Below the pieces are notes generated by a model. It was not told the origin of the DNA. It was given only the letters and a program-made list of their open reading frames with translations, and did no database searches. Positions 1 to 64,000 of a DNA stretch of 64,000 nucleotides are shown here, piece after piece. The first letter of the stretch is position 1; each line of letters starts with the position of its first letter. The position numbers were made by a program, and so were the translations under genes. The DNA comes from Desulfobulbaceae bacterium (GTDB lineage Bacteria > Desulfobacterota > Desulfobulbia > Desulfobulbales > VMSU01): the NCBI GenBank assembly GCA_028718985.1, contig JAQUKQ010000005.1:1-64000 (forward strand), in the 5' to 3' direction.

Positions 1-329
1 GTTTCTGACAAGATGAGGAGAAGCTCTTCGCCACCGTATCGGGCTGCGGAATCAGCCTCGCTGATCTCCTGACGGAGCAGGGCGCCAACATTTTCCAAGG
101 TATGGCCACCCGCGGCATGCCCCATTGTATCATTGAATTTCTTAAAGAAATCGATAATGGCGTTTTCCTCGGTATTAGCGATGATGAGGGTGGTAAAAGC
201 CGGGGTCAGGAAAAGGAGACTATAGGCAAAGAGGAGAACGACTATGAGTCCAGAGAGAGTAAGCATCGCCCACAGAAGACTGCACTCTCTGCGAGAAGCA
301 CTCGTCTTGAGGTTGCTTGCCATGCACAT
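1..329 (-). CDS. Partial, internally deleted GGDEF (diguanylate cyclase-like) protein
   Basis: A minus-strand frame opens with ATG at 329 and stays open for 109 codons to the left edge, where it is cut. Residues 1-20 are basic or polar, about 20-45 form one membrane segment, and about 46-57 look like the start of an extracytoplasmic sensor domain. The frame then passes directly into the middle of a GGDEF domain: DFFKKFNDTMGHAAGG, then an alpha-helical stretch, then ARYGGEELLLIL with the signature GGEEL. The sensor body and the first part of GGDEF (the DxLTxLxNRR region) are missing, so the frame looks like an in-frame internal deletion. Intact family members make c-di-GMP from two GTP. This version probably cannot bind GTP normally, so it is either a remnant or has lost catalysis. 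The domain identity is clear; the function is doubtful. Confidence 0.65.
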   Translation of the reverse strand, partial: MCMASNLKTSASRRECSLLWAMLTLSGLIVVLLFAYSLLFLTPAFTTLIIANTEENAIIDFFKKFNDTMGHAAGGHTLENVGALLRQEISEADSAARYGGEELLLILSE

Positions 330-393
330 GTCTGAATCATTTCCTATCTGTGGGGGAAGACAATTCGCAGCCGAATGGGCGCTTGCCGCTGTA

Positions 394-1746
394 TCACTGT
401 CCATCAGCCTTACGGATTAAGGCACAAAGTTCATCGGCCATCTGGTCGATCTGGCCATAATCCTTCCCTTCCAGCATGACCCGCACCAACGGCTCGGTAC
501 CGGAGAGGCGAACCAGGATACGGCCATCGCCACCCAGCTTCTCTTCCATCTGCTGACACGTTTTCTTGAAATCAGGCAGTGTCTCCATATCGAGACGTTT
601 GCTGGTGCGAACATTTTTCAACACCTGGGGGAAAGACTCCATGATCTCGGCAAGTTTCGAGACCGGCTGGTTGTGCTTGATCATGATGGAAAGCAGTTGC
701 AAGGCAGCCAGAATACCATCGCCGGTGGTGGAGTGATCAAGAAAGATGAGATGCCCGGACTGCTCGCCGCCGAAGTTATACTTATTAGCCCGCATCTCTT
801 CCACCACATAACGGTCGCCGACCTTGGTGCGCACCAAATGTCCCCCCATCCTGGACATGGCCGCTTCCAAGCCAAGGTTGCTCATCACGGTAGCCACCAG
901 TGTTTTCTTGCGTAACTTTTTCCTCGCCATGAGATCGGCGGCGCAGATGGCCATGATATGATCGCCATCAACGATGGCCCCCTTTTCATCAACCACAATC
1001 AGACGGTCGCCATCGCCATCAAGTGCGATACCGATATCGGCACCAACCTCCTTTACCTTACTGGCGATAAGTTCAGGGTGTAGCGCCCCGCATTGATGGT
1101 TGATATTCTTACCGTCAGGGTTAACACCAATGGTGGTGACCTTCGCTCCCAGTTCTTCGAAGACATGCGGCGCAACGCCATAGGTCGCACCATGAGCGCA
1201 ATCAAGCACGATATGAAAGTCGTCCAAGGTGTACTTTTGCGGGAAGGTATTCTTCAAAAATACAATATACCGCCCCTTGGCATCCTCGATACGAGTCGCC
1301 TTGCCTATTTCATCTGCCACTGGCCGGAGCGCCGCCATCTTTTGAGAGAAGATCAAGTCTTCGATATCGGCCTCCATCTCATCGGGAAGTTTGAAACCAT
1401 CCCGCGAAAAGATTTTGATGCCATTATCCTGAAAAGGGTTATGGGAGGCAGAAATCACCACGCCGGCATCGGCCCGCATCGAACTGGTAATAAAGGCGAT
1501 CCCCGGTGTCGGCAGTGGTCCAACCAAGAGCACGTCGACCCCCATCGAACAGATACCGGAAGCCAGGGCGTTTTCAATCATATAGCCAGAAATACGGGTA
1601 TCTTTACCAATAACAATTCGGTGTCCATGCTTGTTATCCTTCACCAGAAAAGCAGCAGCACGGCCAATCTGCATGGCGATTTCGCTGGTCATCGGGTAGA
1701 TATTGGCAACCCCCCGAACCCCATCCGTACCAAAAAGTCGTCTCAT
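394..1746 (-). CDS. glmM: Phosphoglucosamine mutase
   Basis: Converts glucosamine-6-phosphate to glucosamine-1-phosphate in the cytoplasm, the step before GlmU on the way to UDP-GlcNAc for peptidoglycan and LPS. The 450-residue protein has all four family signatures: the phosphoserine loop ISASHNP with catalytic Ser101, the metal loop DGDGDR, the sugar-binding GEQSGH, and the C-terminal phosphate-binding [12 protein letters not shown]. The start is ATG at 1746, giving [12 protein letters not shown] as in homologues, with GGAG about six bases upstream; an upstream GTG-type start would add seven residues without support. It is the last gene of the cdaA-ybbR-glmM cluster, a conserved arrangement in which GlmM can also modulate the diadenylate cyclase in firmicutes. 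Confidence 0.97.
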
Positions 1747-1805
1747 CTTGTCTCCATCGTAGCGCAAATCGTCTGTCAGTACTTCAGTTAGAAAACAACA
1801 ACTCC

Positions 1806-2741
1806 CTACTTGATCTCAACCGTCACTGTCTCCCGGGAGATCGCCTGTATCGTCACATCTGGGGGCGCCTTCACCATTGGTTTCACCTCATGCACGCCAG
1901 GGGGCAACCCCTCCAGGTTAATTGTCGCAGAAAACAGCTCATCCAAATTACTGCGCTGTTTTTTGGCAAGAACCATCGGCATCAACACCTTCACGGCCAA
2001 GCGGGATTGGGATAGTTTCACCGTTTGATTTTGCGGCAATCCTGTTGGCTTAATCTCAATCCTACTGACCTCCCGTTCAATCAACTTGTCCTTGATCTCG
2101 ATTTTAGCCGAAACCAAGGGGTCGCCAATCAGATCCGCCACTTCCTGCCTGAGATCAAGAGCAACTTGCTTGCTGGTGGAACTCGTCACCTCCGAAAGAT
2201 CAATAGGGGTTGTCGGCAGCACCGTCTCTCGCCCCAAGACATCCTGCGGACCGGAGATTTCCAGGTGTTCGGGCTGCATGGTGATCCCCACCAATTCATA
2301 CTCTTCCGGCAGCTTCCCCTGGGTAATGGCCTTAACCGGCAGATCTTTTTTTATCATCCGATCAAGAACCAAGGTGATATGGGTCGGATTGATCCGTAGC
2401 ACACTGATGCCGCGCGGCACGGGAATAGAGTCCGGCTCATTGGCAATCACGGCATTCCCGGGGGTGGCTTTCGAGAGATCAATAGACCTGCTGATATTTG
2501 CGGAGATTTTACGAATCAACCCTCTCGGACCGCTCACTGTGACATCCAGCATATTTTTGTACTGATTGGCAACAATGAGATCACGCGGCAGGTTAACAAT
2601 TTCGACCGGGATCTGCACGTTCATGTCCACCCGGTCTTCACTGGAGACGAAATACCAAAGGAAGATGGCGAAAAGCAATGAGATCAGCTTCATAAACCAA
2701 TCTTTGGGCCACGATAATTTAGGAGGGGTATAGGGGATCAT
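1806..2741 (-). CDS. YbbR-domain protein (CdaR-like)
   Basis: About 311 residues with an N-terminal membrane anchor (roughly residues 16-33, [16 protein letters not shown]) followed by repeated YbbR beta-sandwich domains, recognisable from segments such as PVEIVNLP and [10 protein letters not shown]. The family (CdaR in firmicutes) is anchored in the membrane with its repeats outside and binds or regulates the diadenylate cyclase CdaA. The position between cdaA and glmM supports that role. I chose ATG at 2741, which puts about 15 residues before the anchor as in relatives. A TTG at 2795 would lengthen the N terminus by 18 residues. Neither start has a strong ribosome-binding site. Regulation of CdaA is inferred from family and context. 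Confidence 0.85.
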
Positions 2742-2858
2742 CGATAATGCACTCGTGAAGTCATGCCAAATGAAATGGTGGGCGATCAAGGGCAACCGTA
2801 GGTGTTCGACGGCTTTCCGTTTACAGGCTGGCGCTAAACTCTTTTCCCTTGCAAGCCC

Positions 2859-3671
2859 TTAATCCTCGTCGTTATTATTGCGGCTTGCCAGCCAACTCTT
2901 CCACGCCATGGCAGGGTTTTCTTTGGGAACTAAAATAGCTCGTAAGCGGTTGCGAAGAGAGGTCTCATCAAGATTTGAAGTAATGGCGCCATGCTGCACC
3001 AAAGAGATGTGCCTGGTCTCCTCAGAAACAACGACGACAACCGCATCCGTCTCTTCAGAAAGGCCTATCGCCGCTCGGTGCCTGGTGCCAAGTTGTTTGG
3101 AGATATAAGGATTTTTTGTCAAGGGCAGGACGCAACGGGCAGATTGTATCCGTCCCGAACTCACCACAACCCCACCATCATGCAACGGCGAACTCGGGTG
3201 AAAGATGCTGAGGAGAAGGTCACAGCTCAGCTGAGCATCGATCAATTGGCCCGAATCGAGATAATCTTTCAATCCTGTCTCCCGTTCGAGAATAATCAAC
3301 GCCCCTATTTTCTTCTGGGCAAGGCTCCGAGTTGCCAAAACGATCTCATTTAACTCGACCTCCCGGTCCTCATGAGGTTTCATGAAAGGTGAGGCCTGCC
3401 CGACTTGCACGAGCGCCTTGCGGATGTCTCGTTGAAAGACGATGATGGTGATCAAGAAAATAGAACTGAGCAGGGTACCGAGCAACCAGTACAGAGTCAT
3501 CAACTGCAGCTCCTTGGCACCGAAGTAAACGATGATCAGCACGGTGATCCCGGTCAGCATCTGCACGGCGCGGGTCCCCCGGATCATCAAGATGACTCGA
3601 TAGATGATAAAGGCAACAATCAGGATGTCGGCCAGATCTTGCCAGCGAAGTGAGTGGAGAATTTCTAACAT
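2859..3671 (-). CDS. cdaA: Membrane diadenylate cyclase CdaA
   Basis: Makes c-di-AMP from two ATP. The 270-residue protein has three N-terminal membrane helices (about 12-30, 36-52 and 60-80) and a DisA_N catalytic domain. The catalytic motifs are DGG at 165-167, where DGA is usual, and RHR at 197-199 inside GTRHRAAIG; SEETDAVVVVVSEE follows. The Ala-to-Gly change in the first motif is conservative and keeps the catalytic Asp. It is the first gene of the cdaA-ybbR-glmM cluster, which couples c-di-AMP to cell-wall precursor synthesis and turgor control. ATG at 3671 has only a weak ribosome-binding site. It is divergent from rpsT. Confidence 0.93.
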   Translation of the reverse strand: MLEILHSLRWQDLADILIVAFIIYRVILMIRGTRAVQMLTGITVLIIVYFGAKELQLMTLYWLLGTLLSSIFLITIIVFQRDIRKALVQVGQASPFMKPHEDREVELNEIVLATRSLAQKKIGALIILERETGLKDYLDSGQLIDAQLSCDLLLSIFHPSSPLHDGGVVVSSGRIQSARCVLPLTKNPYISKQLGTRHRAAIGLSEETDAVVVVVSEETRHISLVQHGAITSNLDETSLRNRLRAILVPKENPAMAWKSWLASRNNNDED

Positions 3672-3801
3672 AATGACCCATTAAAACTAATCCCTCGCTG
3701 AAACTCAAGTGATCTTGTGGCAAATGCATAAAAAATCAGCAAAACATCCTGACCAGCACCTGAAACTCCCCTTTTTCTTGCCGCAAGAGACTCCGCAACC
3801 T

Positions 3802-3816
3802 CGCAAAAATTTTGCG
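3802..3816. repeat. Inverted repeat in the cdaA/rpsT divergent region
   Basis: CGCAAAA-A-TTTTGCG is a perfect 7-bp inverted repeat with a one-base centre, just upstream of the rpsT -35 box. It could be an operator site. Its arms are too close together to form a normal RNA hairpin. Confidence 0.4.
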
Positions 3817-3834
3817 GCACCTTTTTCTATCTTC

Positions 3835-3863
3835 TTGACAGGGAAGAGGATATCGTTTATTTT
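3835..3863 (+). promoter_or_regulatory. Sigma-70 type promoter for rpsT
   Basis: TTGACA at 3835-3840 matches the -35 consensus fully. A 17-base spacer leads to TATTTT at 3858-3863 as the -10 box. Transcription would start near 3870, leaving a leader of about 70 bases before rpsT. Confidence 0.7.
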
Positions 3864-3941
3864 TGCCAACTTTATTGACCCACGTCATCCGTTCATATGC
3901 GTTGAACGGCAAATAAGATAAGGTTTGAAGGAGACAAGGCT

Positions 3942-4220
3942 TTGGCTAATCACAAATCAGCAATGAAGAGAACGCGGCAGAGTGAGGTTCGCAACCTGCG
4001 CAATCGTACCAACAAGAGCAAAATGAAGACCGCCATCAAGGCTATCTTCAGTGCCATCGAAGAGCAATCCGTTGAGAAGGCTCAAGAGGCCCTGCGCGCC
4101 GCTATCCCAGTTATCGACCGTGTTGCCGTCAAAGGCACACTGCATAAGAAAACCACATCCCGCACGGTGTCAAGACTGACCAAACGGGTCAACGCCTTTG
4201 CCGCTGGAGCCCAAGCTTAA
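3942..4220 (+). CDS. rpsT: 30S ribosomal protein S20
   Basis: 92 residues, very basic, beginning MANHKSAMKRTRQS as in S20 of other bacteria, with the usual three-helix pattern. S20 binds 16S rRNA at the bottom of the small subunit. The start codon is TTG at 3942, with AAGGAG eight bases upstream. A UUG start is also found in other rpsT genes, where weak initiation takes part in autogenous control, so it may matter for regulation here. A run of T follows the stop codon directly. Confidence 0.97.
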   Translation: MANHKSAMKRTRQSEVRNLRNRTNKSKMKTAIKAIFSAIEEQSVEKAQEALRAAIPVIDRVAVKGTLHKKTTSRTVSRLTKRVNAFAAGAQA

Positions 4221-4400
4221 TTTTTTTTTTAAGTCTTTGCTGCAGAGGTAACGTCCACCGTCAACAGTGCCGGTGAGTTGAAGAATCGATGGTGCACAAC
4301 ATACCTGTTCGTCTTCGACATCTAGAGTTGCACTGTGACTAAAACGCGTCTGGCTATACCCCCCTCGGGCAAGGTGACGGTTGTGTGATTGCATATGGAT

Positions 4401-4443
4401 AAAAAGCCATGGGCCGAGTAACGGTGCCATGGCTTTTTTTTTT
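4401..4443 (+). terminator. Intrinsic terminator or trp attenuator between rpsT and trpE
   Basis: AAAAAGCCATGG (4401-4412) pairs with CCATGGCTTTTT (from 4427) over a 14-base loop and is followed by T residues to 4443. It lies only 12 bases before the trpE start, which makes it either the rpsT terminator or an attenuator of the trp genes. A nine-codon mini-frame (4395-4421) with one Trp codon runs through the left arm. It lacks tandem Trp codons and a good ribosome-binding site, so leader-peptide attenuation is only a possibility. Confidence 0.75.
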
Positions 4444-4454
4444 GCGGAGGAGTG

Positions 4455-5933
4455 ATGATCAAACCTGAGATATCCGATTTTCGAAAACTGGCAGCCAAAG
4501 CCGGTCTAGTTCCGGTGTGTGTCGAAATTGTGGCCGATCTCGACACACCACTGACCGCCTTTGCCAAAGTGGCGCTCGGCAGGCAACACGCCTTTCTGCT
4601 TGAGAGTCTGCAGGGCGGCGAAAAATGGGGCCGATATTCGTTTATCGGTTTCGAACCGCTGGCCACCTTCATCAGCCGTGGCGAACAAATAGAGATCAAG
4701 CGCGCCTCTGCCACCGACAGCTTCACCGCTGACCCAATCGAATCCCTCAAGGCGCTGCTGGCCTCCTTCAACCCCTGCGACACCAGCTATCTGCCCCGTT
4801 TCTTCGGTGGAGCGGTCGGTTTCATGGGCTATGACATGGTGCGCTTCATGGAGAACCTGCCAAGCATCAATCCGCCGAACTCCGCCTTTCCTGACTCATC
4901 TTTCATGGTGCCCAAGATCGTCCTGGTCTGCGACTCAATTCGCCAAACCATCTCCATTGTCAATTGCGTCCTGACCTCTGAAACAAGTGATCTTGATGCC
5001 CTCTACCGCGAGGCCGAAAGCACCATCGCCGACATCATCACCCTCCTGCGCGGCCCCCTGCCTCAGGGCTTGGCAGATGCGGCCAAGGCGACAGAGGACC
5101 ACGACTTCACCTCCAACATGACAAAGGATGAGTTCACCTCCATGGTAGAACGTGCCAAGGAGTACATCTTGGCCGGTGACATCATTCAGGTGGTTCTCTC
5201 GCAACGCTTTCACAGCAAAACAAAACTCAGCCCCTTCACCTTGTACCGCGCCCTGCGCCATATCAACCCCAGCCCCTACCTCTTCTTCCTAAAACTCGAT
5301 GATATCGTTCAAATCGGCTCGTCGCCGGAAATCCTGGTACGCCTGGAAGCGGATAATATTGAACTGCGTCCTATTGCCGGTACCCGCAAACGTGGCAGTA
5401 ATGAAGAGGAGGACCTGGCACTTGAAAGAGAGCTTCTGGCCGATCCCAAGGAGCGAGCCGAGCACCTGATGCTGGTGGATTTGGGCCGTAACGACATCGG
5501 ACGGGTGTCGCGCTATGGAACCGTCGAAACCCGAGATCTGCTGGTGATCGAACGATACAGCCATGTCATGCACATCGTCTCTGGCGTCCATGGGAAACTT
5601 GAGAAGGGCAAAGATCAGTTTGATGTTCTGCGGGCCTGCTTCCCGGCCGGGACAGTCAGTGGTGCCCCGAAGATCCGAGCCATGGAGATCATCGAAGAAC
5701 TGGAACCAGAGCGTCGTGGCCCTTACGCCGGATCGGTGGGCTATTTTGGCTTCTCCGGCAACATGGATATCTGCATCACTATCCGCACCTTTGTCATGCG
5801 TGGCTCAGACCTTTGGGTACAGGCAGGGGCCGGTATCGTCTCCGACTCCGATCCGGAAAAAGAATTTGAGGAGACTATCAACAAGGCCATGGGGCTGCGG
5901 CGGGCAGTGGAACTCGCCGAGAAGGGGGTGTGA
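4455..5933 (+). CDS. trpE: Anthranilate synthase component I
   Basis: 492 residues. TrpE converts chorismate plus ammonia, supplied by TrpG, to anthranilate and pyruvate. The N-terminal part has the feedback-site motif LLES followed by [10 protein letters not shown], where tryptophan binds. The C-terminal chorismate-binding domain has [47 protein letters not shown] and [21 protein letters not shown] at 4455 lies four bases after GGAGG. An in-frame GTG at 4452 is too close to that site. The stop codon is separated by one base from the trpG start, so translation is probably coupled. It is the first gene of the trp cluster behind the terminator-like hairpin. Confidence 0.97.
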
Positions 5934-5934
5934 G

Positions 5935-6528
5935 ATGATCGTCATTATCGATAACTACGATTCGTTTACCTACAACATTGTCCAAACCATCGGCGGCTTC
6001 GGTGGCATCGAGATTAAAGTCTTCCGTAACGACCAGATCGACATCTCAGGCATAACAGCCTTACATCCGGACCGCCTCCTAATCTCGCCGGGCCCTTGCG
6101 CCCCTGAGCAGGCTGGCATTTCGATTGCCGCCATCAATCACTTCAGTGGCAAGATCCCCATTCTTGGCGTCTGTCTCGGCCATCAGGCCATTGGCCAAGC
6201 CTTTGGCGGCAAGGTTGTGCGGGCAGGTCGTGTCATGCACGGCAAAACCAGCCCGGTAAGCCACGACGGCAAAGGGGTGTTCAACTCCCTGCCCTCACCC
6301 TTTGATGCCATGCGCTACCACTCTCTGGTGGTGGAAGAGGCGAGTCTGCCGGAGTGCCTGATGATCACCGCCCGGACCGATCAAGGAGAACTGATGGGCC
6401 TGCGGCACAAAACACTTGCCGTGGAAGGGGTACAATTTCATCCCGAGTCGATCATGACCCCAGACGGGGTACAACTGCTGCGCAACTTCGTGGCGAATGG
6501 ATACCTAAGCCTGCTCCGCTCACTTTAA
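5935..6528 (+). CDS. trpG: Anthranilate synthase component II (glutamine amidotransferase)
   Basis: 197 residues. It is a class I glutamine amidotransferase that hydrolyses glutamine and delivers ammonia to TrpE. The nucleophile is Cys80 in LGVCLGHQ, and the His/Glu pair lies in FHPES (His169 and Glu171). The oxyanion strand is [11 protein letters not shown]. The frame is open further upstream inside trpE, but the real start is ATG at 5935 ([14 protein letters not shown]), one base after the trpE stop. It is not fused to trpD. Confidence 0.96.
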
Positions 6529-6672
6529 GTTGCATTCAGAAAAATACTTCTGGCAAGCATTCGAATCGATACCGCGAGGGCAAGCAAGCAGCGACGACAA
6601 CATACATCAGTACAGCCTATGAGCAGCGGAGCAAAGGTATCGGCTGGAATGCGAACGGGAATATAGAGGACG

Positions 6673-7695
6673 ATGATGATCAAGGAATCAATAGGCAAAG
6701 CCGTTAGCCATCAAGACTTAAGTGAAACCGAGATGGTCCAGGTAATGGAGGAGATCATGAGCGGTCAAGCCACCGACGCCCAAATAGGCTCGTTCATTAC
6801 TGCCCTGCGCATGAAAGGCGAAACAGTCGCCGAGATCACCGGTGCCGCTAAAGTGATGCGGGGGAAAGCCACCCCGATTGATGCCGCCGATCCTGGCGTT
6901 ACACTCGTGGATATCGTTGGCACTGGCGGTGACGCCTCCGGCACCTTCAATGTCTCGACCGCCTCCTCCTTTGTCGTTGCCGGGGCAGGCATTCCGGTTG
7001 CCAAACACGGCAACCGTTCTGTATCAAGCCACTGTGGCAGTGCCGATGTCCTTGAGGCACTGGGGGTAGATTTATCCTTGAGCGCCAAGCGTATCGGCCA
7101 CTGCATTCGTCAAGTCGGGATTGGCTTCATGTTCGCCCCCATGCTGCATGGGGCGATGAAACACGCCATCGGGCCGCGGCGAGAGATCGGCATCAGGACT
7201 TTTTTCAATATTTTAGGGCCGCTGACCAATCCCGCCAAGGCTAATGTCTATCTCTTGGGAGTCTACGCAGAAGATCTAACCGAAAAGATCGCTGGGGCCT
7301 TAAACAATTTCGGAGTCAAGCGAGCCTTGGTGGTCTGGGGAGAAGGCAATATTGACGAGATAACCACCACCGGCGCCACCAAAATCACCGAAGTCTGTGA
7401 CGGAACCATACAAACCTACACTGTCACCCCCGAAGAGCTTGGATTGACCAGGGTGACTCTTGCCGACATCAAAGGCGGTCAGAATGCCGACGACTCCGCC
7501 AAGCAGGTCCGCCAGGTACTAAACGCTGTCCCGGGACCACGCCGCGACATGGTGCTTGCGAACGCCGGAGCCGCCCTCATGGCTGCAGGACGAGTCGACA
7601 GCATCAAGGGCGGAATTACCCTCGCTGGAGAGATCATTGATTCCGGTGCTGCTTTAGCAAAACTGGAGGCGCTGGTAGACTTCTGTAAAAAGTAG
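6673..7695 (+). CDS. trpD: Anthranilate phosphoribosyltransferase
   Basis: 340 residues. Transfers the phosphoribosyl group of PRPP to anthranilate. Signatures are the PRPP loop VDIVGTGGDASGTFNVST, the following AKHGNRSVSSHCGSADVLE, and GPLTNPA, with the usual alpha bundle at the N terminus (about 1-70). Tandem ATGs lie at 6673 and 6676, with AGAGGA just upstream. A 144-base gap separates it from trpG, with no clear terminator. Confidence 0.96.
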   Translation: MMIKESIGKAVSHQDLSETEMVQVMEEIMSGQATDAQIGSFITALRMKGETVAEITGAAKVMRGKATPIDAADPGVTLVDIVGTGGDASGTFNVSTASSFVVAGAGIPVAKHGNRSVSSHCGSADVLEALGVDLSLSAKRIGHCIRQVGIGFMFAPMLHGAMKHAIGPRREIGIRTFFNILGPLTNPAKANVYLLGVYAEDLTEKIAGALNNFGVKRALVVWGEGNIDEITTTGATKITEVCDGTIQTYTVTPEELGLTRVTLADIKGGQNADDSAKQVRQVLNAVPGPRRDMVLANAGAALMAAGRVDSIKGGITLAGEIIDSGAALAKLEALVDFCKK

Positions 7696-7775
7696 AGAGA
7701 AAACCACAAAACACGCCACACTCACCTTTCTCTGACCGCAGAAAGGGACTTCACAAAAATCCCGACAAAAACATC

Positions 7776-8558
7776 ATGATCCTCGACACCATCGTTGCAA
7801 CCAAACATCAAGAAGTCCAAGCACTCAAAGCTCTGGGTCTGCGTGCCCCAGAGTGCGAGATACCGCCCACCCGCGGCTTCACAGCCTCCATAGTCGCTGC
7901 TGACGGGGTCGCACTTATTGCCGAGGCCAAGAAAGCCTCTCCCTCGAAGGGGGTGATCTGCGCCAACTTCGACCCAGTGGCCATCGCCATCGATTACGAA
8001 GCTGGCGGGGCTCGAGCAATTTCAGTGCTGACTGACGAACAGTATTTCCAAGGCTCGCTTGATTATATCCCCAGAGTCCGGGCGGCCGTCTCCCTGCCGG
8101 TGATCCGCAAGGAGTTCATCATTGATGAGATCCAGATCCGCCAAGCGGCTCTCTTTGGTGCCGACGCCATCCTGCTGATTGCCGCCATCCTTGACCAGCA
8201 ACAGATTAGCGACTTCCAGGCCCTGGCCAAGGAACTCGGCATGGATAGTCTGGTCGAGGTCCACGATGAAGCGGAGGCAGCCAAGGCCCTGGCCGCCGGC
8301 AGTCTCCTCATTGGCATCAACAACCGCAACCTACAGGACTTCACCGTCGATCTCAACACCACCTTCCGAGTGATGGCCGAATTGCCCAAAGAGATGCCGG
8401 TCGTCAGTGAATCCGGCATCCGCAACCATCACGACATGGCACAACTCGCCAGGCACAACGTCACCGCTGCTCTGGTAGGTGAGAGCCTCATGCGCCTGGC
8501 CGATCGGCAACAAGGGCTCCGCGATCTAGTCAACGGGGGCAAACGCAAGTCATGCTGA
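7776..8558 (+). CDS. trpC: Indole-3-glycerol phosphate synthase
   Basis: 260 residues forming one TIM barrel. Closes the ring of the rearranged phosphoribosyl-anthranilate to give indole-3-glycerol phosphate. Family motifs in order are IAEAKKASPSKG (catalytic Lys), SVLTDEQYFQGS, VIRKEFIID (second catalytic Lys), LVEVHDEAEA, GINNRNLQDF and VVSESGIRN. It is separate from trpF, unlike the enterobacterial TrpCF fusion. Its last seven bases overlap the trpF start, which suggests coupled translation. Confidence 0.96.
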   Translation: MILDTIVATKHQEVQALKALGLRAPECEIPPTRGFTASIVAADGVALIAEAKKASPSKGVICANFDPVAIAIDYEAGGARAISVLTDEQYFQGSLDYIPRVRAAVSLPVIRKEFIIDEIQIRQAALFGADAILLIAAILDQQQISDFQALAKELGMDSLVEVHDEAEAAKALAAGSLLIGINNRNLQDFTVDLNTTFRVMAELPKEMPVVSESGIRNHHDMAQLARHNVTAALVGESLMRLADRQQGLRDLVNGGKRKSC

Positions 8559-9214
8559 ACCGGACCAGGGTCAAGGTCTGCGGCATGACCGATCAAGCTG
8601 AGGCAGTGGCGATTGCCTCATTGGGGGTTGACGCACTCGGCTTCATCTTCGTCCGATCAAGCCCACGATTTATTGAACCGACAAAGGCTCGAGTCATCAT
8701 CGATAACCTACCGCCTTTGGTCAATGTGGTTGGTGTTTTTATGGATGAAGAGGCCTCACTGGTCAACGATATTGCAAAATCCTGCGGCTTGACCCTGATC
8801 CAACTTCACGGTAACGAATCCGCCGACTATTGCCGATCCATAATCCGACCGGTGCTGAAGGCCTTCCGAATCCGCGAAGAGGTTCTTCCTGACTTTGAGC
8901 CCTATCGCAATGCAGCCAAGGGCTTTCTGCTTGACACCTACCGCCAGGGCCAGGCCGGTGGCACCGGGGCAACCTTCAACTGGGATATCATCAACCGCTT
9001 GTCCCTACCGGGGCCACTGTTTCTCGCCGGCGGACTGAGCCCGGACAATGTTGGCCTCGCCATTCATCAAGCACGGCCATTCGCCATCGATGTCAACTCC
9101 GGGGTAGAGAGCGTTCCAGGCCGTAAAGACCTAAACCTGGTCCAACGGTTACTCATGGAAGTCAGAGCAACAGAGAGCAACATACAGAATCTGTCGAACC
9201 AGAAAGTTTCATAG
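8552..9214 (+). CDS. trpF: Phosphoribosylanthranilate isomerase
   Basis: 220 residues forming a TIM barrel. Performs the Amadori rearrangement between the TrpD and TrpC steps. KVCGMT near the N terminus carries the catalytic Cys, LGFIFVRSSPRFI follows, and LLDTY (general acid Asp), FLAGGLSPDNV and AIDVNSGVES close the barrel. ATG at 8552 overlaps trpC by seven bases. No trpB or trpA follows; tryptophan synthase must be encoded elsewhere. Confidence 0.95.
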   Translation: MLNRTRVKVCGMTDQAEAVAIASLGVDALGFIFVRSSPRFIEPTKARVIIDNLPPLVNVVGVFMDEEASLVNDIAKSCGLTLIQLHGNESADYCRSIIRPVLKAFRIREEVLPDFEPYRNAAKGFLLDTYRQGQAGGTGATFNWDIINRLSLPGPLFLAGGLSPDNVGLAIHQARPFAIDVNSGVESVPGRKDLNLVQRLLMEVRATESNIQNLSNQKVS

Positions 9215-9378
9215 CCCCACCCCACTAGCCCTGAAGAGATTCTCACCATTTTTTTTCTCCCTCTGCAAATCATCTTTGTAGATTCCCTCCCCCCTGTGCT
9301 ACAGTATCACATAGACAGCGGATCCCGCCCCTGCCCACAAAGTTTTTTTACTCGTATTACTAGTGACTCAAATTATAG

Positions 9379-9406
9379 TTGACATTCCACCTCTATCCGA
9401 TACGAT
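9379..9406 (+). promoter_or_regulatory. Predicted promoter upstream of the 123-residue gene and thiL
   Basis: TTGACA at 9379-9384 and TACGAT at 9401-9406 with a 16-base spacer. It starts a new transcription unit after trpF. A perfect palindrome lies just downstream. Confidence 0.55.
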
Positions 9407-9420
9407 ATTCACTCTATTTC

Positions 9421-9438
9421 AGGTACGACATCGTACCT
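9421..9438. promoter_or_regulatory. Palindrome at the start of the transcript (operator-like)
   Basis: AGGTACGA-CA-TCGTACCT is a perfect 8-bp inverted repeat about 15 bases after the predicted -10 box and 33 bases before the next start codon. The position suits a repressor operator or a small leader hairpin. The binding protein is unknown. Confidence 0.5.
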
Positions 9439-9471
9439 TTTGCAAACAGGCAAGCACCTCCTGGAGACACC

Positions 9472-9843
9472 ATGGAGTCGATAGTTCAAGAACTTAAGAA
9501 AGTAATTACATTCAAAGAAACCACAGTCATCGGCGATCTGCTTCTGGTGGCTGCAGAAAAATCGAAATCCGTCTTTTACGCGCTGCTGACCGACATTGTT
9601 CGCGATGACAGCCGACCAGAGGAGTGGTGGCATCTTACCTTGCAAATCCTCAGCGTCCCGCCTCAGGAAGTGGTCTGGACCCTGCGTGAGCCCCAATTCA
9701 CTGGCAAAGAGATCTTCACCATGGGCGGTGATGGCCGCTTCATAAAGGCGGTGAATTTCAGTAAGCCTGAGCCCCTCCCGGAGAAGAGGAGTCCTCACCA
9801 AAAGACAGCAGGACCACGACCACTCCTCAAACGGGTAAAGTGA
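9472..9843 (+). CDS. Conserved-looking protein of unknown function, upstream of thiL
   Basis: 123 residues and not recognised. It begins MESIVQELKKVIT; the middle (about 15-85) is a mixed alpha/beta region with WWHLTLQILSVPPQEVVWTLREPQF, and the C-terminal tail (about 97-123) is basic and proline-rich. There is no signal peptide or membrane segment. ATG at 9472 has GGAG five bases upstream. The open frame extends back to 9379 but that part covers the promoter. It is followed after 16 bases by thiL, so the two are probably co-transcribed. The composition suggests a small cytoplasmic protein. Confidence 0.65.
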   Translation: MESIVQELKKVITFKETTVIGDLLLVAAEKSKSVFYALLTDIVRDDSRPEEWWHLTLQILSVPPQEVVWTLREPQFTGKEIFTMGGDGRFIKAVNFSKPEPLPEKRSPHQKTAGPRPLLKRVK

Positions 9844-9859
9844 GCAACACGGGCAAAAA

Positions 9860-10861
9860 ATGATTTCCGAGCTCGATGTCATCCGACGGATCAGACAGCA
9901 AGGCACCTTATTCGATGCCAACCTCCTTAAAGGGGTTGGTGACGACTGCGCCGTCTTTGTCACCAATGCAGTCGAAACCGTAAGTCTGATCACCACCGAC
10001 ACCCTGGTGGAGGGAGTACACTTTGACCTGAATTGGCACCCTGCAGACCGCTTAGGACACAAAGCCATTGCGGTCAATCTCAGTGACATCGCGGCCATGG
10101 GCGGTACTCCTCGCTTTGCCCTCCTGTCTCTGGCAGCCCCTTCAAACTTAGCATTAGAGACTCTTGATCTCTTCATGCAAGGTTTCATGGCTGCCTTGGC
10201 AAAATACAACGTCAGCCTGATCGGCGGAGACACCGTTAAGAGCGATCAAGGGCTCGTCCTATCGATTACGCTAATTGGCGAGATGGACAAACAGCAGGTG
10301 GTCTATCGTAGCAACGCCAAACCTGGCGATCAAATCTGGGTCAGCGGCTTTCTCGGTCAGGCAGCTGCTGGACTCGAGATCTGTCGACAAGGCCACAGTG
10401 CCCTGCAAAGAAACTATCCGGAGCTGGTTGCAGCCCACCTGGAGCCTATCCCGGAAATGGCCTTGGGCCGGGCTCTGGCCAACTCCGGCTTGATTAGCGC
10501 CATGATTGACATGTCAGACGGCCTAGCCACCGACCTGGCGCATGTCTGTGAAGAGAGCGCTGTTGGTGCCATCGTACACGCAGAGCGTCTGCCGCTTTTA
10601 CCCTCCACCCAACAGGCAGCAAAGAGCCTGGGGCTGGACCCCCGGCAATTAGCGCTGGCCGGTGGAGAGGATTATCGCCTGCTCTTCACAGCAGCAGCGA
10701 CGGCTAACAAAAATATTCAGGAGATGGCCCACCACGCCGTTGGCGGGCAACTCCACATGATCGGTGAAATTGTCGAGGGACAGGGCGTTTTCCTGCACTC
10801 TGGCGAGCAAAAAGACAGGATCGACTTCCAAGGCTATGATCATTTCTCCCCCGGATTGTAG
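9860..10861 (+). CDS. thiL: Thiamine-monophosphate kinase
   Basis: 333 residues. Phosphorylates thiamine monophosphate to the cofactor thiamine diphosphate. It belongs to the ATP-binding AIRS/PurM superfamily: GVGDDCAVF and TTDTLVEGVHF in the N-terminal half, then AVNLSDIAAMGGTP and GGDTVKSD, and in the C-terminal half DMSDGLATDLAHV and ALAGGEDYRLLFT. Length and motif order are normal. Transcription probably comes from the promoter at 9379. Confidence 0.95.
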   Translation: MISELDVIRRIRQQGTLFDANLLKGVGDDCAVFVTNAVETVSLITTDTLVEGVHFDLNWHPADRLGHKAIAVNLSDIAAMGGTPRFALLSLAAPSNLALETLDLFMQGFMAALAKYNVSLIGGDTVKSDQGLVLSITLIGEMDKQQVVYRSNAKPGDQIWVSGFLGQAAAGLEICRQGHSALQRNYPELVAAHLEPIPEMALGRALANSGLISAMIDMSDGLATDLAHVCEESAVGAIVHAERLPLLPSTQQAAKSLGLDPRQLALAGGEDYRLLFTAAATANKNIQEMAHHAVGGQLHMIGEIVEGQGVFLHSGEQKDRIDFQGYDHFSPGL

Positions 10862-10906
10862 CGATATGAGGTTCAATTTCAGGCGAGATATCCGCAAGGT
10901 GTCGTA

Positions 10907-13657
10907 ATGAGTAAAATGCGTTTTGGTAAACACATTGATATTGACAGCATCCCTACCCTGCCCGCTATCGCCATGGAGGCGATCCGGCTGATGGAGGGCG
11001 ATCAATCGAATTTCAACTCGATTGCCGACCTGCTCAAAAACGATCAGGTCCTGTCCGGACGAATCCTGCACTACGCCAACTCTGCCTTTGTCGGTGCCAG
11101 AACCGAAATCACTACCATCTCCCGCGCCATCTCCCTGCTTGGTTTCACCACCGTGCGCAGCATTATCCTGTCGGTCGCGGTCTTTGATTGTTTCTCTGGG
11201 CAGCTTGCCAGCCGCCGGGAAGAACTGGTCAAATTCTGGCTTCACTCCATCGGGGTCGCTGCCACTGCCGAAATCCTGGCCGGGAAACTTGGCTTTACCC
11301 AACCGGACGAGGCCTATCTGGCCGGTCTTGTGCATGATATCGGCAAACTCGTCTGTTTTTTGCATCTACCAGAGGGCTTCATGAAGGTCTGCCAGGAGCT
11401 CGAACGGCAAGGCAACTATGGCATTGAGTCCCCCTTGGCGCTCGAAGTGGAAGAGGAGGTCATGGGCCTCACCCACACCGAGGTCGGCAAATTAGTGGCG
11501 GAGCAATGGTTATTCCCTGCCGGACTCGTCAAGGCCATGTGGCTGCACCACCAACCCGTGTTTGCCACTATCAAGCCGGCGCCGGAAAACCTGCACCAAC
11601 TGGTTCGTTTTGCCGATGTGCTCTGCGTCGCCCACTCAATTGGCTCAAGCTATTTTCTAAGCGCTAACGCCTACGACCACCAGCATTATCACTTTGCCCT
11701 CGAAAATCTGCTGCTCCACCATCAACTGGCCCCCGCCGATCTTGAAGAGATTGTCAATCAGGTGCTAGTGCGGGTCGATGAGATGGCTACCATTCTCGGC
11801 ATCAACGATGCCGACAAGTATCGCAGCCTAGTCAGTTCCGCCAACCAGAGCCTGGGCCACATGAGCCTTGACCTGAATCAGCGCAATCGTGAATTGCTGC
11901 AGGCCAATCGCGTCCTCGATGCCACCTATTCCATGACCCGCCGCCTGCGATCCGGCCTGACCACCGGCGAGGCAATTCAAGAGGTTTTGGCAGGGGCCAG
12001 AGAAGCTTTCGGGGTATCTCGCTGTTTGTGCATGGTGGTCGACGCCAAACGGGGCGTCTTTGTCGGTCAAATCTCAACAGCAACCGGCACGGAAGGCTTC
12101 GAGTCACCCCTCAACGGCGAGACCAGGCCAAACGCACAAACCTGCCGCAATGCCGATCTTGAAGCGGAGGCCATCCAACGCCTCAAGCAGGCGACCCTGC
12201 AATTTGAGCAGGGCGACCTGATCGAATCGGGAGTCGCAGACATTCTGGCAGGTTCGGAATTCTTGGCAAGCTTCTTTATCGCGGACAAACGTGCCAACGG
12301 CCGCAGAGAGCGCGTCATCGGCGAGCTGATGCTTGACTTCCAGGGAATAGATCGCGGCGTCGGCGGCATGGAGGCGCTGACCCGGAACTTTCAGGTACTC
12401 GCCACGGCCGCAGCCAACGGCATCGAGCGAATTCTCCTTGAAAAGGATCTGCATGCCCAAGCTAAAGAGATGGCTGAGACCTCCCGGAAAATGGAAGAAA
12501 GCCAACGCCAGCTCTTCCACTCCCACCGCCTGGCCAGCGTCGGCCGCCTGGCCGCTGGTGCCGCGCATGAGATCAACAACCCGCTGACCATTATCTCCCT
12601 GAACCTGCAGATCATGGACAGATTACTGACCCAGGACGGCACCAATCTGCAGGAAATCCGCAACCGGCTGAAGGTAATCTCCGGCCAGGAGCAACGCATC
12701 TCCAAAATTATTGGTGAGTTGATGGGCTTCGCCCGCCCAACCCAACCAATGCTGGAGTCAACTGACGTCAGTCGTATTATGAATGCCGTGTTAATGGTGA
12801 TTGGCGATCGTGTGTCGATGGTCAAGATCAAAGTTGACAACCAGATTCCCGTCGACTTGCCCAATGTCTACGTCGATGCAGGGCAGATCGAGCAGGTGTT
12901 CATGAATCTCTTGATCAATGCCAATCACGCCATGCCAGATGGCGGCGTCCTCACCCTGCGGGCTGAAGTCGATCACAACAACCGGGTGTCCTTGGCAATC
13001 TCCGACACCGGCACAGGCATCGCCAAAGAGAATATAGGCAAGATTTTCGATCCGTTCTTCACCACCAAAAAAGAAGGAGAGGGCACAGGATTAGGACTTG
13101 CTATCTGCCACTCCATCGTCGAACATAACGGTGGCGCCCTGCAGGTACGGAGCGAGGTGGGCGTCGGTAGCACCTTTATTGTGCGCTTGCCAATTGACCA
13201 AGGGAGCCGCCTGCAAACAATGAAGAAGGCGGTGGATCAAAAACGCACGTTCACTAGCTCTGAAGAGGTCTGCCGTATCCTGGTCGTCGATGACGAACGA
13301 CTCCTGAACGAGATGCTGCAAGAGTGTCTACGGGCTGCCGGCTATGATGTCGATGGCGCCTATGACGGGGTTGAAGGAATCGGCCAACTGCGTTATAAGA
13401 AGTATCACCTGCTTATGCTCGATATCCGCATGCCCCGCAAAGATGGCCTAGAGGTCTTGAAGTTCGTCAAAGACGAGTATCCGGAAATGCCAGTGATCAT
13501 CGTCACCGGTCTGGCCTCCATGGAAGAGATCAAGGCTACCATCAAGAACGGCGCCTTTGCCTGCATCAAAAAACCATTCCAACTGGACAAGGTGTTGACC
13601 AAGGTCAGCGAAGCCTTGGCCAGCAGTCGCTGCAAGACCCATCGTCACCTGATCTGA
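10907..13657 (+). CDS. HDOD-GAF-histidine kinase-receiver hybrid protein
   Basis: 916 residues with no membrane segment, so cytoplasmic. Residues about 1-290 are an HDOD domain (NDQVLSGRILHYANSAF, LVHDIGK). About 345-510 is GAF-like, and a short coiled coil follows. A histidine kinase core starts near 540, with H554 in AAGAAHEINNPLT, the N box near LLINANHAM and the glycine box GEGTGLGLAI. A C-terminal receiver (785-905) has phosphoacceptor Asp839 in LLMLDIRMPRKDG and Lys in IKKPF. HDOD domains occur in bacterial signalling, often beside c-di-GMP proteins, and usually lack HD catalysis. The receiver could take the phosphate from the same chain or another kinase. The ligand sensed by the GAF domain is unknown. 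It is followed after 39 bases by the MerR-MinD gene. Confidence 0.9.
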   Translation: MSKMRFGKHIDIDSIPTLPAIAMEAIRLMEGDQSNFNSIADLLKNDQVLSGRILHYANSAFVGARTEITTISRAISLLGFTTVRSIILSVAVFDCFSGQLASRREELVKFWLHSIGVAATAEILAGKLGFTQPDEAYLAGLVHDIGKLVCFLHLPEGFMKVCQELERQGNYGIESPLALEVEEEVMGLTHTEVGKLVAEQWLFPAGLVKAMWLHHQPVFATIKPAPENLHQLVRFADVLCVAHSIGSSYFLSANAYDHQHYHFALENLLLHHQLAPADLEEIVNQVLVRVDEMATILGINDADKYRSLVSSANQSLGHMSLDLNQRNRELLQANRVLDATYSMTRRLRSGLTTGEAIQEVLAGAREAFGVSRCLCMVVDAKRGVFVGQISTATGTEGFESPLNGETRPNAQTCRNADLEAEAIQRLKQATLQFEQGDLIESGVADILAGSEFLASFFIADKRANGRRERVIGELMLDFQGIDRGVGGMEALTRNFQVLATAAANGIERILLEKDLHAQAKEMAETSRKMEESQRQLFHSHRLASVGRLAAGAAHEINNPLTIISLNLQIMDRLLTQDGTNLQEIRNRLKVISGQEQRISKIIGELMGFARPTQPMLESTDVSRIMNAVLMVIGDRVSMVKIKVDNQIPVDLPNVYVDAGQIEQVFMNLLINANHAMPDGGVLTLRAEVDHNNRVSLAISDTGTGIAKENIGKIFDPFFTTKKEGEGTGLGLAICHSIVEHNGGALQVRSEVGVGSTFIVRLPIDQGSRLQTMKKAVDQKRTFTSSEEVCRILVVDDERLLNEMLQECLRAAGYDVDGAYDGVEGIGQLRYKKYHLLMLDIRMPRKDGLEVLKFVKDEYPEMPVIIVTGLASMEEIKATIKNGAFACIKKPFQLDKVLTKVSEALASSRCKTHRHLI

Positions 13658-13696
13658 TGGACCCGCTGGCGACAATTTACCTACCAACTGCTTCCC

Positions 13697-14728
13697 ATGA
13701 CTGAGCTGTTGACCATTGAAACGCTGGTAAGCCGTACCGGCCTGGAAGAGAGCCTGATTCGCTATTACGAATCAGAATATGCCCAAAGTCTGCCCAACAA
13801 GATCTTGCGGGGCGACACCATGTTCTTTGCCGAACCTGCAGTGGACGTGTTTTTAAAGATTCATGCCCGCCACGGTGAGCTGGCAGGCATGGGCAGTGAA
13901 GCAGCCTCCTCCAGTAAGCGTTACGGCCGGGTAATCGCCGTCACCTCTGGCAAGGGTGGCGTCGGCAAGAGCAATGTCTCTCTAAACCTGGCCATTGCCT
14001 TCCAACAGATGGGCAAGATGGCCCTCGTGCTCGACGCCGATCTGGGAATGGCCAATATCCATCTGCTGGCCGGTATCCAGCCCGCCTACAGCCTAAAAGA
14101 TCTCCTCCGGCTCGACCTTGAGCCCTCGGAGCTCATCACCCAAGGTCCAGAAGGGATTGGCATCGTCGCCGGCGGCTCAGGGGTTATCGCCTTGGCCGAC
14201 AGCAGCAGCGGCCAACGCCGGCAAATGCTGGACACCCTGGAGAAGATGGAACGCCATGCCGAAATCATCATGGTCGATACTGCAGCCGGCATGGGGGCTG
14301 GGGTGCGCGATTTTCTCATGGCCGCAGACGAAATACTCTTCGTCCTTACCCCGGACATCACCTCGCTCGCCGATGCCTATGGCCTATTAAAGGCCCTACA
14401 CGCCAAGGAGTTCAACCGTCCTCTCTATCTGGTGGTCAACATGGCGACCTCACTCAAGCAGGCGGCCGACGTCGCTGTTCGTTTCTCCAATTGCGCCCGT
14501 CAATTTTTAGGTGTCACAATCAACAATATCGGCTATATCCTTCGTGATGCGACAGTTGGAGCGGCCACTGTCCGGCGCACCCCGTATCTCATTTTCGACC
14601 CCCAGGCCAAGGTCAGCAAAAACACCGTCACGATCGCCAACGCCTTGCTGCGTTCTGGAGATGAAACCATCCGACTCAACTCGGCCTTCAAGCGCTACCA
14701 GAATTTGATTCAAGAGAGTTACCCGTAA
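13697..14728 (+). CDS. MinD/FlhG-family ATPase with an N-terminal MerR-like domain
   Basis: 343 residues. Residues about 4-58 resemble a MerR winged helix-turn-helix (TGLEESLIRYYESE, then a wing and an alpha helix). The rest is a deviant Walker A ParA/MinD ATPase: TSGKGGVGKSNVSLNLA (about 84-100), LVLDADLGMANIHLL, and MVDTAAGMGAGVRDF. DLGMANIHLL is typical of the FlhG branch, whose members set flagellum number or place polar machines. No flagellar genes are nearby. The MerR-like part suggests DNA or partner binding. The next gene is an ExeA-like ATPase 37 bases on, and both are embedded in the same plus-strand run. The ATPase is certain; the cellular target is not. Confidence 0.85.
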   Translation: MTELLTIETLVSRTGLEESLIRYYESEYAQSLPNKILRGDTMFFAEPAVDVFLKIHARHGELAGMGSEAASSSKRYGRVIAVTSGKGGVGKSNVSLNLAIAFQQMGKMALVLDADLGMANIHLLAGIQPAYSLKDLLRLDLEPSELITQGPEGIGIVAGGSGVIALADSSSGQRRQMLDTLEKMERHAEIIMVDTAAGMGAGVRDFLMAADEILFVLTPDITSLADAYGLLKALHAKEFNRPLYLVVNMATSLKQAADVAVRFSNCARQFLGVTINNIGYILRDATVGAATVRRTPYLIFDPQAKVSKNTVTIANALLRSGDETIRLNSAFKRYQNLIQESYP

Positions 14729-14765
14729 AACCTACCCCCAATTCTGTTTGAGGGCCCGGACTGAT

Positions 14766-15635
14766 ATGCTTCTTCCCCATAATCTTAATCCCCGACCCAG
14801 TGAAACTCCCATGCCTCTGTCCGCTCCGTGGGCCGCTCAGTTCGGCCTTCAGAAAAATCCATTCAAGGACACCATTGACCCCAGACTCTTCTTCCTGACC
14901 AAGCAACACGAGGAAGCGGCGGTCAAGGTCAAGATCGGTATTGAGGACCAACACGCCCTTATCCTGCTGGACGGACTCTCCGGCACCGGAAAGACACTGG
15001 CGGCACAGGTTGTGCTCCGTTCGCTCGATCGCGACAGCTTTGTTCCGATTTTTGCCTCTGTCTTTCCTTTCATGGGCAAAGGGGCCTTACTGGGCGCTAT
15101 TCTGACAGAGATTGAAGTCGCTCCGGCCCGCTTGACCCACGACCGATTGGCCCAGATCCAGGAAAGGGCCTTGTGCTATCGTCACGATGGGAGACGCCTG
15201 GTCATTGTTATCGACGAGGCCCATTTTCTCTCCTCCGATGCCCTGCACAGCCTGCGCACCTTGTCGAATCTGGAGACCGAACACGAAAAATTGATCACCG
15301 TCCTCCTGGTCGCCGAACCTGGCCTGGCCAGACGTCTGGCCGCCCCCTCTTACGCCTCCCTGCGCAGCCGGATCACCTTTGCCATTCATTTAATGCCCCT
15401 GGACCAGCAAGGAGTCGAGCAGTACGTCAAATATCGACTGTTGAAATGCGGGGGCGACACCTCCCTCTTACCCGCCGAAGTCTACCCGCTGCTACACAGC
15501 TTGAGTGGCGGCATCCCACGCACAATCAACCGTTTGCTGTACGTCAGTTTTATCGAAGCCATGTCCGCTGGCCTGCCGGTAGGGGCTTCCACCATCCAAG
15601 CGGCTGCAGGCAAACGAGGTGCTTTGGGTGGCTAA
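14766..15635 (+). CDS. ExeA-like AAA ATPase
   Basis: About 290 residues. The AAA core has Walker [15 protein letters not shown], Walker [13 protein letters not shown], sensor 1 near [12 protein letters not shown] and the arginine region [10 protein letters not shown], followed by the lid [11 protein letters not shown]. The opening [22 protein letters not shown] is the hallmark of the ExeA/GspA and TniB-like group. There is no C-terminal peptidoglycan-binding domain or membrane segment, so it is a bare ATPase rather than full ExeA. Possible starts are TTG 14748, ATG 14766 and ATG 14811; I took 14766 without strong evidence. The last eight bases overlap uvrB. Confidence 0.8.
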
Positions 15636-17655
15636 GGCTGCCGACGCCAGACCCCCTCACCACCTCTTTCATCTGGTCAGCGATTTCGCCCCAGCTGGCG
15701 ACCAACCAGAGGCCATCGACGCCTTGGTTTCCGGTGTTGAGGCTGGGGCGCGAAGTCAGGTACTGCTCGGGGTAACCGGCTCTGGCAAGACCTTCACCAT
15801 GGCCCATGTCATCGCCCGCACCAACCGCCCGGCACTGATCATGGCACCCAACAAGACCCTGGCCGCCCAACTCTACTCAGAGTTCAAGTCACTTTTCCCT
15901 CACAACGCAGTGGAGTATTTCGTCTCTTACTACGATTACTACCAACCCGAGGCCTACATTCCCCAATCCGACACCTATATCGAGAAGGACTCGGCTATCA
16001 ACGACGCCATCGATACCATGCGTCACTCCGCCACCCGCTCTCTGCTTACCCGCCCGGATGTCATCATTGTTGCCTCAGTCTCCTGCATCTATGGGCTCGG
16101 CTCACCAGAGGAGTACCAAAGCATGGATCTGGCGCTGAAGGTTGGCGATGATCACCCCATGGAAGAGGTGCAGCGCCGACTGGTGTCGATGCTCTACAAC
16201 CGTAACGAGATGTCCTTCTACCGCGGCACCTTCCGCGTACGCGGCGATATTCTGGAGGTCTTTCCGGCCTACGAAGACGAACGCGCCTTGCGGATTGAGT
16301 TCTTCGGCGACACCATCGAGGCCATCCGCTCGATTGACCCCCTGCGCGGCACAGCTATCTCATCAATGCCTGAAGTGACGATCTTTCCAGGCAGCCACTT
16401 TGTAACCTCAAAAGAGCGCCTGCAGATCGCGACGAACAATATCAAGGAAGAGCTCAAATCACGCTTAGACGAACTGGGCAAAGCCAATCGCCTGGTTGAG
16501 GCCCAACGCCTGGAACAACGCACCGAGTTTGATCTGGAGATGATGTCGGAATTAGGGTATTGTAATGGTATTGAAAATTACAGCCGTCACCTGACCGGCC
16601 GTCTGCCCGGAGAGCCACCGCCAACCCTGCTCGACTATTTTCCGGATGATTTTCTGCTCTTTGCCGACGAGAGCCATATTACCGTGCCCCAGATCGGTGG
16701 CATGTACCGGGGAGACCGTTCCCGCAAAGAGACCCTGGTCGATTTCGGCTTCCGCCTGCCATCGGCCCTCGATAATCGGCCACTGCGCTTTGATGAGTTT
16801 GAGCCCCGCATTCATCAAGCCATCTACGTCTCGGCAACACCGGGGGAGTATGAAGTCGCCCAAGCCGGCGGCAGGGTTGTCCAACAGATTATCCGCCCGA
16901 CTGGTCTTCTCGACCCGCTCATCGAAGTACGCCCGGCCGACACCCAGGTCGATAACCTGCTCGAAGAGATCCGTCTCCGCGCCGAGCGGCAAGAGGCGGT
17001 GCTGGTCACCACTCTGACCAAACGCATGGCGGAAGACCTGACCGAATATTATGAAAAACTTGGGGTGGCAGTGCGCTACCTGCACTCCGACATCAAAACG
17101 CTGGAACGAGTGGAACTGATCCGTGACCTGCGCCGACGAGAATTTCAGGTACTGGTAGGCATCAACCTGCTGCGCGAAGGGCTCGACATCCCCGAAGTCT
17201 CGCTGGTGGCAGTGCTCGACGCCGACAAGGAGGGCTTTCTGCGCAGCCATCGCTCCCTAATTCAAACCTGTGGACGAGCCGCCAGAAACTCTGCAGGCCT
17301 AGTCATCCTCTATGCCAACACCACCACCGGCTCCATGGAACGCACCATCGAGGAGACCAGCCGCCGCAGGACATTGCAGGCCGAATTTAATGAGCGGCAC
17401 GGCATCACCCCGACCACCATCCTCTCTTCAATCAAAGACATCACCGCCACAGTCTATGGTCTGGATGCCGAACAGATTGACTTGTCATGTAACGAAGCCG
17501 AAGGGGAATATCGCAGCATCGGTGATCTCCGACAGGCGATCAAAACCATGACTGCCGACATGCGAGAGGCAGCGGCAGAGCTGGCCTTTGAAGAGGCGGC
17601 AGCGCTGCGCGACCGGATCAAAAAGCTGAAAGAGCAGGAATTGCTATGGCTGTAA
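15628..17655 (+). CDS. uvrB: UvrABC excinuclease subunit B
   Basis: About 675 residues. Damage-verifying helicase-like subunit of nucleotide excision repair, loaded by UvrA and recruiting UvrC. Motifs: Walker [12 protein letters not shown], the beta-hairpin [66 protein letters not shown], and a C-terminal UVR domain ([18 protein letters not shown]) that contacts UvrC. GTG at 15628 has GAGG eight bases upstream; GTG at 15619 would add three residues. It overlaps both neighbours by a few bases. Confidence 0.97.
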
Positions 17656-18338
17656 ACAGCCTCCTGTCCCGCACCTCCTTAGCCTTGGCTCCAACGATGT
17701 ACCGTGCCATCACCCGCTTGCTCTTCGCCACCTGTCGGCACGAGCAACATGGCATTGAACATTACCATAGCCTCCAGGCCAGCGATCAACCGTTTATCGT
17801 CTGTTTCTGGCACTACTCCCTGGTAATGGCGATCCACCATCACTCCAAAGGAAACTGGGTGGCCATGGTCAGCGCCAGCTCTGACGCCGAGTATGTTTCC
17901 CGCATTCTGCAGAGTATGGGCTTTGTCACCGTCCGAGGCTCCAGAGGCAAAGGCGGGCTTGCTGCCCTCAAAGAGATGATGACACTCATCAAGGAGCAAG
18001 GACGTAAAGCGGCGATCATCGCCGATGGTTCACAAGGTCCTCCCCTTGAAGTGCAGGCAGGGGTCATTCTGCTGGCCAGCAAGACCGGCCTCCCAATTTT
18101 GCCTTTCGCCGGAGGGGCAGATCGATATTGGGCCTTCCGCAGCTGGGACCGTACTGTGCTACCGAAGCCCTTCGCCCGCCTTTCGTCGTGCTTTGGTGCA
18201 CCGATGACGGTACCGGCGAAGATCAAGTCTCAAGAGTTGGAATACTATCGTCTGCAACTGGAAACTCAGATGCTGAACTTGTATACGGAGGCCTGGGGCA
18301 TATTCGGCATTGACCGCCATGGCTACATGGCAAAATAA
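17646..18338 (+). CDS. DUF374 family lysophospholipid acyltransferase-like protein
   Basis: 230 residues. The DUF374 family is related to the LPLAT acyltransferases that acylate lipid A or lysophospholipids at the inner membrane. Seen here are [15 protein letters not shown] with the possible catalytic His, [37 protein letters not shown], and [14 protein letters not shown], the DG(P/S)xGP block typical of the family. The substrate cannot be read from sequence. It overlaps the uvrB end by ten bases and is read in the same direction, so the two are probably coupled. Confidence 0.85.
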
Positions 18339-18361
18339 AGAGAACCATAAGAAAAACACCC

Positions 18362-19312
18362 ATGGGAATCCACCATCTCCTCATCAGCATTGGCTTGCTC
18401 TTCATGACGGCCTCAATCTATCAGAGCCACAAACTGCGCCACTTAGCCCCAATGCCTCAGCGCAAGCGTTGGCTGTTGCTGGAAGGCTTAATGGTCTTTT
18501 TTTTGATTGGCTATGCGATGGAACTTATCTCTTCCGCCCGCGTCTTCTTAGGACCGTTTCAATACATGGTCAGCTTCGTCTATCTTGGCGGCGCGGTGTT
18601 CGTTTTCACAACCATAAAGATGTCCCAGGTGACCATCCGGCATCTCAAACGAAATGAGGACCGAATCTCCCATCTCCTTGCCGAGCTACAAGAGGCCTAC
18701 GACTCTACCATCGAAGGATGGGGACACGCCCTGGAGCTACGCGACAAAGAGACAGAGGGCCACACCAAGCGGGTATGCGCCATGACTATGGCCCTAGCCG
18801 CCCGCTTCTCCTTCACTGCCGAAGAATTGCGCTATATCAGGTTCGGGGCCCTATTGCACGACATTGGCAAGATGGGTGTGCCGGACTCGATCCTCTTAAA
18901 CGACGGCGCCTTAAACGATGATGAAAAGGCGATTATGAAGCGGCATCCCGACTACGCGAAGGAGATGCTCGCAGGAATTGATTTCTTAAAACCTGCCCTT
19001 GACATCCCCTATTGCCATCACGAACGCTGGGATGGCTCCGGATACCCCCAGGGGTTGAAGGGCGAAGCGATCCCCTTAGCGGCGCGCATCTTTACCGTGG
19101 CAGATGTCTGGGACGCCTTATCTAATGAACGACGCTACCACGAGGCCTGGCACTCAGAGCAGATCTGCGAATATATCCGCTGTCGCTCCGGCACTCACTT
19201 TGACCCGCAAGTCGTCGCCAAATTTCTGGAACTTGATCTCTGCACTATGGAGTTGGACTCCTGTGCCTTGGAACCAAACAACGCCAGGAAACTGACACCC
19301 AAGAGCCGATAA
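18362..19312 (+). CDS. Membrane HD-GYP domain protein (probable c-di-GMP phosphodiesterase)
   Basis: 316 residues. Three hydrophobic segments lie near 5-20, 38-56 and 66-85. A short helical linker leads to an HD-GYP domain (about 115-300) with LLHDIGKMGVPD (HD at 166-167) and HHERWDGSGYP (219-229), followed by FTVADVWDALSNERRY. All metal-ligand motifs are present, so hydrolysis of c-di-GMP is likely. The membrane part has no recognisable sensor domain. It sits between the DUF374 gene and an SDR gene with gaps of 23 and 7 bases, so it is probably operonic. Confidence 0.9.
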   Translation: MGIHHLLISIGLLFMTASIYQSHKLRHLAPMPQRKRWLLLEGLMVFFLIGYAMELISSARVFLGPFQYMVSFVYLGGAVFVFTTIKMSQVTIRHLKRNEDRISHLLAELQEAYDSTIEGWGHALELRDKETEGHTKRVCAMTMALAARFSFTAEELRYIRFGALLHDIGKMGVPDSILLNDGALNDDEKAIMKRHPDYAKEMLAGIDFLKPALDIPYCHHERWDGSGYPQGLKGEAIPLAARIFTVADVWDALSNERRYHEAWHSEQICEYIRCRSGTHFDPQVVAKFLELDLCTMELDSCALEPNNARKLTPKSR

Positions 19313-19319
19313 ATCATCC

Positions 19320-20144
19320 ATGGGTTATTACATAAATAAAGTGGCGATTGTCACCGGCGGTGCCTCCGGCCTTGGAAGAGCGCTCTGCCTCGAACTGGCG
19401 AAAAGAGGGGCAAAAGTCGTCCCAGTGGATATCAATCAAGAGGATGCCGAAAAAGTTGCACTAGAGATCAAGGGTGCTGGTGGCGAGGCGACTTACGCCT
19501 ACTTGGACGTAACCATTTATGAAAACGCCCAAAGGATTATCAAGGACATTGTCAAAAAATATGGCAGGTTGGATTTGATCTTCAACAATGCCGGCACCGC
19601 AATCCAGGGAGAGACCCGCGATCTTTCGGTCAACCATTGGCGTAACGCCATTGATGTCAATCTCTTGGGGGTTATCTACGGAGCAATCTCGGCATATGGC
19701 GTCATGGAGAAACAGGGAAGCGGTCAGATTGTCAACATCGGCTCGTTAGCCGGTCTCATTCCTGTCCCAAAGGAGATCCCCTACTGCACAAGCAAATGGG
19801 CCATTGTCGGCTTCTCAAACTCCTTGCGTGTAGAAGGTGCCGATCTGGGTATCAAGGTAAACCTGATTTGCCCAGGCATGATGCAAACACCGATCCATGA
19901 CACCACATCCTGGATCAATGCCGATAAGGAAAAATCCACCCTGCCAATGCCGAAAAAATACTATTTGACCCCGGCAAAAGCGGCAGAGATCATCTTGCGA
20001 GGCGTTGAACGAAACAAATCAATTCTTGTTTTCCCCTTGTACGCCCGCCTCACCTGGTGGCTGTATCGCCTCAACCCAGCCTTCTTCCATTTCATGTTCA
20101 GAAAAATGATTCGAGATTTCCGCAAGATACGGATTATTCAGTAG
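19320..20144 (+). CDS. Short-chain dehydrogenase/reductase
   Basis: 274 residues, classical SDR. The cofactor loop TGGASGLG is near residue 13, LDV marks the adenine pocket, NNAG is near 90, the catalytic Ser is in NIGSLAG, and the YxxxK pair is in YCTSKWA. A C-terminal extension of about 40 residues (WWLYRLNPAFFHFMFRKM) is hydrophobic and basic and may touch the membrane. Substrate is unknown. The extension and the nearby acyltransferase hint at lipid-type substrates, which is only inference. Confidence 0.88.
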   Translation: MGYYINKVAIVTGGASGLGRALCLELAKRGAKVVPVDINQEDAEKVALEIKGAGGEATYAYLDVTIYENAQRIIKDIVKKYGRLDLIFNNAGTAIQGETRDLSVNHWRNAIDVNLLGVIYGAISAYGVMEKQGSGQIVNIGSLAGLIPVPKEIPYCTSKWAIVGFSNSLRVEGADLGIKVNLICPGMMQTPIHDTTSWINADKEKSTLPMPKKYYLTPAKAAEIILRGVERNKSILVFPLYARLTWWLYRLNPAFFHFMFRKMIRDFRKIRIIQ

Positions 20145-20149
20145 TCGTT

Positions 20150-20809
20150 ATGGCTCCACTTGCCCCTGAGATCTATGCAGTCTTTGCCGCAGAATCGGCA
20201 GGCATTGATTTTGCCTGTGGGCCAGGTTGCGCCACCTGCTGCACCAGGAGTGTGACGCTAACCACTGCCGAAGGTCAGCTGATTGTCGATTTCCTGCACG
20301 AGGTCGGCTTTAGCCTGCCTGAGTTGCCCCGGGATCCGGTACCGGTGCGCTCGGCCTTGACCAGCAACGGTCTGGCCGTTCTCTGCCTGACTGGACAGGA
20401 GATACCGGAAGAAGCCGAATCACCGTGGCTTTTCGAGCCCTGCTTCTTTCTCAGGGACGGGCTCTGCAGCATCTATCCGGTACGTCCCTTTGCCTGCCGG
20501 AGCTTCAATTCTACTGTCAACTGCAGAGAATCGGCAATGGCTGAAGTGCCGGAGTGGTTGGCAACTCTGACCATTGTCACCAACCAGCTTCTCGAGCACC
20601 TGGATCAAGGAGGATCGTGGGGTAACCTGTCCGATGTCCTGGCGTTTCTCGACGGCAAACAAGGCGAGGCCGCAAACATCGCCGCCCGTGCCCGCTTGCT
20701 GCCCAATCTGCCGCTACCCGGGCTCTTGGTGATGCCGGAAGAGCGCCCCATGATCGATCGCTTCCTGGCCAAGGTGCGCGAACGGACCGGGATAGAGACC
20801 ATGGCCTGA
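20150..20809 (+). CDS. YkgJ-type cysteine-cluster protein
   Basis: 219 residues. Cysteine patterns fit the YkgJ (zinc- or iron-chelating) family: FACGPGCATCC near residues 18-28, then EPCFFLRDGLCSIYPVRPFACRSF around 103-126, the usual second set. Members are thought to bind an Fe-S cluster or zinc; their reaction is mostly unknown. ATG at 20150 is preferred; the open frame continues upstream inside the SDR gene. The gap to the SDR stop is five bases, so co-translation is likely. Confidence 0.8.
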   Translation: MAPLAPEIYAVFAAESAGIDFACGPGCATCCTRSVTLTTAEGQLIVDFLHEVGFSLPELPRDPVPVRSALTSNGLAVLCLTGQEIPEEAESPWLFEPCFFLRDGLCSIYPVRPFACRSFNSTVNCRESAMAEVPEWLATLTIVTNQLLEHLDQGGSWGNLSDVLAFLDGKQGEAANIAARARLLPNLPLPGLLVMPEERPMIDRFLAKVRERTGIETMA

Positions 20810-20884
20810 GGGGAGACTAACTCCTGGTAGAGTATGGGCCCCAACGATCAATCGCTCGAACACTTAGCAAACGAGGAGACTTGC

Positions 20885-22063
20885 ATGCAAAATTTTCGGA
20901 TACAGGTACTGAATCGCATCGCGCCCGAGGGGCTCGCACTCTTCGGTGAAAAGTATCGCATCGACACTCAGATAGAAAATCCCGATGCACTGATTGTCCG
21001 CAGCGCACAGCTCGACACAGCAGACTACCCCTCCATCCTGGCGGTAGCCCGTGCCGGGGCCGGGGTCAACAACATCACCGTCAGCAAGGCCACCGAGGCC
21101 GGAATCTGCGTCTTCAATACCCCGGGGGCCAACGCCAATGCAGTGGCCGAACTCGTTTTTGTGATGCTGGGGATTGCGGCGCGGAAGATCATGGGCAGCA
21201 TAGAATTCGTGCGGGGGTTGGCCGGGCTTGACAATAAGGAACTCTCCCGGCAGGTGGAGGAGAGAAAGGCCGCCTTCAAGGGTTTTGAGCTGGCAGGCAA
21301 GACCCTTGGCGTCCTCGGCTTAGGTAAGATCGGCATACGAGTGGCCAACGGCGGTATCGAGCGCCAGATGCGGGTTCTGGGCTTTGACCCCTACCCTGCC
21401 CTGGAGAATATTCACCAACTCTCCCCGGAGGTGGAGTATATCAAAAACCGCCTGGAGGTGGTGCGGCAGGCAAATGTCCTTTCGGTGCACATGCCCTTTA
21501 GCGAGAAGACCAAACATTTGGTCAACGCCGAGTTGATTCGGCAACTGCCCAAAGGTGCCATCCTCGTCAACTACGCGCGAGGGGCCATCGTCGACGAACA
21601 GGCGGTGCTCGCCGCACTCGACAGCGGCCAGCTCGAGCACTACCTTACCGATTTCCCTTCGGCCGAGCTTCTTGCCCACCCCAAGGTGTTCACCACCCCC
21701 CACCTGGGGGCAAGCACCGAGGAGTCCGAGGAGCATTGCGCCATGATGGCGGTAACAGAACTCAAAAGTTTTTTGGAGTACGGCAATGTCTCTCACAGTG
21801 TGAACTTCCCGACGGCCGAGTCAATCCCTGCCGACAATGTCCACACCCGCCTGACCATGGTCAACCGCGACGTGCCGGGGATGATCGGCCTCGCCTCCCG
21901 CATCATCGGCGCCCATAACATCAACATCCAGAGTTACTTAAACGAAAGCACCGGCGTCATCGGCTACAATATCATCGACTTGGAAAGCCCCATCCCAGGA
22001 AAAGTTCTCGATGAAATGCGGGCCCAGCCAGGCGTCATCCGCTTGCGAACCATCCGCATGTAA
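20885..22063 (+). CDS. serA: D-3-phosphoglycerate dehydrogenase-like enzyme with ACT domain
   Basis: 392 residues. The first enzyme of serine synthesis oxidises 3-phosphoglycerate with NAD. The Rossmann loop is LGVLGLGKIGIRVANGG (about 143-158), the substrate region has VRSAQLDTADYP and RAGAGVNNI, the catalytic Arg lies in NYARGAIVDEQAV, and HLGASTEESEEHCA carries the catalytic His. A C-terminal ACT domain starts near 325 (RDVPGMIGLASRIIGAHNINI) and usually senses serine. It is shorter than the 530-residue type because the intervening domain is absent. ATG at 20885 has GAGGAG upstream. Confidence 0.88.
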   Translation: MQNFRIQVLNRIAPEGLALFGEKYRIDTQIENPDALIVRSAQLDTADYPSILAVARAGAGVNNITVSKATEAGICVFNTPGANANAVAELVFVMLGIAARKIMGSIEFVRGLAGLDNKELSRQVEERKAAFKGFELAGKTLGVLGLGKIGIRVANGGIERQMRVLGFDPYPALENIHQLSPEVEYIKNRLEVVRQANVLSVHMPFSEKTKHLVNAELIRQLPKGAILVNYARGAIVDEQAVLAALDSGQLEHYLTDFPSAELLAHPKVFTTPHLGASTEESEEHCAMMAVTELKSFLEYGNVSHSVNFPTAESIPADNVHTRLTMVNRDVPGMIGLASRIIGAHNINIQSYLNESTGVIGYNIIDLESPIPGKVLDEMRAQPGVIRLRTIRM

Positions 22064-22082
22064 ACATAGAAGAGAACTCACT

Positions 22083-22547
22083 GTGACAGCTCAACCCGCC
22101 TCACCCTTCCTCCCTGCATTTGACCCCTTCCAGAACCGCTTATGCCGAGATATCCGCAACGATCTTTCGGAAGGCCTGATGAAGATGCTCCATGGAGAAG
22201 AGATGGGGCCCCTCCGCCATGGCGGTAAAGTACCGAGCGAGAGAGATCGGGCCCTTCATGCAAGAGTTCCTGGGAGACCGCCTGCGTCGTTACCAAGGGA
22301 TTTTCGAGCGAATCAAATCGGTCGGATGACCCCCGTATGGCACTGCCGTTCTCTTATGGAATCAAGGGCTGTTTTTTGAGGTAGACGAGTGGCTTGAGAA
22401 AAAATGGCGGCCAAGGCCTTGACAGCACCCGGAGAATTAAAGGATATGGTTCCTGCAGTTTTGAATATTGAGGAGCTGATAGCGAAACTTGCAGCCCTTG
22501 ATCCCGCGCCGCCAAAATTCTACAGACCGGCGGTGTCAGATCAGTAA
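22083..22547 (+). pseudogene. Decayed DUF309-type gene
   Basis: Three frames carry consecutive pieces of what looks like one protein. Frame 1 (from GTG 22083) reads FDPFQNRLCRDIRNDLSEGLM. A second frame around 22219-22329 continues REIGPFMQEFLGDRLRRYQ up to a stop. A third around 22328-22424 gives LLWNQGLFFEVDEWLEKKW, close to the DUF309 signature. A short helical end with IEELIAKLAALDP (up to 22547) returns in another frame. At least two frameshifts and stops break it. No intact start-to-stop product is possible, so this is a pseudogene. It lies 20 bases after the serA-like gene and may once have been its operon partner. The assignment rests on motif likeness only. Confidence 0.6.
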
Positions 22548-22694
22548 TACGAGTAATACGATTGTTACCCATTTTTATTATGAGACGGAAGAGAGCCTTT
22601 TTTCTCTCACTTCAGTGAGCAGACCCCAAAACGGACTCTCTTCAGAAAAAAATTGTGCATTTTATTAAATATCTTTTTTTTATGAGGTGTGCGT

Positions 22695-23834
22695 ATGCCA
22701 AAAGCAGTGGATATTGAGGTCGGTGAGTTCAAGAAGAAACTTGATCGAGGGGAAATCTCTTTTCTTCTCGATATGCGGCAAGAAGAAGAGTTTGCATCGT
22801 GGCGGATAGAAGGAGGTAAGCCTGTAGAAACGATCAACATCCCGCAGATCGACTTTGTTGGTGAGGAAGAAAAATATCTTTCACAGCTTCCCAAAGATAG
22901 AGAGATCTTCCTGGTCTGTGCCCATGGAGGGGCCTCGAAATATGAAGCGGAACTCTTACAGTCCAAAGGCTACCAGGCTTTTAGTTTAGCTGGAGGGATG
23001 GTGGCATGGAGCATCTACTACGAGACCTCGCGGCTAGCTGGAACGCCACTGATTCAGCAGATCTATCGAATCGCTAAAGGCTGCATCACCCATGTAGTCA
23101 TCTCCAACGGGGAAGCAGTGGTGATTGATGCCGTGCGCCATATCGAGCAGATCCGCGCAATTTTAACGGGTCAAGGGGCGCGGCTCAAATATGTCTTCGA
23201 CACCCATCTTCAGGCAGACCATATCTCAGGAGGCCGTGAACTGGCTCAGGCAGAGGCGTGCCCCTACCTGATCTGTCCGGCAGATGCGGCAGGTGCTGCC
23301 TACCCTTATCAACCGCTAATCGATGGCGACGAATTCACCTTCGGCGCCTGCAGCCTGACAGCTCTCCACACCCCAGGCCACACCCCGGGCAGCAGTTCTC
23401 TCCTTATGAACGGCAAGATTCTCTTCTCGGGTGACACAATCATGGAAACCACCGTTGGCCGCCCAGATCTTGGTGGCAAGGTCGAAGAGTGGGCCAAGTT
23501 GCTCTACAATACCATTCATAACCGTCTTAAACCGTTGTCCGACGAAATCCTCATTCTCCCTACCCATGCTGCCTCAGTAATGGAGCGGGACGAAGACGGT
23601 CTGGTCAAACTCAGCCTAGGCGAAGCCCGCCGCACCCTGCCCCATTTCAGCCTCATCGACCAAGCCGATTTCGTGAGCTACGTCAAGTCCACCCTGTTGG
23701 TGAATCCCGATCGCTACCAAGAGATCCGCAAGGTGAATCTCGGACTGCTAACTCCAGATGAGACCCACCTTCAAGAGTTGGAGATCGGCAAAAACCTTTG
23801 CGGCATGGCAGGGAAAAACAGCGAATCAGTCTAA
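22695..23834 (+). CDS. Rhodanese / metallo-beta-lactamase fusion (persulfide dioxygenase-like)
   Basis: 379 residues. Residues 1-110 are a rhodanese domain with the candidate sulfur-carrying Cys75 in FLVCAHGGAS. The rest is a metallo-beta-lactamase fold: THLQADHISGG at 170-180 (His171, Asp175 and His176, with Gln173 where a second His is usual), TPGHTPGSS with His229, and FSGDTIM with Asp247. Fusions of this kind (CstB- and ETHE1-like) oxidise persulfide sulfur to sulfite or thiosulfate using iron and O2. ATG at 22695 has GAGG seven bases upstream. No sulfur-metabolism partner genes lie beside it. The Gln may alter the metal site. Confidence 0.82.
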   Translation: MPKAVDIEVGEFKKKLDRGEISFLLDMRQEEEFASWRIEGGKPVETINIPQIDFVGEEEKYLSQLPKDREIFLVCAHGGASKYEAELLQSKGYQAFSLAGGMVAWSIYYETSRLAGTPLIQQIYRIAKGCITHVVISNGEAVVIDAVRHIEQIRAILTGQGARLKYVFDTHLQADHISGGRELAQAEACPYLICPADAAGAAYPYQPLIDGDEFTFGACSLTALHTPGHTPGSSSLLMNGKILFSGDTIMETTVGRPDLGGKVEEWAKLLYNTIHNRLKPLSDEILILPTHAASVMERDEDGLVKLSLGEARRTLPHFSLIDQADFVSYVKSTLLVNPDRYQEIRKVNLGLLTPDETHLQELEIGKNLCGMAGKNSESV

Positions 23835-23927
23835 ACATCCACCTTGTACCAGTGGGCATTGTGGCTAAGGCTGGGGGAAGAAGAGTGAGTACTGTTGCTC
23901 CCTGAATGGACAAGGGGAAAGCCCCTC

Positions 23928-24629
23928 TCAGCCACCCATACGGCCTCTGCCCTCGGTGACATGACGAACAATCAGACCTTGAAGCATATAGATAACATCC
24001 TCAGCGATATGAGTGGCGTGGTCGGCAATGCGTTCAAGGCTCCTTGATACGCTAAGCAGCATCCCGAGATACTGCTGCTGGGAGGAATCACTCTGGATGA
24101 TGGCCTCAATCTGCACACGGATCGCTTTTTTTGCCTCATCGACCTGGTCATCCCAGAGCCGAACCTTATAGGCCAAGTCGGCATCCATATCAACGAAGGA
24201 GTCGAGACTCATCTTGACCATCTTGATACTCTCGGCAAACATTTGCCGGAATTGCTCCGGGAACTGGGCTGTTTGCTGGCTGGAAAAAGGGACGTATTCC
24301 TTGCGAGCTAAAAGCAGGATACGGTCGGCGATCTTGGCCGCCAGGTCGCCGATTCGCTCCAGGTCATTATTGATTTTCAGAACAGTCACCACAAACCTCA
24401 GGTCGCCTGCAACGGGTTGATGCCGTGCAAAAATCTGCATACACTTTTCTTCGACTGAAATTTCTAGGTCATCAATACCAACATCCGCCGAGACAATTTC
24501 TGCCGCAAGCTTCGGATCAAAGTTAATCAGCGCCTTCTCGGCCTTGATCAGGTTGTTTTCCACCTCTGAACCAAGTTGCAACAGCCGCTGTTTCAACTTT
24601 TCACGTTCAACTGCCAGGCTTTGAATCAT
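23928..24629 (-). CDS. phoU: Phosphate transport regulator PhoU
   Basis: 233 residues, all-alpha, made of two PhoU repeats. Metal-binding motifs of the ExxxD type are visible in NNDLERIGDLAAKIAD and in SRSLERIADHATHIAED. PhoU links the Pst transporter to the PhoR kinase and keeps the regulon off when phosphate is sufficient. It is the last gene of pstSCAB-phoU, about 100 bases after pstB. It converges with the rhodanese gene. Confidence 0.96.
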   Translation of the reverse strand: MIQSLAVEREKLKQRLLQLGSEVENNLIKAEKALINFDPKLAAEIVSADVGIDDLEISVEEKCMQIFARHQPVAGDLRFVVTVLKINNDLERIGDLAAKIADRILLLARKEYVPFSSQQTAQFPEQFRQMFAESIKMVKMSLDSFVDMDADLAYKVRLWDDQVDEAKKAIRVQIEAIIQSDSSQQQYLGMLLSVSRSLERIADHATHIAEDVIYMLQGLIVRHVTEGRGRMGG

Positions 24630-24732
24630 AGCGACACCATTAGGATGGGTTATTTTTACGTTTCAACTGATCAGCACTCGGGTCTATTCTGGAGACGACA
24701 GCTCGTGGCGCTCCGCTATGGAACCATTCCCA

Positions 24733-25521
24733 TCAACCAAACCGGCCGGTAATGTAATCTTCCGTCTCTTTGCGAACCGGCGAGGTAAACACCCTTTTGG
24801 TGAGACCAAACTCTACTAATTCACCGATATAGAAATAGGCGGTGAAATCAGAGACCCGGGCCGCTTGCTGCATGTTATGGGTAACGATAATGATCGTATA
24901 ATCGCCTTGCAGTTCCCTGATCAGTTCTTCAATACGTGACGTTGAGCGTGGGTCAAGGGCGGAGCAGGGTTCGTCCATCAAAATGATTTCCGGTGATACT
25001 GCAATGGCCCGGGCAATGCAGAGCCGCTGCATCTGGCCGCCGGACATACCCATGGCCGATTCGTGCAACCTGTCTTTCATCTCATCCCACAAGGCGGCGC
25101 GCTTCAAACTCTTCTCAACGGTTTCATCCAGCAGATTCTTGTCGCGAACGCCTGCGATCCGGAGGCCATAGATCACGTTTTCATAAATCGATTTAGGGAA
25201 GGGATTCCATTTTTGAAAGACCATCCCCACCCGGCGTCGCAGCTCGATGACATCCACCGAATTATCATAGATATCCTGGTCATCAATGGTAATTTCGCCC
25301 GAGATGCGGATCGACTCGATCAGGTCATTCATCCGGTTGAAACAGCGTATGAAGGTCGATTTGCCGCAGCCGGAAGGCCCGATCAAGGCCGTCACCTTCT
25401 TTCTGGGGATACTCATGGTGATGCCGCGCAGGGCCTCACTGTCTCCATAATAAAGGTGAAGATCCTTCACCTCAACAATGGCATCAGTGATTTGCATGAT
25501 AGGAGTGGCTTGTGCTGTCAT
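24733..25521 (-). CDS. pstB: Phosphate ABC transporter ATP-binding protein
   Basis: About 262 residues. Walker A is [11 protein letters not shown], the ABC signature is MSGGQMQRL (Met instead of Leu at its first position), Walker B is [13 protein letters not shown], and the switch His is in IIVTHNM. The PstB-specific [20 protein letters not shown] is present. It powers phosphate import through PstCA. I chose ATG 25521 ([10 protein letters not shown]); ATG 25560 is possible. A 190-base gap separates it from pstA, with the 12-base palindrome GCTATATATAGC at 25640-25651. Confidence 0.95.
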
Positions 25522-25713
25522 TATGTCTCGATTTGGTGGTTTTGAGGACGCGTTCTTCAACCAGACACGAAAAAACGCGCCTCAACTACTGAAGTGCAAA
25601 CGTTACGCAGAGCCTCAGATGCGCGAAATCGGCCTGCGAGCTATATATAGCCCACCTATGCAGGCAGACCGATGACAAAGGAGATGCGGTGCAGCGAAAC
25701 GTTTCCCTGTCGA

Positions 25714-27312
25714 TCAGACATCGGCGATGGCATATCGTGCTCTCATCTTATTGCGAAGATAAATGGCAACACTGCACATGCTAAGCACAATGAGGATCAA
25801 CAACAGCGTGGTCACATAGACCATGGGCTTGGCCGCTTCGACATTGGGGGACTGGAAGCCGATGTCATAGATATGGAAACCAAGATGCATAAACTTGCGG
25901 TTAAGATGGAAATAGGGAAACTGGCCGTCAATCGGTAACGATGGGGCAAGCTTCACGACGCCTGTAATCATCAGAGGCGCGACTTCGCCAGCCGCTCGGG
26001 CCATGGCCAGGATAAATCCGGTCATGATCCCAGGGGAAGCCATGGGCAGCAGCAGTCTGGTCAAGGTCTGGAATCTGGTGGCGCCAAGGGCAAGCGACCC
26101 TTCCCGGATCGACGGCGGAATCGAGCCCAAGGCCTCTTCAGTGGCGACAATAACCACTGGCACGGTGAGCAGGCCTAGGGTCAGGCTGGCCCACAGGATA
26201 CCACCGGTGCCAAAGGTGGGGGTGGGAAGACGTTCAGGAAAAAAGAACTGATCCAGCGCTCCGCCGATGCCGTAGATAAAAAAGCCAAGGCCAAAGATGC
26301 CGTAGACGATTGAAGGAATACCCGCCAGGTTGTTGACCGCGATGCGGACAATCTTGACCGTGACACCGGGGTGGGCGTACTCGCGCAGATAGATGCCGGT
26401 GATGACGCCCAGAGGAAAGGAGAGCAGGCTCATCAGTAAGACCAGCATCACCGTGCCGAAGATGGCAGGGAAAAGGCCACCCTCCGTGTTTGATTCCCGA
26501 GGGTCTGCAATAAACAGCTCGACAAGCTTGTCGGCGTAATGGCGAATTTTTGCAAACAGCCCCATCCTGTTCGGCTGATAGAGACGGACCATATCGGCAA
26601 GGCGCACCGTACTTTCCTTGCCATCGGCTGTCTTGAAAATCGCGTAATAGGCAGCCAGCTCTTCGGTGTTCTGTTTGCCGCCATCAACCAGGGTCGCAAA
26701 CTGCGTCTTCAGTTTCGTTTCGGCATCAACAAGCGTGATTATCCGCTTGTCTTTTTCGTCCATGTGCTGATAGCGGTAGCCAGCAAGCTTCTGGTTGACT
26801 TTTTCGAGGGCCAGATTAAGAGCGCCGATTTTTCGGGAGATCTGCTGTTTCGTCATAAGCAGCGGTTGCAGATTATGGCGAGCCTTGCCCAAGGCCGAGA
26901 CAAGCGTGCCCTGCCCTTCGGCAACCGTTATCTCTGGACTATGCACCTCGGCAAGCGTTCCATAAAAATTTCCGTTCTCTTGCCGTTCAATGACGTAGAG
27001 ATCTGCAGGATAGCTGCGCGAACGGATGTCGGGCTCACTGATCCAGGTGAAATCGAGTCCGTTGATCTCACGGTTGCCGATCTTGAGTTGCAGGCGCGAC
27101 ACATTGTTGCCGTCTTTTTCTTCCTTAGTGATTTCGCCAAGGACCACTCGCCCATCATTTAAGGAAAGTTGCACCAGTTTTTGTGGCCAAAAAACCCCGA
27201 TGCCGTTGGCGATCACCACATACAGCAGCAAGACCGTCATGGTGATAATGATCGACAGGGTCATCCCCGTTGCCCAAACAAAAGGCTCTCCGCGTCGCAC
27301 AAATTTTTTCAT
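25714..27312 (-). CDS. pstA: Phosphate ABC transporter permease PstA, extended form
   Basis: 532 residues, against about 290 for E. coli PstA. TM1 (about 14-38) is followed by a periplasmic insert of roughly 235 residues with a helical, charged stretch, then the permease domain from about 280 with PLGVITGIYLREYA, NNLAGIPSIVYGIFGLGFF, the EAA-like loop ATEEALGSIPPSIREGSLALGATRFQ (split here as EEALGSIP and EGSLALGAT), and GEVAPLMITG. It pairs with PstC to form the channel. The insert is shared in kind with the enlarged PstC, so both probably make a periplasmic collar. Confidence 0.93.
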   Translation of the reverse strand: MKKFVRRGEPFVWATGMTLSIIITMTVLLLYVVIANGIGVFWPQKLVQLSLNDGRVVLGEITKEEKDGNNVSRLQLKIGNREINGLDFTWISEPDIRSRSYPADLYVIERQENGNFYGTLAEVHSPEITVAEGQGTLVSALGKARHNLQPLLMTKQQISRKIGALNLALEKVNQKLAGYRYQHMDEKDKRIITLVDAETKLKTQFATLVDGGKQNTEELAAYYAIFKTADGKESTVRLADMVRLYQPNRMGLFAKIRHYADKLVELFIADPRESNTEGGLFPAIFGTVMLVLLMSLLSFPLGVITGIYLREYAHPGVTVKIVRIAVNNLAGIPSIVYGIFGLGFFIYGIGGALDQFFFPERLPTPTFGTGGILWASLTLGLLTVPVVIVATEEALGSIPPSIREGSLALGATRFQTLTRLLLPMASPGIMTGFILAMARAAGEVAPLMITGVVKLAPSLPIDGQFPYFHLNRKFMHLGFHIYDIGFQSPNVEAAKPMVYVTTLLLILIVLSMCSVAIYLRNKMRARYAIADV

Positions 27313-27339
27313 AGTTATCGCCGTTGCAAGTGATGTCCT

Positions 27340-29559
27340 TTAATAGCGTCCATATTTCTTGCGTAGATGCTCGCGAATGATTTCAGCACCGGTATTCAGG
27401 ACAAAAGTCAGAGCGAACAGGACGGTGGCACAAAGGAAAAGAACTCGGTAGAGGGTCCCGCCAAAAGGGGCTTCGGGTATTTCGACGGCAATGTTGGCAG
27501 ACAGGGTCCGCATGCCGTTGAAGATCGACCAGTCCATGATTGGCGTGTTGCCGGTAGCCATAAGCACGACCATGGTTTCACCTACCGCCCGGCCGAAGCC
27601 GATAATCATCGCAGCAAAGATCCCGGGACTGGCCGAGGGCAGGATCACGCGCCATACCGTCTGCCAGCGACTGGCCCCCAAGGCCAGCGAGGCGGCAGTC
27701 AGGCTTGGCGGGATGTTGGAAATGGCGTCCTCGGTGATGGAAAAAATGATCGGGATAACACAGATGCCCAGGCCAAAGGCGATAATGATGCAGTTTCGCT
27801 GGTCATAACGCATCCCCATGTCTTGATAGAGCCAGAGCTTGAAATTGCCGTGAAACAAAAGCGACTCCAGGCCAGGCGCAAGGCGAACGGCAAGCCAACC
27901 GCCAATAAACAAGACCGGCAGCATGAACAGAAATTCGTAGCCGCTCAAGAAATTGACAAAACGCCTGTTGCGGTAGAACGGCTGAATACAGACCATGACC
28001 AAGGTAAAGAGCAGCGGCACAACGAAGAGGGCGACAACTAAAGAGAAAAGGGAACGCTCAACAATTGGAGCCAGCCAGAGGGCGATGAGAAAACCGATGA
28101 CCACTGACGGTACGGAGGCCATGACCTCGATGATCGGCTTGATGCTTTTGCGGAACTTAGCGGAGGTGAACTGACTGGTGTAGACCGCCCCGAAGATGGC
28201 AAGCGGAATCGAAAAAAGCATGGCGTACAAGGTACCCTTCATGGTGCCGAAGATCAAGGGGATCAGGCTCAACTTCGGTTCGGCGTCATCGGACTGCGAA
28301 GACGATTGCCAGACATATTCAGGCTTGTTGTAGCCCTCATACCAGACCTTGCCAAACAGTGTCTTGAGGCTTGCCTCCGGGTGCGGGTTGTCAATCTGCC
28401 AGATGTGGATGAAGCGTTTGCTGTCAAGCGCGATAAGGGCGTTGTCCTTTTGCGAAATGCCAAACACCTGATAGGCGTCAGGGATAGTGAAGAGGTGGTT
28501 TTCACTGGTCATGTGATCGGCATGAATGATCCCGGCCTCGGAGATGGAGTAGACAGTCTTGCTCCGCCGCGAGGAGAGGATGGTGCTGACTGCTGCAGCA
28601 TGGGGCTCAAGAACGTGAATCATCTGCATCTTCTTGATGGCGTTATTCGCCTCCGCCCTCACCTGCATCCAGGTCTGCACCGTGCCGCTCTTTGAGCCGA
28701 CCACCAGGGACTGTCCACCAAAGACGAGGCCAAGAGAGGCGATGGGGTCGGAGTTTTCGGTGGCGGCGAAGGTGTCAGTCTTTTTGACTGCGTCATTGTC
28801 GGCCAGATCCCAACGCACAACATAGCCGTTATCCGTCCCGGCGTAGAGGGCAAGACCAGAGTCATCAAGCGCAAGGGTGCTGACTTTGCCCGGCAAGGTC
28901 TCTTCGATTCTGACACTGAAATTTTCCGTCGTCTGATTGTCTAGAAAATCGGTGGTTGTGACTTCATGATTGATGGTCAGGGTGTTGTCGGTCAAGAGAT
29001 CGATGCGGGAGAAACGATTGTCCGCCGACAAGCGGACATAGCTTTGGGCGAGACGCTCCGGCTCGGCAAGAGCTGGCCAGAGTTTGATGGTGCGGAACGA
29101 AGGTTCAATCGTACGCTTGCCCTCGGTATCGAATTTGGGCTGATAGCGCACTTCAATCATCGACAGGCTGCTGTCCTGCCAGAGGATGTTGTAGAACGAA
29201 TTCTTATACTGCTCGATCTGTCTGATTTGGCTCTTGCCCTGCCCCTGAATGGTGGCTTGCGTGATTACCGCCCCGCTCCTGGCATCCAAGAAGGTAATCG
29301 TGCCCTCCTGATCGATGAGGTGCAAGGCCTCCCCATAGCTGTCAATGCCGATAGCTAAAGGCGTGCCGCTGACCTGAGCACTCAGGGCGACTTTCTGTGC
29401 ATCGGTAATTTTTGAGGGGGAGAGAAGGGGCAGGGTAACTTTGACGATCAAGGCCAGGATGGCGAAGACACAGACAATCACCATGATGCCACAGACCTGG
29501 ATGAAGGTTTTGGCAATCTTGTCTTTTCGTCGGACTCTCTGAAGAAATTTATTATCCAT
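27340..29559 (-). CDS. pstC: Phosphate ABC transporter permease PstC, with beta-propeller insert
   Basis: 739 residues, against about 320 for E. coli PstC. TM1 is at about 25-48. A long periplasmic region (about 55-430) has repeated beta-strand blocks such as LALDDSGLALYAGTDNGYVVRWDL and SLGLVFGGQSLVVGSKSGTVQTW (quoted in part), which look like WD40-type propeller blades. The permease domain follows, with FGAVYTSQFTSA, EVMASVPSVVIGF, the EAA loop IPPSLTAASLALGASRWQ and GRAVGETMVVLMATGN. ATG at 29559 is preferred over the longer frame from 29613. It lies 28 bases before pstA, so the two are coupled. Confidence 0.93.
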   Translation of the reverse strand: MDNKFLQRVRRKDKIAKTFIQVCGIMVIVCVFAILALIVKVTLPLLSPSKITDAQKVALSAQVSGTPLAIGIDSYGEALHLIDQEGTITFLDARSGAVITQATIQGQGKSQIRQIEQYKNSFYNILWQDSSLSMIEVRYQPKFDTEGKRTIEPSFRTIKLWPALAEPERLAQSYVRLSADNRFSRIDLLTDNTLTINHEVTTTDFLDNQTTENFSVRIEETLPGKVSTLALDDSGLALYAGTDNGYVVRWDLADNDAVKKTDTFAATENSDPIASLGLVFGGQSLVVGSKSGTVQTWMQVRAEANNAIKKMQMIHVLEPHAAAVSTILSSRRSKTVYSISEAGIIHADHMTSENHLFTIPDAYQVFGISQKDNALIALDSKRFIHIWQIDNPHPEASLKTLFGKVWYEGYNKPEYVWQSSSQSDDAEPKLSLIPLIFGTMKGTLYAMLFSIPLAIFGAVYTSQFTSAKFRKSIKPIIEVMASVPSVVIGFLIALWLAPIVERSLFSLVVALFVVPLLFTLVMVCIQPFYRNRRFVNFLSGYEFLFMLPVLFIGGWLAVRLAPGLESLLFHGNFKLWLYQDMGMRYDQRNCIIIAFGLGICVIPIIFSITEDAISNIPPSLTAASLALGASRWQTVWRVILPSASPGIFAAMIIGFGRAVGETMVVLMATGNTPIMDWSIFNGMRTLSANIAVEIPEAPFGGTLYRVLFLCATVLFALTFVLNTGAEIIREHLRKKYGRY

Positions 29560-29583
29560 GTACCTGTGGCTCGCAGTAACATC

Positions 29584-29621
29584 AAGAGGAGGTGACAGCG
29601 GAAAGGCTGGCACCTCCTCTT
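29584..29621 (-). promoter_or_regulatory. Intercistronic hairpin between pstS and pstC
   Basis: AAGAGGAGGTG (29584-29594) and CACCTCCTCTT (29611-29621) form a perfect 11-bp stem with a 16-base loop. There is no T run after it in the pst direction. A hairpin here would protect the pstS message or reduce readthrough, giving more PstS than permease. Confidence 0.6.
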
Positions 29622-29648
29622 TAATAGGGGATAAGCCGCAAAGTCAAA

Positions 29649-30647
29649 TTAAATCTTCGCCTGTTCCTTGGCTGCCAAGGCGGCAGGAAGCGGCAGGAAG
29701 CCATCTTTTGAGACGATCGCCTGGCCCTCCTTGGAGAGGACAAACTTCAGGAATTCCTGTTGCAGTGCCGGAAGTGGCTTGTTGGGTTCTTTAACCACAT
29801 AGATGTAGAGCATTCTGGACAATGGGTACTTGCCGGTGATGACATTCTCCATATTGGCCTCATAGGCTGGCTCTCCCTCTTTCTTGGACAAGGCCAAGGT
29901 TTTCACCCCCGAAGTCAGGTAGCCAATACCGGAGTATCCAATACCCGCCTTGTCCTCGGTGATGCCCATGACAACAGCGGCTGAACCCGGTTGCTCTTTA
30001 ACGGTATCTTTATAATCACCCTTATAGAGGGCATGCTCTTTGAAGTATCCGTAGGTACCAGAGGCAGAGTTACGACCGTAAAGGCTGATCGGCAGGGAAG
30101 CGTAGGCTGCATCAGGGGTAAGAGCCTTCCATTCGGTAATGTCAGTGGCATAGCCGCCTTTGCGGGATTTTGAGAAAATAGCGTCAACCTCCGGCATGGA
30201 AAGCGATTTGACCGGGTTGTCCTTGTTGACGAAAACGGCAAGCGAGTCAAGGGCAACACCCACTGGTGTCGGCTTGAAGCCATATTTCTTTTCGAACTCA
30301 TCCTCCTCGGTGTTCTTCATCTTGCGCGACATGGGGCCAAAACTGGCAGTCCCGGCAATGAGCGCCGGAGGCGCGGTGCTCGAGCCTTTGCCTTCGACCT
30401 GAATCTTGACATTGGGGTAGTGCTTCTTGAAAGACTCTGACCAAAAAGTCATGAGATTGTTCAGGGTGTCAGAGCCAATGCTGTCGATATTTCCTGCCAC
30501 ACCGGTTGTTGCCTGATAGGCAGGCAGCTTTGCGTCAACGACTGCGCCTTCGGCATTGGCCATCTGGGCGGAAAGAGGAAGGGCAACGGCAACAAGTGCC
30601 GCCATCAATAAAGGTTTTACGTTGTAGGCATTATGAAAAATTGTCAT
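29649..30647 (-). CDS. pstS: Phosphate-binding periplasmic protein
   Basis: 332 residues with a Sec signal peptide ending near AQMANA. Phosphate-binding motifs are GSDTLNNLMTFW at the N terminus, GKGSSTAPPALIAG, and YGRNSASGTYGYFKEHAL. GYSGIGYL also matches the family. ATG at 30647 has AGGAG upstream; an upstream start at 30695 would add 16 residues. PstS catches phosphate in the periplasm and delivers it to PstCA. A Pho box and -10 sequence lie 37-90 bases upstream. Confidence 0.96.
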   Translation of the reverse strand: MTIFHNAYNVKPLLMAALVAVALPLSAQMANAEGAVVDAKLPAYQATTGVAGNIDSIGSDTLNNLMTFWSESFKKHYPNVKIQVEGKGSSTAPPALIAGTASFGPMSRKMKNTEEDEFEKKYGFKPTPVGVALDSLAVFVNKDNPVKSLSMPEVDAIFSKSRKGGYATDITEWKALTPDAAYASLPISLYGRNSASGTYGYFKEHALYKGDYKDTVKEQPGSAAVVMGITEDKAGIGYSGIGYLTSGVKTLALSKKEGEPAYEANMENVITGKYPLSRMLYIYVVKEPNKPLPALQQEFLKFVLSKEGQAIVSKDGFLPLPAALAAKEQAKI

Positions 30648-30683
30648 GGTCTGCTCCTTTAGGTATTTTAATAATATTCTGAT

Positions 30684-30735
30684 AGTATAGCCCATTTGTT
30701 AGCGTTCTGTTAAAGAAACATTAAAATTCGGTTAG
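30684..30735 (-). promoter_or_regulatory. Pho box with four half-sites and pstS -10 box
   Basis: Four (G/A)TTA cores lie at 30698, 30709, 30720 and 30731, exactly 11 bp apart. The heptamers are TTGTTAG, CTGTTAA, ACATTAA and CGGTTAG on the plus strand, close to the PhoB half-site CTGTCAT. On the minus strand TATACT (30689-30684) sits directly next to the box, which would take the place of a -35 element for pstS. The direct repeats read toward phoB, so the same site may act on both divergent units. Confidence 0.7.
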
Positions 30736-30812
30736 CAGATTAAAAACACTACATTTTTCACTCTCCTTTCTCTATGCTAGGGTTATTGGAAGTAAGTCCT
30801 GCTGCTGCACCG

Positions 30813-30837
30813 ACAACAACTGCGGCACCGTTGTTGT
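30813..30837 (+). other. Hairpin in the phoB leader
   Basis: ACAACAAC (30813-30820) can pair with GTTGTTGT (30830-30837) over a nine-base loop, about 95 bases before the phoB start. There is no T run, so it is not a terminator. Its role is unknown. Confidence 0.4.
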
Positions 30838-30913
30838 GTGAGAAGGTAGAGCCTTTTCATTAAGGCAAGATGAACGATTGATTAAATTTTGGTTAATAAA
30901 CAGTTTATGTTGC

Positions 30914-30923
30914 GGGGGGGGGG
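30914..30923 (+). repeat. Ten-G homopolymer just upstream of phoB
   Basis: A run of ten G lies seven bases before the phoB ATG at 30931, where the ribosome-binding site should be. Such runs slip readily during replication, and a change in length would shift the spacing of the translation signal. Confidence 0.75.
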
Positions 30924-30930
30924 ACAACTG

Positions 30931-31629
30931 ATGGCAAACTCGTTGACCAAGGAGACAATATGGGTAGTGGAAGATGAAGAGGATCTTCTCGCCCTGATCT
31001 ACTACAATTTCGTCAAAGAGGGCTTTGAAGTCAAAGGCTTTGCCAGTGGCGAGGAGATGTTTACCTCCCTCACCCAAACACAACCTGATTTGATGCTCCT
31101 GGATGTCATGCTCCCCGGCATCGATGGTCTGGAAATCTGCAAAAGACTCAAGGCCAATACCAAGACCAGCCTGCTACCGGTGATCATGTTGACCGCCAAG
31201 GGTGAGGAGGGAGATATCGTTACCGGACTCAACTTGGGCGCTGACGACTATATCCCCAAACCGTTCAGCCCCAAGGTCCTCATCGCCCGGGTAAGATCAG
31301 TGCTCAGACGACGAGGGGCTGCCACCGCCCCCCCAACAGGAGTTATCAACCATGGAGAGCTGGCCATTGACTCAAACCGCCATGAGGTACGATTGTCGGG
31401 ACACCCCCTCCCTTTGACGGCAACAGAATTCAAGATCCTAACCTTTCTAGCCCAAAAACCGGGCTGGGTCTTTTCCCGTGATCAGATCATAAACGCCATT
31501 CACGACGGCGATATCGCAGTGACAGATCGTACCGTTGATGTCCAGATTGTGGCGCTCAGGAAAAAACTGGGGCCGAAACAGCACTGCATCGAGACTGTTC
31601 GCGGTATTGGCTATAAGTTCCAAGGATAA
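30931..31629 (+). CDS. phoB: Phosphate regulon response regulator, OmpR family
   Basis: 232 residues. Receiver domain 1-120 with VVEDEEDLL acidic residues, phosphoacceptor Asp58 in LMLLDVMLPG, Thr in MLTAKGEE and Lys in YIPKPFSP. The C-terminal winged helix (about 135-230) has LTATEFKILTFLAQKPGWVF (start of the helix region), RTVDVQIVALRKKLG and ETVRGIGYKFQG. It probably binds the Pho box upstream. Divergence from pstS and direct linkage to phoR support the name. ATG 30931 gives the normal PhoB N terminus; the frame continues upstream through the G run. Confidence 0.92.
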   Translation: MANSLTKETIWVVEDEEDLLALIYYNFVKEGFEVKGFASGEEMFTSLTQTQPDLMLLDVMLPGIDGLEICKRLKANTKTSLLPVIMLTAKGEEGDIVTGLNLGADDYIPKPFSPKVLIARVRSVLRRRGAATAPPTGVINHGELAIDSNRHEVRLSGHPLPLTATEFKILTFLAQKPGWVFSRDQIINAIHDGDIAVTDRTVDVQIVALRKKLGPKQHCIETVRGIGYKFQG

Positions 31630-31632
31630 GAG

Positions 31633-33441
31633 ATGAAAGGAAGACGTCTGCTCTGGCAGATATTCCCCCCCATGGCCTTGGTCATGATCGCGACAGTGAT
31701 CGGAGCCACCTTCTTTGCGTCACTCTATGTGAGGGATTTTTATCTCACCCGGGCCGTGGCAGATCTCACTATCCGCGCTCAACTGGTCCTGCGAGAAACA
31801 CGGGAAACGCTGCTGACCCACGACTTTAAACGAGTCAACGAACTCTGCCTGGAGATTAGCCAAGAGGCCCAGGCCAGAATGACCGTTATCCTGGCGGACG
31901 GAACGGTGGTTGCCGATTCGGTCGAAGAACCGGCGAAAATGGATAACCACAGCGACAGAGAGGAGGTGGTTGCTGCTTTGGCTGGTAACGTGGGAGTTTC
32001 CTCCCGTTTCAGCCGGACGACATTAAAAAATATGATTTACGTCGCCGTACCGGTGTCCGCCGTCTCAAAAAAACAATATCCCTCGGGAAAACCAATCCTT
32101 GGCGTTGTCCGGCTGGCAATCCCTCTGACACCAGTCAGCACCCTGCTGCAAGGTGCTTCGTTAAAGATAATGTTTGGCTCTCTTGCCATTATCGTGCTTG
32201 GCGCCATCGTCACCCTCTCTGTCTCCCGAAAGATCAGCCGCCCCTTGGAGGAACTACAGCGCATTGCCCAACGTTTTGGCCAGCATAACTTCGATCAGAA
32301 AATTACCTTTACCACTCCCAAAGTCTCCAGGGAGGTGGCAGGTCTGTCCGAGGCCTTAAATCAGATGGCCTTTGATCTGAATGAGCGGATCGAGACGGTG
32401 ACTCAACAGAAGAATGAACTGGAAGCTGTTTTCAAGAGCATGATCGAAGCGGTGATCGTCATCGACATCAATGAAAAAATCGAGCGCATGAATGAGGCTG
32501 CCCTCCGTTTATTGGGGCTTTCGTCAACACGGGGAATTGGCAAAGCGGTTGTCGAAACCATCCGTAACGTCGATTTTCTCAAATTTGTCAGAGAAACGCT
32601 GTCAAGTGATACCCCGATCGAGCGAGAACTCGTCTTTGGCGATGGGGCGACAGAACAGCATTTTCATTCGAGTGGCACCATGCTCTTTGACAGCCAAGGT
32701 CACCGTCTTGGTGCCCTTATCGTCTTGAACGACGTTACCAAGATGCGGCAACTGGAAACGGTTCGGCGGGAATTCGTCGCCAATGTCTCCCATGAATTGA
32801 AAACCCCGATTACCGCAATCAAAGGATTCATCGAGACGATTTGTGATGGCGACGGCAGCAGAACAGAAGACACTGATCGTTTTCTAAAGATTGTACTGAA
32901 ACAGGCAAACCGCTTGAATGCCATTGTCGACGATCTATTGGCACTTTCACGTATCGAGCAGGAGGAGGAGCATCATGAAATTGAACTGCAGCGCAAACAG
33001 CTAAAACCGATTTTAGAAAACTCAGTCGATGCCGTCACCACCAAGGCGCTGGAGAAGGATATCCAGCTCACCCTCCAATGTGAGGACACACTGTCGGCAC
33101 AAATCAATGCCCACTTGCTGGAGCAGGCTGTCACCAATCTCGTAATTAATGCCATCAAGTACAGTCATGAAAAGGGGGAGGTTCGGATTTCGGCAAGCCA
33201 AGAGAATGGAGTGGTCACTATCCAGGTGACCGACTTCGGCTGTGGCATCGCCAAAGAGCACCTGCCCCGCCTCTTTGAGCGCTTCTATCGCAGCGACAAG
33301 GCCCGCAGCCGCAAACTTGGAGGCACAGGCCTTGGCCTCGCCATCGTCAAGCACATTATCCAGGCCCATGGCGGGAGTGTTTCGGTGCAGAGTGCCTTGG
33401 GGAAGGGAAGTTGCTTTAGCATCAGGCTCTCGCAACAATAG
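31633..33441 (+). CDS. phoR: Phosphate sensor histidine kinase PhoR
   Basis: 602 residues. TM1 at 10-31, an extracytoplasmic domain at about 32-172, TM2 at about 178-198, HAMP from about 199, PAS at about 262-370, then HisKA with His387 in ANVSHELKTPITAIKGF and HATPase with NLVINAIKYS, DFGCGIAKEHL and GGTGLGLAIVKHI. The extracytoplasmic domain is longer than in E. coli PhoR, as in many delta-type relatives. It phosphorylates PhoB when PhoU/Pst signals low phosphate. The gap to phoB is three bases. Confidence 0.92.
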   Translation: MKGRRLLWQIFPPMALVMIATVIGATFFASLYVRDFYLTRAVADLTIRAQLVLRETRETLLTHDFKRVNELCLEISQEAQARMTVILADGTVVADSVEEPAKMDNHSDREEVVAALAGNVGVSSRFSRTTLKNMIYVAVPVSAVSKKQYPSGKPILGVVRLAIPLTPVSTLLQGASLKIMFGSLAIIVLGAIVTLSVSRKISRPLEELQRIAQRFGQHNFDQKITFTTPKVSREVAGLSEALNQMAFDLNERIETVTQQKNELEAVFKSMIEAVIVIDINEKIERMNEAALRLLGLSSTRGIGKAVVETIRNVDFLKFVRETLSSDTPIERELVFGDGATEQHFHSSGTMLFDSQGHRLGALIVLNDVTKMRQLETVRREFVANVSHELKTPITAIKGFIETICDGDGSRTEDTDRFLKIVLKQANRLNAIVDDLLALSRIEQEEEHHEIELQRKQLKPILENSVDAVTTKALEKDIQLTLQCEDTLSAQINAHLLEQAVTNLVINAIKYSHEKGEVRISASQENGVVTIQVTDFGCGIAKEHLPRLFERFYRSDKARSRKLGGTGLGLAIVKHIIQAHGGSVSVQSALGKGSCFSIRLSQQ

Positions 33442-33464
33442 GCGCTCCCGCCCTGCAGCACTGT

Positions 33465-33512
33465 AAGCAAAAAAGAGGCAGAGCCAAATGAATGGCCCTG
33501 CCTTTTTTGCTT
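33465..33512. terminator. Bidirectional terminator between phoR and the PEP-CTERM gene
   Basis: AAGCAAAAAAGAGGCAG... (33465-33485) pairs with ...CTGCCTTTTTTGCTT (33494-33512), with one or two mismatches and an eight-base loop. T runs flank both sides in their own direction, so it can stop both convergent genes. Confidence 0.85.
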
Positions 33513-33528
33513 ATGCGCAATGAAGATA

Positions 33529-34509
33529 TTAGGCTCTCTTCTTTCTGCGGGCACCGATGAACCCAGCGAGCCCGGTACCCATGAGAAGCATAGTGGCAGG
33601 CTCTGGGACTGGGGCCGTCTCCACCGTGAACATAACGCCATTGTTATAAAAATGGCAGTCCGGATCTATGCCAAGACCAAAGGATCCATCCCAGGCATAC
33701 TCTAACAATTTATCAATCGAAGCCTGATTCAGGTGGTAAATCAGATCAAAACCTCTAGGACTACCACCAAATTCGTCATGCCAGGGGTTGAGAGGGTCAC
33801 CGTTCACACCTTGAATCCGAACGCTTTCCGTACCCCAATCCACGTCCAGTCGGCTTTGCTGATCAGCACGCTCCCAAAGGTTCTCGCTTAGTTGAAAGCC
33901 AGCGTTCAAGGTTTTCGTATCCTGAATAAATTTCGTCTCGGTTACAATATAGCCACTTGGAGGATTTACGTTCATTCCAGTACTTGTGGATATGGTTGTT
34001 TTGGACAGATTGTAGGTATATTTTTGACTCCCTGCGTCGTACGTGTAGCTCTCCACAGTCCAACCGGCAGGAGCGGCGTACACCCCTGGTATCATTTTGC
34101 TCGTACGACTTTGCAAAGTCGTTGTCGATTTCGTATAGGTATACAGGTTATGCCCCTGAGGGACACCATTGATCGTCACAGGGACGACCTCTCTTCCTGG
34201 CAAAGGCGGGGGCTCGGCGAGCAGAAATGAGTTTAGTTGATCGTTTTCTTCATGAACCCAGTTGTATATATTTTTGAAGGTCAGAGTTGCGGAGACGATT
34301 TCATACCCTTTAACCAGTTCTATGCCCAAGCTTGTGGCGTCACTATTGGCCAAGGACCACCCATAATAAAAACCATGCTCAAGATCCATCATGTCAGTTT
34401 GATTGCCACGCGAATCATTTGAATTGAAGGTGAACGTTGTCGCGTGTGCGGTCAGACAGGAGAGTGCGATTGACGCAACCACTATTGTGCAGCTAATTGT
34501 TTTTTTCAT
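33529..34509 (-). CDS. PEP-CTERM sorted secreted protein
   Basis: About 326 residues. An N-terminal Sec signal peptide (MKKTISCTIVVASIALSC..., ending near THA) precedes a beta-rich body. The C terminus is a classical PEP-CTERM tail, VPEPATMLLMGTGLAGFIGA followed by basic RRKKRA, which directs the protein to an exosortase and the cell surface or exopolysaccharide matrix. The body has no family I recognise. ATG 34509 is chosen because GAGG lies nine bases before it; ATG 34518 sits directly on that site. No exosortase gene is in the window. Confidence 0.85.
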   Translation of the reverse strand: MKKTISCTIVVASIALSCLTAHATTFTFNSNDSRGNQTDMMDLEHGFYYGWSLANSDATSLGIELVKGYEIVSATLTFKNIYNWVHEENDQLNSFLLAEPPPLPGREVVPVTINGVPQGHNLYTYTKSTTTLQSRTSKMIPGVYAAPAGWTVESYTYDAGSQKYTYNLSKTTISTSTGMNVNPPSGYIVTETKFIQDTKTLNAGFQLSENLWERADQQSRLDVDWGTESVRIQGVNGDPLNPWHDEFGGSPRGFDLIYHLNQASIDKLLEYAWDGSFGLGIDPDCHFYNNGVMFTVETAPVPEPATMLLMGTGLAGFIGARRKKRA

Positions 34510-34518
34510 TTCTGACAT

Positions 34519-35069
34519 CCTCAGTCGGGTTCAATAGAATAAGCTTTCCTTTCAGGAGAGAGCTTGTTGGTGGAGTTTGCAGACCAAGCCACTTGCGAGG
34601 CGTTTTCTTCCTATAATCAGCTGGTTTGAATAGCCCAGCCCTCTGCACTTCGATCCATGTTCACACCTGTTGAATACAGCAACAACGGTGCCAACTTCTT
34701 CACGCGGCATTCCCCTCCCAATAAACGCGAAGATACGCTACTATTGAATTCCCGAACGAATTGTGAACGGATTATGAACGATAATACACTGTAATCACTA
34801 AATAAATATGTCGTTTTTCCGGAATCAGTGACACTATTCCGTATTTTTCATTTTTATCTTTTAATTCAACACAGTTAGTATGTTCACCATACACAACGGA
34901 TACGAATTTCGGTGCATCAGGCCAACCGCCTCCCCCTCAAAACCTCAGCTGTCCCCCGCCGAGCTGTTGACAATGGCATCAGTAAACACGCTTTCACCGT
35001 CACATCGAGCTTCCTTCAGGGTAGGCGAGTAGTGCCAGCTTGATTGCAATTTGGACTTACATTGGCACA
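34519..35069. other. AT-rich intergenic stretch upstream of the PEP-CTERM gene
   Basis: Between the PEP-CTERM start and the hairpin at 35070 I see no credible gene. Short frames here lack ribosome-binding sites. The stretch near 34770-34870 is AT-rich and probably carries the promoter of the PEP-CTERM gene, but no clear -35/-10 pair stands out. Confidence 0.5.
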
Positions 35070-35119
35070 GCCCCAAAAAGAAAGGGGCGCCCTGACGGAC
35101 GCCCCTTTCTTTTTGGGGC
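35070..35119. terminator. Very stable 20-bp hairpin at the end of the cytochrome gene
   Basis: GCCCCAAAAAGAAAGGGGCG (35070-35089) and its exact complement (35100-35119) form a 20-bp perfect stem with a ten-base loop. It lies 28 bases past the stop codon of the giant cytochrome gene. It probably serves as its terminator and message stabiliser. The flanks also carry partly matching AATTGCA/TGCAATT segments (near 35045 and 35128), so the whole element spans about 90 bases. Confidence 0.75.
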
Positions 35120-35146
35120 CAAACTGACAATTGCAGTAAGCTTTTG

Positions 35147-38100
35147 TTACTGCTGCGTCACAGTGAAGGTCGAAGCCGTATTGTACACCCGTGGGGTGTA
35201 TGTTGTGCCCCCGGGCCTATAATCAAGCTCCATCAACAACCGATAAGTCGCCGGGATCGTACCACTCCCCGTGTAGGTAGGGGCAATGTTAACCGTTGCA
35301 CCAGTCCCTGAGGTCACTACTGAAGAGGTCATGAGGAGAGTCTTATTCCCTGCACTCCCTGCCGGGTTGTACGAGTAGATATTGCATCTCCACTGATCGC
35401 TTGAGTTATAGCCTCGGATCGAGAAACTCGCCGCCGACACCGCCGTAATCGTCTTGGCCGTTGCGTACACCGGGCTATAGGTCTTCAGCAAGGTCACCCA
35501 TGTGCCATTAGTCATGCCAGAGGTTGGTCGATAGCTCCAGCCCGTATTCACTGCGGCACTTCCCAACATGGATCTAACCCCAGGTGCTGTGGACGGCAGA
35601 TCCGCGGTATAGTTAGTACTCCCGTCAATCCCGACTGCTGTCGCTGTGCCTGGGGCAATATAGTAAGTCACATTAACAGGTGTGACCGCAGCAGGCGTGC
35701 CACTGCCAACAGCACCAGTGGAGGCATTACCAACTGCGTCGTAGGCACACACCCGATACGAGTACTGCGTACCGTTGGTAAGACTGGTATGCGTGGTGGT
35801 CAAGGCTGTTCCGAGATAAACGGAAGTGCCAGTCGTACAAGTCGGTGCCGTGGCCCCGGTCAAGAAGCGAACATCATAGGTATTGGTCGTTGCCAAGCCA
35901 CTATTTGCATCCGTCGAGGCAGTCCAAGACAGGCCATTCTGGGCATTGCCAGCCGTCACAGTCACAGTGCCGGTCGTTGGTGGCGTGGCATCAACCGTAA
36001 GCGACACTGCTATGCCTGTCCCCGTGCCTCCCGTCGAGGTGCCACGCATGTTTATGGTCAAAGAACCCGTCAAAGCCGTCGGTGTCGCCGTGCATGTCCA
36101 CGGTGATGCACTTCCACTCAGCGTGCCCGCTACCCAGGTCGTACCGTTTGTGGTGTATTGACAAGCGGTTACTGCTGACTGGGCATCGGTGATGGTCGCC
36201 GTAATCGTAGGAGCAGCTTTGGTGTACGTGCCGCTCGTCGGGGTCACGGTAACGGTGCTGATCGTCGGGGGGGTTGTATCTGTGACAAGATTCGGTGTTC
36301 CGGCGCCATAGGCACCGGTCGAGACGTTGTTGGCCGCATCATAGGCACAGACCCGATACGAATACTGGGTTCCGTTGGTCAGACCAGTGTGCGAAGTAGT
36401 CAAAGCCGTACCAAGGTAAACCGAGGTGCCGGTAAGAGGCGAGCAGGTTGGGGCCGTAACACCGGTCAAGAACCGAACATCATAGGTGTTGGTTGCTCGT
36501 AAGCCGCCAGCATCTGTTGCCGCCGTCCATGCCAGGCTATTTTGTGTATTGCCTGCCGTCACCGTTAAGACGCCGTCTGTCGGAGGCGTTGTATCGGCGA
36601 CTGGCGCCGCTGCGACAATCCGGTATCCGGTTACGTTGAAGCCGTTAGCATTCGAGGTATTAACGTTAAGTGTCGTGCCATTGCCGGGATATCCTGTCAC
36701 CGTTGCTGTACACGACGGAGAAGTACCCGCCATCACCACACTGCTGGTGCCATACACCGCAGTCAAAGTTGAACAACCGCCGGCATTGCTGGTGCTGGCC
36801 ACTACCGCTACCGTAGTGGTCCCAGGCGTGGCACTCAAGACCTGAACATTGTCTGAGGCAGGAGGGGCACCGGTGACCGGGGCAATGCTGGCAAATACCG
36901 GCATCGAACGGGTCGTGGTGTTCAACAGCGTGATCGGCGAATTGGCCACGAACGCCGTAACAGTCGTAGGCACCAAAACCCGGGTAAAGGCTGGAGTGTC
37001 AAAGGCTTTGCTATTAAATGAAACCCTATCCTTGCCGCTTCCATCACATCGATACGATTGCGATCTCCCTGTCACAGAATCAGTAGGTGGAATACCAAAA
37101 TTCGGGGCAAAGATGTTGAATCCACCAATCAGGGACTGTGGAGCCGTAGCGGTTGTGGCATTTTTTGATCTGCCCGCTGCAAAGTGTGCCAAGTCACCAG
37201 AGGTTGTGGTATTGCAGCTCGACCTGGTCTGGAGCTTGCCGGCAGTGGCACTCGCCGCTTGGTTATAGAATGTCCAGGCTGTGGCACCAAAACGACTTGG
37301 GATAGCGTGCCACAAAGAGATCTGTGCTGCAGCCGGAACCTTGGTGCTACCAACCATATGACAACTCAAGCAGATTCCGTAGTTATTGATCCGAGAACCG
37401 GTCATAGGGATCGTGTGCTGTATGCTCCGCGTCCAGTCAGCCTTGAAGTCTGCGTAAGAGGCCCGCGTATATTTGGTCACCGTCATATTGGTGCCAGTAA
37501 AGGCCACATGACAATCGATACAGGCCATCTGCGTTGGACGAGCCTGGGTCAAGCCGGCAAGAGTCCCATTATCACCAGGTGCGGTTGTACTCCAACTTGG
37601 TCTTGGATCGGCATGACAGAATTCGCATTGTCCAACACTGGCCCTAGGGCTGGCATGATGAATGATTGCCCTGGTTGCTGAAGTCGGTGTCGTGGTCGCC
37701 ACCGTATGGCAAACATAACAGGCGCCGCCACCATTCGTACCGCCAATGGTACCGCCGTTCGGCAACGTGCCAGTGCCGTTGACACCTTTTTTATTAGTGA
37801 AGTTTACCAGAATGCCACGGTAATTGGCATCAAAGGCATGGCAGGTTCGGCAAGAGTCATGAATTGCGCCATCGGTAAGCGACACCGGCATGCCGGTCGT
37901 CGAACCAAAGGTGCCGGTGTGACAAGTTGTGCAGGCTGTGGTGGTCTGGACGGTGGCACTGTGGTTCGGCAAGGCATTGAGATCTGCTGTGCTACTTGTG
38001 TGGCAGTGGACGCAATCGTTGTTTGCCGCATATTGTGAACGGTGATGGATATAGGTGATTGAATAGGTCGTTGCAGGGTGACAGGTCAGGCACGTAATCC

Positions 38101-41100
38101 CCGTATGCGGTGCCGCACCAACCCCTAGCAGGGCATTACCATTGGCATTGGCACCAACCTTGGTCGTTCCGGTACCACCGCTTGCCGAGGTATGGCAGAG
38201 GAGGCAATTATTCTTGTGGATACCAACGACCACCCCGCTAGCCGGCACAGTGTGACAAACCGTACAAACCGCATCAGTCGTGGCGAAATGGGTGGCATCA
38301 TGACCGCCATGCGTAGCAGGCGTCTTCTTACTCCAATGACAGGCCAGGCAGGCCGTTGGGTTCGTATTGGCCGCAATAACATTCTGCACCGTCTCAGTTG
38401 GCACACTGGGGTTGCCAGTCAAACGGGTGGCATTGTGGCATAGGGCACAGTCACTCTTATGCTCGATGAAAATGGATGCCCAAGTGCTGAGGTTGGCTCC
38501 AGCGTCATTATGGCACGCACTACAGCTCGTACCGGGCGCGGCTTGGGCAAGATCTGTAGCCTGTAACGACACTAAATGAGGCGTGTGAGTATGAACAGAG
38601 AAAGCGGTATAGGTGGTGTGGCAGGTAACACACTCACCACCTGCGGCATGACCGATAGCGCTCCCCTTCAGTGCGCCATTGGTCGCCGTATTGTGACAGG
38701 TCTGACAGGTATTCGTCGCATGAACCTGACCGATGGCCACAAACGGAGCCGTCGTCGCGCTATGACAAGCAGTACAATTGGCAGTTGGCGGTGTAGCGGC
38801 TACGTTCACTTTCACTGAGTTGATATGACTGTGAATATGACTGTTGAAATAGGTTGTATGGCAAGTCTGACAGCTCTCGCCAGCCACCTTGCCAATAGCA
38901 CTGCCAATCCGCAGGAAAGTAGTCGCACTGTGACAGGTTGTGCAACCCAACGGAGCGTGGGTCTGACCCGTCAAAACATACGGAGCCGTGGTCGCGGTCG
39001 TATGACAGCTGATACACAGCGGCACCGTTACCATGCTGTGAGTATGGACATGGGCATTGGGATAGGTCGTATGACAGGTCGAACACGTCGCACCTACCGT
39101 CTGCCCAACAGCGTGACCGATCAAGGCCCCAGTGGTCGCACTGTGACACGTTGCACAGCCAAGAATGGCATGGGCCTGTCCACCCGTCACGTACGGAGCT
39201 GCGGAGGCAGTGTGACAGTTGAGACACTTTGCAATGGTCCCCATGCTATGGCTGTGCGCATGATTGGGGAAGTAAGTGGCGTGGCAGGCCGTACAGTTAC
39301 CGCCAGGGGACGCCATGGTCGGGGCCTTTCCATACGCAGCCTTCAGTGGTCCAAGGTTGGTATGACACGTGGTGCAGGCATCATGAACCTTGTTGCCGGG
39401 GGTTGCATCGACTGGCACTCCCGTTGCGTTACCAGCTGTTGCCGTATGACACGTGGTACATTTCGTGTCTATCGCTACCGAGCTGGCATGATTCCCCTGG
39501 TGGCTGGCCACATTATGACAAGTCAGGGTACAGTTGCCACTCACAGCATTAGGCGTGCTATGGTGGATGAAGCCCTTAGGATAGAGGATCGTGTCGTGAC
39601 AGACCGTACACACTGCAGTCTTTGAGGTGCCCGCCAAGATGGCATTGCCATCGGTGCCAGCCTTCCGTGCACCACCACCGGCAGCATTGACGTGACAGAG
39701 AGAGCACGTATTATGGTGGATGTTCAGAACTACGTCGGTATTAACGCCGGAGTTATGACAACCGGTAGCCCCACAGCTACTCTGCGTCCCGGTGTCCCAG
39801 GCAAAATCAGTTGCCGCATGTCCACCGTGCGTGGCAGGTGTCTTCTTGTTCCAGTGACAGGCCAAACAGCCGACCTGGACCTGGGCATTGATAATATCCT
39901 CTACCGTCTCAGTTGGCGCTGTTGGATTGCCGGTCAATCGTGTTGCACTATGACAGGTAGAGCACAAACCTCTATGCAACGTGGCGATATCGCTCCATGC
40001 CGTCACCGTGTGACAGTCAGAACACTGTGTTCCAGGAGCCGCCTGGGCCAAGTCAGTCGCCGTAATAGCCACCTTATGGGCAACAGAGCTATGACCAGTG
40101 GCATAAGCGGTATGGCAGGTGACACACTCTCCACCGGAGAGGTGTCCTGCAGCACTGCCAATTAACGAACCATTCAAGGTACTATGACAGGTGTTGCAAC
40201 CAAGGGTGGCATGCGTCTGACCCACAGCAACGAATGGTGAGGTAATGGCTGTATCATGGCAGGTTGCCGTACAGTTGACCGCCTCTGGAGTGATTGCCGT
40301 ATTCTTCTTCACCGAATTGCTATGATCATGACCATGGGCACCGAAGTAGGCAGCGTGACAGGTTTGACAACTTGCACCAGCCGTCTTTCCGGCAGCACTG
40401 CCAATCCGCAGACCAGTGACGGCACTGTGGCAGGTTTGGCACCCAAGGCGGGCATGGGTCTTCTTGCCAGTGACCACATTGGTCATATACGGTGCAGCAG
40501 TATCCGTATGGCAACTGATACAGAGGGCCACCGTGTTCATGACATGACTACGGGTGTGACCGTTGAAGTAGGTGGCATGACAGATGTTGCAGTCAGCCCC
40601 TGATGTCTTGCCAACGGCAGAACCAATCAAGACGCCAGTTAAAGCGCTGTGGCAAGTCTGGCAGGCAAGAGTGGCATGTGCCTGACCGGTTGTGGCAAAA
40701 GGTGCAGCAGCTGCCACATGGCAGTTGAGGCAAAGGGCCACGGTATTCATGCTGTGGCTTCGCAAATGGTTAGAGAAATAGTTTCCATGACATGCCGAAC
40801 AGTTGCCACCAGGCGACGCCATGGACATCGCGGTTCCGTATGCGGCCTGCAGTGATCCGTTCACCTTATGACAAGTCGTGCAGGCATCATGAACCTTATT
40901 GCCTGGCGCCCCATCTACCGGAACTCCCGCCTCTGTACCAGCCGTTGCGGTATGACAAGAGGAACATTTGCTGTCGCTTGCGACAAAAGAAGTATGGTTG
41001 CCGCCATGGGGCGCCCCAATGTGACAGAACGTACAATCTCCAGAAGTAGCGTGCGCAGTGCTATGATGTATCGCCCCTGTAGGATAGGTCGTGAGGCTAT

Positions 41101-43972
41101 GGCAGTCGGTACAGGTACTGGTCACCGTCGCGCCCAAGGCAGAACCCTTAACTCCGGCTTTCCGGGTGTAGTTGCCAGTACCAGGGCTGACATGGCAAAG
41201 GGTGCATTTGCTCTGATGAATGTCAATGACCACAGACTTGCTGTTCGGTCCGTGACAATCAACACAGGTACCTGACCAACCGAAAGTCGTGGCATCATGG
41301 GCGCCATGAGTTGCCGGTGCCGTCTTATTACGGTGACAAGAGAGACAAGAGGTCGGATTGCCTCTGGCTGCGATGATATTTGCCACCGTCTCAGTCGGAG
41401 CATTGGCATTACCCGTCAAACGGGTTGCGCTGTGACAGGTCGAACACGCATTCAGATGGAGAGCCAAGATATTGCTCCACGTGTTCACCGTATGACAGTT
41501 CGAACAAGGCTGCAAGTCATCCTGTCCAAGATCCGCTGGCTGAATTGCCACCGTATGGGTATGACTGTGCCGAGCAAAATACCCCGGGCCATGGCAAGCC
41601 GAGCACTCTCCGCCCCCATCGTTAGGTTGGTTCACCCCATTGACCAAGTCACCGTTTGGCATGGCCACCACGTAGGGCAGGCCAACGGCGGCAACCGTTC
41701 GCAACTCACCGTTACCCGCCACATCATGGCAGGCAGCACAATCACGATGCAATTTAGGATCAGTCGTACTGATCTGAATGCCAAAGCCTGGACCAGGCAT
41801 TCCGGCTGTCGCACTATGACAACTATCCGTGCAGCCTTCGGTGCTAAGCTTCACAACATTCGTGTGATCAGGATGTTTGTGATCCTTAAACAGATGGATG
41901 GCATGACAATCAGTACAAACAACCGGGGCACCCTTACCAAGAGGGGTCACCATCTGACTGACAATGCCACGGGTCAGGTCGGCAACCTTCACTAGGCCAA
42001 TAGTGAAGTCGCCAATAATGCCCTTACTGATCGTGTGGCATGTAGTACAGGCCTCATGCACCATTGGATCGTTCGGATCGGTGGTCGCGCCATTATTCAA
42101 ACCGACCTGCCGATAGTGGCACCAGTTACACTGTGGCGTATTGCCAACCGTATTCGTGTGGTTATGATTCAGATGCACAATACCAGGATCAGGCCCATGG
42201 CAACTAAAACAAGTTACAGGCAGATCCAGGTCCGGCTTACTGCCAGTACCATGCCCTGGCATATAGCCCGGAACCATGTGTCCTGGATTAGTCACCTGCA
42301 CAGTATTCTTTAGGGTGCCATCATTTTTGTGACAGACCGTACAACTATCATGAACCCGGGGGTTATCGACTCCAGGGCCATCGATAATAGCGCCGGTAGT
42401 GGTCCCGTGGGTCGAGTAATCAGTATTGGTGGAGGTATCCAGATGATGACATATCTCGCAACCATTAACCTTATTGGGTAGCGTCCCAGAGGTAACGGCC
42501 AAGACAATTTTGCTTGAATGGTCTGCCGCCTTAGTAAACGGCGTAGCGGCCATGCTGGCACTCTTGTGGCAATGAGTACAGTCACCGCTGGCGGCATAAT
42601 TGCCGATCGTGGCGATATGGTGAATTTGTGGCAGGGTGTTTTCGATATTGGACTTGGTGGATTTATCATGGCAGGTGGCGCAAGTAGCAGTTATGGTGGC
42701 CCCACTAGGGTCACCGTCAACTCCATTCAAGTTACTCACAGCGTTTACGCCAGTACTGCCAGCTACACGGAGAGCACCACCGCCTCCCGCATCGACGTGA
42801 CAGAGTACGCATTTATTACCATGGATGCCAGAAATAATTGCCTTGGTGCTATCGTGGCAAGTTGCACAGTTGATACTCACCACGTTGCCATCCGCCTTGA
42901 TGTAGCTGATCGGCGCCCAACCAAAATCCGTATCCGAGTGACCAGCCCCTTTGAAACCTGCCAGATGCGTGTGACAAGAGGTACAGGTCGAATTACCACC
43001 GAAAGTTGTATCTCCGACATAAACAGCATGGCTATCAGCGCCTGCCATGGGAGCACCAGTGTTTCTGAAGCGTGGCGAAAATGCAGGATCATTGCCGGTC
43101 GTCAGTGTATGGCAAACCTGACAAATGCCGTTTGGGGAGGTATTGACCGTATCCACAAAACCTCCGATCGGGGTAACAAACTTAACCTCACGGGATTCCC
43201 CAGTATACGGCACCTTCACAGATTTCTTGATTAACTGTCCATAGCTGAGCCCAAAGGTATCGGCAGTTGAAGAGTTGACCGGTAAAGGCCCTGACCCATC
43301 AGGATCAGTGTTCGGGACTACCAACGCTGCACTAAGTTTCCCCTTCACGACAATTTCAGTGGGAGAAGCTGAAAGTACCGTATATGTATTGGCATTGTCT
43401 GTTGTGTCCTGAGACAAAATGAGGCCTCGGTCGGCAACGCCAGTTTTCTTGGTCCAATTGTTGATGGGCCAATTAATGGCGTCCTCTTTAGTCAAGGCAG
43501 ACTGAATCGCTATAGTCGTCTGATCATAGACCGTACCATTGATAGTCACCGTGCCCAGTGTTATGCCGTTATTGGGTTTTGTGCGATCGATTTTCCCAAC
43601 AACGAGGAAGGCATCTGCACCCCATTCAAGTTGGCGCTGATAATGGGGGTCGTGGCAATCCGTACAGCCCACACCCCAACCACCTGTGCCATGGTAATTG
43701 TTGTCTGAACCTATTATTGATGAGGAATGGGTTTTGACGGCAAGAGATGACCCCGTCCCGTGGCAAGTCATGCAGACGGTATTAACTACTGTGGCATGAG
43801 TCGGCGACAGGCTCTGAGTGCTTGGCGAATACATCCACCATAATGAATAACTGTGACAGGTCGTGCAGGTTATTTTGTTTGTTTCATTGTGCGGCGCATC
43901 AGTTACAGATGCGTGCGCCGTCGCTGTCATCAGTAACACCACGATACACCACAGCAAGTTTAATCTCCTCAT
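35147..43972 (-). CDS. Giant secreted 69-heme cytochrome c with Ig/fibronectin-like tail
   Basis: 2941 residues. A Sec signal peptide (residues 1 to about 21, ending ATAHA) directs export. From residue 36 to about 2205 I count 69 heme-attachment motifs: 65 CxxCH, three CxxxCH (CTDSCH, CTATCH, CTLTCH) and one CxxxxCH (CGATGCH), roughly one per 31 residues, with many extra His available as sixth ligands. Most of this region is tandem copies of a 19-heme unit. The last 735 residues carry no heme motif and hold two fibronectin type III-like domains (LTVTAGNTQNSLAW and TVTAGNAQNGLSW), an Ig-like domain between them and a final beta-rich domain. ATG 43972 has GGGAG seven bases upstream. Such proteins conduct electrons outside the cell, for example to minerals, electrodes or partner cells. 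No porin or other cytochrome is beside it. The electron acceptor is unknown. Confidence 0.93.
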   Translation of the reverse strand: MRRLNLLWCIVVLLMTATAHASVTDAPHNETNKITCTTCHSYSLWWMYSPSTQSLSPTHATVVNTVCMTCHGTGSSLAVKTHSSSIIGSDNNYHGTGGWGVGCTDCHDPHYQRQLEWGADAFLVVGKIDRTKPNNGITLGTVTINGTVYDQTTIAIQSALTKEDAINWPINNWTKKTGVADRGLILSQDTTDNANTYTVLSASPTEIVVKGKLSAALVVPNTDPDGSGPLPVNSSTADTFGLSYGQLIKKSVKVPYTGESREVKFVTPIGGFVDTVNTSPNGICQVCHTLTTGNDPAFSPRFRNTGAPMAGADSHAVYVGDTTFGGNSTCTSCHTHLAGFKGAGHSDTDFGWAPISYIKADGNVVSINCATCHDSTKAIISGIHGNKCVLCHVDAGGGGALRVAGSTGVNAVSNLNGVDGDPSGATITATCATCHDKSTKSNIENTLPQIHHIATIGNYAASGDCTHCHKSASMAATPFTKAADHSSKIVLAVTSGTLPNKVNGCEICHHLDTSTNTDYSTHGTTTGAIIDGPGVDNPRVHDSCTVCHKNDGTLKNTVQVTNPGHMVPGYMPGHGTGSKPDLDLPVTCFSCHGPDPGIVHLNHNHTNTVGNTPQCNWCHYRQVGLNNGATTDPNDPMVHEACTTCHTISKGIIGDFTIGLVKVADLTRGIVSQMVTPLGKGAPVVCTDCHAIHLFKDHKHPDHTNVVKLSTEGCTDSCHSATAGMPGPGFGIQISTTDPKLHRDCAACHDVAGNGELRTVAAVGLPYVVAMPNGDLVNGVNQPNDGGGECSACHGPGYFARHSHTHTVAIQPADLGQDDLQPCSNCHTVNTWSNILALHLNACSTCHSATRLTGNANAPTETVANIIAARGNPTSCLSCHRNKTAPATHGAHDATTFGWSGTCVDCHGPNSKSVVIDIHQSKCTLCHVSPGTGNYTRKAGVKGSALGATVTSTCTDCHSLTTYPTGAIHHSTAHATSGDCTFCHIGAPHGGNHTSFVASDSKCSSCHTATAGTEAGVPVDGAPGNKVHDACTTCHKVNGSLQAAYGTAMSMASPGGNCSACHGNYFSNHLRSHSMNTVALCLNCHVAAAAPFATTGQAHATLACQTCHSALTGVLIGSAVGKTSGADCNICHATYFNGHTRSHVMNTVALCISCHTDTAAPYMTNVVTGKKTHARLGCQTCHSAVTGLRIGSAAGKTAGASCQTCHAAYFGAHGHDHSNSVKKNTAITPEAVNCTATCHDTAITSPFVAVGQTHATLGCNTCHSTLNGSLIGSAAGHLSGGECVTCHTAYATGHSSVAHKVAITATDLAQAAPGTQCSDCHTVTAWSDIATLHRGLCSTCHSATRLTGNPTAPTETVEDIINAQVQVGCLACHWNKKTPATHGGHAATDFAWDTGTQSSCGATGCHNSGVNTDVVLNIHHNTCSLCHVNAAGGGARKAGTDGNAILAGTSKTAVCTVCHDTILYPKGFIHHSTPNAVSGNCTLTCHNVASHQGNHASSVAIDTKCTTCHTATAGNATGVPVDATPGNKVHDACTTCHTNLGPLKAAYGKAPTMASPGGNCTACHATYFPNHAHSHSMGTIAKCLNCHTASAAPYVTGGQAHAILGCATCHSATTGALIGHAVGQTVGATCSTCHTTYPNAHVHTHSMVTVPLCISCHTTATTAPYVLTGQTHAPLGCTTCHSATTFLRIGSAIGKVAGESCQTCHTTYFNSHIHSHINSVKVNVAATPPTANCTACHSATTAPFVAIGQVHATNTCQTCHNTATNGALKGSAIGHAAGGECVTCHTTYTAFSVHTHTPHLVSLQATDLAQAAPGTSCSACHNDAGANLSTWASIFIEHKSDCALCHNATRLTGNPSVPTETVQNVIAANTNPTACLACHWSKKTPATHGGHDATHFATTDAVCTVCHTVPASGVVVGIHKNNCLLCHTSASGGTGTTKVGANANGNALLGVGAAPHTGITCLTCHPATTYSITYIHHRSQYAANNDCVHCHTSSTADLNALPNHSATVQTTTACTTCHTGTFGSTTGMPVSLTDGAIHDSCRTCHAFDANYRGILVNFTNKKGVNGTGTLPNGGTIGGTNGGGACYVCHTVATTTPTSATRAIIHHASPRASVGQCEFCHADPRPSWSTTAPGDNGTLAGLTQARPTQMACIDCHVAFTGTNMTVTKYTRASYADFKADWTRSIQHTIPMTGSRINNYGICLSCHMVGSTKVPAAAQISLWHAIPSRFGATAWTFYNQAASATAGKLQTRSSCNTTTSGDLAHFAAGRSKNATTATAPQSLIGGFNIFAPNFGIPPTDSVTGRSQSYRCDGSGKDRVSFNSKAFDTPAFTRVLVPTTVTAFVANSPITLLNTTTRSMPVFASIAPVTGAPPASDNVQVLSATPGTTTVAVVASTSNAGGCSTLTAVYGTSSVVMAGTSPSCTATVTGYPGNGTTLNVNTSNANGFNVTGYRIVAAAPVADTTPPTDGVLTVTAGNTQNSLAWTAATDAGGLRATNTYDVRFLTGVTAPTCSPLTGTSVYLGTALTTSHTGLTNGTQYSYRVCAYDAANNVSTGAYGAGTPNLVTDTTPPTISTVTVTPTSGTYTKAAPTITATITDAQSAVTACQYTTNGTTWVAGTLSGSASPWTCTATPTALTGSLTINMRGTSTGGTGTGIAVSLTVDATPPTTGTVTVTAGNAQNGLSWTASTDANSGLATTNTYDVRFLTGATAPTCTTGTSVYLGTALTTTHTSLTNGTQYSYRVCAYDAVGNASTGAVGSGTPAAVTPVNVTYYIAPGTATAVGIDGSTNYTADLPSTAPGVRSMLGSAAVNTGWSYRPTSGMTNGTWVTLLKTYSPVYATAKTITAVSAASFSIRGYNSSDQWRCNIYSYNPAGSAGNKTLLMTSSVVTSGTGATVNIAPTYTGSGTIPATYRLLMELDYRPGGTTYTPRVYNTASTFTVTQQ
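35690..36600 (-). repeat. Duplicated fibronectin-like domains in the cytochrome tail
   Basis: Two segments about 600 bases apart (near 36300-36600 and 35690-35990) encode almost the same domain, both with TNTYDVRFLTG and NGTQYSYRVCAYDA. A different Ig-like domain lies between them. This is a direct repeat at DNA level within the gene. Confidence 0.75.
38450..39964 (-). repeat. Second copy (B) of the 19-heme unit
   Basis: Starts at the CSTCH before SATRLTGN (39964) and runs 1515 bases (505 residues) to the next ATRLTGN copy. It holds motifs 39-57 in the same order as copy A, including CxxxxCH at motif 41 and CxxxCH at motif 44. A partial third copy follows from 38449, matches through about motif 65 and then diverges. 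Confidence 0.8.
39965..41446 (-). repeat. First copy (A) of the 19-heme unit
   Basis: Starts at the CSTCH before SATRLTGN (41446) and runs 1482 bases (494 residues). It holds motifs 20-38. Inside it, a three-heme block with GQAHATL, IGSAxGK and NTVALC repeats three times. The N-terminal region (motifs 6-19) is a more divergent relative of the same unit. Confidence 0.8.
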
Positions 43973-44422
43973 CGCAAATCTCCCATTTTTAACTTATTTA
44001 GTTAACATCTGGCTCCATACCATTTATTGTCTTGCTATTTGCGTAACCGTTCAGCAGCACCACATCTGCTTTGTCATCGGCCTGCTCATGTGCTGCTTAA
44101 CCATCACACTTCGCAGGCCTTTTCCGTGCACCTATGGCTCTGCCGACGGTTATAATTCTGAAGTTGAGCCACGTTTTTCCGTTCCTGGTGAACGATTACC
44201 TGTTTACTGCGTTCCTCTCTTTAGCGGTTAAACCGTCGGCCTGACGACATTGACACTCCCCAAGAAGATCACCGAGTACTGAATGCATTCACACCACGCC
44301 CCTGTCGAGCATGCGTGAAATTCCCCCAGCATCTTGAGGGAAACCACCCACAGTGATTCTATCACTCAATGAAAATTAAGGTTTTCCATTCCAATAAAGA
44401 ACATGAAAACTGAATAAAAATC

Positions 44423-44437
44423 ATTCAAGTATTGAAT
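44423..44437. promoter_or_regulatory. Small inverted repeat upstream of cytochrome and kinase genes
   Basis: ATTCAA (44423-44428), spacer GTA, TTGAAT (44432-44437). It lies nine bases before the larger repeat at 44446. It may be an operator half-site or a chance palindrome in AT-rich DNA. Confidence 0.35.
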
Positions 44438-44445
44438 ATGATGGG

Positions 44446-44468
44446 CTGTAATGATAAATTCATTACAG
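44446..44468. promoter_or_regulatory. Operator-like inverted repeat in the divergent region
   Basis: CTGTAATGA (44446-44454), spacer TAAAT, TCATTACAG (44460-44468), a perfect 9-bp repeat. The centre-to-centre spacing of the arms is 14 bp. It is a good candidate for a dimeric regulator between the cytochrome gene and the kinase gene. Confidence 0.55.
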
Positions 44469-44692
44469 TTGATTATTATTGCATGAATAAAGATTGTTCC
44501 TTATTTGCCTGTTTTATAAGCAAAAATAAAGCAATCAAATATGAATGTATTGTGAAGGTGCCAGAGATAGGGGAATGCAGGAATTAAGAAAAGATAATGA
44601 AGTAATATTGGATATGATTATTGATAAATTGTGAATAAATTAAGAATCAAAGACTTGTTCTCTCTTAAAAATTAGAAAATTACCGCAAAAAG

Positions 44693-46027
44693 ATGATCCA
44701 TCGGATACAACAACGACTTTTCCTTTTTATCGTCACGGCAGCGACCCTTGCTGTTGCCTGTCTGCTGATCCTCCAACTCAGCCTGAGGCAGGGCTTTCTC
44801 GACTATATCAACATGGACGAACGGGCCGACCTCTCGGCCGCCCTTATTCAGACTTTTCACAACAGGGGGAACTCGTGGGTTTTTTTTTCAGATGACAGCT
44901 CTCTGTGGCCGGAGCGTTTGGATTTAGTAGTTCCCCGCGATGAGATTGCTAGCAGACTATTTCTCCTTGACGCCAACAAGAACTTGGTCTTAGGCAAGGC
45001 CTTCAGCACTGACAGAAATATCGTTCTCACACCACTTAAGGACGACGGCCAAATCCTTGGCTACTACGCCCTACAGCCCAAATCAAAAATCTCCCAACGC
45101 ACAAATATCGCCTTTGTCAAGCGACAAGAACAGAGCCTCCTGCTCATCAGCATACCAATCCTGCTCCTGAGTATCATCTTGTCGTTGATCGCCGCTCGTC
45201 ACCTTTTAAGGCCAATCAACGCCCTCTCGCAAGGGCTCCACCTCTTATCAAAGGGGCAATACTCCTCACGCGTGGCCATCAAATCTCGTGATGAATTGGG
45301 CCAACTCTCCAACGAACTGAACTCCCTCGCCTTAATCCTGGAAAACAACGAAAAAATACGCTGCCAACTGGTGGCCGACATTGCCCACGAACTGCGAACA
45401 CCACTGACCATCCTCCGTGGTGAGATCAGGGCTCTCCTCGATGGCATCCGCCCCACCACGCCAGTGGCCCTCGAGTCCCTCAACACCGAAGTTCTCCATC
45501 TAAACAGGATGGTTGATGATCTTTACCAGCTCTCCCTTTACGACATTTCCGCCCTGAACTACGATATGAAGCCAGTTGCTCCAATACGCTTACTCGATGA
45601 GATTATCGAACTTTTCCGCCCCCAGTTTAGCAGTAAAGGCATTACAATCTCTTTCCTACCCCCCTCCTCACCAGCTCGCCTCATGTCCGCCGACCACAAC
45701 CGACTGCGACAGCTTTTCTCGAACCTGCTGAGCAACAGCCTGAAACACACCGATGCCAACGGCCGGATTGAAGTCATCGCCAAATACACCCCCACATCAA
45801 TCGAAATCGTCTTCCAAGACAGTCCGCCAGCCGTACTAAACGAAGACCTGCCCAACATTTTTAATCATCTGTTCCGCGTCGACAGCTCGCGCAATCGTGC
45901 CACAGGCGGTTCTGGATTAGGACTGACCATTTGCCGAAGCATAGTCAGTGCGCACGAAGGAACAATCACCGCCGGCCCTTCACCCCTCGGTGGACTGCTC
46001 ATCGCAATCTCCTTGCCTGCCACGTGA
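44693..46027 (+). CDS. BaeS-like sensor histidine kinase
   Basis: 444 residues. TM1 at about 8-30, a periplasmic sensor at 31-148, TM2 at 149-168, HAMP at 169-220, HisKA with His232 in VADIAHELRTPLTILRGE, and HATPase with NLLSNSLKHTDANG, a weak D box near FQDSPPAVL and GGSGLGLTICRSI. The layout is that of envelope-stress kinases of the BaeS/CpxA group. It converges with the response regulator at 46258 on the opposite strand, an uncommon arrangement for partners. It is divergent from the giant cytochrome gene. Confidence 0.9.
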   Translation: MIHRIQQRLFLFIVTAATLAVACLLILQLSLRQGFLDYINMDERADLSAALIQTFHNRGNSWVFFSDDSSLWPERLDLVVPRDEIASRLFLLDANKNLVLGKAFSTDRNIVLTPLKDDGQILGYYALQPKSKISQRTNIAFVKRQEQSLLLISIPILLLSIILSLIAARHLLRPINALSQGLHLLSKGQYSSRVAIKSRDELGQLSNELNSLALILENNEKIRCQLVADIAHELRTPLTILRGEIRALLDGIRPTTPVALESLNTEVLHLNRMVDDLYQLSLYDISALNYDMKPVAPIRLLDEIIELFRPQFSSKGITISFLPPSSPARLMSADHNRLRQLFSNLLSNSLKHTDANGRIEVIAKYTPTSIEIVFQDSPPAVLNEDLPNIFNHLFRVDSSRNRATGGSGLGLTICRSIVSAHEGTITAGPSPLGGLLIAISLPAT

Positions 46028-46257
46028 GACACACTGCAAACAAATCCGTAAGCAAATCCTTTTAAGAGATCATACCAGAACTAACGCCTTCCAATGACGA
46101 CGGGCAACAGATTGAGACAACAGGAAATACAGAAGGGATCAAGCAAATAACAGAAAAACGGGGAGGTATTGGCAGAAAAAGATCGCCACAGGCAAAGACT
46201 ATGCGGGAGAATACAGCCACCGGGAAGGAGGCAGGAGAGATCGGCCAAGAATTCTCT
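46028..46257. other. 230-base gap between convergent kinase and regulator genes
   Basis: No gene and no obvious hairpin with a T run. Frames on both strands are short and lack ribosome-binding sites. Confidence 0.45.
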
Positions 46258-46947
46258 CTACAGCGTTGGGTCAAATCGATAACCAACACCATAGACTGAA
46301 TGGACAAAATTCGCCGTCGGATCGGCGTCATCAAGCTTTTTACGTAATTTCTTAATATGACAGTCAATCGTCCGGTCGTTGACCGTGCGGCGATCGTCGT
46401 AAAGCTGCTCCATGATTTGGCTACGAGAAAGAATCCGCCCTTGACTTGTTATCAAGAGCTGCAGGAGGTTAAACTCCACCATGGTAAGGGCAACGGAATG
46501 ACCATTTACATAAGCCATTATCCGATCCGGGTCAAGAACTACACCCGATTCAGGACTTGGCACAACAGCAATCGGCTCAACACGTCTCAAGACAGCTTTC
46601 GCCCGGGCAACCACCTCTTCAGGCGCAAAAGGTTTGCAAATATAATCGTCGGCGCCCGAGTTCAGACCACAAATACGATCGACCATATCAACTCGGGCCG
46701 TGAGGATAATAATCGGCACAGAAGAAAACGAACGGATCTCTTGACAGATTACCAGCCCATCACGACCCGGCAGCATCAAATCAAGGATAATCAAGTCGGT
46801 CTGGTTCGCGTTAAGCCAAGGCACCACTTCCATGCCATTCGCCAAACAAACACAATCCATGCCGGCATGTTGCAAGTAGTCCTGCAACAGAACAGCAATC
46901 TTCTCCTCATCTTCGACAATCAAGACTTTTGCATTCAAAGCGGTCAT
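46258..46947 (-). CDS. OmpR-family response regulator
   Basis: 229 residues. Receiver (1-120) with VEDEEKI, phosphoacceptor Asp56 in LIILDLMLPGRDG, Thr in ILTARVD and Lys in YICKPFAPEE. Winged helix C terminus with ALTMVEFNLLQLLITSQGR, DRTIDCHIKKLRKKL and SVYGVGYRFDP. BaeR-like. ATG 46947 gives MTALNAKVLIVEDEE; the frame extends upstream to 47010 without support. It converges with the kinase gene, the likely partner. Confidence 0.88.
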   Translation of the reverse strand: MTALNAKVLIVEDEEKIAVLLQDYLQHAGMDCVCLANGMEVVPWLNANQTDLIILDLMLPGRDGLVICQEIRSFSSVPIIILTARVDMVDRICGLNSGADDYICKPFAPEEVVARAKAVLRRVEPIAVVPSPESGVVLDPDRIMAYVNGHSVALTMVEFNLLQLLITSQGRILSRSQIMEQLYDDRRTVNDRTIDCHIKKLRKKLDDADPTANFVHSVYGVGYRFDPTL

Positions 46948-47010
46948 CCGTAGGTTAAGGCAGATAGCTTCAGCATCGCGGGAAATATTTGGCGGAGTAT
47001 ACAACCACAA

Positions 47011-47361
47011 CTAATCTAATGCCGCAATAAACTGCAATATCTGATCTTTCTGCTTAGCGTCCGGATTATTAAACTTAACGCCGACCGTTTGCGTGTGAGT
47101 GTCGGCGAGTGTCGAAAATTGCACCTCCTCCTTACGAACCATTTTCAACGGCAGTTCTGACACCAAGAAATCTTGTTCACCGCTGAAGACTAAAGCCGTT
47201 GACTCTTCGGGCAACGATTTCGGCTTGAAATATTTGATTGCCAGACCACCCTCGCTGATATCGAGAACGCTGCCAATAGTCGCTTCACAAAGGACGACGG
47301 TGTCATCACTGATAGGGTATCGTTTGTGTTTTCGCTTATCCTGCGTACCATGATCATCCAT
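47011..47361 (-). CDS. PilZ domain protein (first of a tandem pair)
   Basis: About 116 residues, a single PilZ domain. KHKRYPI near residue 10 supplies the RxxxR-like c-di-GMP motif (short of one Arg) and LDISEGGLAIKY the D/NxSxxG motif. No signal or membrane segment. ATG 47361 follows a G-rich ribosome-binding site. PilZ proteins relay c-di-GMP to motility or surface machines. The next gene upstream is a second PilZ protein, about 110 bases away. Confidence 0.78.
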   Translation of the reverse strand: MDDHGTQDKRKHKRYPISDDTVVLCEATIGSVLDISEGGLAIKYFKPKSLPEESTALVFSGEQDFLVSELPLKMVRKEEVQFSTLADTHTQTVGVKFNNPDAKQKDQILQFIAALD

Positions 47362-47469
47362 CACCACCCCCTTTTTATGTCAAAATTCATATCCCACCGC
47401 CCCTCCCTCTTCACCAAGAGGGGGCAACCCGACTCGCAAGCGTCCAACAGCAGAGTGCAACGTAGAATT

Positions 47470-47850
47470 TCACCGCATATAATCACTCAGTTCATCGCTA
47501 TAGTGCAAGATCAACGCATCAAGCTGATCTGTCTGCTGAAGGGAGAGATTACCAAATTGAATGCCTACTTTTTTATACACCATTCCCGCAACCGGGGAAA
47601 AAGAGACCTCCTGCTCCCAAGTCAACTGGCCGGGAAGCTGGTCTGCCTTCATTTCACTTTCGATCGACAAGAGATCCAAGAATAGCCTTTCGGGTATTTT
47701 TTGCAAACTATTATCAAAAAAAAGCAGGGAAACACCGCCTCGACCAATATCGATAATCTTCGCCATGTTCTCATCAGCCAAGGCAAGAGCTCCTTCCTTC
47801 GCCTTGAATCTTTGCTGCTTTCGCATTTCAGGTGTAAGCACGTCTGCCAT
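47470..47850 (-). CDS. PilZ domain protein (second of a tandem pair)
   Basis: 126 residues. KQQRFKAKEGAL and KIIDIGRGGVSLLF match the two c-di-GMP binding blocks, with Gly replacing the Ser of DxSxxG. Length and order match its neighbour, although identity is low, so the pair is an old duplication. ATG 47850 has GAGGGGGG just upstream. The longer frame to 47904 is not supported. Confidence 0.75.
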   Translation of the reverse strand: MADVLTPEMRKQQRFKAKEGALALADENMAKIIDIGRGGVSLLFFDNSLQKIPERLFLDLLSIESEMKADQLPGQLTWEQEVSFSPVAGMVYKKVGIQFGNLSLQQTDQLDALILHYSDELSDYMR

Positions 47851-48248
47851 GACCCCCCTCATTTTCATGCATATTGGCATCTTTGGCTCAATTTCCACGG
47901 TCAAAACAGCCGCAAGGAAACACCAACCGGTACAAAAGTAAACTTAGCACTAAACAAGCAATTGTTTTTAATAAATTACACAAAAAAATCATAAAAACAA
48001 GAGGAATCAGTAGCAGCAACTCGACAACTCCTCCCTGGCAAGTTACCACAAGCATTAAGTCGGCGGCCGCGTATCACCTCGCATGAATATAAGCACCTCC
48101 TACGCCACAAACCGAAAAACTCTTTTGCTCTCAGAAGTGGCATGCTAGTATGTAGCCGAATGATTCATGTCAACCGACAAACAGCTAAGCCCTGTTCGAA
48201 AACACGATAAAGACTCTCTACAAAAGCACCTCAGACAAGGAGCGACCC
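47851..48248. other. 400-base intergenic region between PilZ and dynamin-like genes
   Basis: Divergent region with no gene of its own. It is AT-rich near 47940-48000. Promoters for both sides are expected but no strong -35/-10 pair is visible. Confidence 0.45.
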
Positions 48249-49604
48249 ATGGATGAAAAGGCGCTGCAGAATAAAATCCAAAGCAAGGTAAAAGCCAAGC
48301 TCTCGCCACTCTTTGCCTGCTACAAGACCGACTTCAACGACCTGGACGCCATGCTGAAGTGGAAGCCGATCGTTCTCATCTTGGGCAATTATTCGTCGGG
48401 CAAATCCACCTTCATCAACGAATTGATCGGCCACGAGGTGCAACGCACCGGCCAGGCCCCTACCGACGACTCCTTCACAGTAATCACTGCACCGGAACCT
48501 GGTTGCGAGGAGATGGACCTCCCTGGCTCTGATCTGGTTAATGACCACCGCCTGCCTTTTACTGTTTTCAAGACCATGGGCGAGCAGTTCATTTCCCACT
48601 TCCGGATGAAAAAGGTCAAATCCTCCCTCTTTGAAAATCTGGCCATCATCGATAGCCCTGGCATGCTCGATTCGATCTCCGAAAAAGATCGCGGATACGA
48701 CTACGCGGCTGTCATCAAAGAGTTCTCCCGCCTCGCAGACATGGTGGTCTTGATGTTCGACCCTCACAAGGCCGGCACCATTCAAGAAACCTATAACACC
48801 ATCCGGAATATCCTGCCGGACGCCACCGGTGAGGATCGCATCCTCTTCGTCATGAGCCGCATCGATGAGTGCGACAATCTTGGCGACCTGGTTCGCTCGT
48901 ATGGCACCCTGTGCTGGAACCTGTCACAGATGACCGGCCGCAAGGACATCCCCCGCGTCTTCCTGACCTTTTCCCCGATGGTGGTCGACATGCCGCCGGA
49001 ATTGGCGATTTGGGCCCGAGAGCGGGAGCATCTCAAGCAAGAAATTCTGGCTGCCGCCGGACTCAGAATCAACCACATCCTGCAAAATGTCGACAAACAG
49101 ATACTGGAATTGCACATGATCGCCGAAGCCATGGCCGTTTACACCGAAGGCGGCATGAAACTTTTGACCACCGCCATCAAGCGGGCCTTCGCCAGCGGAC
49201 TGCTCAGTTTCCTGTTTCTGGACATGCTGACCCGGCATTTGTGGGGATTCCCGGAAAAAACAATCCTACCAACCCTGTTGAGCGGTGCCATTGAATTGCG
49301 GCAGCTCATGGTTCCAGTTGGCGGTGCCGTAATCACAGCCGGATTGATCGGGCTATTCTTTTTGAAGTGGCAATTCCCGCGACATGTCTGGCGTTGCCGC
49401 CAGAACCCAGACAAGCTGGTGACCCTGGATACCGCCTATCGTCGCAACCTCTGGGAGAGGGTTAAAGAGAAGGTCACGGAGTTACTGACAAAACCTTCCA
49501 TCTGGGGACTCTTCACTTGCCACCGTGGCAACATGGCCAAAATTGACAAGTTCTCCAGCGGTATCATGCAGGAGTATTACAAGCAGATTGGCACACGCAA
49601 ATAA
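48249..49604 (+). CDS. Dynamin-like GTPase with membrane hairpin
   Basis: 451 residues. G1 is GNYSSGKST (46-54), G2 Thr is in PTDDSFT (71-77), G3 is DSPG (135-138) and G4 is SRID (203-206), a variant of NKxD. The middle resembles the EHD and dynamin GTPases. A hydrophobic hairpin at about 340-372 probably inserts in the membrane. Bacterial dynamins remodel or repair membranes. It is single and not paired with a second dynamin gene. ATG 48249 has AAGGAG upstream. Confidence 0.82.
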   Translation: MDEKALQNKIQSKVKAKLSPLFACYKTDFNDLDAMLKWKPIVLILGNYSSGKSTFINELIGHEVQRTGQAPTDDSFTVITAPEPGCEEMDLPGSDLVNDHRLPFTVFKTMGEQFISHFRMKKVKSSLFENLAIIDSPGMLDSISEKDRGYDYAAVIKEFSRLADMVVLMFDPHKAGTIQETYNTIRNILPDATGEDRILFVMSRIDECDNLGDLVRSYGTLCWNLSQMTGRKDIPRVFLTFSPMVVDMPPELAIWAREREHLKQEILAAAGLRINHILQNVDKQILELHMIAEAMAVYTEGGMKLLTTAIKRAFASGLLSFLFLDMLTRHLWGFPEKTILPTLLSGAIELRQLMVPVGGAVITAGLIGLFFLKWQFPRHVWRCRQNPDKLVTLDTAYRRNLWERVKEKVTELLTKPSIWGLFTCHRGNMAKIDKFSSGIMQEYYKQIGTRK

Positions 49605-49638
49605 TTTGATCCGTAGCCAGAACTTCTGCGCCACAAAA

Positions 49639-49675
49639 AAAAGGTCGACGAGCTGGATAAACCCGTCGACCTTTT
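49639..49675. terminator. Bidirectional terminator between dynamin-like gene and adk
   Basis: AAAAGGTCGACG (49639-49650) pairs with CGTCGACCTTTT (49664-49675) over a 13-base loop, with A and T runs on either side. It serves both convergent genes. Confidence 0.85.
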
Positions 49676-49711
49676 GATGACCCCTGCGGCAACAATTGCC
49701 GCCACCAGAAC

Positions 49712-50389
49712 TCAGGCCAATTCTTTCATGATAGCCTCACTGACCTCGGGAATAGAAGTCGTGCCATCAACAGAGATGGTCTTTGAGCCTGGCAGGCCTT
49801 TAAAGAAGTTCACCGCCGCCATGGTGCCGGTCTTGTCGTCGTAATAGATGTCATGACGCTTGCCAATGGCGGTATCGTCCTGATCATCAGCCCTGGTCTT
49901 CAGTTCGCCGCCACAAACCCGGCAGACCAACTTGCCATCTTTCTCAACTGGCTTAATCGCCTCAAAGGCGATGTGATTCGGGTGGTTGTTGTCATTGACA
50001 CACAACCGGCGACCGGTAATGCGAAGCTTAGCAACCTCGCGGGCAAGAACGATCTCGATAACGTAGTCCAGTTTGATCCCGGCGTCCTTCAGCTCCTTAG
50101 CCAGAGTCTCGGCCTGCACTTTGTTACGAGGGAAACCGTCCAAAAGCCAACCATCCTTGCAATCTGCTTCCTGCAGCCGCTTGATGATCATCGGGATCGT
50201 AATGTCGTCCGGAACCAGATCACCACGATCGATGTAGGCCTTGGCCTGTTTGCCCAACTCGGTGCCTTCACCGATATTTTTCCTGAAAATAGCGCCAGAT
50301 TCAATGTGGGCGATGGAGTATTTCTTTTGGACAATTGCCCCCTGGGTGCCCTTGCCACTGCCATTTGGTCCGAAAATAAGAATGTTCAT
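49712..50389 (-). CDS. adk: Adenylate kinase
   Basis: 225 residues. Interconverts ATP plus AMP with two ADP. The P loop is GPNGSGKGTQ, the AMP site has GAIFRKNI and DGFPRNKVQAE, and the lid begins with GRRLC. The lid is long and carries a single CRVCGGEL pair plus His-rich NDNNHPNH where zinc-type lids have four cysteines, so metal binding may differ. ATG 50389 has AGGAG upstream. It converges with the dynamin-like gene. Confidence 0.9.
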   Translation of the reverse strand: MNILIFGPNGSGKGTQGAIVQKKYSIAHIESGAIFRKNIGEGTELGKQAKAYIDRGDLVPDDITIPMIIKRLQEADCKDGWLLDGFPRNKVQAETLAKELKDAGIKLDYVIEIVLAREVAKLRITGRRLCVNDNNHPNHIAFEAIKPVEKDGKLVCRVCGGELKTRADDQDDTAIGKRHDIYYDDKTGTMAAVNFFKGLPGSKTISVDGTTSIPEVSEAIMKELA

Positions 50390-50706
50390 GCCTTTCTCCT
50401 GGTTAAATGGATATAAAATAAACCGCAAAACGGATTACAATGACGATTCCAACTGGTTCTCTCTTCAGATACGTCTAATTCCTGAACTTCGGGACTATAA
50501 ACCAATCTAAAAAACCTTGCCAACAAAATATCGGGAGTCAAACGAGAAGAGGAGAAACAAAGCAGAGAACAACCTGAGGGAAATACCTACAAGCCCTTCG
50601 TATCAGAACAGCTCACGAGGATAAAGGATGGTACGACATATGGAGGTTGCCGGTCACGAGGGACAGGGAAAGTTGCCTATACCAAGGAACTGCAGTTGAG
50701 CTCCTC

Positions 50707-50826
50707 TCAGCGCATCTTTTTGCTAATGGCGCAGAACTCCTTGACTAAGATCATGCGAGCGCTAAGATCCAGTTTAAAGTAAAAAGGGCTCATCATCAAA
50801 ACTTTGATTGCTTGGCGGGATGTCAT
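50707..50826 (-). CDS. Small 39-residue protein of unknown function
   Basis: An uninterrupted frame of 39 codons with ATG 50826 and AAGGAAGG about nine bases upstream. It starts MTSRQAIKVLMMSPFYFK and contains ARMILVKEFC. A hydrophobic, Phe-rich segment sits in the middle. Similar short proteins of this pattern occur in delta-proteobacterial genomes, as I recall, but I cannot verify this here. The good ribosome-binding site and clean frame argue for a real gene. Confidence 0.55.
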   Translation of the reverse strand: MTSRQAIKVLMMSPFYFKLDLSARMILVKEFCAISKKMR

Positions 50827-50920
50827 GGCGATCACCTTCCTTGGTGGGTTAATAACTCTCACTCCTTATACTTGCCGTATCGGAGCTTTTGACGAAAACC
50901 ATAAATATTGACTGATATCT

Positions 50921-51907
50921 ATGCGAAACATTAAACTAGCCGGACTCATCCTGCTGTCGATTCTCCTCTTCGGCACCTTCGGCTACATGGGGCTCGAAGG
51001 CAGTTCGTTCCTCGATGGGCTGTACATGACCGTGATCACCATCACTACGGTTGGCTTCCAGGAGGCGGTGCCGCTGCACGCAGCAGGGAAAATCTTCACC
51101 ATGGGCTTAGTGCTGGTGGGAGTTAGTTTCGTCCTCTACGTCTTCGGCAAGGTGACGGAGGCGATAGTAGAAGGCGGATTACAAAAAGCGTTTGGGAGGA
51201 TCAATATGGACAAGAAGCTGAGCAAGGTCCACAACCATTATATTGTCTGCGGTTATGGACGTATTGGCCAGGTTATCTGCCTGAGCCTTCACGACGACCA
51301 TAGGGACTTTGTCGTCATCGAAAACAACCCGGAAGAGATCAAGGCGTTATCCGCCCTCGGGTATCTCTTCGTCGAAGGTGAGGCCTCCGATGACGAGGTG
51401 CTGATCCAAGCCGGCATCAAACGCGCCAAGGGCCTGATCGCCGTCGTCTCATCCGATGCCGAAAATGTCTATATCACCATGTCGGCCAAGGTGCTGAAGC
51501 CAAGTCTCTTTGTCATGGGTCGCTCCAGCGGTAAAAAGGGCGCAGACACCAAACTGCTGCGGGCTGGTGCCGACAAGGTCATTTCCCCCTACTTTATCGG
51601 GGCCAGACAGATGGCAAACATAGTATTACGGCCAACGGTTATTGATTTTCTTGATCTGACCGTGCATGGATCCCTCGGCCTACGGCTTGAAGAGCTGCAG
51701 ATACCCAGCTCAGCCTCATTTGTCGATATGACCCTAATGGACTCCGGCATCAGGAAAAAATATGACCTGATCGTCGTGGCCATCAAACGGCAGGGGGACA
51801 AAGAGATGCTCTTTAACCCGAGCCACCTCACTCTCATTAAACCCGGCGACACCATAATTGTCTTAGGCGAATTCGAAAACATTAAACGACTGGAAAAAGA
51901 TTTCTAA
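50921..51907 (+). CDS. Potassium channel with RCK (TrkA) domains
   Basis: 328 residues. Two membrane helices (about 7-22 and 59-80) flank a pore with TVGFQE at 43-48 in place of TVGYGD. The cytoplasmic part has an RCK_N domain (HYIVCGYGRIGQVIC, Rossmann GxGxxG) and an RCK_C domain (about 245-328, ending LGEFENIKRL). This is the MthK-type layout for a ligand-gated K+ channel. The pore change makes strict K+ selection uncertain. ATG 50921. Confidence 0.85.
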   Translation: MRNIKLAGLILLSILLFGTFGYMGLEGSSFLDGLYMTVITITTVGFQEAVPLHAAGKIFTMGLVLVGVSFVLYVFGKVTEAIVEGGLQKAFGRINMDKKLSKVHNHYIVCGYGRIGQVICLSLHDDHRDFVVIENNPEEIKALSALGYLFVEGEASDDEVLIQAGIKRAKGLIAVVSSDAENVYITMSAKVLKPSLFVMGRSSGKKGADTKLLRAGADKVISPYFIGARQMANIVLRPTVIDFLDLTVHGSLGLRLEELQIPSSASFVDMTLMDSGIRKKYDLIVVAIKRQGDKEMLFNPSHLTLIKPGDTIIVLGEFENIKRLEKDF

Positions 51908-52317
51908 CCCAGTTCAGGAACGTCGTAAGTGCCAGCCAACAAGGCTGCGCGACACTCTTATCCGCCCAGAAACTGTTTCACGAAATCAACACCCCTCTTG
52001 ACGCTGGCAGATTCCTTTTCTGAGGACATTCCGCTGACACATATTCGCGTCACCCCTCAAAACACAGCATCTCCAGTGCTCTTCTTTTCCGCCGAAGCAC
52101 CACGACAAGCTTCCCCAATGACCGATGGATCACCTCAATGCACACACCCTGAAAATTGCCTCTTGCACAAATTCAATAATTCGCTTAAATACTAAAACAT
52201 CCTTTTCCTTGTCTTGCCCTAACTCCTCCGGTAGAATGTCGGTGATTCATCCAACGTGGCAAGCCAAAGACAATAATCCCGGCAACGACAACACTCCAAA
52301 ATACGCACTAGTAAACC
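51908..52317. other. 410-base intergenic region before the efflux operon
   Basis: No credible gene. A 31-codon minus-strand frame (51958-52053) exists but its GTG overlaps the only ribosome-binding sequence. The promoter of the efflux operon should lie here; none is clear. Confidence 0.45.
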
Positions 52318-53685
52318 ATGCAAATCAGAACCACACTCATCATCTCTTTTTTTCTGTTCGTGCTAGGCATTTTACCTGCGCGAGCCGCTGAACTCCCCCC
52401 TCCCACTGCCCCGCCTCAAAACTGGAGTGCCCGTGATGCCGTGCGTTTTGCCTTGAGCCACAACCCAGACAGCACGATAGGGCAAAACCGCCTCTTAGCG
52501 GCACAAGCCGCCATCGACTTGGAACGCTCGGTCATGGCGCCGCAACTCAGTCTCTCTTCGCAGTATAGTCAGACCACGTCACCGATGTACTCTTTCGGCA
52601 ACATCTTGAATCAAGGAGAGTTCAACAACTCCATTAACTTCAACAACCCAGGACGGACGGACTCCCTCAGTGGCAGCGCTCAGGTGATGTATCGCCTTTT
52701 CAATGGCGGGCGTGACAGACATGGGGTCGAAGCCGCTATTGAAGAAGCCGCCGCTTCACAACTGGAGCTGTCCGCCACCCACTCCACCCTGGCATTTGAG
52801 GTCGTCAGAGCCTTTCACGGTATCAGCCAAGCCACCGAGATCATCCACGCCAATCAAGCAGCGGTAGAGGCGGTCGAGGCATCCCGGCAAACGGCTCAAG
52901 CGCGCTATGACGCAGGAGTCCTGTTGCTGGATGCCGTACTCGACCTGGAAGTTCAGCTATCACAGGCCAAAGAGAACCTGATTCAATCCCAGCACGCTTT
53001 GGCACTCGCCAAAAAAGTCTTCCAGACCCTGCTCGGCCTTGAAGACGTCTCAACAGAAATCAATACTCTTGCTGACAACAACCAGGAAGTTCCTCTCCTA
53101 AACGCTCCCGTCTCACGATTTGAGCTGAAAGCCGTTGACGCCATGATCAACGCGGCCCAAGCCAGAGTCCGCCAGGCCCAGGCTGGTTCGGCTCCGATAA
53201 TCGATAGCTTTGCCGGCTACATGGTCGAACAGGGAACAATAACTGGTGGGACAGGAAACTCGTGGCAAGCTGGCGTCAAGGTACAATATGCACTCTCAGA
53301 CGGTCACCGGACGTCCGCCGAAACGGCTAAAGCCGCCGCCTGGGCCGCCGAATTGCAAGGAAAGAAACAAAAACTTACGCTTGCCATCAACCTGGAAATC
53401 GAGCAGGCAAGGCTTGCGCTGCTGACGGCGGAAGAACGCCTGCTGGTTACGGAAAAAACCATTGCCCAAGCCAAGGAGAGTGCCGAAATCAATCGTCTGC
53501 GCTTCGCCGAGGGCGTAGTCCTCCCCTCCGACCTGATTGCGGTCGAAAACCGTCTGACCGATGCCAGCATCCGACGGGCAATCGCCCAAACCGCCCGGCA
53601 AATCGCCATTGCCGACTTGCGCCGCGCCACGGGCCTTCCGCAATTTACCGATTTGCCGGAAGAATCACCTGCCTCGACACCATAG
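52318..53685 (+). CDS. TolC-family outer membrane efflux protein
   Basis: 455 residues with a signal peptide ending near PARA. Two repeated TolC-type helical hairpins are visible, with SARDAVRFALSHNP at the N terminus and a second half from about 260. The body is Ala- and Gln-rich with YDAGVLLL and FAEGVVLPSDL as the usual hairpin loops. It forms the outer membrane channel for the RND pump encoded next. The ATG at 52318 has no clear ribosome-binding site. Confidence 0.88.
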   Translation: MQIRTTLIISFFLFVLGILPARAAELPPPTAPPQNWSARDAVRFALSHNPDSTIGQNRLLAAQAAIDLERSVMAPQLSLSSQYSQTTSPMYSFGNILNQGEFNNSINFNNPGRTDSLSGSAQVMYRLFNGGRDRHGVEAAIEEAAASQLELSATHSTLAFEVVRAFHGISQATEIIHANQAAVEAVEASRQTAQARYDAGVLLLDAVLDLEVQLSQAKENLIQSQHALALAKKVFQTLLGLEDVSTEINTLADNNQEVPLLNAPVSRFELKAVDAMINAAQARVRQAQAGSAPIIDSFAGYMVEQGTITGGTGNSWQAGVKVQYALSDGHRTSAETAKAAAWAAELQGKKQKLTLAINLEIEQARLALLTAEERLLVTEKTIAQAKESAEINRLRFAEGVVLPSDLIAVENRLTDASIRRAIAQTARQIAIADLRRATGLPQFTDLPEESPASTP

Positions 53686-53762
53686 CACCCCCAGAAAACA
53701 CTCGAGGCAAGTTGACAATTTTCTTGCAGAACCTTCAAGATTTCCATATCGGAGCGACAGTT

Positions 53763-54821
53763 ATGACACCACAAAGAGAATCCACTCCCCTTAATCGTCT
53801 AGCCACGACAATCCTGTGCGCCTGCCTGCTCATCTCGGTTGGTTGCGAGCAGGAAGCGCCGCATGACAGCACCACAAAAACACCCGCCGCCGGTACCGTT
53901 CCGGTGCAGACAGTCACCGTTAACGAGACCCTCTTCACCATCCAAAATGAAGTGGTGGGCACGGTGAAAGCCGTGCAGGAGGCAACCATCGCCGCCAAGA
54001 TTACCGGTACAATCACCGACATGCCGGTACAGCTTGGCTCATCCGTCAAACAAGGTGACCTGCTGGTCAAGTTGAGTGCCGCTGAAATCGTCGCCCGTTT
54101 ATCACAGGCCGAAACAGCTGTCAATCAAGCCAAGCGGAACTTAGACCGTGAGGAACGTTTGCTTGCCAAAAACGCCTCCACTCAAGAGACAGTCAACGCT
54201 CACTCCGATGCCTACAAGTTGGCGAAAGCCGCTCAGAATGAGGCCAGCACCATGCTAGGCTACGTCACAATCCGAGCCCCTTTCAGCGGGCAAATCTCCA
54301 AAAAAATGGCCGATGTCGGCGATCTAGCAACAGTTGGCACGCCGCTGCTGAACATCGAAAACACCGACATCGTCCAAGCCGTAGCCGCAATCCCAGAAGC
54401 GCAACTTGCCGGTATCAAGCCAGGAGATGCCCTTACCGTACGTATCCCTGCCGCAAATCTGGAGACAAGCGGCACCGTCTCCGAAATCGCCCCTACCGGC
54501 GATGCCGCTTCCCGAACCTCACTGATAAAACTAAATCTCACAGCAAACAAAGCCCTCCGCCCGGGGCAATTCGTCAGGGTCATTCTTCCCGGCACCTCGA
54601 GTAAAACACTGATGGTTCCGGAATCGGCACTCTCCACCTACGGACAGATGGAGCGTCTCTTTGTGGTGGAAAATAACACCGCCAACCTGCGCCTCATCCG
54701 CACAGGAAGCCACCGCGATGGCCAAATAGAGATCCTTTCCGGTCTCAACGCAGGGGAGCAGGTGATCATCGGCGCGAGTGATCGTCTCATCGACGGACAA
54801 CCAGTCAAGGTCACGCCATGA
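53763..54821 (+). CDS. RND efflux membrane-fusion protein (lipoprotein)
   Basis: 352 residues. A lipoprotein signal with lipobox ISVGC anchors it in the inner membrane. Typical blocks are [20 protein letters not shown] (biotinyl-lipoyl), a coiled-coil hairpin near 110-160, [13 protein letters not shown] and the C-terminal [10 protein letters not shown] and [15 protein letters not shown]. It bridges the RND pump to the outer membrane channel. ATG 53763 is the start; the frame upstream overlaps non-coding DNA. Its stop overlaps the pump start (ATGA). Confidence 0.9.
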
Positions 54822-57800
54822 AAGAGCATCTCTCCACAAAAACCCAGCACGGCTTTGCCGGGAGTCTCGCCTCATTTTTCATCAATTCGAAGCTGACCAC
54901 GATCGGCATCATCGCCTCCCTACTGCTCGGCGCTCTGGCAGTTGCCATGTTACCCCGCGAGGAAGAACCACAGATCAAGGTACCGATGATCGACGTGCTG
55001 GTTGCCATGCCCGGTGCCACCCCGAAGGAAGTCGAAGAGCGGGTTTCCATCCCCATGGAGAAACTTCTCTATGAACTGCCAGGGGTCGAGTACATCTACT
55101 CCACATCAATGGCGGGGCAGAGCCTCCTTGTTGCCCGTTTTTTTGTTGGCGAGAGCCAGGAAAAGGCCATTGTCAGCTTAAACCAGAAACTTGCTACCAA
55201 TTTTGACCGCATCCCCGCAGGCGTTTCAACACCCCTAGTCAAGCCTCACACCATCGATGACGTGCCGATCCTGGCACTCACCCTGCACAGCTCACGCTAT
55301 GATCACTACACCCTGCGCCGTCTGGCCGCCGAGATCGACGATGCCATCAAGAGTATCCCCCTGGTAGCCGAGACCAAGCTCATCGGCGGCACCAAGCGTC
55401 AGGTCAGCGTCCTGTTCGACCCAATGCTGCTTGCCGCACGTTCACTCTCGTTAGCCGACATCGCCCCCAAACTCCAGGCTGCCAACAGACAGAATCATTC
55501 CGGTGAGATGAAAACTTTCAACCAGGAGATCACCCTGCAAACTGGCCTCTTTCTTGACTCTGCCCAAGAGATAGGCAAAATCGTGATCGGCGTCCAAAAC
55601 GGCAACCCAGTCTACCTTAACGAGGTGGCCACCATTCTTGACGGCCCCTCTACGCCAAGCAGCTACGCCCTTTTTGGCCAAGGCAAAGGGGGACCGGAAG
55701 AGGCCGCTGTGACACTCTCAGTAGCCAAACGACCGGGGGCTAATGCCGTGCAAGTGGTCGAGTCAATACTCACCAAGGTCAACAGCCTGAAAGGTAGGCT
55801 TATCCCCGCCGATGTCTCGGTCAGTGTCACCAGAAATTATGGTGAGACCGCCGCCGAAAAATCTAACGAACTGCTCCTGCACATGGCCATCGCCGTCTTC
55901 GGCGTCACCCTGCTCATCCTCATGTTCCTGGGGTGGCGCGAATCCATCATCGTCATCCTGGCCATTCCCTCAACCCTGTCGCTGACACTGCTCCTCTTTT
56001 ATCTCTACGGCTACACCTTAAACCGCATCACCCTCTTTGCCCTGATCTTCTCCATCGGCATCCTGGTGGATGACGCCATCGTCGTGGTCGAGAACATCGT
56101 CCGCCACAACCGCCTGCCCTCCAATCAACGGCGTCCACTCAAGGAGATCGCAATCGATGCGGTCAACGAAGTCGGCAACCCCACCATCCTCGCCACTTGG
56201 GCCGTCATTGCTGCCATACTCCCCATGGCCTTTGTCGGAGGCTTGATGGGCCCCTATATGCGCCCCATCCCGATCGGCTCGTCAGCGGCCATGATCTTCT
56301 CCCTGCTCATCGCCTTTACAGTCACCCCCTGGGCTGCCATCAGGGTATTGAAACGACACCTGCCAAAGTCTGGCGCAGAGCCGTTCGGCCAAGATGACGA
56401 CCATGCGCCAAGTGACTTTTTCACCCGCCTATACCACCGCATCATGGAACCTTTGCTCTCGCATGCCGGCTGGAGGATACTTTTTTTTCTGACAATTATC
56501 TCTCTGTTGCTCGGCTCCTGCGCCATGGTCTATCTCGGGTTGGTTAAGGTCAAGATGCTGCCCTTCGACAACAAGAGCGAGTTCCAGATTATCTTGAACA
56601 TGCCCGAGGGCTCGACTCTCGAGCAGACGGCCCAAGCTGCCCGGGAGATGGCAGCTGTCGCTGGTCGGGAACCCGAGGTAACCAACTACCAGGTTTACGC
56701 CGGTGCCGCATCGCCCTATAACTTCAATGGTCTGGTACGGCACTACTTCCTGCGGGGCGGGCCAACCATGGCCGATGTCCAGATCAACCTCCTCCCTAAA
56801 GCGGAACGCAAGGCGCAGAGCCACGACATAGCTAAACGAGTACGCCCGGCAATCACCGAAATCGCCAACAAATATCATGCGGCAGTTGCTGTTGCCGAAG
56901 TCCCCCCAGGCCCACCGGTACTACAGACACTGGTGGCCGAGATCTACGGCCAGACCGATGCCGAGCGGCAAAAGCTGGCAGCACAGGTCAAGGATATTTT
57001 CACCTCGACCCCAGGGGTGGTTGATGTAGACTGGTACCGGGAGCAGGAACGCTTAAAAAGCGTGATGACGGTGGATAAAGAAAAGGCGGCGCTGCACGGC
57101 ATCTCAGAGGCCGAGATCACCAACACCATTGCCACGTCGCTCAAGGGGTTGCCAGTCGACCTTCTGCACCAACCGCAGGACAAAGAAGAGGTGCCGATCA
57201 TCCTGCAACTGCCGGAGGCCATGCGGGCCAGGGTGAATGACCTGCTGAACATCCAACTTCGATCCGCAGATTCTGGTGTTTTTGTGCCGCTGCGTGAGTT
57301 AGTAAAAGTCAGCCAGACCCCGGTTGATCAACCTATTTATCGCAAAAATTTAAAACCGGTGATTTATGTGACAGGAGACGTGGCAGGCATAGTAGAAAGC
57401 CCAGTCTACGCCATTTTGGAGATGAACAAGAGGATCGCGGCACTCGACGGGAGAAAGTTTGGCTCAGAAAAGCAGGCGATCACCCTCTACAACCTGAAGC
57501 AGCCCTTCAGTGAAACGGAACCGGCCATCAAATGGGACGGTGAATGGCACATCACGCTTGAGGTCTTCCGCGACCTAGGCCTCGCTTTCTGCGTGGTCAT
57601 GATCCTGATCTACATGCTGATGGTGGGTTGGTTCAAGGACTACTTCGTACCACTGGTGGTGATGGCGGCCATTCCCTTTTCACTGATCGGCATCCTGCCG
57701 GCGCACTGGGGGTTTGGCGCTTTTTTTACAGCTACCTCGATGATCGGCTTTATGGCGGGGGCAGGGATCGTCGTCCGTAACTCCATCATCTTGGTGGATT

Positions 57801-58063
57801 TCATCGAGCTACGCATCAGCCACGGCCTGCCACTGGCCGAAGCGGTCGTCGAAGCCGGGGCCATACGCTTCCGACCCATGCTCTTAACGGCTTTGGCGGT
57901 AGTGGTTGGGGCATCGGTAATCCTGGCCGACCCCATTTTTCAGGGACTTGCGATCTCACTCATGTTCGGCGAGATCGCCAGCCTCCTCATCAGCCGCATG
58001 GCGGTGCCGGTGCTCTACTTCATGCTCCAGAAGCGGCACCACGAGAAACACCCCTCTTCCTGA
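54818..58063 (+). CDS. RND efflux transporter permease
   Basis: 1081 residues, about twelve membrane helices in two repeats with large periplasmic loops near 45-330 and 570-870. [27 protein letters not shown] and the TM4 pair [15 protein letters not shown] (proton relay aspartates) are visible. The second half has [19 protein letters not shown]. The group is close to proton-driven export of hydrophobic drugs; the real substrate is unknown. It is the last gene of a tolC-like / adaptor / pump operon. Its start overlaps the adaptor stop. Confidence 0.93.
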
Positions 58064-58091
58064 CGAACACCCACAAGCACCTGCCGTGAGT

Positions 58092-58148
58092 GTAAACTGT
58101 CCAACACCCTACAGATCTCAGCAAGATGTGTGTTGCTGGACAGTTTAC
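58092..58148. repeat. Inverted repeat between two convergent genes
   Basis: GTAAACTGTCC (58092-58102) and GGACAGTTTAC (58138-58148) are perfect 11-bp arms around a 35-base loop, with AACAC/GTGTT continuing the match after a two-base bulge. There is no T run, so it may slow transcription from either side rather than terminate it cleanly. Confidence 0.55.
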
Positions 58149-58154
58149 GCCTGA

Positions 58155-60062
58155 TCAATGCAAGGCTTGGTCGATATCCAATAAGATTTTGACCTTCGCG
58201 CCAGCCTTGGCCATCCCCAGGATATAGTTGGTATTGATGCTTGCCCCGAAATTCGGTGGCTCCTCGATCTCAGCCGACTTAAACGACGTCACCTCGGAAA
58301 CGGCATCGACCACCACACCAATCAGCTTTGACTCCTGGTGGGACTCTGATTCGACAATGACGATGCAGCTTCGATCGTTATAAGCAATCTCCTCCATGCC
58401 AAGCTTGGCACGCAGATCGATAATCGGGATAACTCGCTCCCGAAGATTGATGACGCCTTTAGCATACGAAGGGGCTTGGTGGACCTTTACGAAATCCATC
58501 ATCTTGATGATCTCTTTGACCTTCAGTATATTGACCCCAAACTCCTGACTGTTGAGCATAAAGGTCAGATAACGCCCCTCCCGAGCCAGCATGGTCTTTG
58601 AAGTCCCGCCGTCGCCGTTTTTCGGCTGCAATATCTTATTGAGCACAACGCTATTGTGCATGAAGGAGGCGGTGGCCCGGGGCATCCCGGCACAAGCCAC
58701 GTCGGCATACTGCGTATCGACGAAACGTTCCAGATCCACCAGAGCGCCAATACCCATGCTGTTATGCATATACTGCTGCATCTTGCCCAGATCCTCTTTG
58801 GAGGGGTAAAGATCCCCAGTCTTGATCCCCTGGGGTTCTTTCAGGACATTTTTCAATACTGGCACCTTGAGCCCCAACTTCTTCTCTGGATCCAAGAAGG
58901 CCACCGCAATTTCGGCCGCTGCATCGGGCCTCTTCTCGACAAATTTCCCCGCCTTGACCAAGAGATCGGTTAATTCATAGACCGCCTCACGATGCTGGTC
59001 GGTAAAATCATCCCGCAAGGTAACAACGCAACAGGGGTGATTGCTCCACAGTTCGTTCGACAGAAATTGCAAGTCGGCAATACCTGCGGCAATCGACTTG
59101 GTGCCGATAGGCTCAGCCACCATAAAGCCACAGGCCTCGGCGTTATCCTTCAGAAAGTCCGGCATATTCACCGGAGCAACCACCTCCAAATTGACATCAA
59201 CATCATCGCCCTTCTCCAAGCTGGACTTCAACCCCACCCCATCAAAAAACATGTGGACCAGCATGTGGTGCACTGACATCTTATGAGGTATCAAGAAAGA
59301 GCGTTTGCGAAAAAAGTTTTGATACGGTTCTGCATAGTCCCCCTGATGACTGCGGACAAAGATACTGCCGCTTCGATGGGCAAAGAGCACGAGCTTGATC
59401 GGCATGCCATAGTTAAACAGATCCATGGCGATCGGTGCCAGAATAAAGGCACCATCCACCGTGCCGGTCTCAAGCGCCTTCTGCACAGGATTCCACCCCG
59501 GTAGACACTGAGTCTCTAACTCGAAATGCTTGGGTACTACCTCGCCCCGTTCAATCCAGTGTTTCAACACCCCCAGAATCAAATGATCCGTAATCTGAAT
59601 ATGGGCCATCCGCAACTTGACCTTTCCGGAGGCGCCAATCTTTGGACCCGCCATTGCCGCAGGATCCAACACCTTCTTGATGCCAAAGGCCTCCTCCATC
59701 TTCTCCTTAAGTTCAACTGGGCCAAATGGTTTCGCAATCAGACCATTGGCTCCTGCTTCGAGGGCAATCTTCGTTTGACTGCGATCGGACTGACCTGTCG
59801 CCATCAAAAAAGGGATTTTCTGGAATTTTTCCTGCTGCCGCATCCAAACCAGCAAGTCATAGCCCCCCATATTGGGCATATTCCAATCGCTGATCACAAA
59901 ATCTATCTTATCCTGAGCCTGAAGGATTTCCGTGGCAATCTGGCCGTCTCCCGCCTCGATTATATTCTTGAAACCAAGTGATTTCAGGGTATTGATCTCA
60001 ATTTTCCGCATGGTGACCGCATCTTCAGCCAGCAGAATCGTAATATCTTCAGGAATACTCAT
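58155..60062 (-). CDS. Receiver / substrate-binding-protein-like / CheW fusion
   Basis: 635 residues with no signal peptide or membrane segment. Residues 1-125 are a CheY-like receiver (AEDAVTMRK, phosphoacceptor Asp59 in FVISDWNMPNMGG, Lys in IAKPFGP). About 145-400 looks like a NrtA/CmpA/THI5-like periplasmic binding protein (MAHIQITDHLILGVLKHW, CLPGWNPVQKALETGTVDGA), although it lacks any export signal. A linker with MHNS-type repeats leads to a CheW domain at about 490-630 (GRYLTFMLNSQEFGVNILKV, INLRERVIPIIDLRAKLGM). CheW couples chemoreceptors to CheA. The binding fold would sense a cytoplasmic ligand and the receiver would tune coupling. This combination is uncommon. No other chemotaxis genes are nearby. 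Confidence 0.88.
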   Translation of the reverse strand: MSIPEDITILLAEDAVTMRKIEINTLKSLGFKNIIEAGDGQIATEILQAQDKIDFVISDWNMPNMGGYDLLVWMRQQEKFQKIPFLMATGQSDRSQTKIALEAGANGLIAKPFGPVELKEKMEEAFGIKKVLDPAAMAGPKIGASGKVKLRMAHIQITDHLILGVLKHWIERGEVVPKHFELETQCLPGWNPVQKALETGTVDGAFILAPIAMDLFNYGMPIKLVLFAHRSGSIFVRSHQGDYAEPYQNFFRKRSFLIPHKMSVHHMLVHMFFDGVGLKSSLEKGDDVDVNLEVVAPVNMPDFLKDNAEACGFMVAEPIGTKSIAAGIADLQFLSNELWSNHPCCVVTLRDDFTDQHREAVYELTDLLVKAGKFVEKRPDAAAEIAVAFLDPEKKLGLKVPVLKNVLKEPQGIKTGDLYPSKEDLGKMQQYMHNSMGIGALVDLERFVDTQYADVACAGMPRATASFMHNSVVLNKILQPKNGDGGTSKTMLAREGRYLTFMLNSQEFGVNILKVKEIIKMMDFVKVHQAPSYAKGVINLRERVIPIIDLRAKLGMEEIAYNDRSCIVIVESESHQESKLIGVVVDAVSEVTSFKSAEIEEPPNFGASINTNYILGMAKAGAKVKILLDIDQALH

Positions 60063-60181
60063 GGCGCGTAGCTCCTCAATAACAAATATGGGGACAAAGG
60101 GAAATTTTGATCACTATTGCGATAGTGTAGCAGAAAAAAAAATCAAAAGTGAACAATTTTTTCTTGCGCACCGACGAACAA

Positions 60182-60514
60182 TCACGCCCTGATCCCATGC
60201 TCACTGACCATACGATCCATCGTGGTCAACAAGAACTCACGCTGGGTGGCGGTGGCGTAACAGGTACACGAACAGTGCAGATTTGACTCACTTCGCACCA
60301 ACAGTTCAAATGAGACAAAATCATCACCCACTTCGACCGCAAAGGAGAATGGTCCACACTCTTCATGACCCAATTGAGCCCCACCAAGCATCTCTTCGGG
60401 AATCGCCAGCCAGTATAAACCTTCCACTCCGCCAACACGGCCTGTGGCATCCAAAAATTCTTTCGCTTTTTGAATCTCATCATTAGTCAACTCATTCATC
60501 AATATCTGCCGCAT
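60182..60514 (-). CDS. Small acidic protein of unknown function
   Basis: 110 residues and not recognised. The N terminus is helical (MNELTNDEIQKAKEFLDATG); the middle has PEEMLGGAQLGHEECGPFSF and the C terminus is helical. Four Cys include CSCTCY near residue 80. ATG 60514 has AAAGGA nine bases upstream. It follows a small frame (60570-60728) on the same strand and precedes the receiver/SBP/CheW gene by about 120 bases. No function is proposed. Confidence 0.7.
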   Translation of the reverse strand: MRQILMNELTNDEIQKAKEFLDATGRVGGVEGLYWLAIPEEMLGGAQLGHEECGPFSFAVEVGDDFVSFELLVRSESNLHCSCTCYATATQREFLLTTMDRMVSEHGIRA

Positions 60515-60569
60515 ATTAGTTATCCTTTCTCCTTCTCCAAATTGAATGTTGTTGCTCTAAGCTAAACTC

Positions 60570-60728
60570 TCAGCAAATGCCATTCTCTTTTTTACCCCAA
60601 CCCAAGAGGATCATCCACTCTTTCTTCAGCCGGGAAATCTCCTGATTTTTCTTTGCACTCTCGGCCGCCTTACGGTACATATTACCTAAGCGTTCCACAA
60701 CAGCGCAGCTTGCTATTCTGTGGGACAT
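60570..60728 (-). CDS. Possible 52-residue (or 36-residue) small protein
   Basis: Open frame from ATG 60728 to a TGA at 60570, 52 codons. An internal ATG at 60680 has AGG five bases upstream and would give 36 residues starting MYRKAAESAKKNQEI. The body is basic and helical with two Trp (EWMILLGWGKK). It lies 55 bases before the 110-residue gene on the same strand. It could equally be chance coding. Confidence 0.4.
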   Translation of the reverse strand: MSHRIASCAVVERLGNMYRKAAESAKKNQEISRLKKEWMILLGWGKKENGIC

Positions 60729-60803
60729 CCGTTAGAGCAAAAATAGCTTCACCCGCTTTCCATATTTCAAGAATTAGCCCCTGTCCACCTGAGGAGATCT
60801 CTC

Positions 60804-61145
60804 ATGAATGACAATTGCCTGTTTTGTAAGATCATCCAAGGCCAGATCCCGGCAACCAAGCTCTATGAAGATGCCGACATCTTGGCCTTTGCCGACATCA
60901 GCCCCCAAGCTCCTACCCATTTCTTAGTCATACCAAAACGGCACCTTAGCGGCCCCAGTGCAGCGAGTGAGGCAGACGAGGCCTTACTTGGTAAAATCAT
61001 GCGTGTTGGTGCTGAAATCGCTAAAAATCAAGGCGTGGAGCAGTTCCGCCTTGTCATCAATAACGGCGCCGAGGCAGGCCAAACCGTCTTCCACCTGCAC
61101 CTCCATGTCTTAGGTGGCCGGCCGATGACTTGGCCACCAGGTTGA
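60804..61145 (+). CDS. HIT family hydrolase
   Basis: 113 residues, typical of the HINT branch. CLFCKIIQGQIPA starts the protein, and the histidine triad is HLHLHVLGG near the C terminus, with NNGAEAGQTVFHLHLHV before it. It acts on nucleoside phosphoramidates or related nucleotides in the cytoplasm. ATG 60804 has GAGGAG upstream. It precedes mobB by nine bases. Confidence 0.92.
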   Translation: MNDNCLFCKIIQGQIPATKLYEDADILAFADISPQAPTHFLVIPKRHLSGPSAASEADEALLGKIMRVGAEIAKNQGVEQFRLVINNGAEAGQTVFHLHLHVLGGRPMTWPPG

Positions 61146-61154
61146 GAGCGAATC

Positions 61155-61646
61155 ATGCCCCCCATCATCTCCATCATCGGTAAGGCAAACAGCGGCAAAA
61201 CCACCCTCCTGGAAAAACTCATCCCGGTGCTCAGGGGACGGCAGATCCGGGTCGGAACGATCAAGCACCATGTCCATGAATTCAACATGGACAAACCAGG
61301 CAAAGACACTTGGCGGCATAAACAGGCCGGAGCCAATGTCGTGGCGCTCTCCTCCCCCACGGGGCTTGGGATTATCCGCGAGACTGACCACGACACACCC
61401 CTTGACGAGATCGTCCAGCGTTATTTTGATGACGTTGATCTTGTGATCACGGAAGGGTATAAGTCTGGACCAGCCCCAAAGATCGAAATTTTCCGTCTCG
61501 CGGCCCATGACGAACCCCTTGCCAACCGAGACCATACGTGGCTGACAATTGTCAGTGACAAAGCGATGGCCTGCGACCTACCGCTTTTCACCTTGGACGA
61601 CACAGCAGGACTGGCAGACTTCCTGATCAACACCTTCTCCCTCTAA
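61155..61646 (+). CDS. mobB: Molybdopterin-guanine dinucleotide biosynthesis protein B
   Basis: 163 residues. P loop [12 protein letters not shown], then [24 protein letters not shown] and VITEGYKSG, all typical of MobB, a GTPase that aids the MobA step of molybdenum cofactor maturation. No other molybdenum gene is in the window. It starts nine bases after the HIT stop and ends 11 bases before serS, so the three are probably one transcript. Confidence 0.92.
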
Positions 61647-61657
61647 AAAGGACCACC

Positions 61658-62929
61658 ATGCTTGAATTACGATTTGTCAGAGAAAATACCGAACTGGTAA
61701 AGGCCAAGATGCTGCTTCGCGGCATGGATGTCGATAAGATCGACCGCTTTATTGCCATCGACATAGAACGCCGCCAACTGCTCTCCGAGGTCGAAGGACT
61801 GCGCAACGCACGCAAAACAACGTCCCAAGAGATTGCCGTCTTGAAGTCAAAAAAACAAGATGCAGAAGCGCTTATGCTTGAGATGCGCAAGGTCGGAGAT
61901 CGGATCAAAGATCTGGAACAACGTCTGTCCGAGGTTGAGAAAGACTTGAATGCCATCGTCATGGAGATCCCGAACCTCTGCCAGGACTCCGTCCCCTTCG
62001 GCAAGAATGAGCATGACAATGTTGAGATAAAACGAGTTGGTGTACCCACCTCTTTCCCTTTCACTGCCAAAGCCCACTGGCAGCTTGGCGAAGAGCTGGG
62101 GGTGATGGACTTCGATCGTGCCGCCAAACTCTCCGGTGCCCGATTCGCCGTCCTGAAGGGCATGGCCTCGCGCCTGGAGCGGGCCCTGATCAACTTCATG
62201 TTGGATCTGCATACTCAGAAACATGGATACCAAGAGGTGCTGCCCCCATTCCTGGTCAACAGCGCCTCAATGACCGCCACTGGCCAACTCCCGAAATTCG
62301 AAGAAGACCTGTTTCGAGCCCAAGGTTGGGATCTCTACCTGATCCCTACCGCCGAGGTGCCGGTCACCAATTTGCATCGCGATGAGACCCTGAGCGAAAA
62401 AGAGCTGCCGATCAAATACGTGGCCTACACGCCCTGCTTCCGCTCCGAAGCTGGTTCCTACGGCAAGGACACCAGAGGCCTGATCCGCCAGCATCAATTC
62501 GATAAGGTAGAGTTGGTCAAATTCACCACCCCAGAGAGCTCGAATGAAGAGTTGGAATCACTACTCGCCGATGCCGAAGAGGTCCTGCAACTTCTCAAAC
62601 TGCCTTACCGCGTCATCACCCTGTGTGGTGGCGATCTGGGATTCTCTTCCAGCAAAACGTACGACATCGAGGTGTGGATGCCTTCGCAAAACACCTACCG
62701 AGAAATTTCATCGTGCAGTAATTTTTTGGATTTTCAAGCTCGGCGGGGTGGCATCCGTTATCGCCCACAGGGCAGCAACAAAAGCGCTCTCGTGCACACC
62801 CTGAATGGGAGCGGACTCGCCGTCGGACGAACACTTGCCGCCATTTTCGAAAACTACCAGCAGGAAGATGGTCAAGTGGCTATCCCAGAGGTCTTGCAGC
62901 CCTATTTCACCAACAGATTTTCTTCATAA
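61658..62929 (+). CDS. serS: Seryl-tRNA synthetase
   Basis: 423 residues, class II synthetase. The N-terminal coiled coil (about 28-110) that grips tRNA is followed by motif 1 (near GAYQ-type helix), motif 2 [20 protein letters not shown] and motif 3 with [39 protein letters not shown] and NFLDFQARR are also diagnostic. It is part of the HIT-mobB-serS run. Confidence 0.97.
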
Positions 62930-62953
62930 GCCTGTGAGGAAAAGGAACAGACG

Positions 62954-63622
62954 ATGACACACGACAAATCGCCTGGTGGAAATGACGCCTTTGCGCTCTT
63001 CCCAGACTTGATGAAAGATGTCGTCAAGGTCAGCACGCAACAAAGCGGCGCGCCAAGGCCTAGCAGTGTGCAAAGAAAACAGGCCGTTTCGGCCCTTGCC
63101 ACCAGCACCACTGTCACGCCTCCGCCACCACCAGACATCAGGTGGCTGTCTGACGGAGGGGAGGGGGAGAAAGCACAGATTGCGAAGGGCCCTACCGCCT
63201 TAGTTCTCATGGCAGGAGATGGCCGGCAGGAGATTTCGAAGACCTTTCAGGAACTTGGCTACTCCATTGAACTCGCAAGTTCACAAGCTGAAGCGATCAG
63301 AAAAGTCACAGCTCTTGACTTTGCCGCCGTTGTCGTAGATGCCAGCTTCATAAGGGTCCCTCTCGCAGAATCAGCGTTCCACCGCTTCATGAAATGGCTG
63401 CCCATGCCGAAGAGACGCCCCATCCATTATACCTTCATCGGACCGCAGACACATACCCTCTACAGCTTGGAAGCGCTTAGCGAAAGCGTCAACATGGTGG
63501 TCAACGAGGGTGATCTCAAACACTTTGATGTACTCCTCCGCAAAGGTTTACTCGAACACAAGACCCTTTTCCAGCCATACATGGCGCGTCTCGCTCAACA
63601 CAAAAAAAAATCCGCTCCATAA
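62954..63622 (+). CDS. Degenerate receiver-like protein
   Basis: 222 residues. The first 60 residues are low in structure and Ser/Ala/Pro-rich, with a PPPPP stretch near 57-62. From about 78 the fold resembles a response-regulator receiver: ALVLMAGDGRQEISKTFQEL, then FAAVVVDASF where the phosphoacceptor Asp would be. The usual acidic pair is replaced (AGD). It probably cannot be phosphorylated in the normal way. The C-terminal half is a helical region without a known domain. It follows serS by 24 bases. Confidence 0.7.
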   Translation: MTHDKSPGGNDAFALFPDLMKDVVKVSTQQSGAPRPSSVQRKQAVSALATSTTVTPPPPPDIRWLSDGGEGEKAQIAKGPTALVLMAGDGRQEISKTFQELGYSIELASSQAEAIRKVTALDFAAVVVDASFIRVPLAESAFHRFMKWLPMPKRRPIHYTFIGPQTHTLYSLEALSESVNMVVNEGDLKHFDVLLRKGLLEHKTLFQPYMARLAQHKKKSAP

Positions 63623-63624
63623 CC

Positions 63625-64000
63625 TCAAAAGAAACTGGCCTGAACATCATCAAAGAGTTTTTCCCTTTGCACTTGCCATTTCAGAGGATCCTCATAGCCC
63701 TGCACACCATCATCGCTATGCGAGAGATCAAGATCATATACCGGCACCGGATTTTTCTTGCGGTCATCGTAAAAAACCCGCACCACCGGCCTCAACACAT
63801 CGTCAGTTGAGCCGATAACCACGCCAATCCGTTCACTCTCGAGCTTCACACAGGCACCGATCGGATAGACCCCAATGCTGCGGATAAATTGATAGGTGAG
63901 CTCTTTGTTGAAGTGGAACTCACTCCACTCATAGAGCTTACGCAGCCCTGCCACCCGATCAATCCCCTTCTTGTAGCAGCGATCTGAGGTGAGGGCATCG
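63625..64000 (-). CDS. C-terminal part of an HD-GYP domain protein (cut by the right edge)
   Basis: Runs from the right edge to a stop at 63625, about 124 codons. It opens with DALTSDRCYKK, the end of an HD-GYP domain (YDALTSDR-type), followed by AGLRKLYEWSEFHFN, SIGVYPIGACVKLE and VGIVIGS-like beta strands that form the usual C-terminal tail of such phosphodiesterases. The HD and GYP motifs lie beyond the edge. It is tail to tail with the receiver-like gene, almost touching. Confidence 0.8.
   Translation of the reverse strand, partial: DALTSDRCYKKGIDRVAGLRKLYEWSEFHFNKELTYQFIRSIGVYPIGACVKLESERIGVVIGSTDDVLRPVVRVFYDDRKKNPVPVYDLDLSHSDDGVQGYEDPLKWQVQREKLFDDVQASFF

Follow-up and report, generated by a model that had tools for sequence, protein, structure and literature searches.

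Giant multiheme cytochromes have been described from both archaea and bacteria. Candidatus Methanoperedens manganireducens encodes a protein with 113 hemes (PMC7082337), a 69-heme archaeal protein is cited in the same paper, and an ANME-2c fosmid encodes a protein with 86 hemes, with 20–80 hemes in others (PMC9012536). Many of the giants of ANME-2/3 and Methanoperedens are fused to S-layer domains, and they have been proposed to function in extracellular electron transfer (PMC7082337, PMC9012536). In addition, 112 motifs have been counted in a Paludibaculum MAG (PMC11495043), and the high-molecular-weight cytochromes of Desulfuromonas acetexigens, which are expressed, have up to 86 motifs (PMC12133095).

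Here we analysed a 64-kb stretch of DNA (the window) from a draft genome of the Desulfobulbales (225 contigs, 93.7% complete) that contains a gene for a giant cytochrome with 69 heme-binding motifs. This order also includes cable bacteria. With 69 motifs the protein is large and equals the archaeal case, but lies below those with 86, 112 and 113 and is no record. Its sequence places it in a family of giant cytochromes in which a cap with DAPHN and YSLWW signatures is followed by a c7-type heme array.

Gene structure and neighbourhood

The frame runs on the minus strand from an ATG at position 43972 to a stop codon ending at position 35147, with 2941 codons and no internal stop (Table 1). The preliminary description had counted 65 CxxCH, 3 CxxxCH and 1 CxxxxCH motifs in these 2941 residues; our recount is identical, with the CxxxCH motifs at residues 714, 1234 and 1481, the CxxxxCH motif at residue 1400 and 69 distinct heme-histidine positions. 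The reported spacing of one motif per about 31 residues over 2170 residues also holds closely (2165 residues from the first to the last motif, one per ~32). When the residues of the protein were shuffled 200 times, CxxCH arose by chance with a mean of 0.4 and a maximum of 4.

Table 1 Features of the giant cytochrome gene and its product
Feature	Position in window	Strand	Basis
Multiheme cytochrome gene (2941 aa, 69 motifs)	35147..43972	-	ORF, motif count, Pfam
Ribosome-binding site GGGAG	43980..43984	-	7 nt before ATG, from sequence
Sec signal peptide, residues 1-21 (MRRLNLLWCIVVLLMTATAHA)	43910..43972	-	Read by eye
N-terminal cap module, residues 1-353, 5 motifs	42914..43972	-	Alignment A1
Heme-free insert in cap, residues 108-283	43124..43651	-	Gap of 181 residues from motif 3 to motif 4
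First heme array, residues 354-757, 12 motifs	41702..42913	-	Motif map
500-residue superrepeat copy A, residues 758-1251, 18 motifs	40220..41701	-	Repeat comparison
500-residue superrepeat copy B, residues 1252-1752, 19 motifs	38717..40219	-	Repeat comparison
Third superrepeat copy (partial, diverged) with end of heme region, residues 1753-2258; 15 motifs	37199..38716	-	Motif map
Heme-free tail, residues 2259-2941	35150..37198	-	Motif map
Second fn3-like copy, 73% aa identity to first	36293..36616	-	DNA repeat D3
Fibronectin type III domain, residues 2664-2750	35723..35983	-	Pfam PF00041, 4.1e-6
Perfect 22-bp hairpin 3' of stop codon	35071..35118	-	-43.7 kcal/mol

The N terminus (MRRLNLLWCIVVLLMTATAHA, followed by SVTDAPHN) has the hydrophobic core and, as judged by eye, the AxA-type cleavage site of the Sec signal peptide that had been proposed for it, supporting export of the protein across the inner membrane. 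The cysteine at position 9 lies within the hydrophobic core of the signal and the cleavage site has no lipobox; across the whole protein, no strongly hydrophobic 19-residue window was found outside the signal peptide. The calculated mass of the mature protein is 299 kDa, which would rise to near 340 kDa with 69 hemes. The ribosome-binding site, the signal peptide and the 3' hairpin, a likely terminator, together suggest that the gene probably forms a transcript of its own.

The gene is flanked by genes for a PEP-CTERM protein and a BaeS-like kinase and by pho/pst genes. No adjoining gene for an outer-membrane porin-cytochrome system was recognised, and there are no other heme-array genes elsewhere in the 64-kb window. 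A positional ortholog was sought in three other genomes (G001, G002 and G003), in which the orthologs of the flanking BaeS-like and PhoR-like kinases are on different contigs with no adjoining giant cytochrome. The PEP-CTERM sorting-domain protein lies directly downstream (33529-34518, minus strand) and has 17 matches in its own genome, most of which concern the sorting motif. The PstA- and PstC-like permeases encoded beside PstS (25714-29613, minus strand) are of unusual length, at 532 and 757 aa; permeases at the matching place in G002 and G003 have 312 and 317 aa.

Modular architecture and heme ligands

From the cap to the tail, motifs are distributed as 5, 12, 18, 19, 15 and 0. The cap, in which Pfam recognises heme families alone, carries three signatures that are kept in relatives (DAPHN...C..CHxYSLWWxYSP, FGLxYGQLI and ICQVCH). 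AlphaFold predicts the core of its insert (about residues 120-215) to be mostly beta, with a pLDDT of ~42-87 per ten-residue block over residues 121-220 and maxima at 121-160 and 201-210. Both the cap (mean pLDDT 46) and the superrepeat heme module (mean pLDDT 38) were predicted without hemes, and the heme chain is resolved in neither model. Structure searches with the cap returned no match at E ≤ 0.001 with Foldseek and none at Z ≥ 5 with VIA-align; similarity was scattered and confined to the beta insert. In the tail, which is probably adhesin-like, the fibronectin type III (fn3) domain scores 27.4 bits against a cut-off of 25. Residues 2205-2450 have homologs on contig C7 of the same genome and on contig C190 of G001, a sister genome of the same genus, and the last 192 residues have no match elsewhere among the loci retrieved for comparison.

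Profile searches and the selective retention of heme ligands both bear out the earlier identification of the protein as a multiheme c-type cytochrome. The Pfam family Cytochrome_C7 matches eight stretches (4.8e-59; 196.5 bits against a cut-off of 24.8), and Cytochrom_c3_2 and MtrC/MtrF domain II/IV also match, the similarity to MtrC-type heme domains reaching 1.4e-40 (PF22113). The superrepeat has profile matches to UndA (3e-11) and to 3ov0 (1.6e-9), which we take to be GSU1996, a c7-type multidomain chain, as well as to MtrC and MtrF. NCBIfam matches were all below family cut-offs, and the OmcA/MtrC decaheme family TIGR03507 was absent among the matches at E ≤ 0.001. Pfam found no S-layer domain, and the protein has no C-terminal membrane helix. 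The genome itself (93.7% complete) has four cytochrome-c-assembly loci and two dsrA loci, and no match to the MtrB/PioB porin (PF11854).

Between superrepeat copies A and B, amino acid identity is 59%, but 53 of 54 motif cysteines and histidines are kept, as are 19 of 22 other histidines, compared with 52% of the remaining residues; differences are about twice as frequent at third codon positions as at the other two. The heme region has no cysteine outside the motifs, and 95 non-motif histidines beside the 69 motif histidines. We read these conserved residues as marks of selection for heme attachment, and the non-motif histidines as probably selected for bis-His ligation. In a tree of superrepeats, in which branches are long, the copies from the window are unresolved inside a group from its own and the sister genome.

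A family of giant cytochromes

At E ≤ 0.001, the cap alignment (A1) had a match in 68 of the 258 genomes surveyed from the order; many of the matches were weak and close to that limit. Strong matches (E below 1e-50) came from the taxonomic family of the source organism and from a restricted number of others. Named relatives include Deltaproteobacteria and Desulfobacterales MAGs, some of whose isolate names suggest deep-sea sites, and Nitrospirae MAGs. A contig scan with the whole protein as query found no relative, whereas the cap alignment did; viral contigs held no relative and plasmids gave one weak match (23%, Emticicia). In a survey of 395 genomes of the phylum with the superrepeat profile, its own genome alone matched at E ≤ 1e-30, a strict threshold that misses the sister genome.

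Within its own genome, the protein has paralogs of 3369 aa with 32 motifs (C7), 1368 aa with 34 motifs (C72), at least 1494 aa with 45 motifs (C132, ending at a contig edge) and 1309 aa with 24 motifs (C1). A fifth, lipobox-bearing protein is of a different type (C9; 1012 aa, 42 motifs); it is encoded in a cluster with a peptidyl-prolyl isomerase, cytochromes with 5 and 7 motifs and a cytochrome-assembly gene (L019:2520-5558), and 26-motif proteins with starts that resemble it occur in several members of the order. In the flanking stretches examined, no porin gene was recognised beside any of these five. Across relatives of the window protein, motif number ranges from about 24 to at least 264, and heme number varies through module duplication.

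The largest members are in the sister genome. Its contig C22 encodes a complete protein of 4466 aa and 112 motifs. The next gene reaches the contig end, where an exact overlap of 27 nt joins it in-frame to contig C43 to give 4007 aa and, again, 112 motifs; a third giant with at least 31 motifs lies beyond, making a tandem array of three. Contig C176 (17,090 b) is one frame, open at both ends, of 5696 codons and at least 178 motifs. On contig C173 (31,041 b), a minus-strand frame from position 25409 to the contig end starts with a signal peptide and cap and has at least 8469 residues and at least 264 motifs (252 CxxCH, 10 CxxxCH and 2 CxxxxCH). Directly upstream of this gene (about 26.6-27.4 kb) are phage-type holin and endolysin genes, suggesting that a prophage or prophage remnant adjoins it.

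Internal repeats of the C173 gene are at most 76% identical, the longest exact repeat being 35 nt. C173 and C176 are separate contigs with 13 kb in common at 69% DNA identity; over 4377 aligned codons, all 462 motif residues are kept (462/462), as are 202 of 223 other histidines, against 66% elsewhere, and difference rates are 0.56 at third codon positions versus 0.22 and 0.17 at the others. That two diverged paralogs have the same plan is strong evidence for these giants being real genes. With motif counts of no fewer than 178 and 264, the C176 and C173 proteins lie above 113, the highest number that we found in the open-licence literature—a higher report elsewhere is possible—and 264 is more than twice that number. 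The window protein is ~26% identical to the C173 protein over the array, so that the two have the cap and the module type in common but are not close copies. We tentatively suggest that this genus holds the largest known cytochromes by heme count, in single chains of more than 8,400 residues that combine at least 264 sites in c7-type modules with the window protein's cap, and that could form a conductor of at least 100 nm or a very large electron store.

Function and alternative explanations

We consider, with moderate confidence, that the window protein is a modular, exported giant c-type cytochrome that serves as a conduit and reservoir for electrons outside the cell (or spanning the envelope). 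This reading rests on the 69 motifs, the 95 non-motif histidines and the lack of spare cysteines in the heme region; on the retention of motif residues between diverged copies and between the sister-genome giants; on the c7-, c3- and MtrC-type domains and the UndA, MtrC, MtrF and 3ov0 profile matches; and on the four cytochrome-c-assembly loci, the fn3 domain of the tail and a signal peptide unaccompanied by any other hydrophobic helix. There is also a precedent in OetF, a published cytochrome with fn3 domains that has been placed in an electron-transfer conduit of syntrophic sulfate reducers (PMC10553843). Counting against the reading are the lack of a recognised adjoining porin-cytochrome gene and of MtrB/PioB in the genome, and the low confidence of the structure models.

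The apoprotein would enter the periplasm by way of its Sec signal and there receive as many as 69 hemes from the cytochrome c maturation system; the retained histidines would be distal ligands, producing a low-spin bis-His array that passes electrons along the chain. The cap may form one end of the chain, for docking or assembly, and the fn3-containing tail may anchor the other to the matrix or to the surface of a partner, the protein being probably extracellular. The rise in known cytochrome filaments and polymers is 0.8-1.5 nm per heme; with a similar rise, 69 hemes could plausibly span roughly 50-100 nm, crossing the envelope and reaching beyond it. Duplication of c7-type modules would set the heme number, in which case reach and storage capacity evolve by duplication within the gene.

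The preliminary description had raised the concern that the frame might be a product of collapsed or expanded repeats. The assembly is a draft, and many paralogs have modules in common, which would favour the fusion or expansion of repeats from smaller genes. However, Tandem Repeats Finder detected no tandem array in the gene, its internal DNA repeats are only 71-80% identical and no exact repeat is longer than 20 nt, making collapse or expansion unlikely. The frame is single and intact with a ribosome-binding site and terminator, and paralogs that were assembled separately have the same plan of cap, array and tail; an artefact of any such kind is therefore highly improbable. A catalytic role, in which the array would feed a site in the cap for reduction of, for example, sulfur or nitrogen oxyanions, would fit the presence of dsrA and the weak similarity that the heme array shows in matches to chains of NrfH, NrfA and octaheme nitrite reductase. 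These matches track CxxCH spacing and fall far below curated cut-offs (21 bits against 134.2 for NrfH), and the protein has no CxxCK motif, so we regard an enzyme as very unlikely.

A further alternative is that distance is unimportant and that the protein is a periplasmic or surface capacitor, its hemes storing electrons when an acceptor is missing. The motif number, free to vary over the range given above, fits selection for capacity and not for a fixed distance, and capacitor-like storage has been proposed for heme-rich proteins (PMC11495043). Yet the fn3 domain and a Calx-beta-like sequence seen by eye in a sister protein suggest surface attachment, and a pure store would not need the conserved cap and tail; storage as the sole role thus seems somewhat unlikely. 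The window protein is a member of a family in which module duplication tunes the heme number. If loaded with heme, the C176 and C173 proteins of the sister genome, with their 178 and 264 motifs as minimum counts, would surpass the 113 and 112 of the literature and would make it possible to test what length a single-chain heme conductor can reach, how so many hemes are matured in a cell, and whether chains of this kind carry electrons or store them.

Comparison with known systems

Like the giants of ANME-2/3 and Methanoperedens, which by description have a similar or larger heme number and extra domains, the window protein is a single chain; unlike them, it is bacterial and has neither an S-layer domain nor a C-terminal membrane helix. 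The giants of Desulfuromonas acetexigens, also compared by description, are likewise bacterial and from the Desulfobacterota. Similarity to MtrC, OmcA and UndA lies in the heme domains, but these outer-membrane cytochromes have 10-11 motifs as against 69 in the window protein, which has no lipobox at its cleavage site and no MtrB in its genome. The GSU1996-type c7 polymer, or ‘periplasmic nanowire’, resembles the window protein in having serial c7-type modules in one chain; the 3ov0 chain is 318 residues long with presumably 12 hemes, whereas the window protein extends to 69 motifs and has, in addition, an fn3-containing tail and a cap bearing a beta insert.
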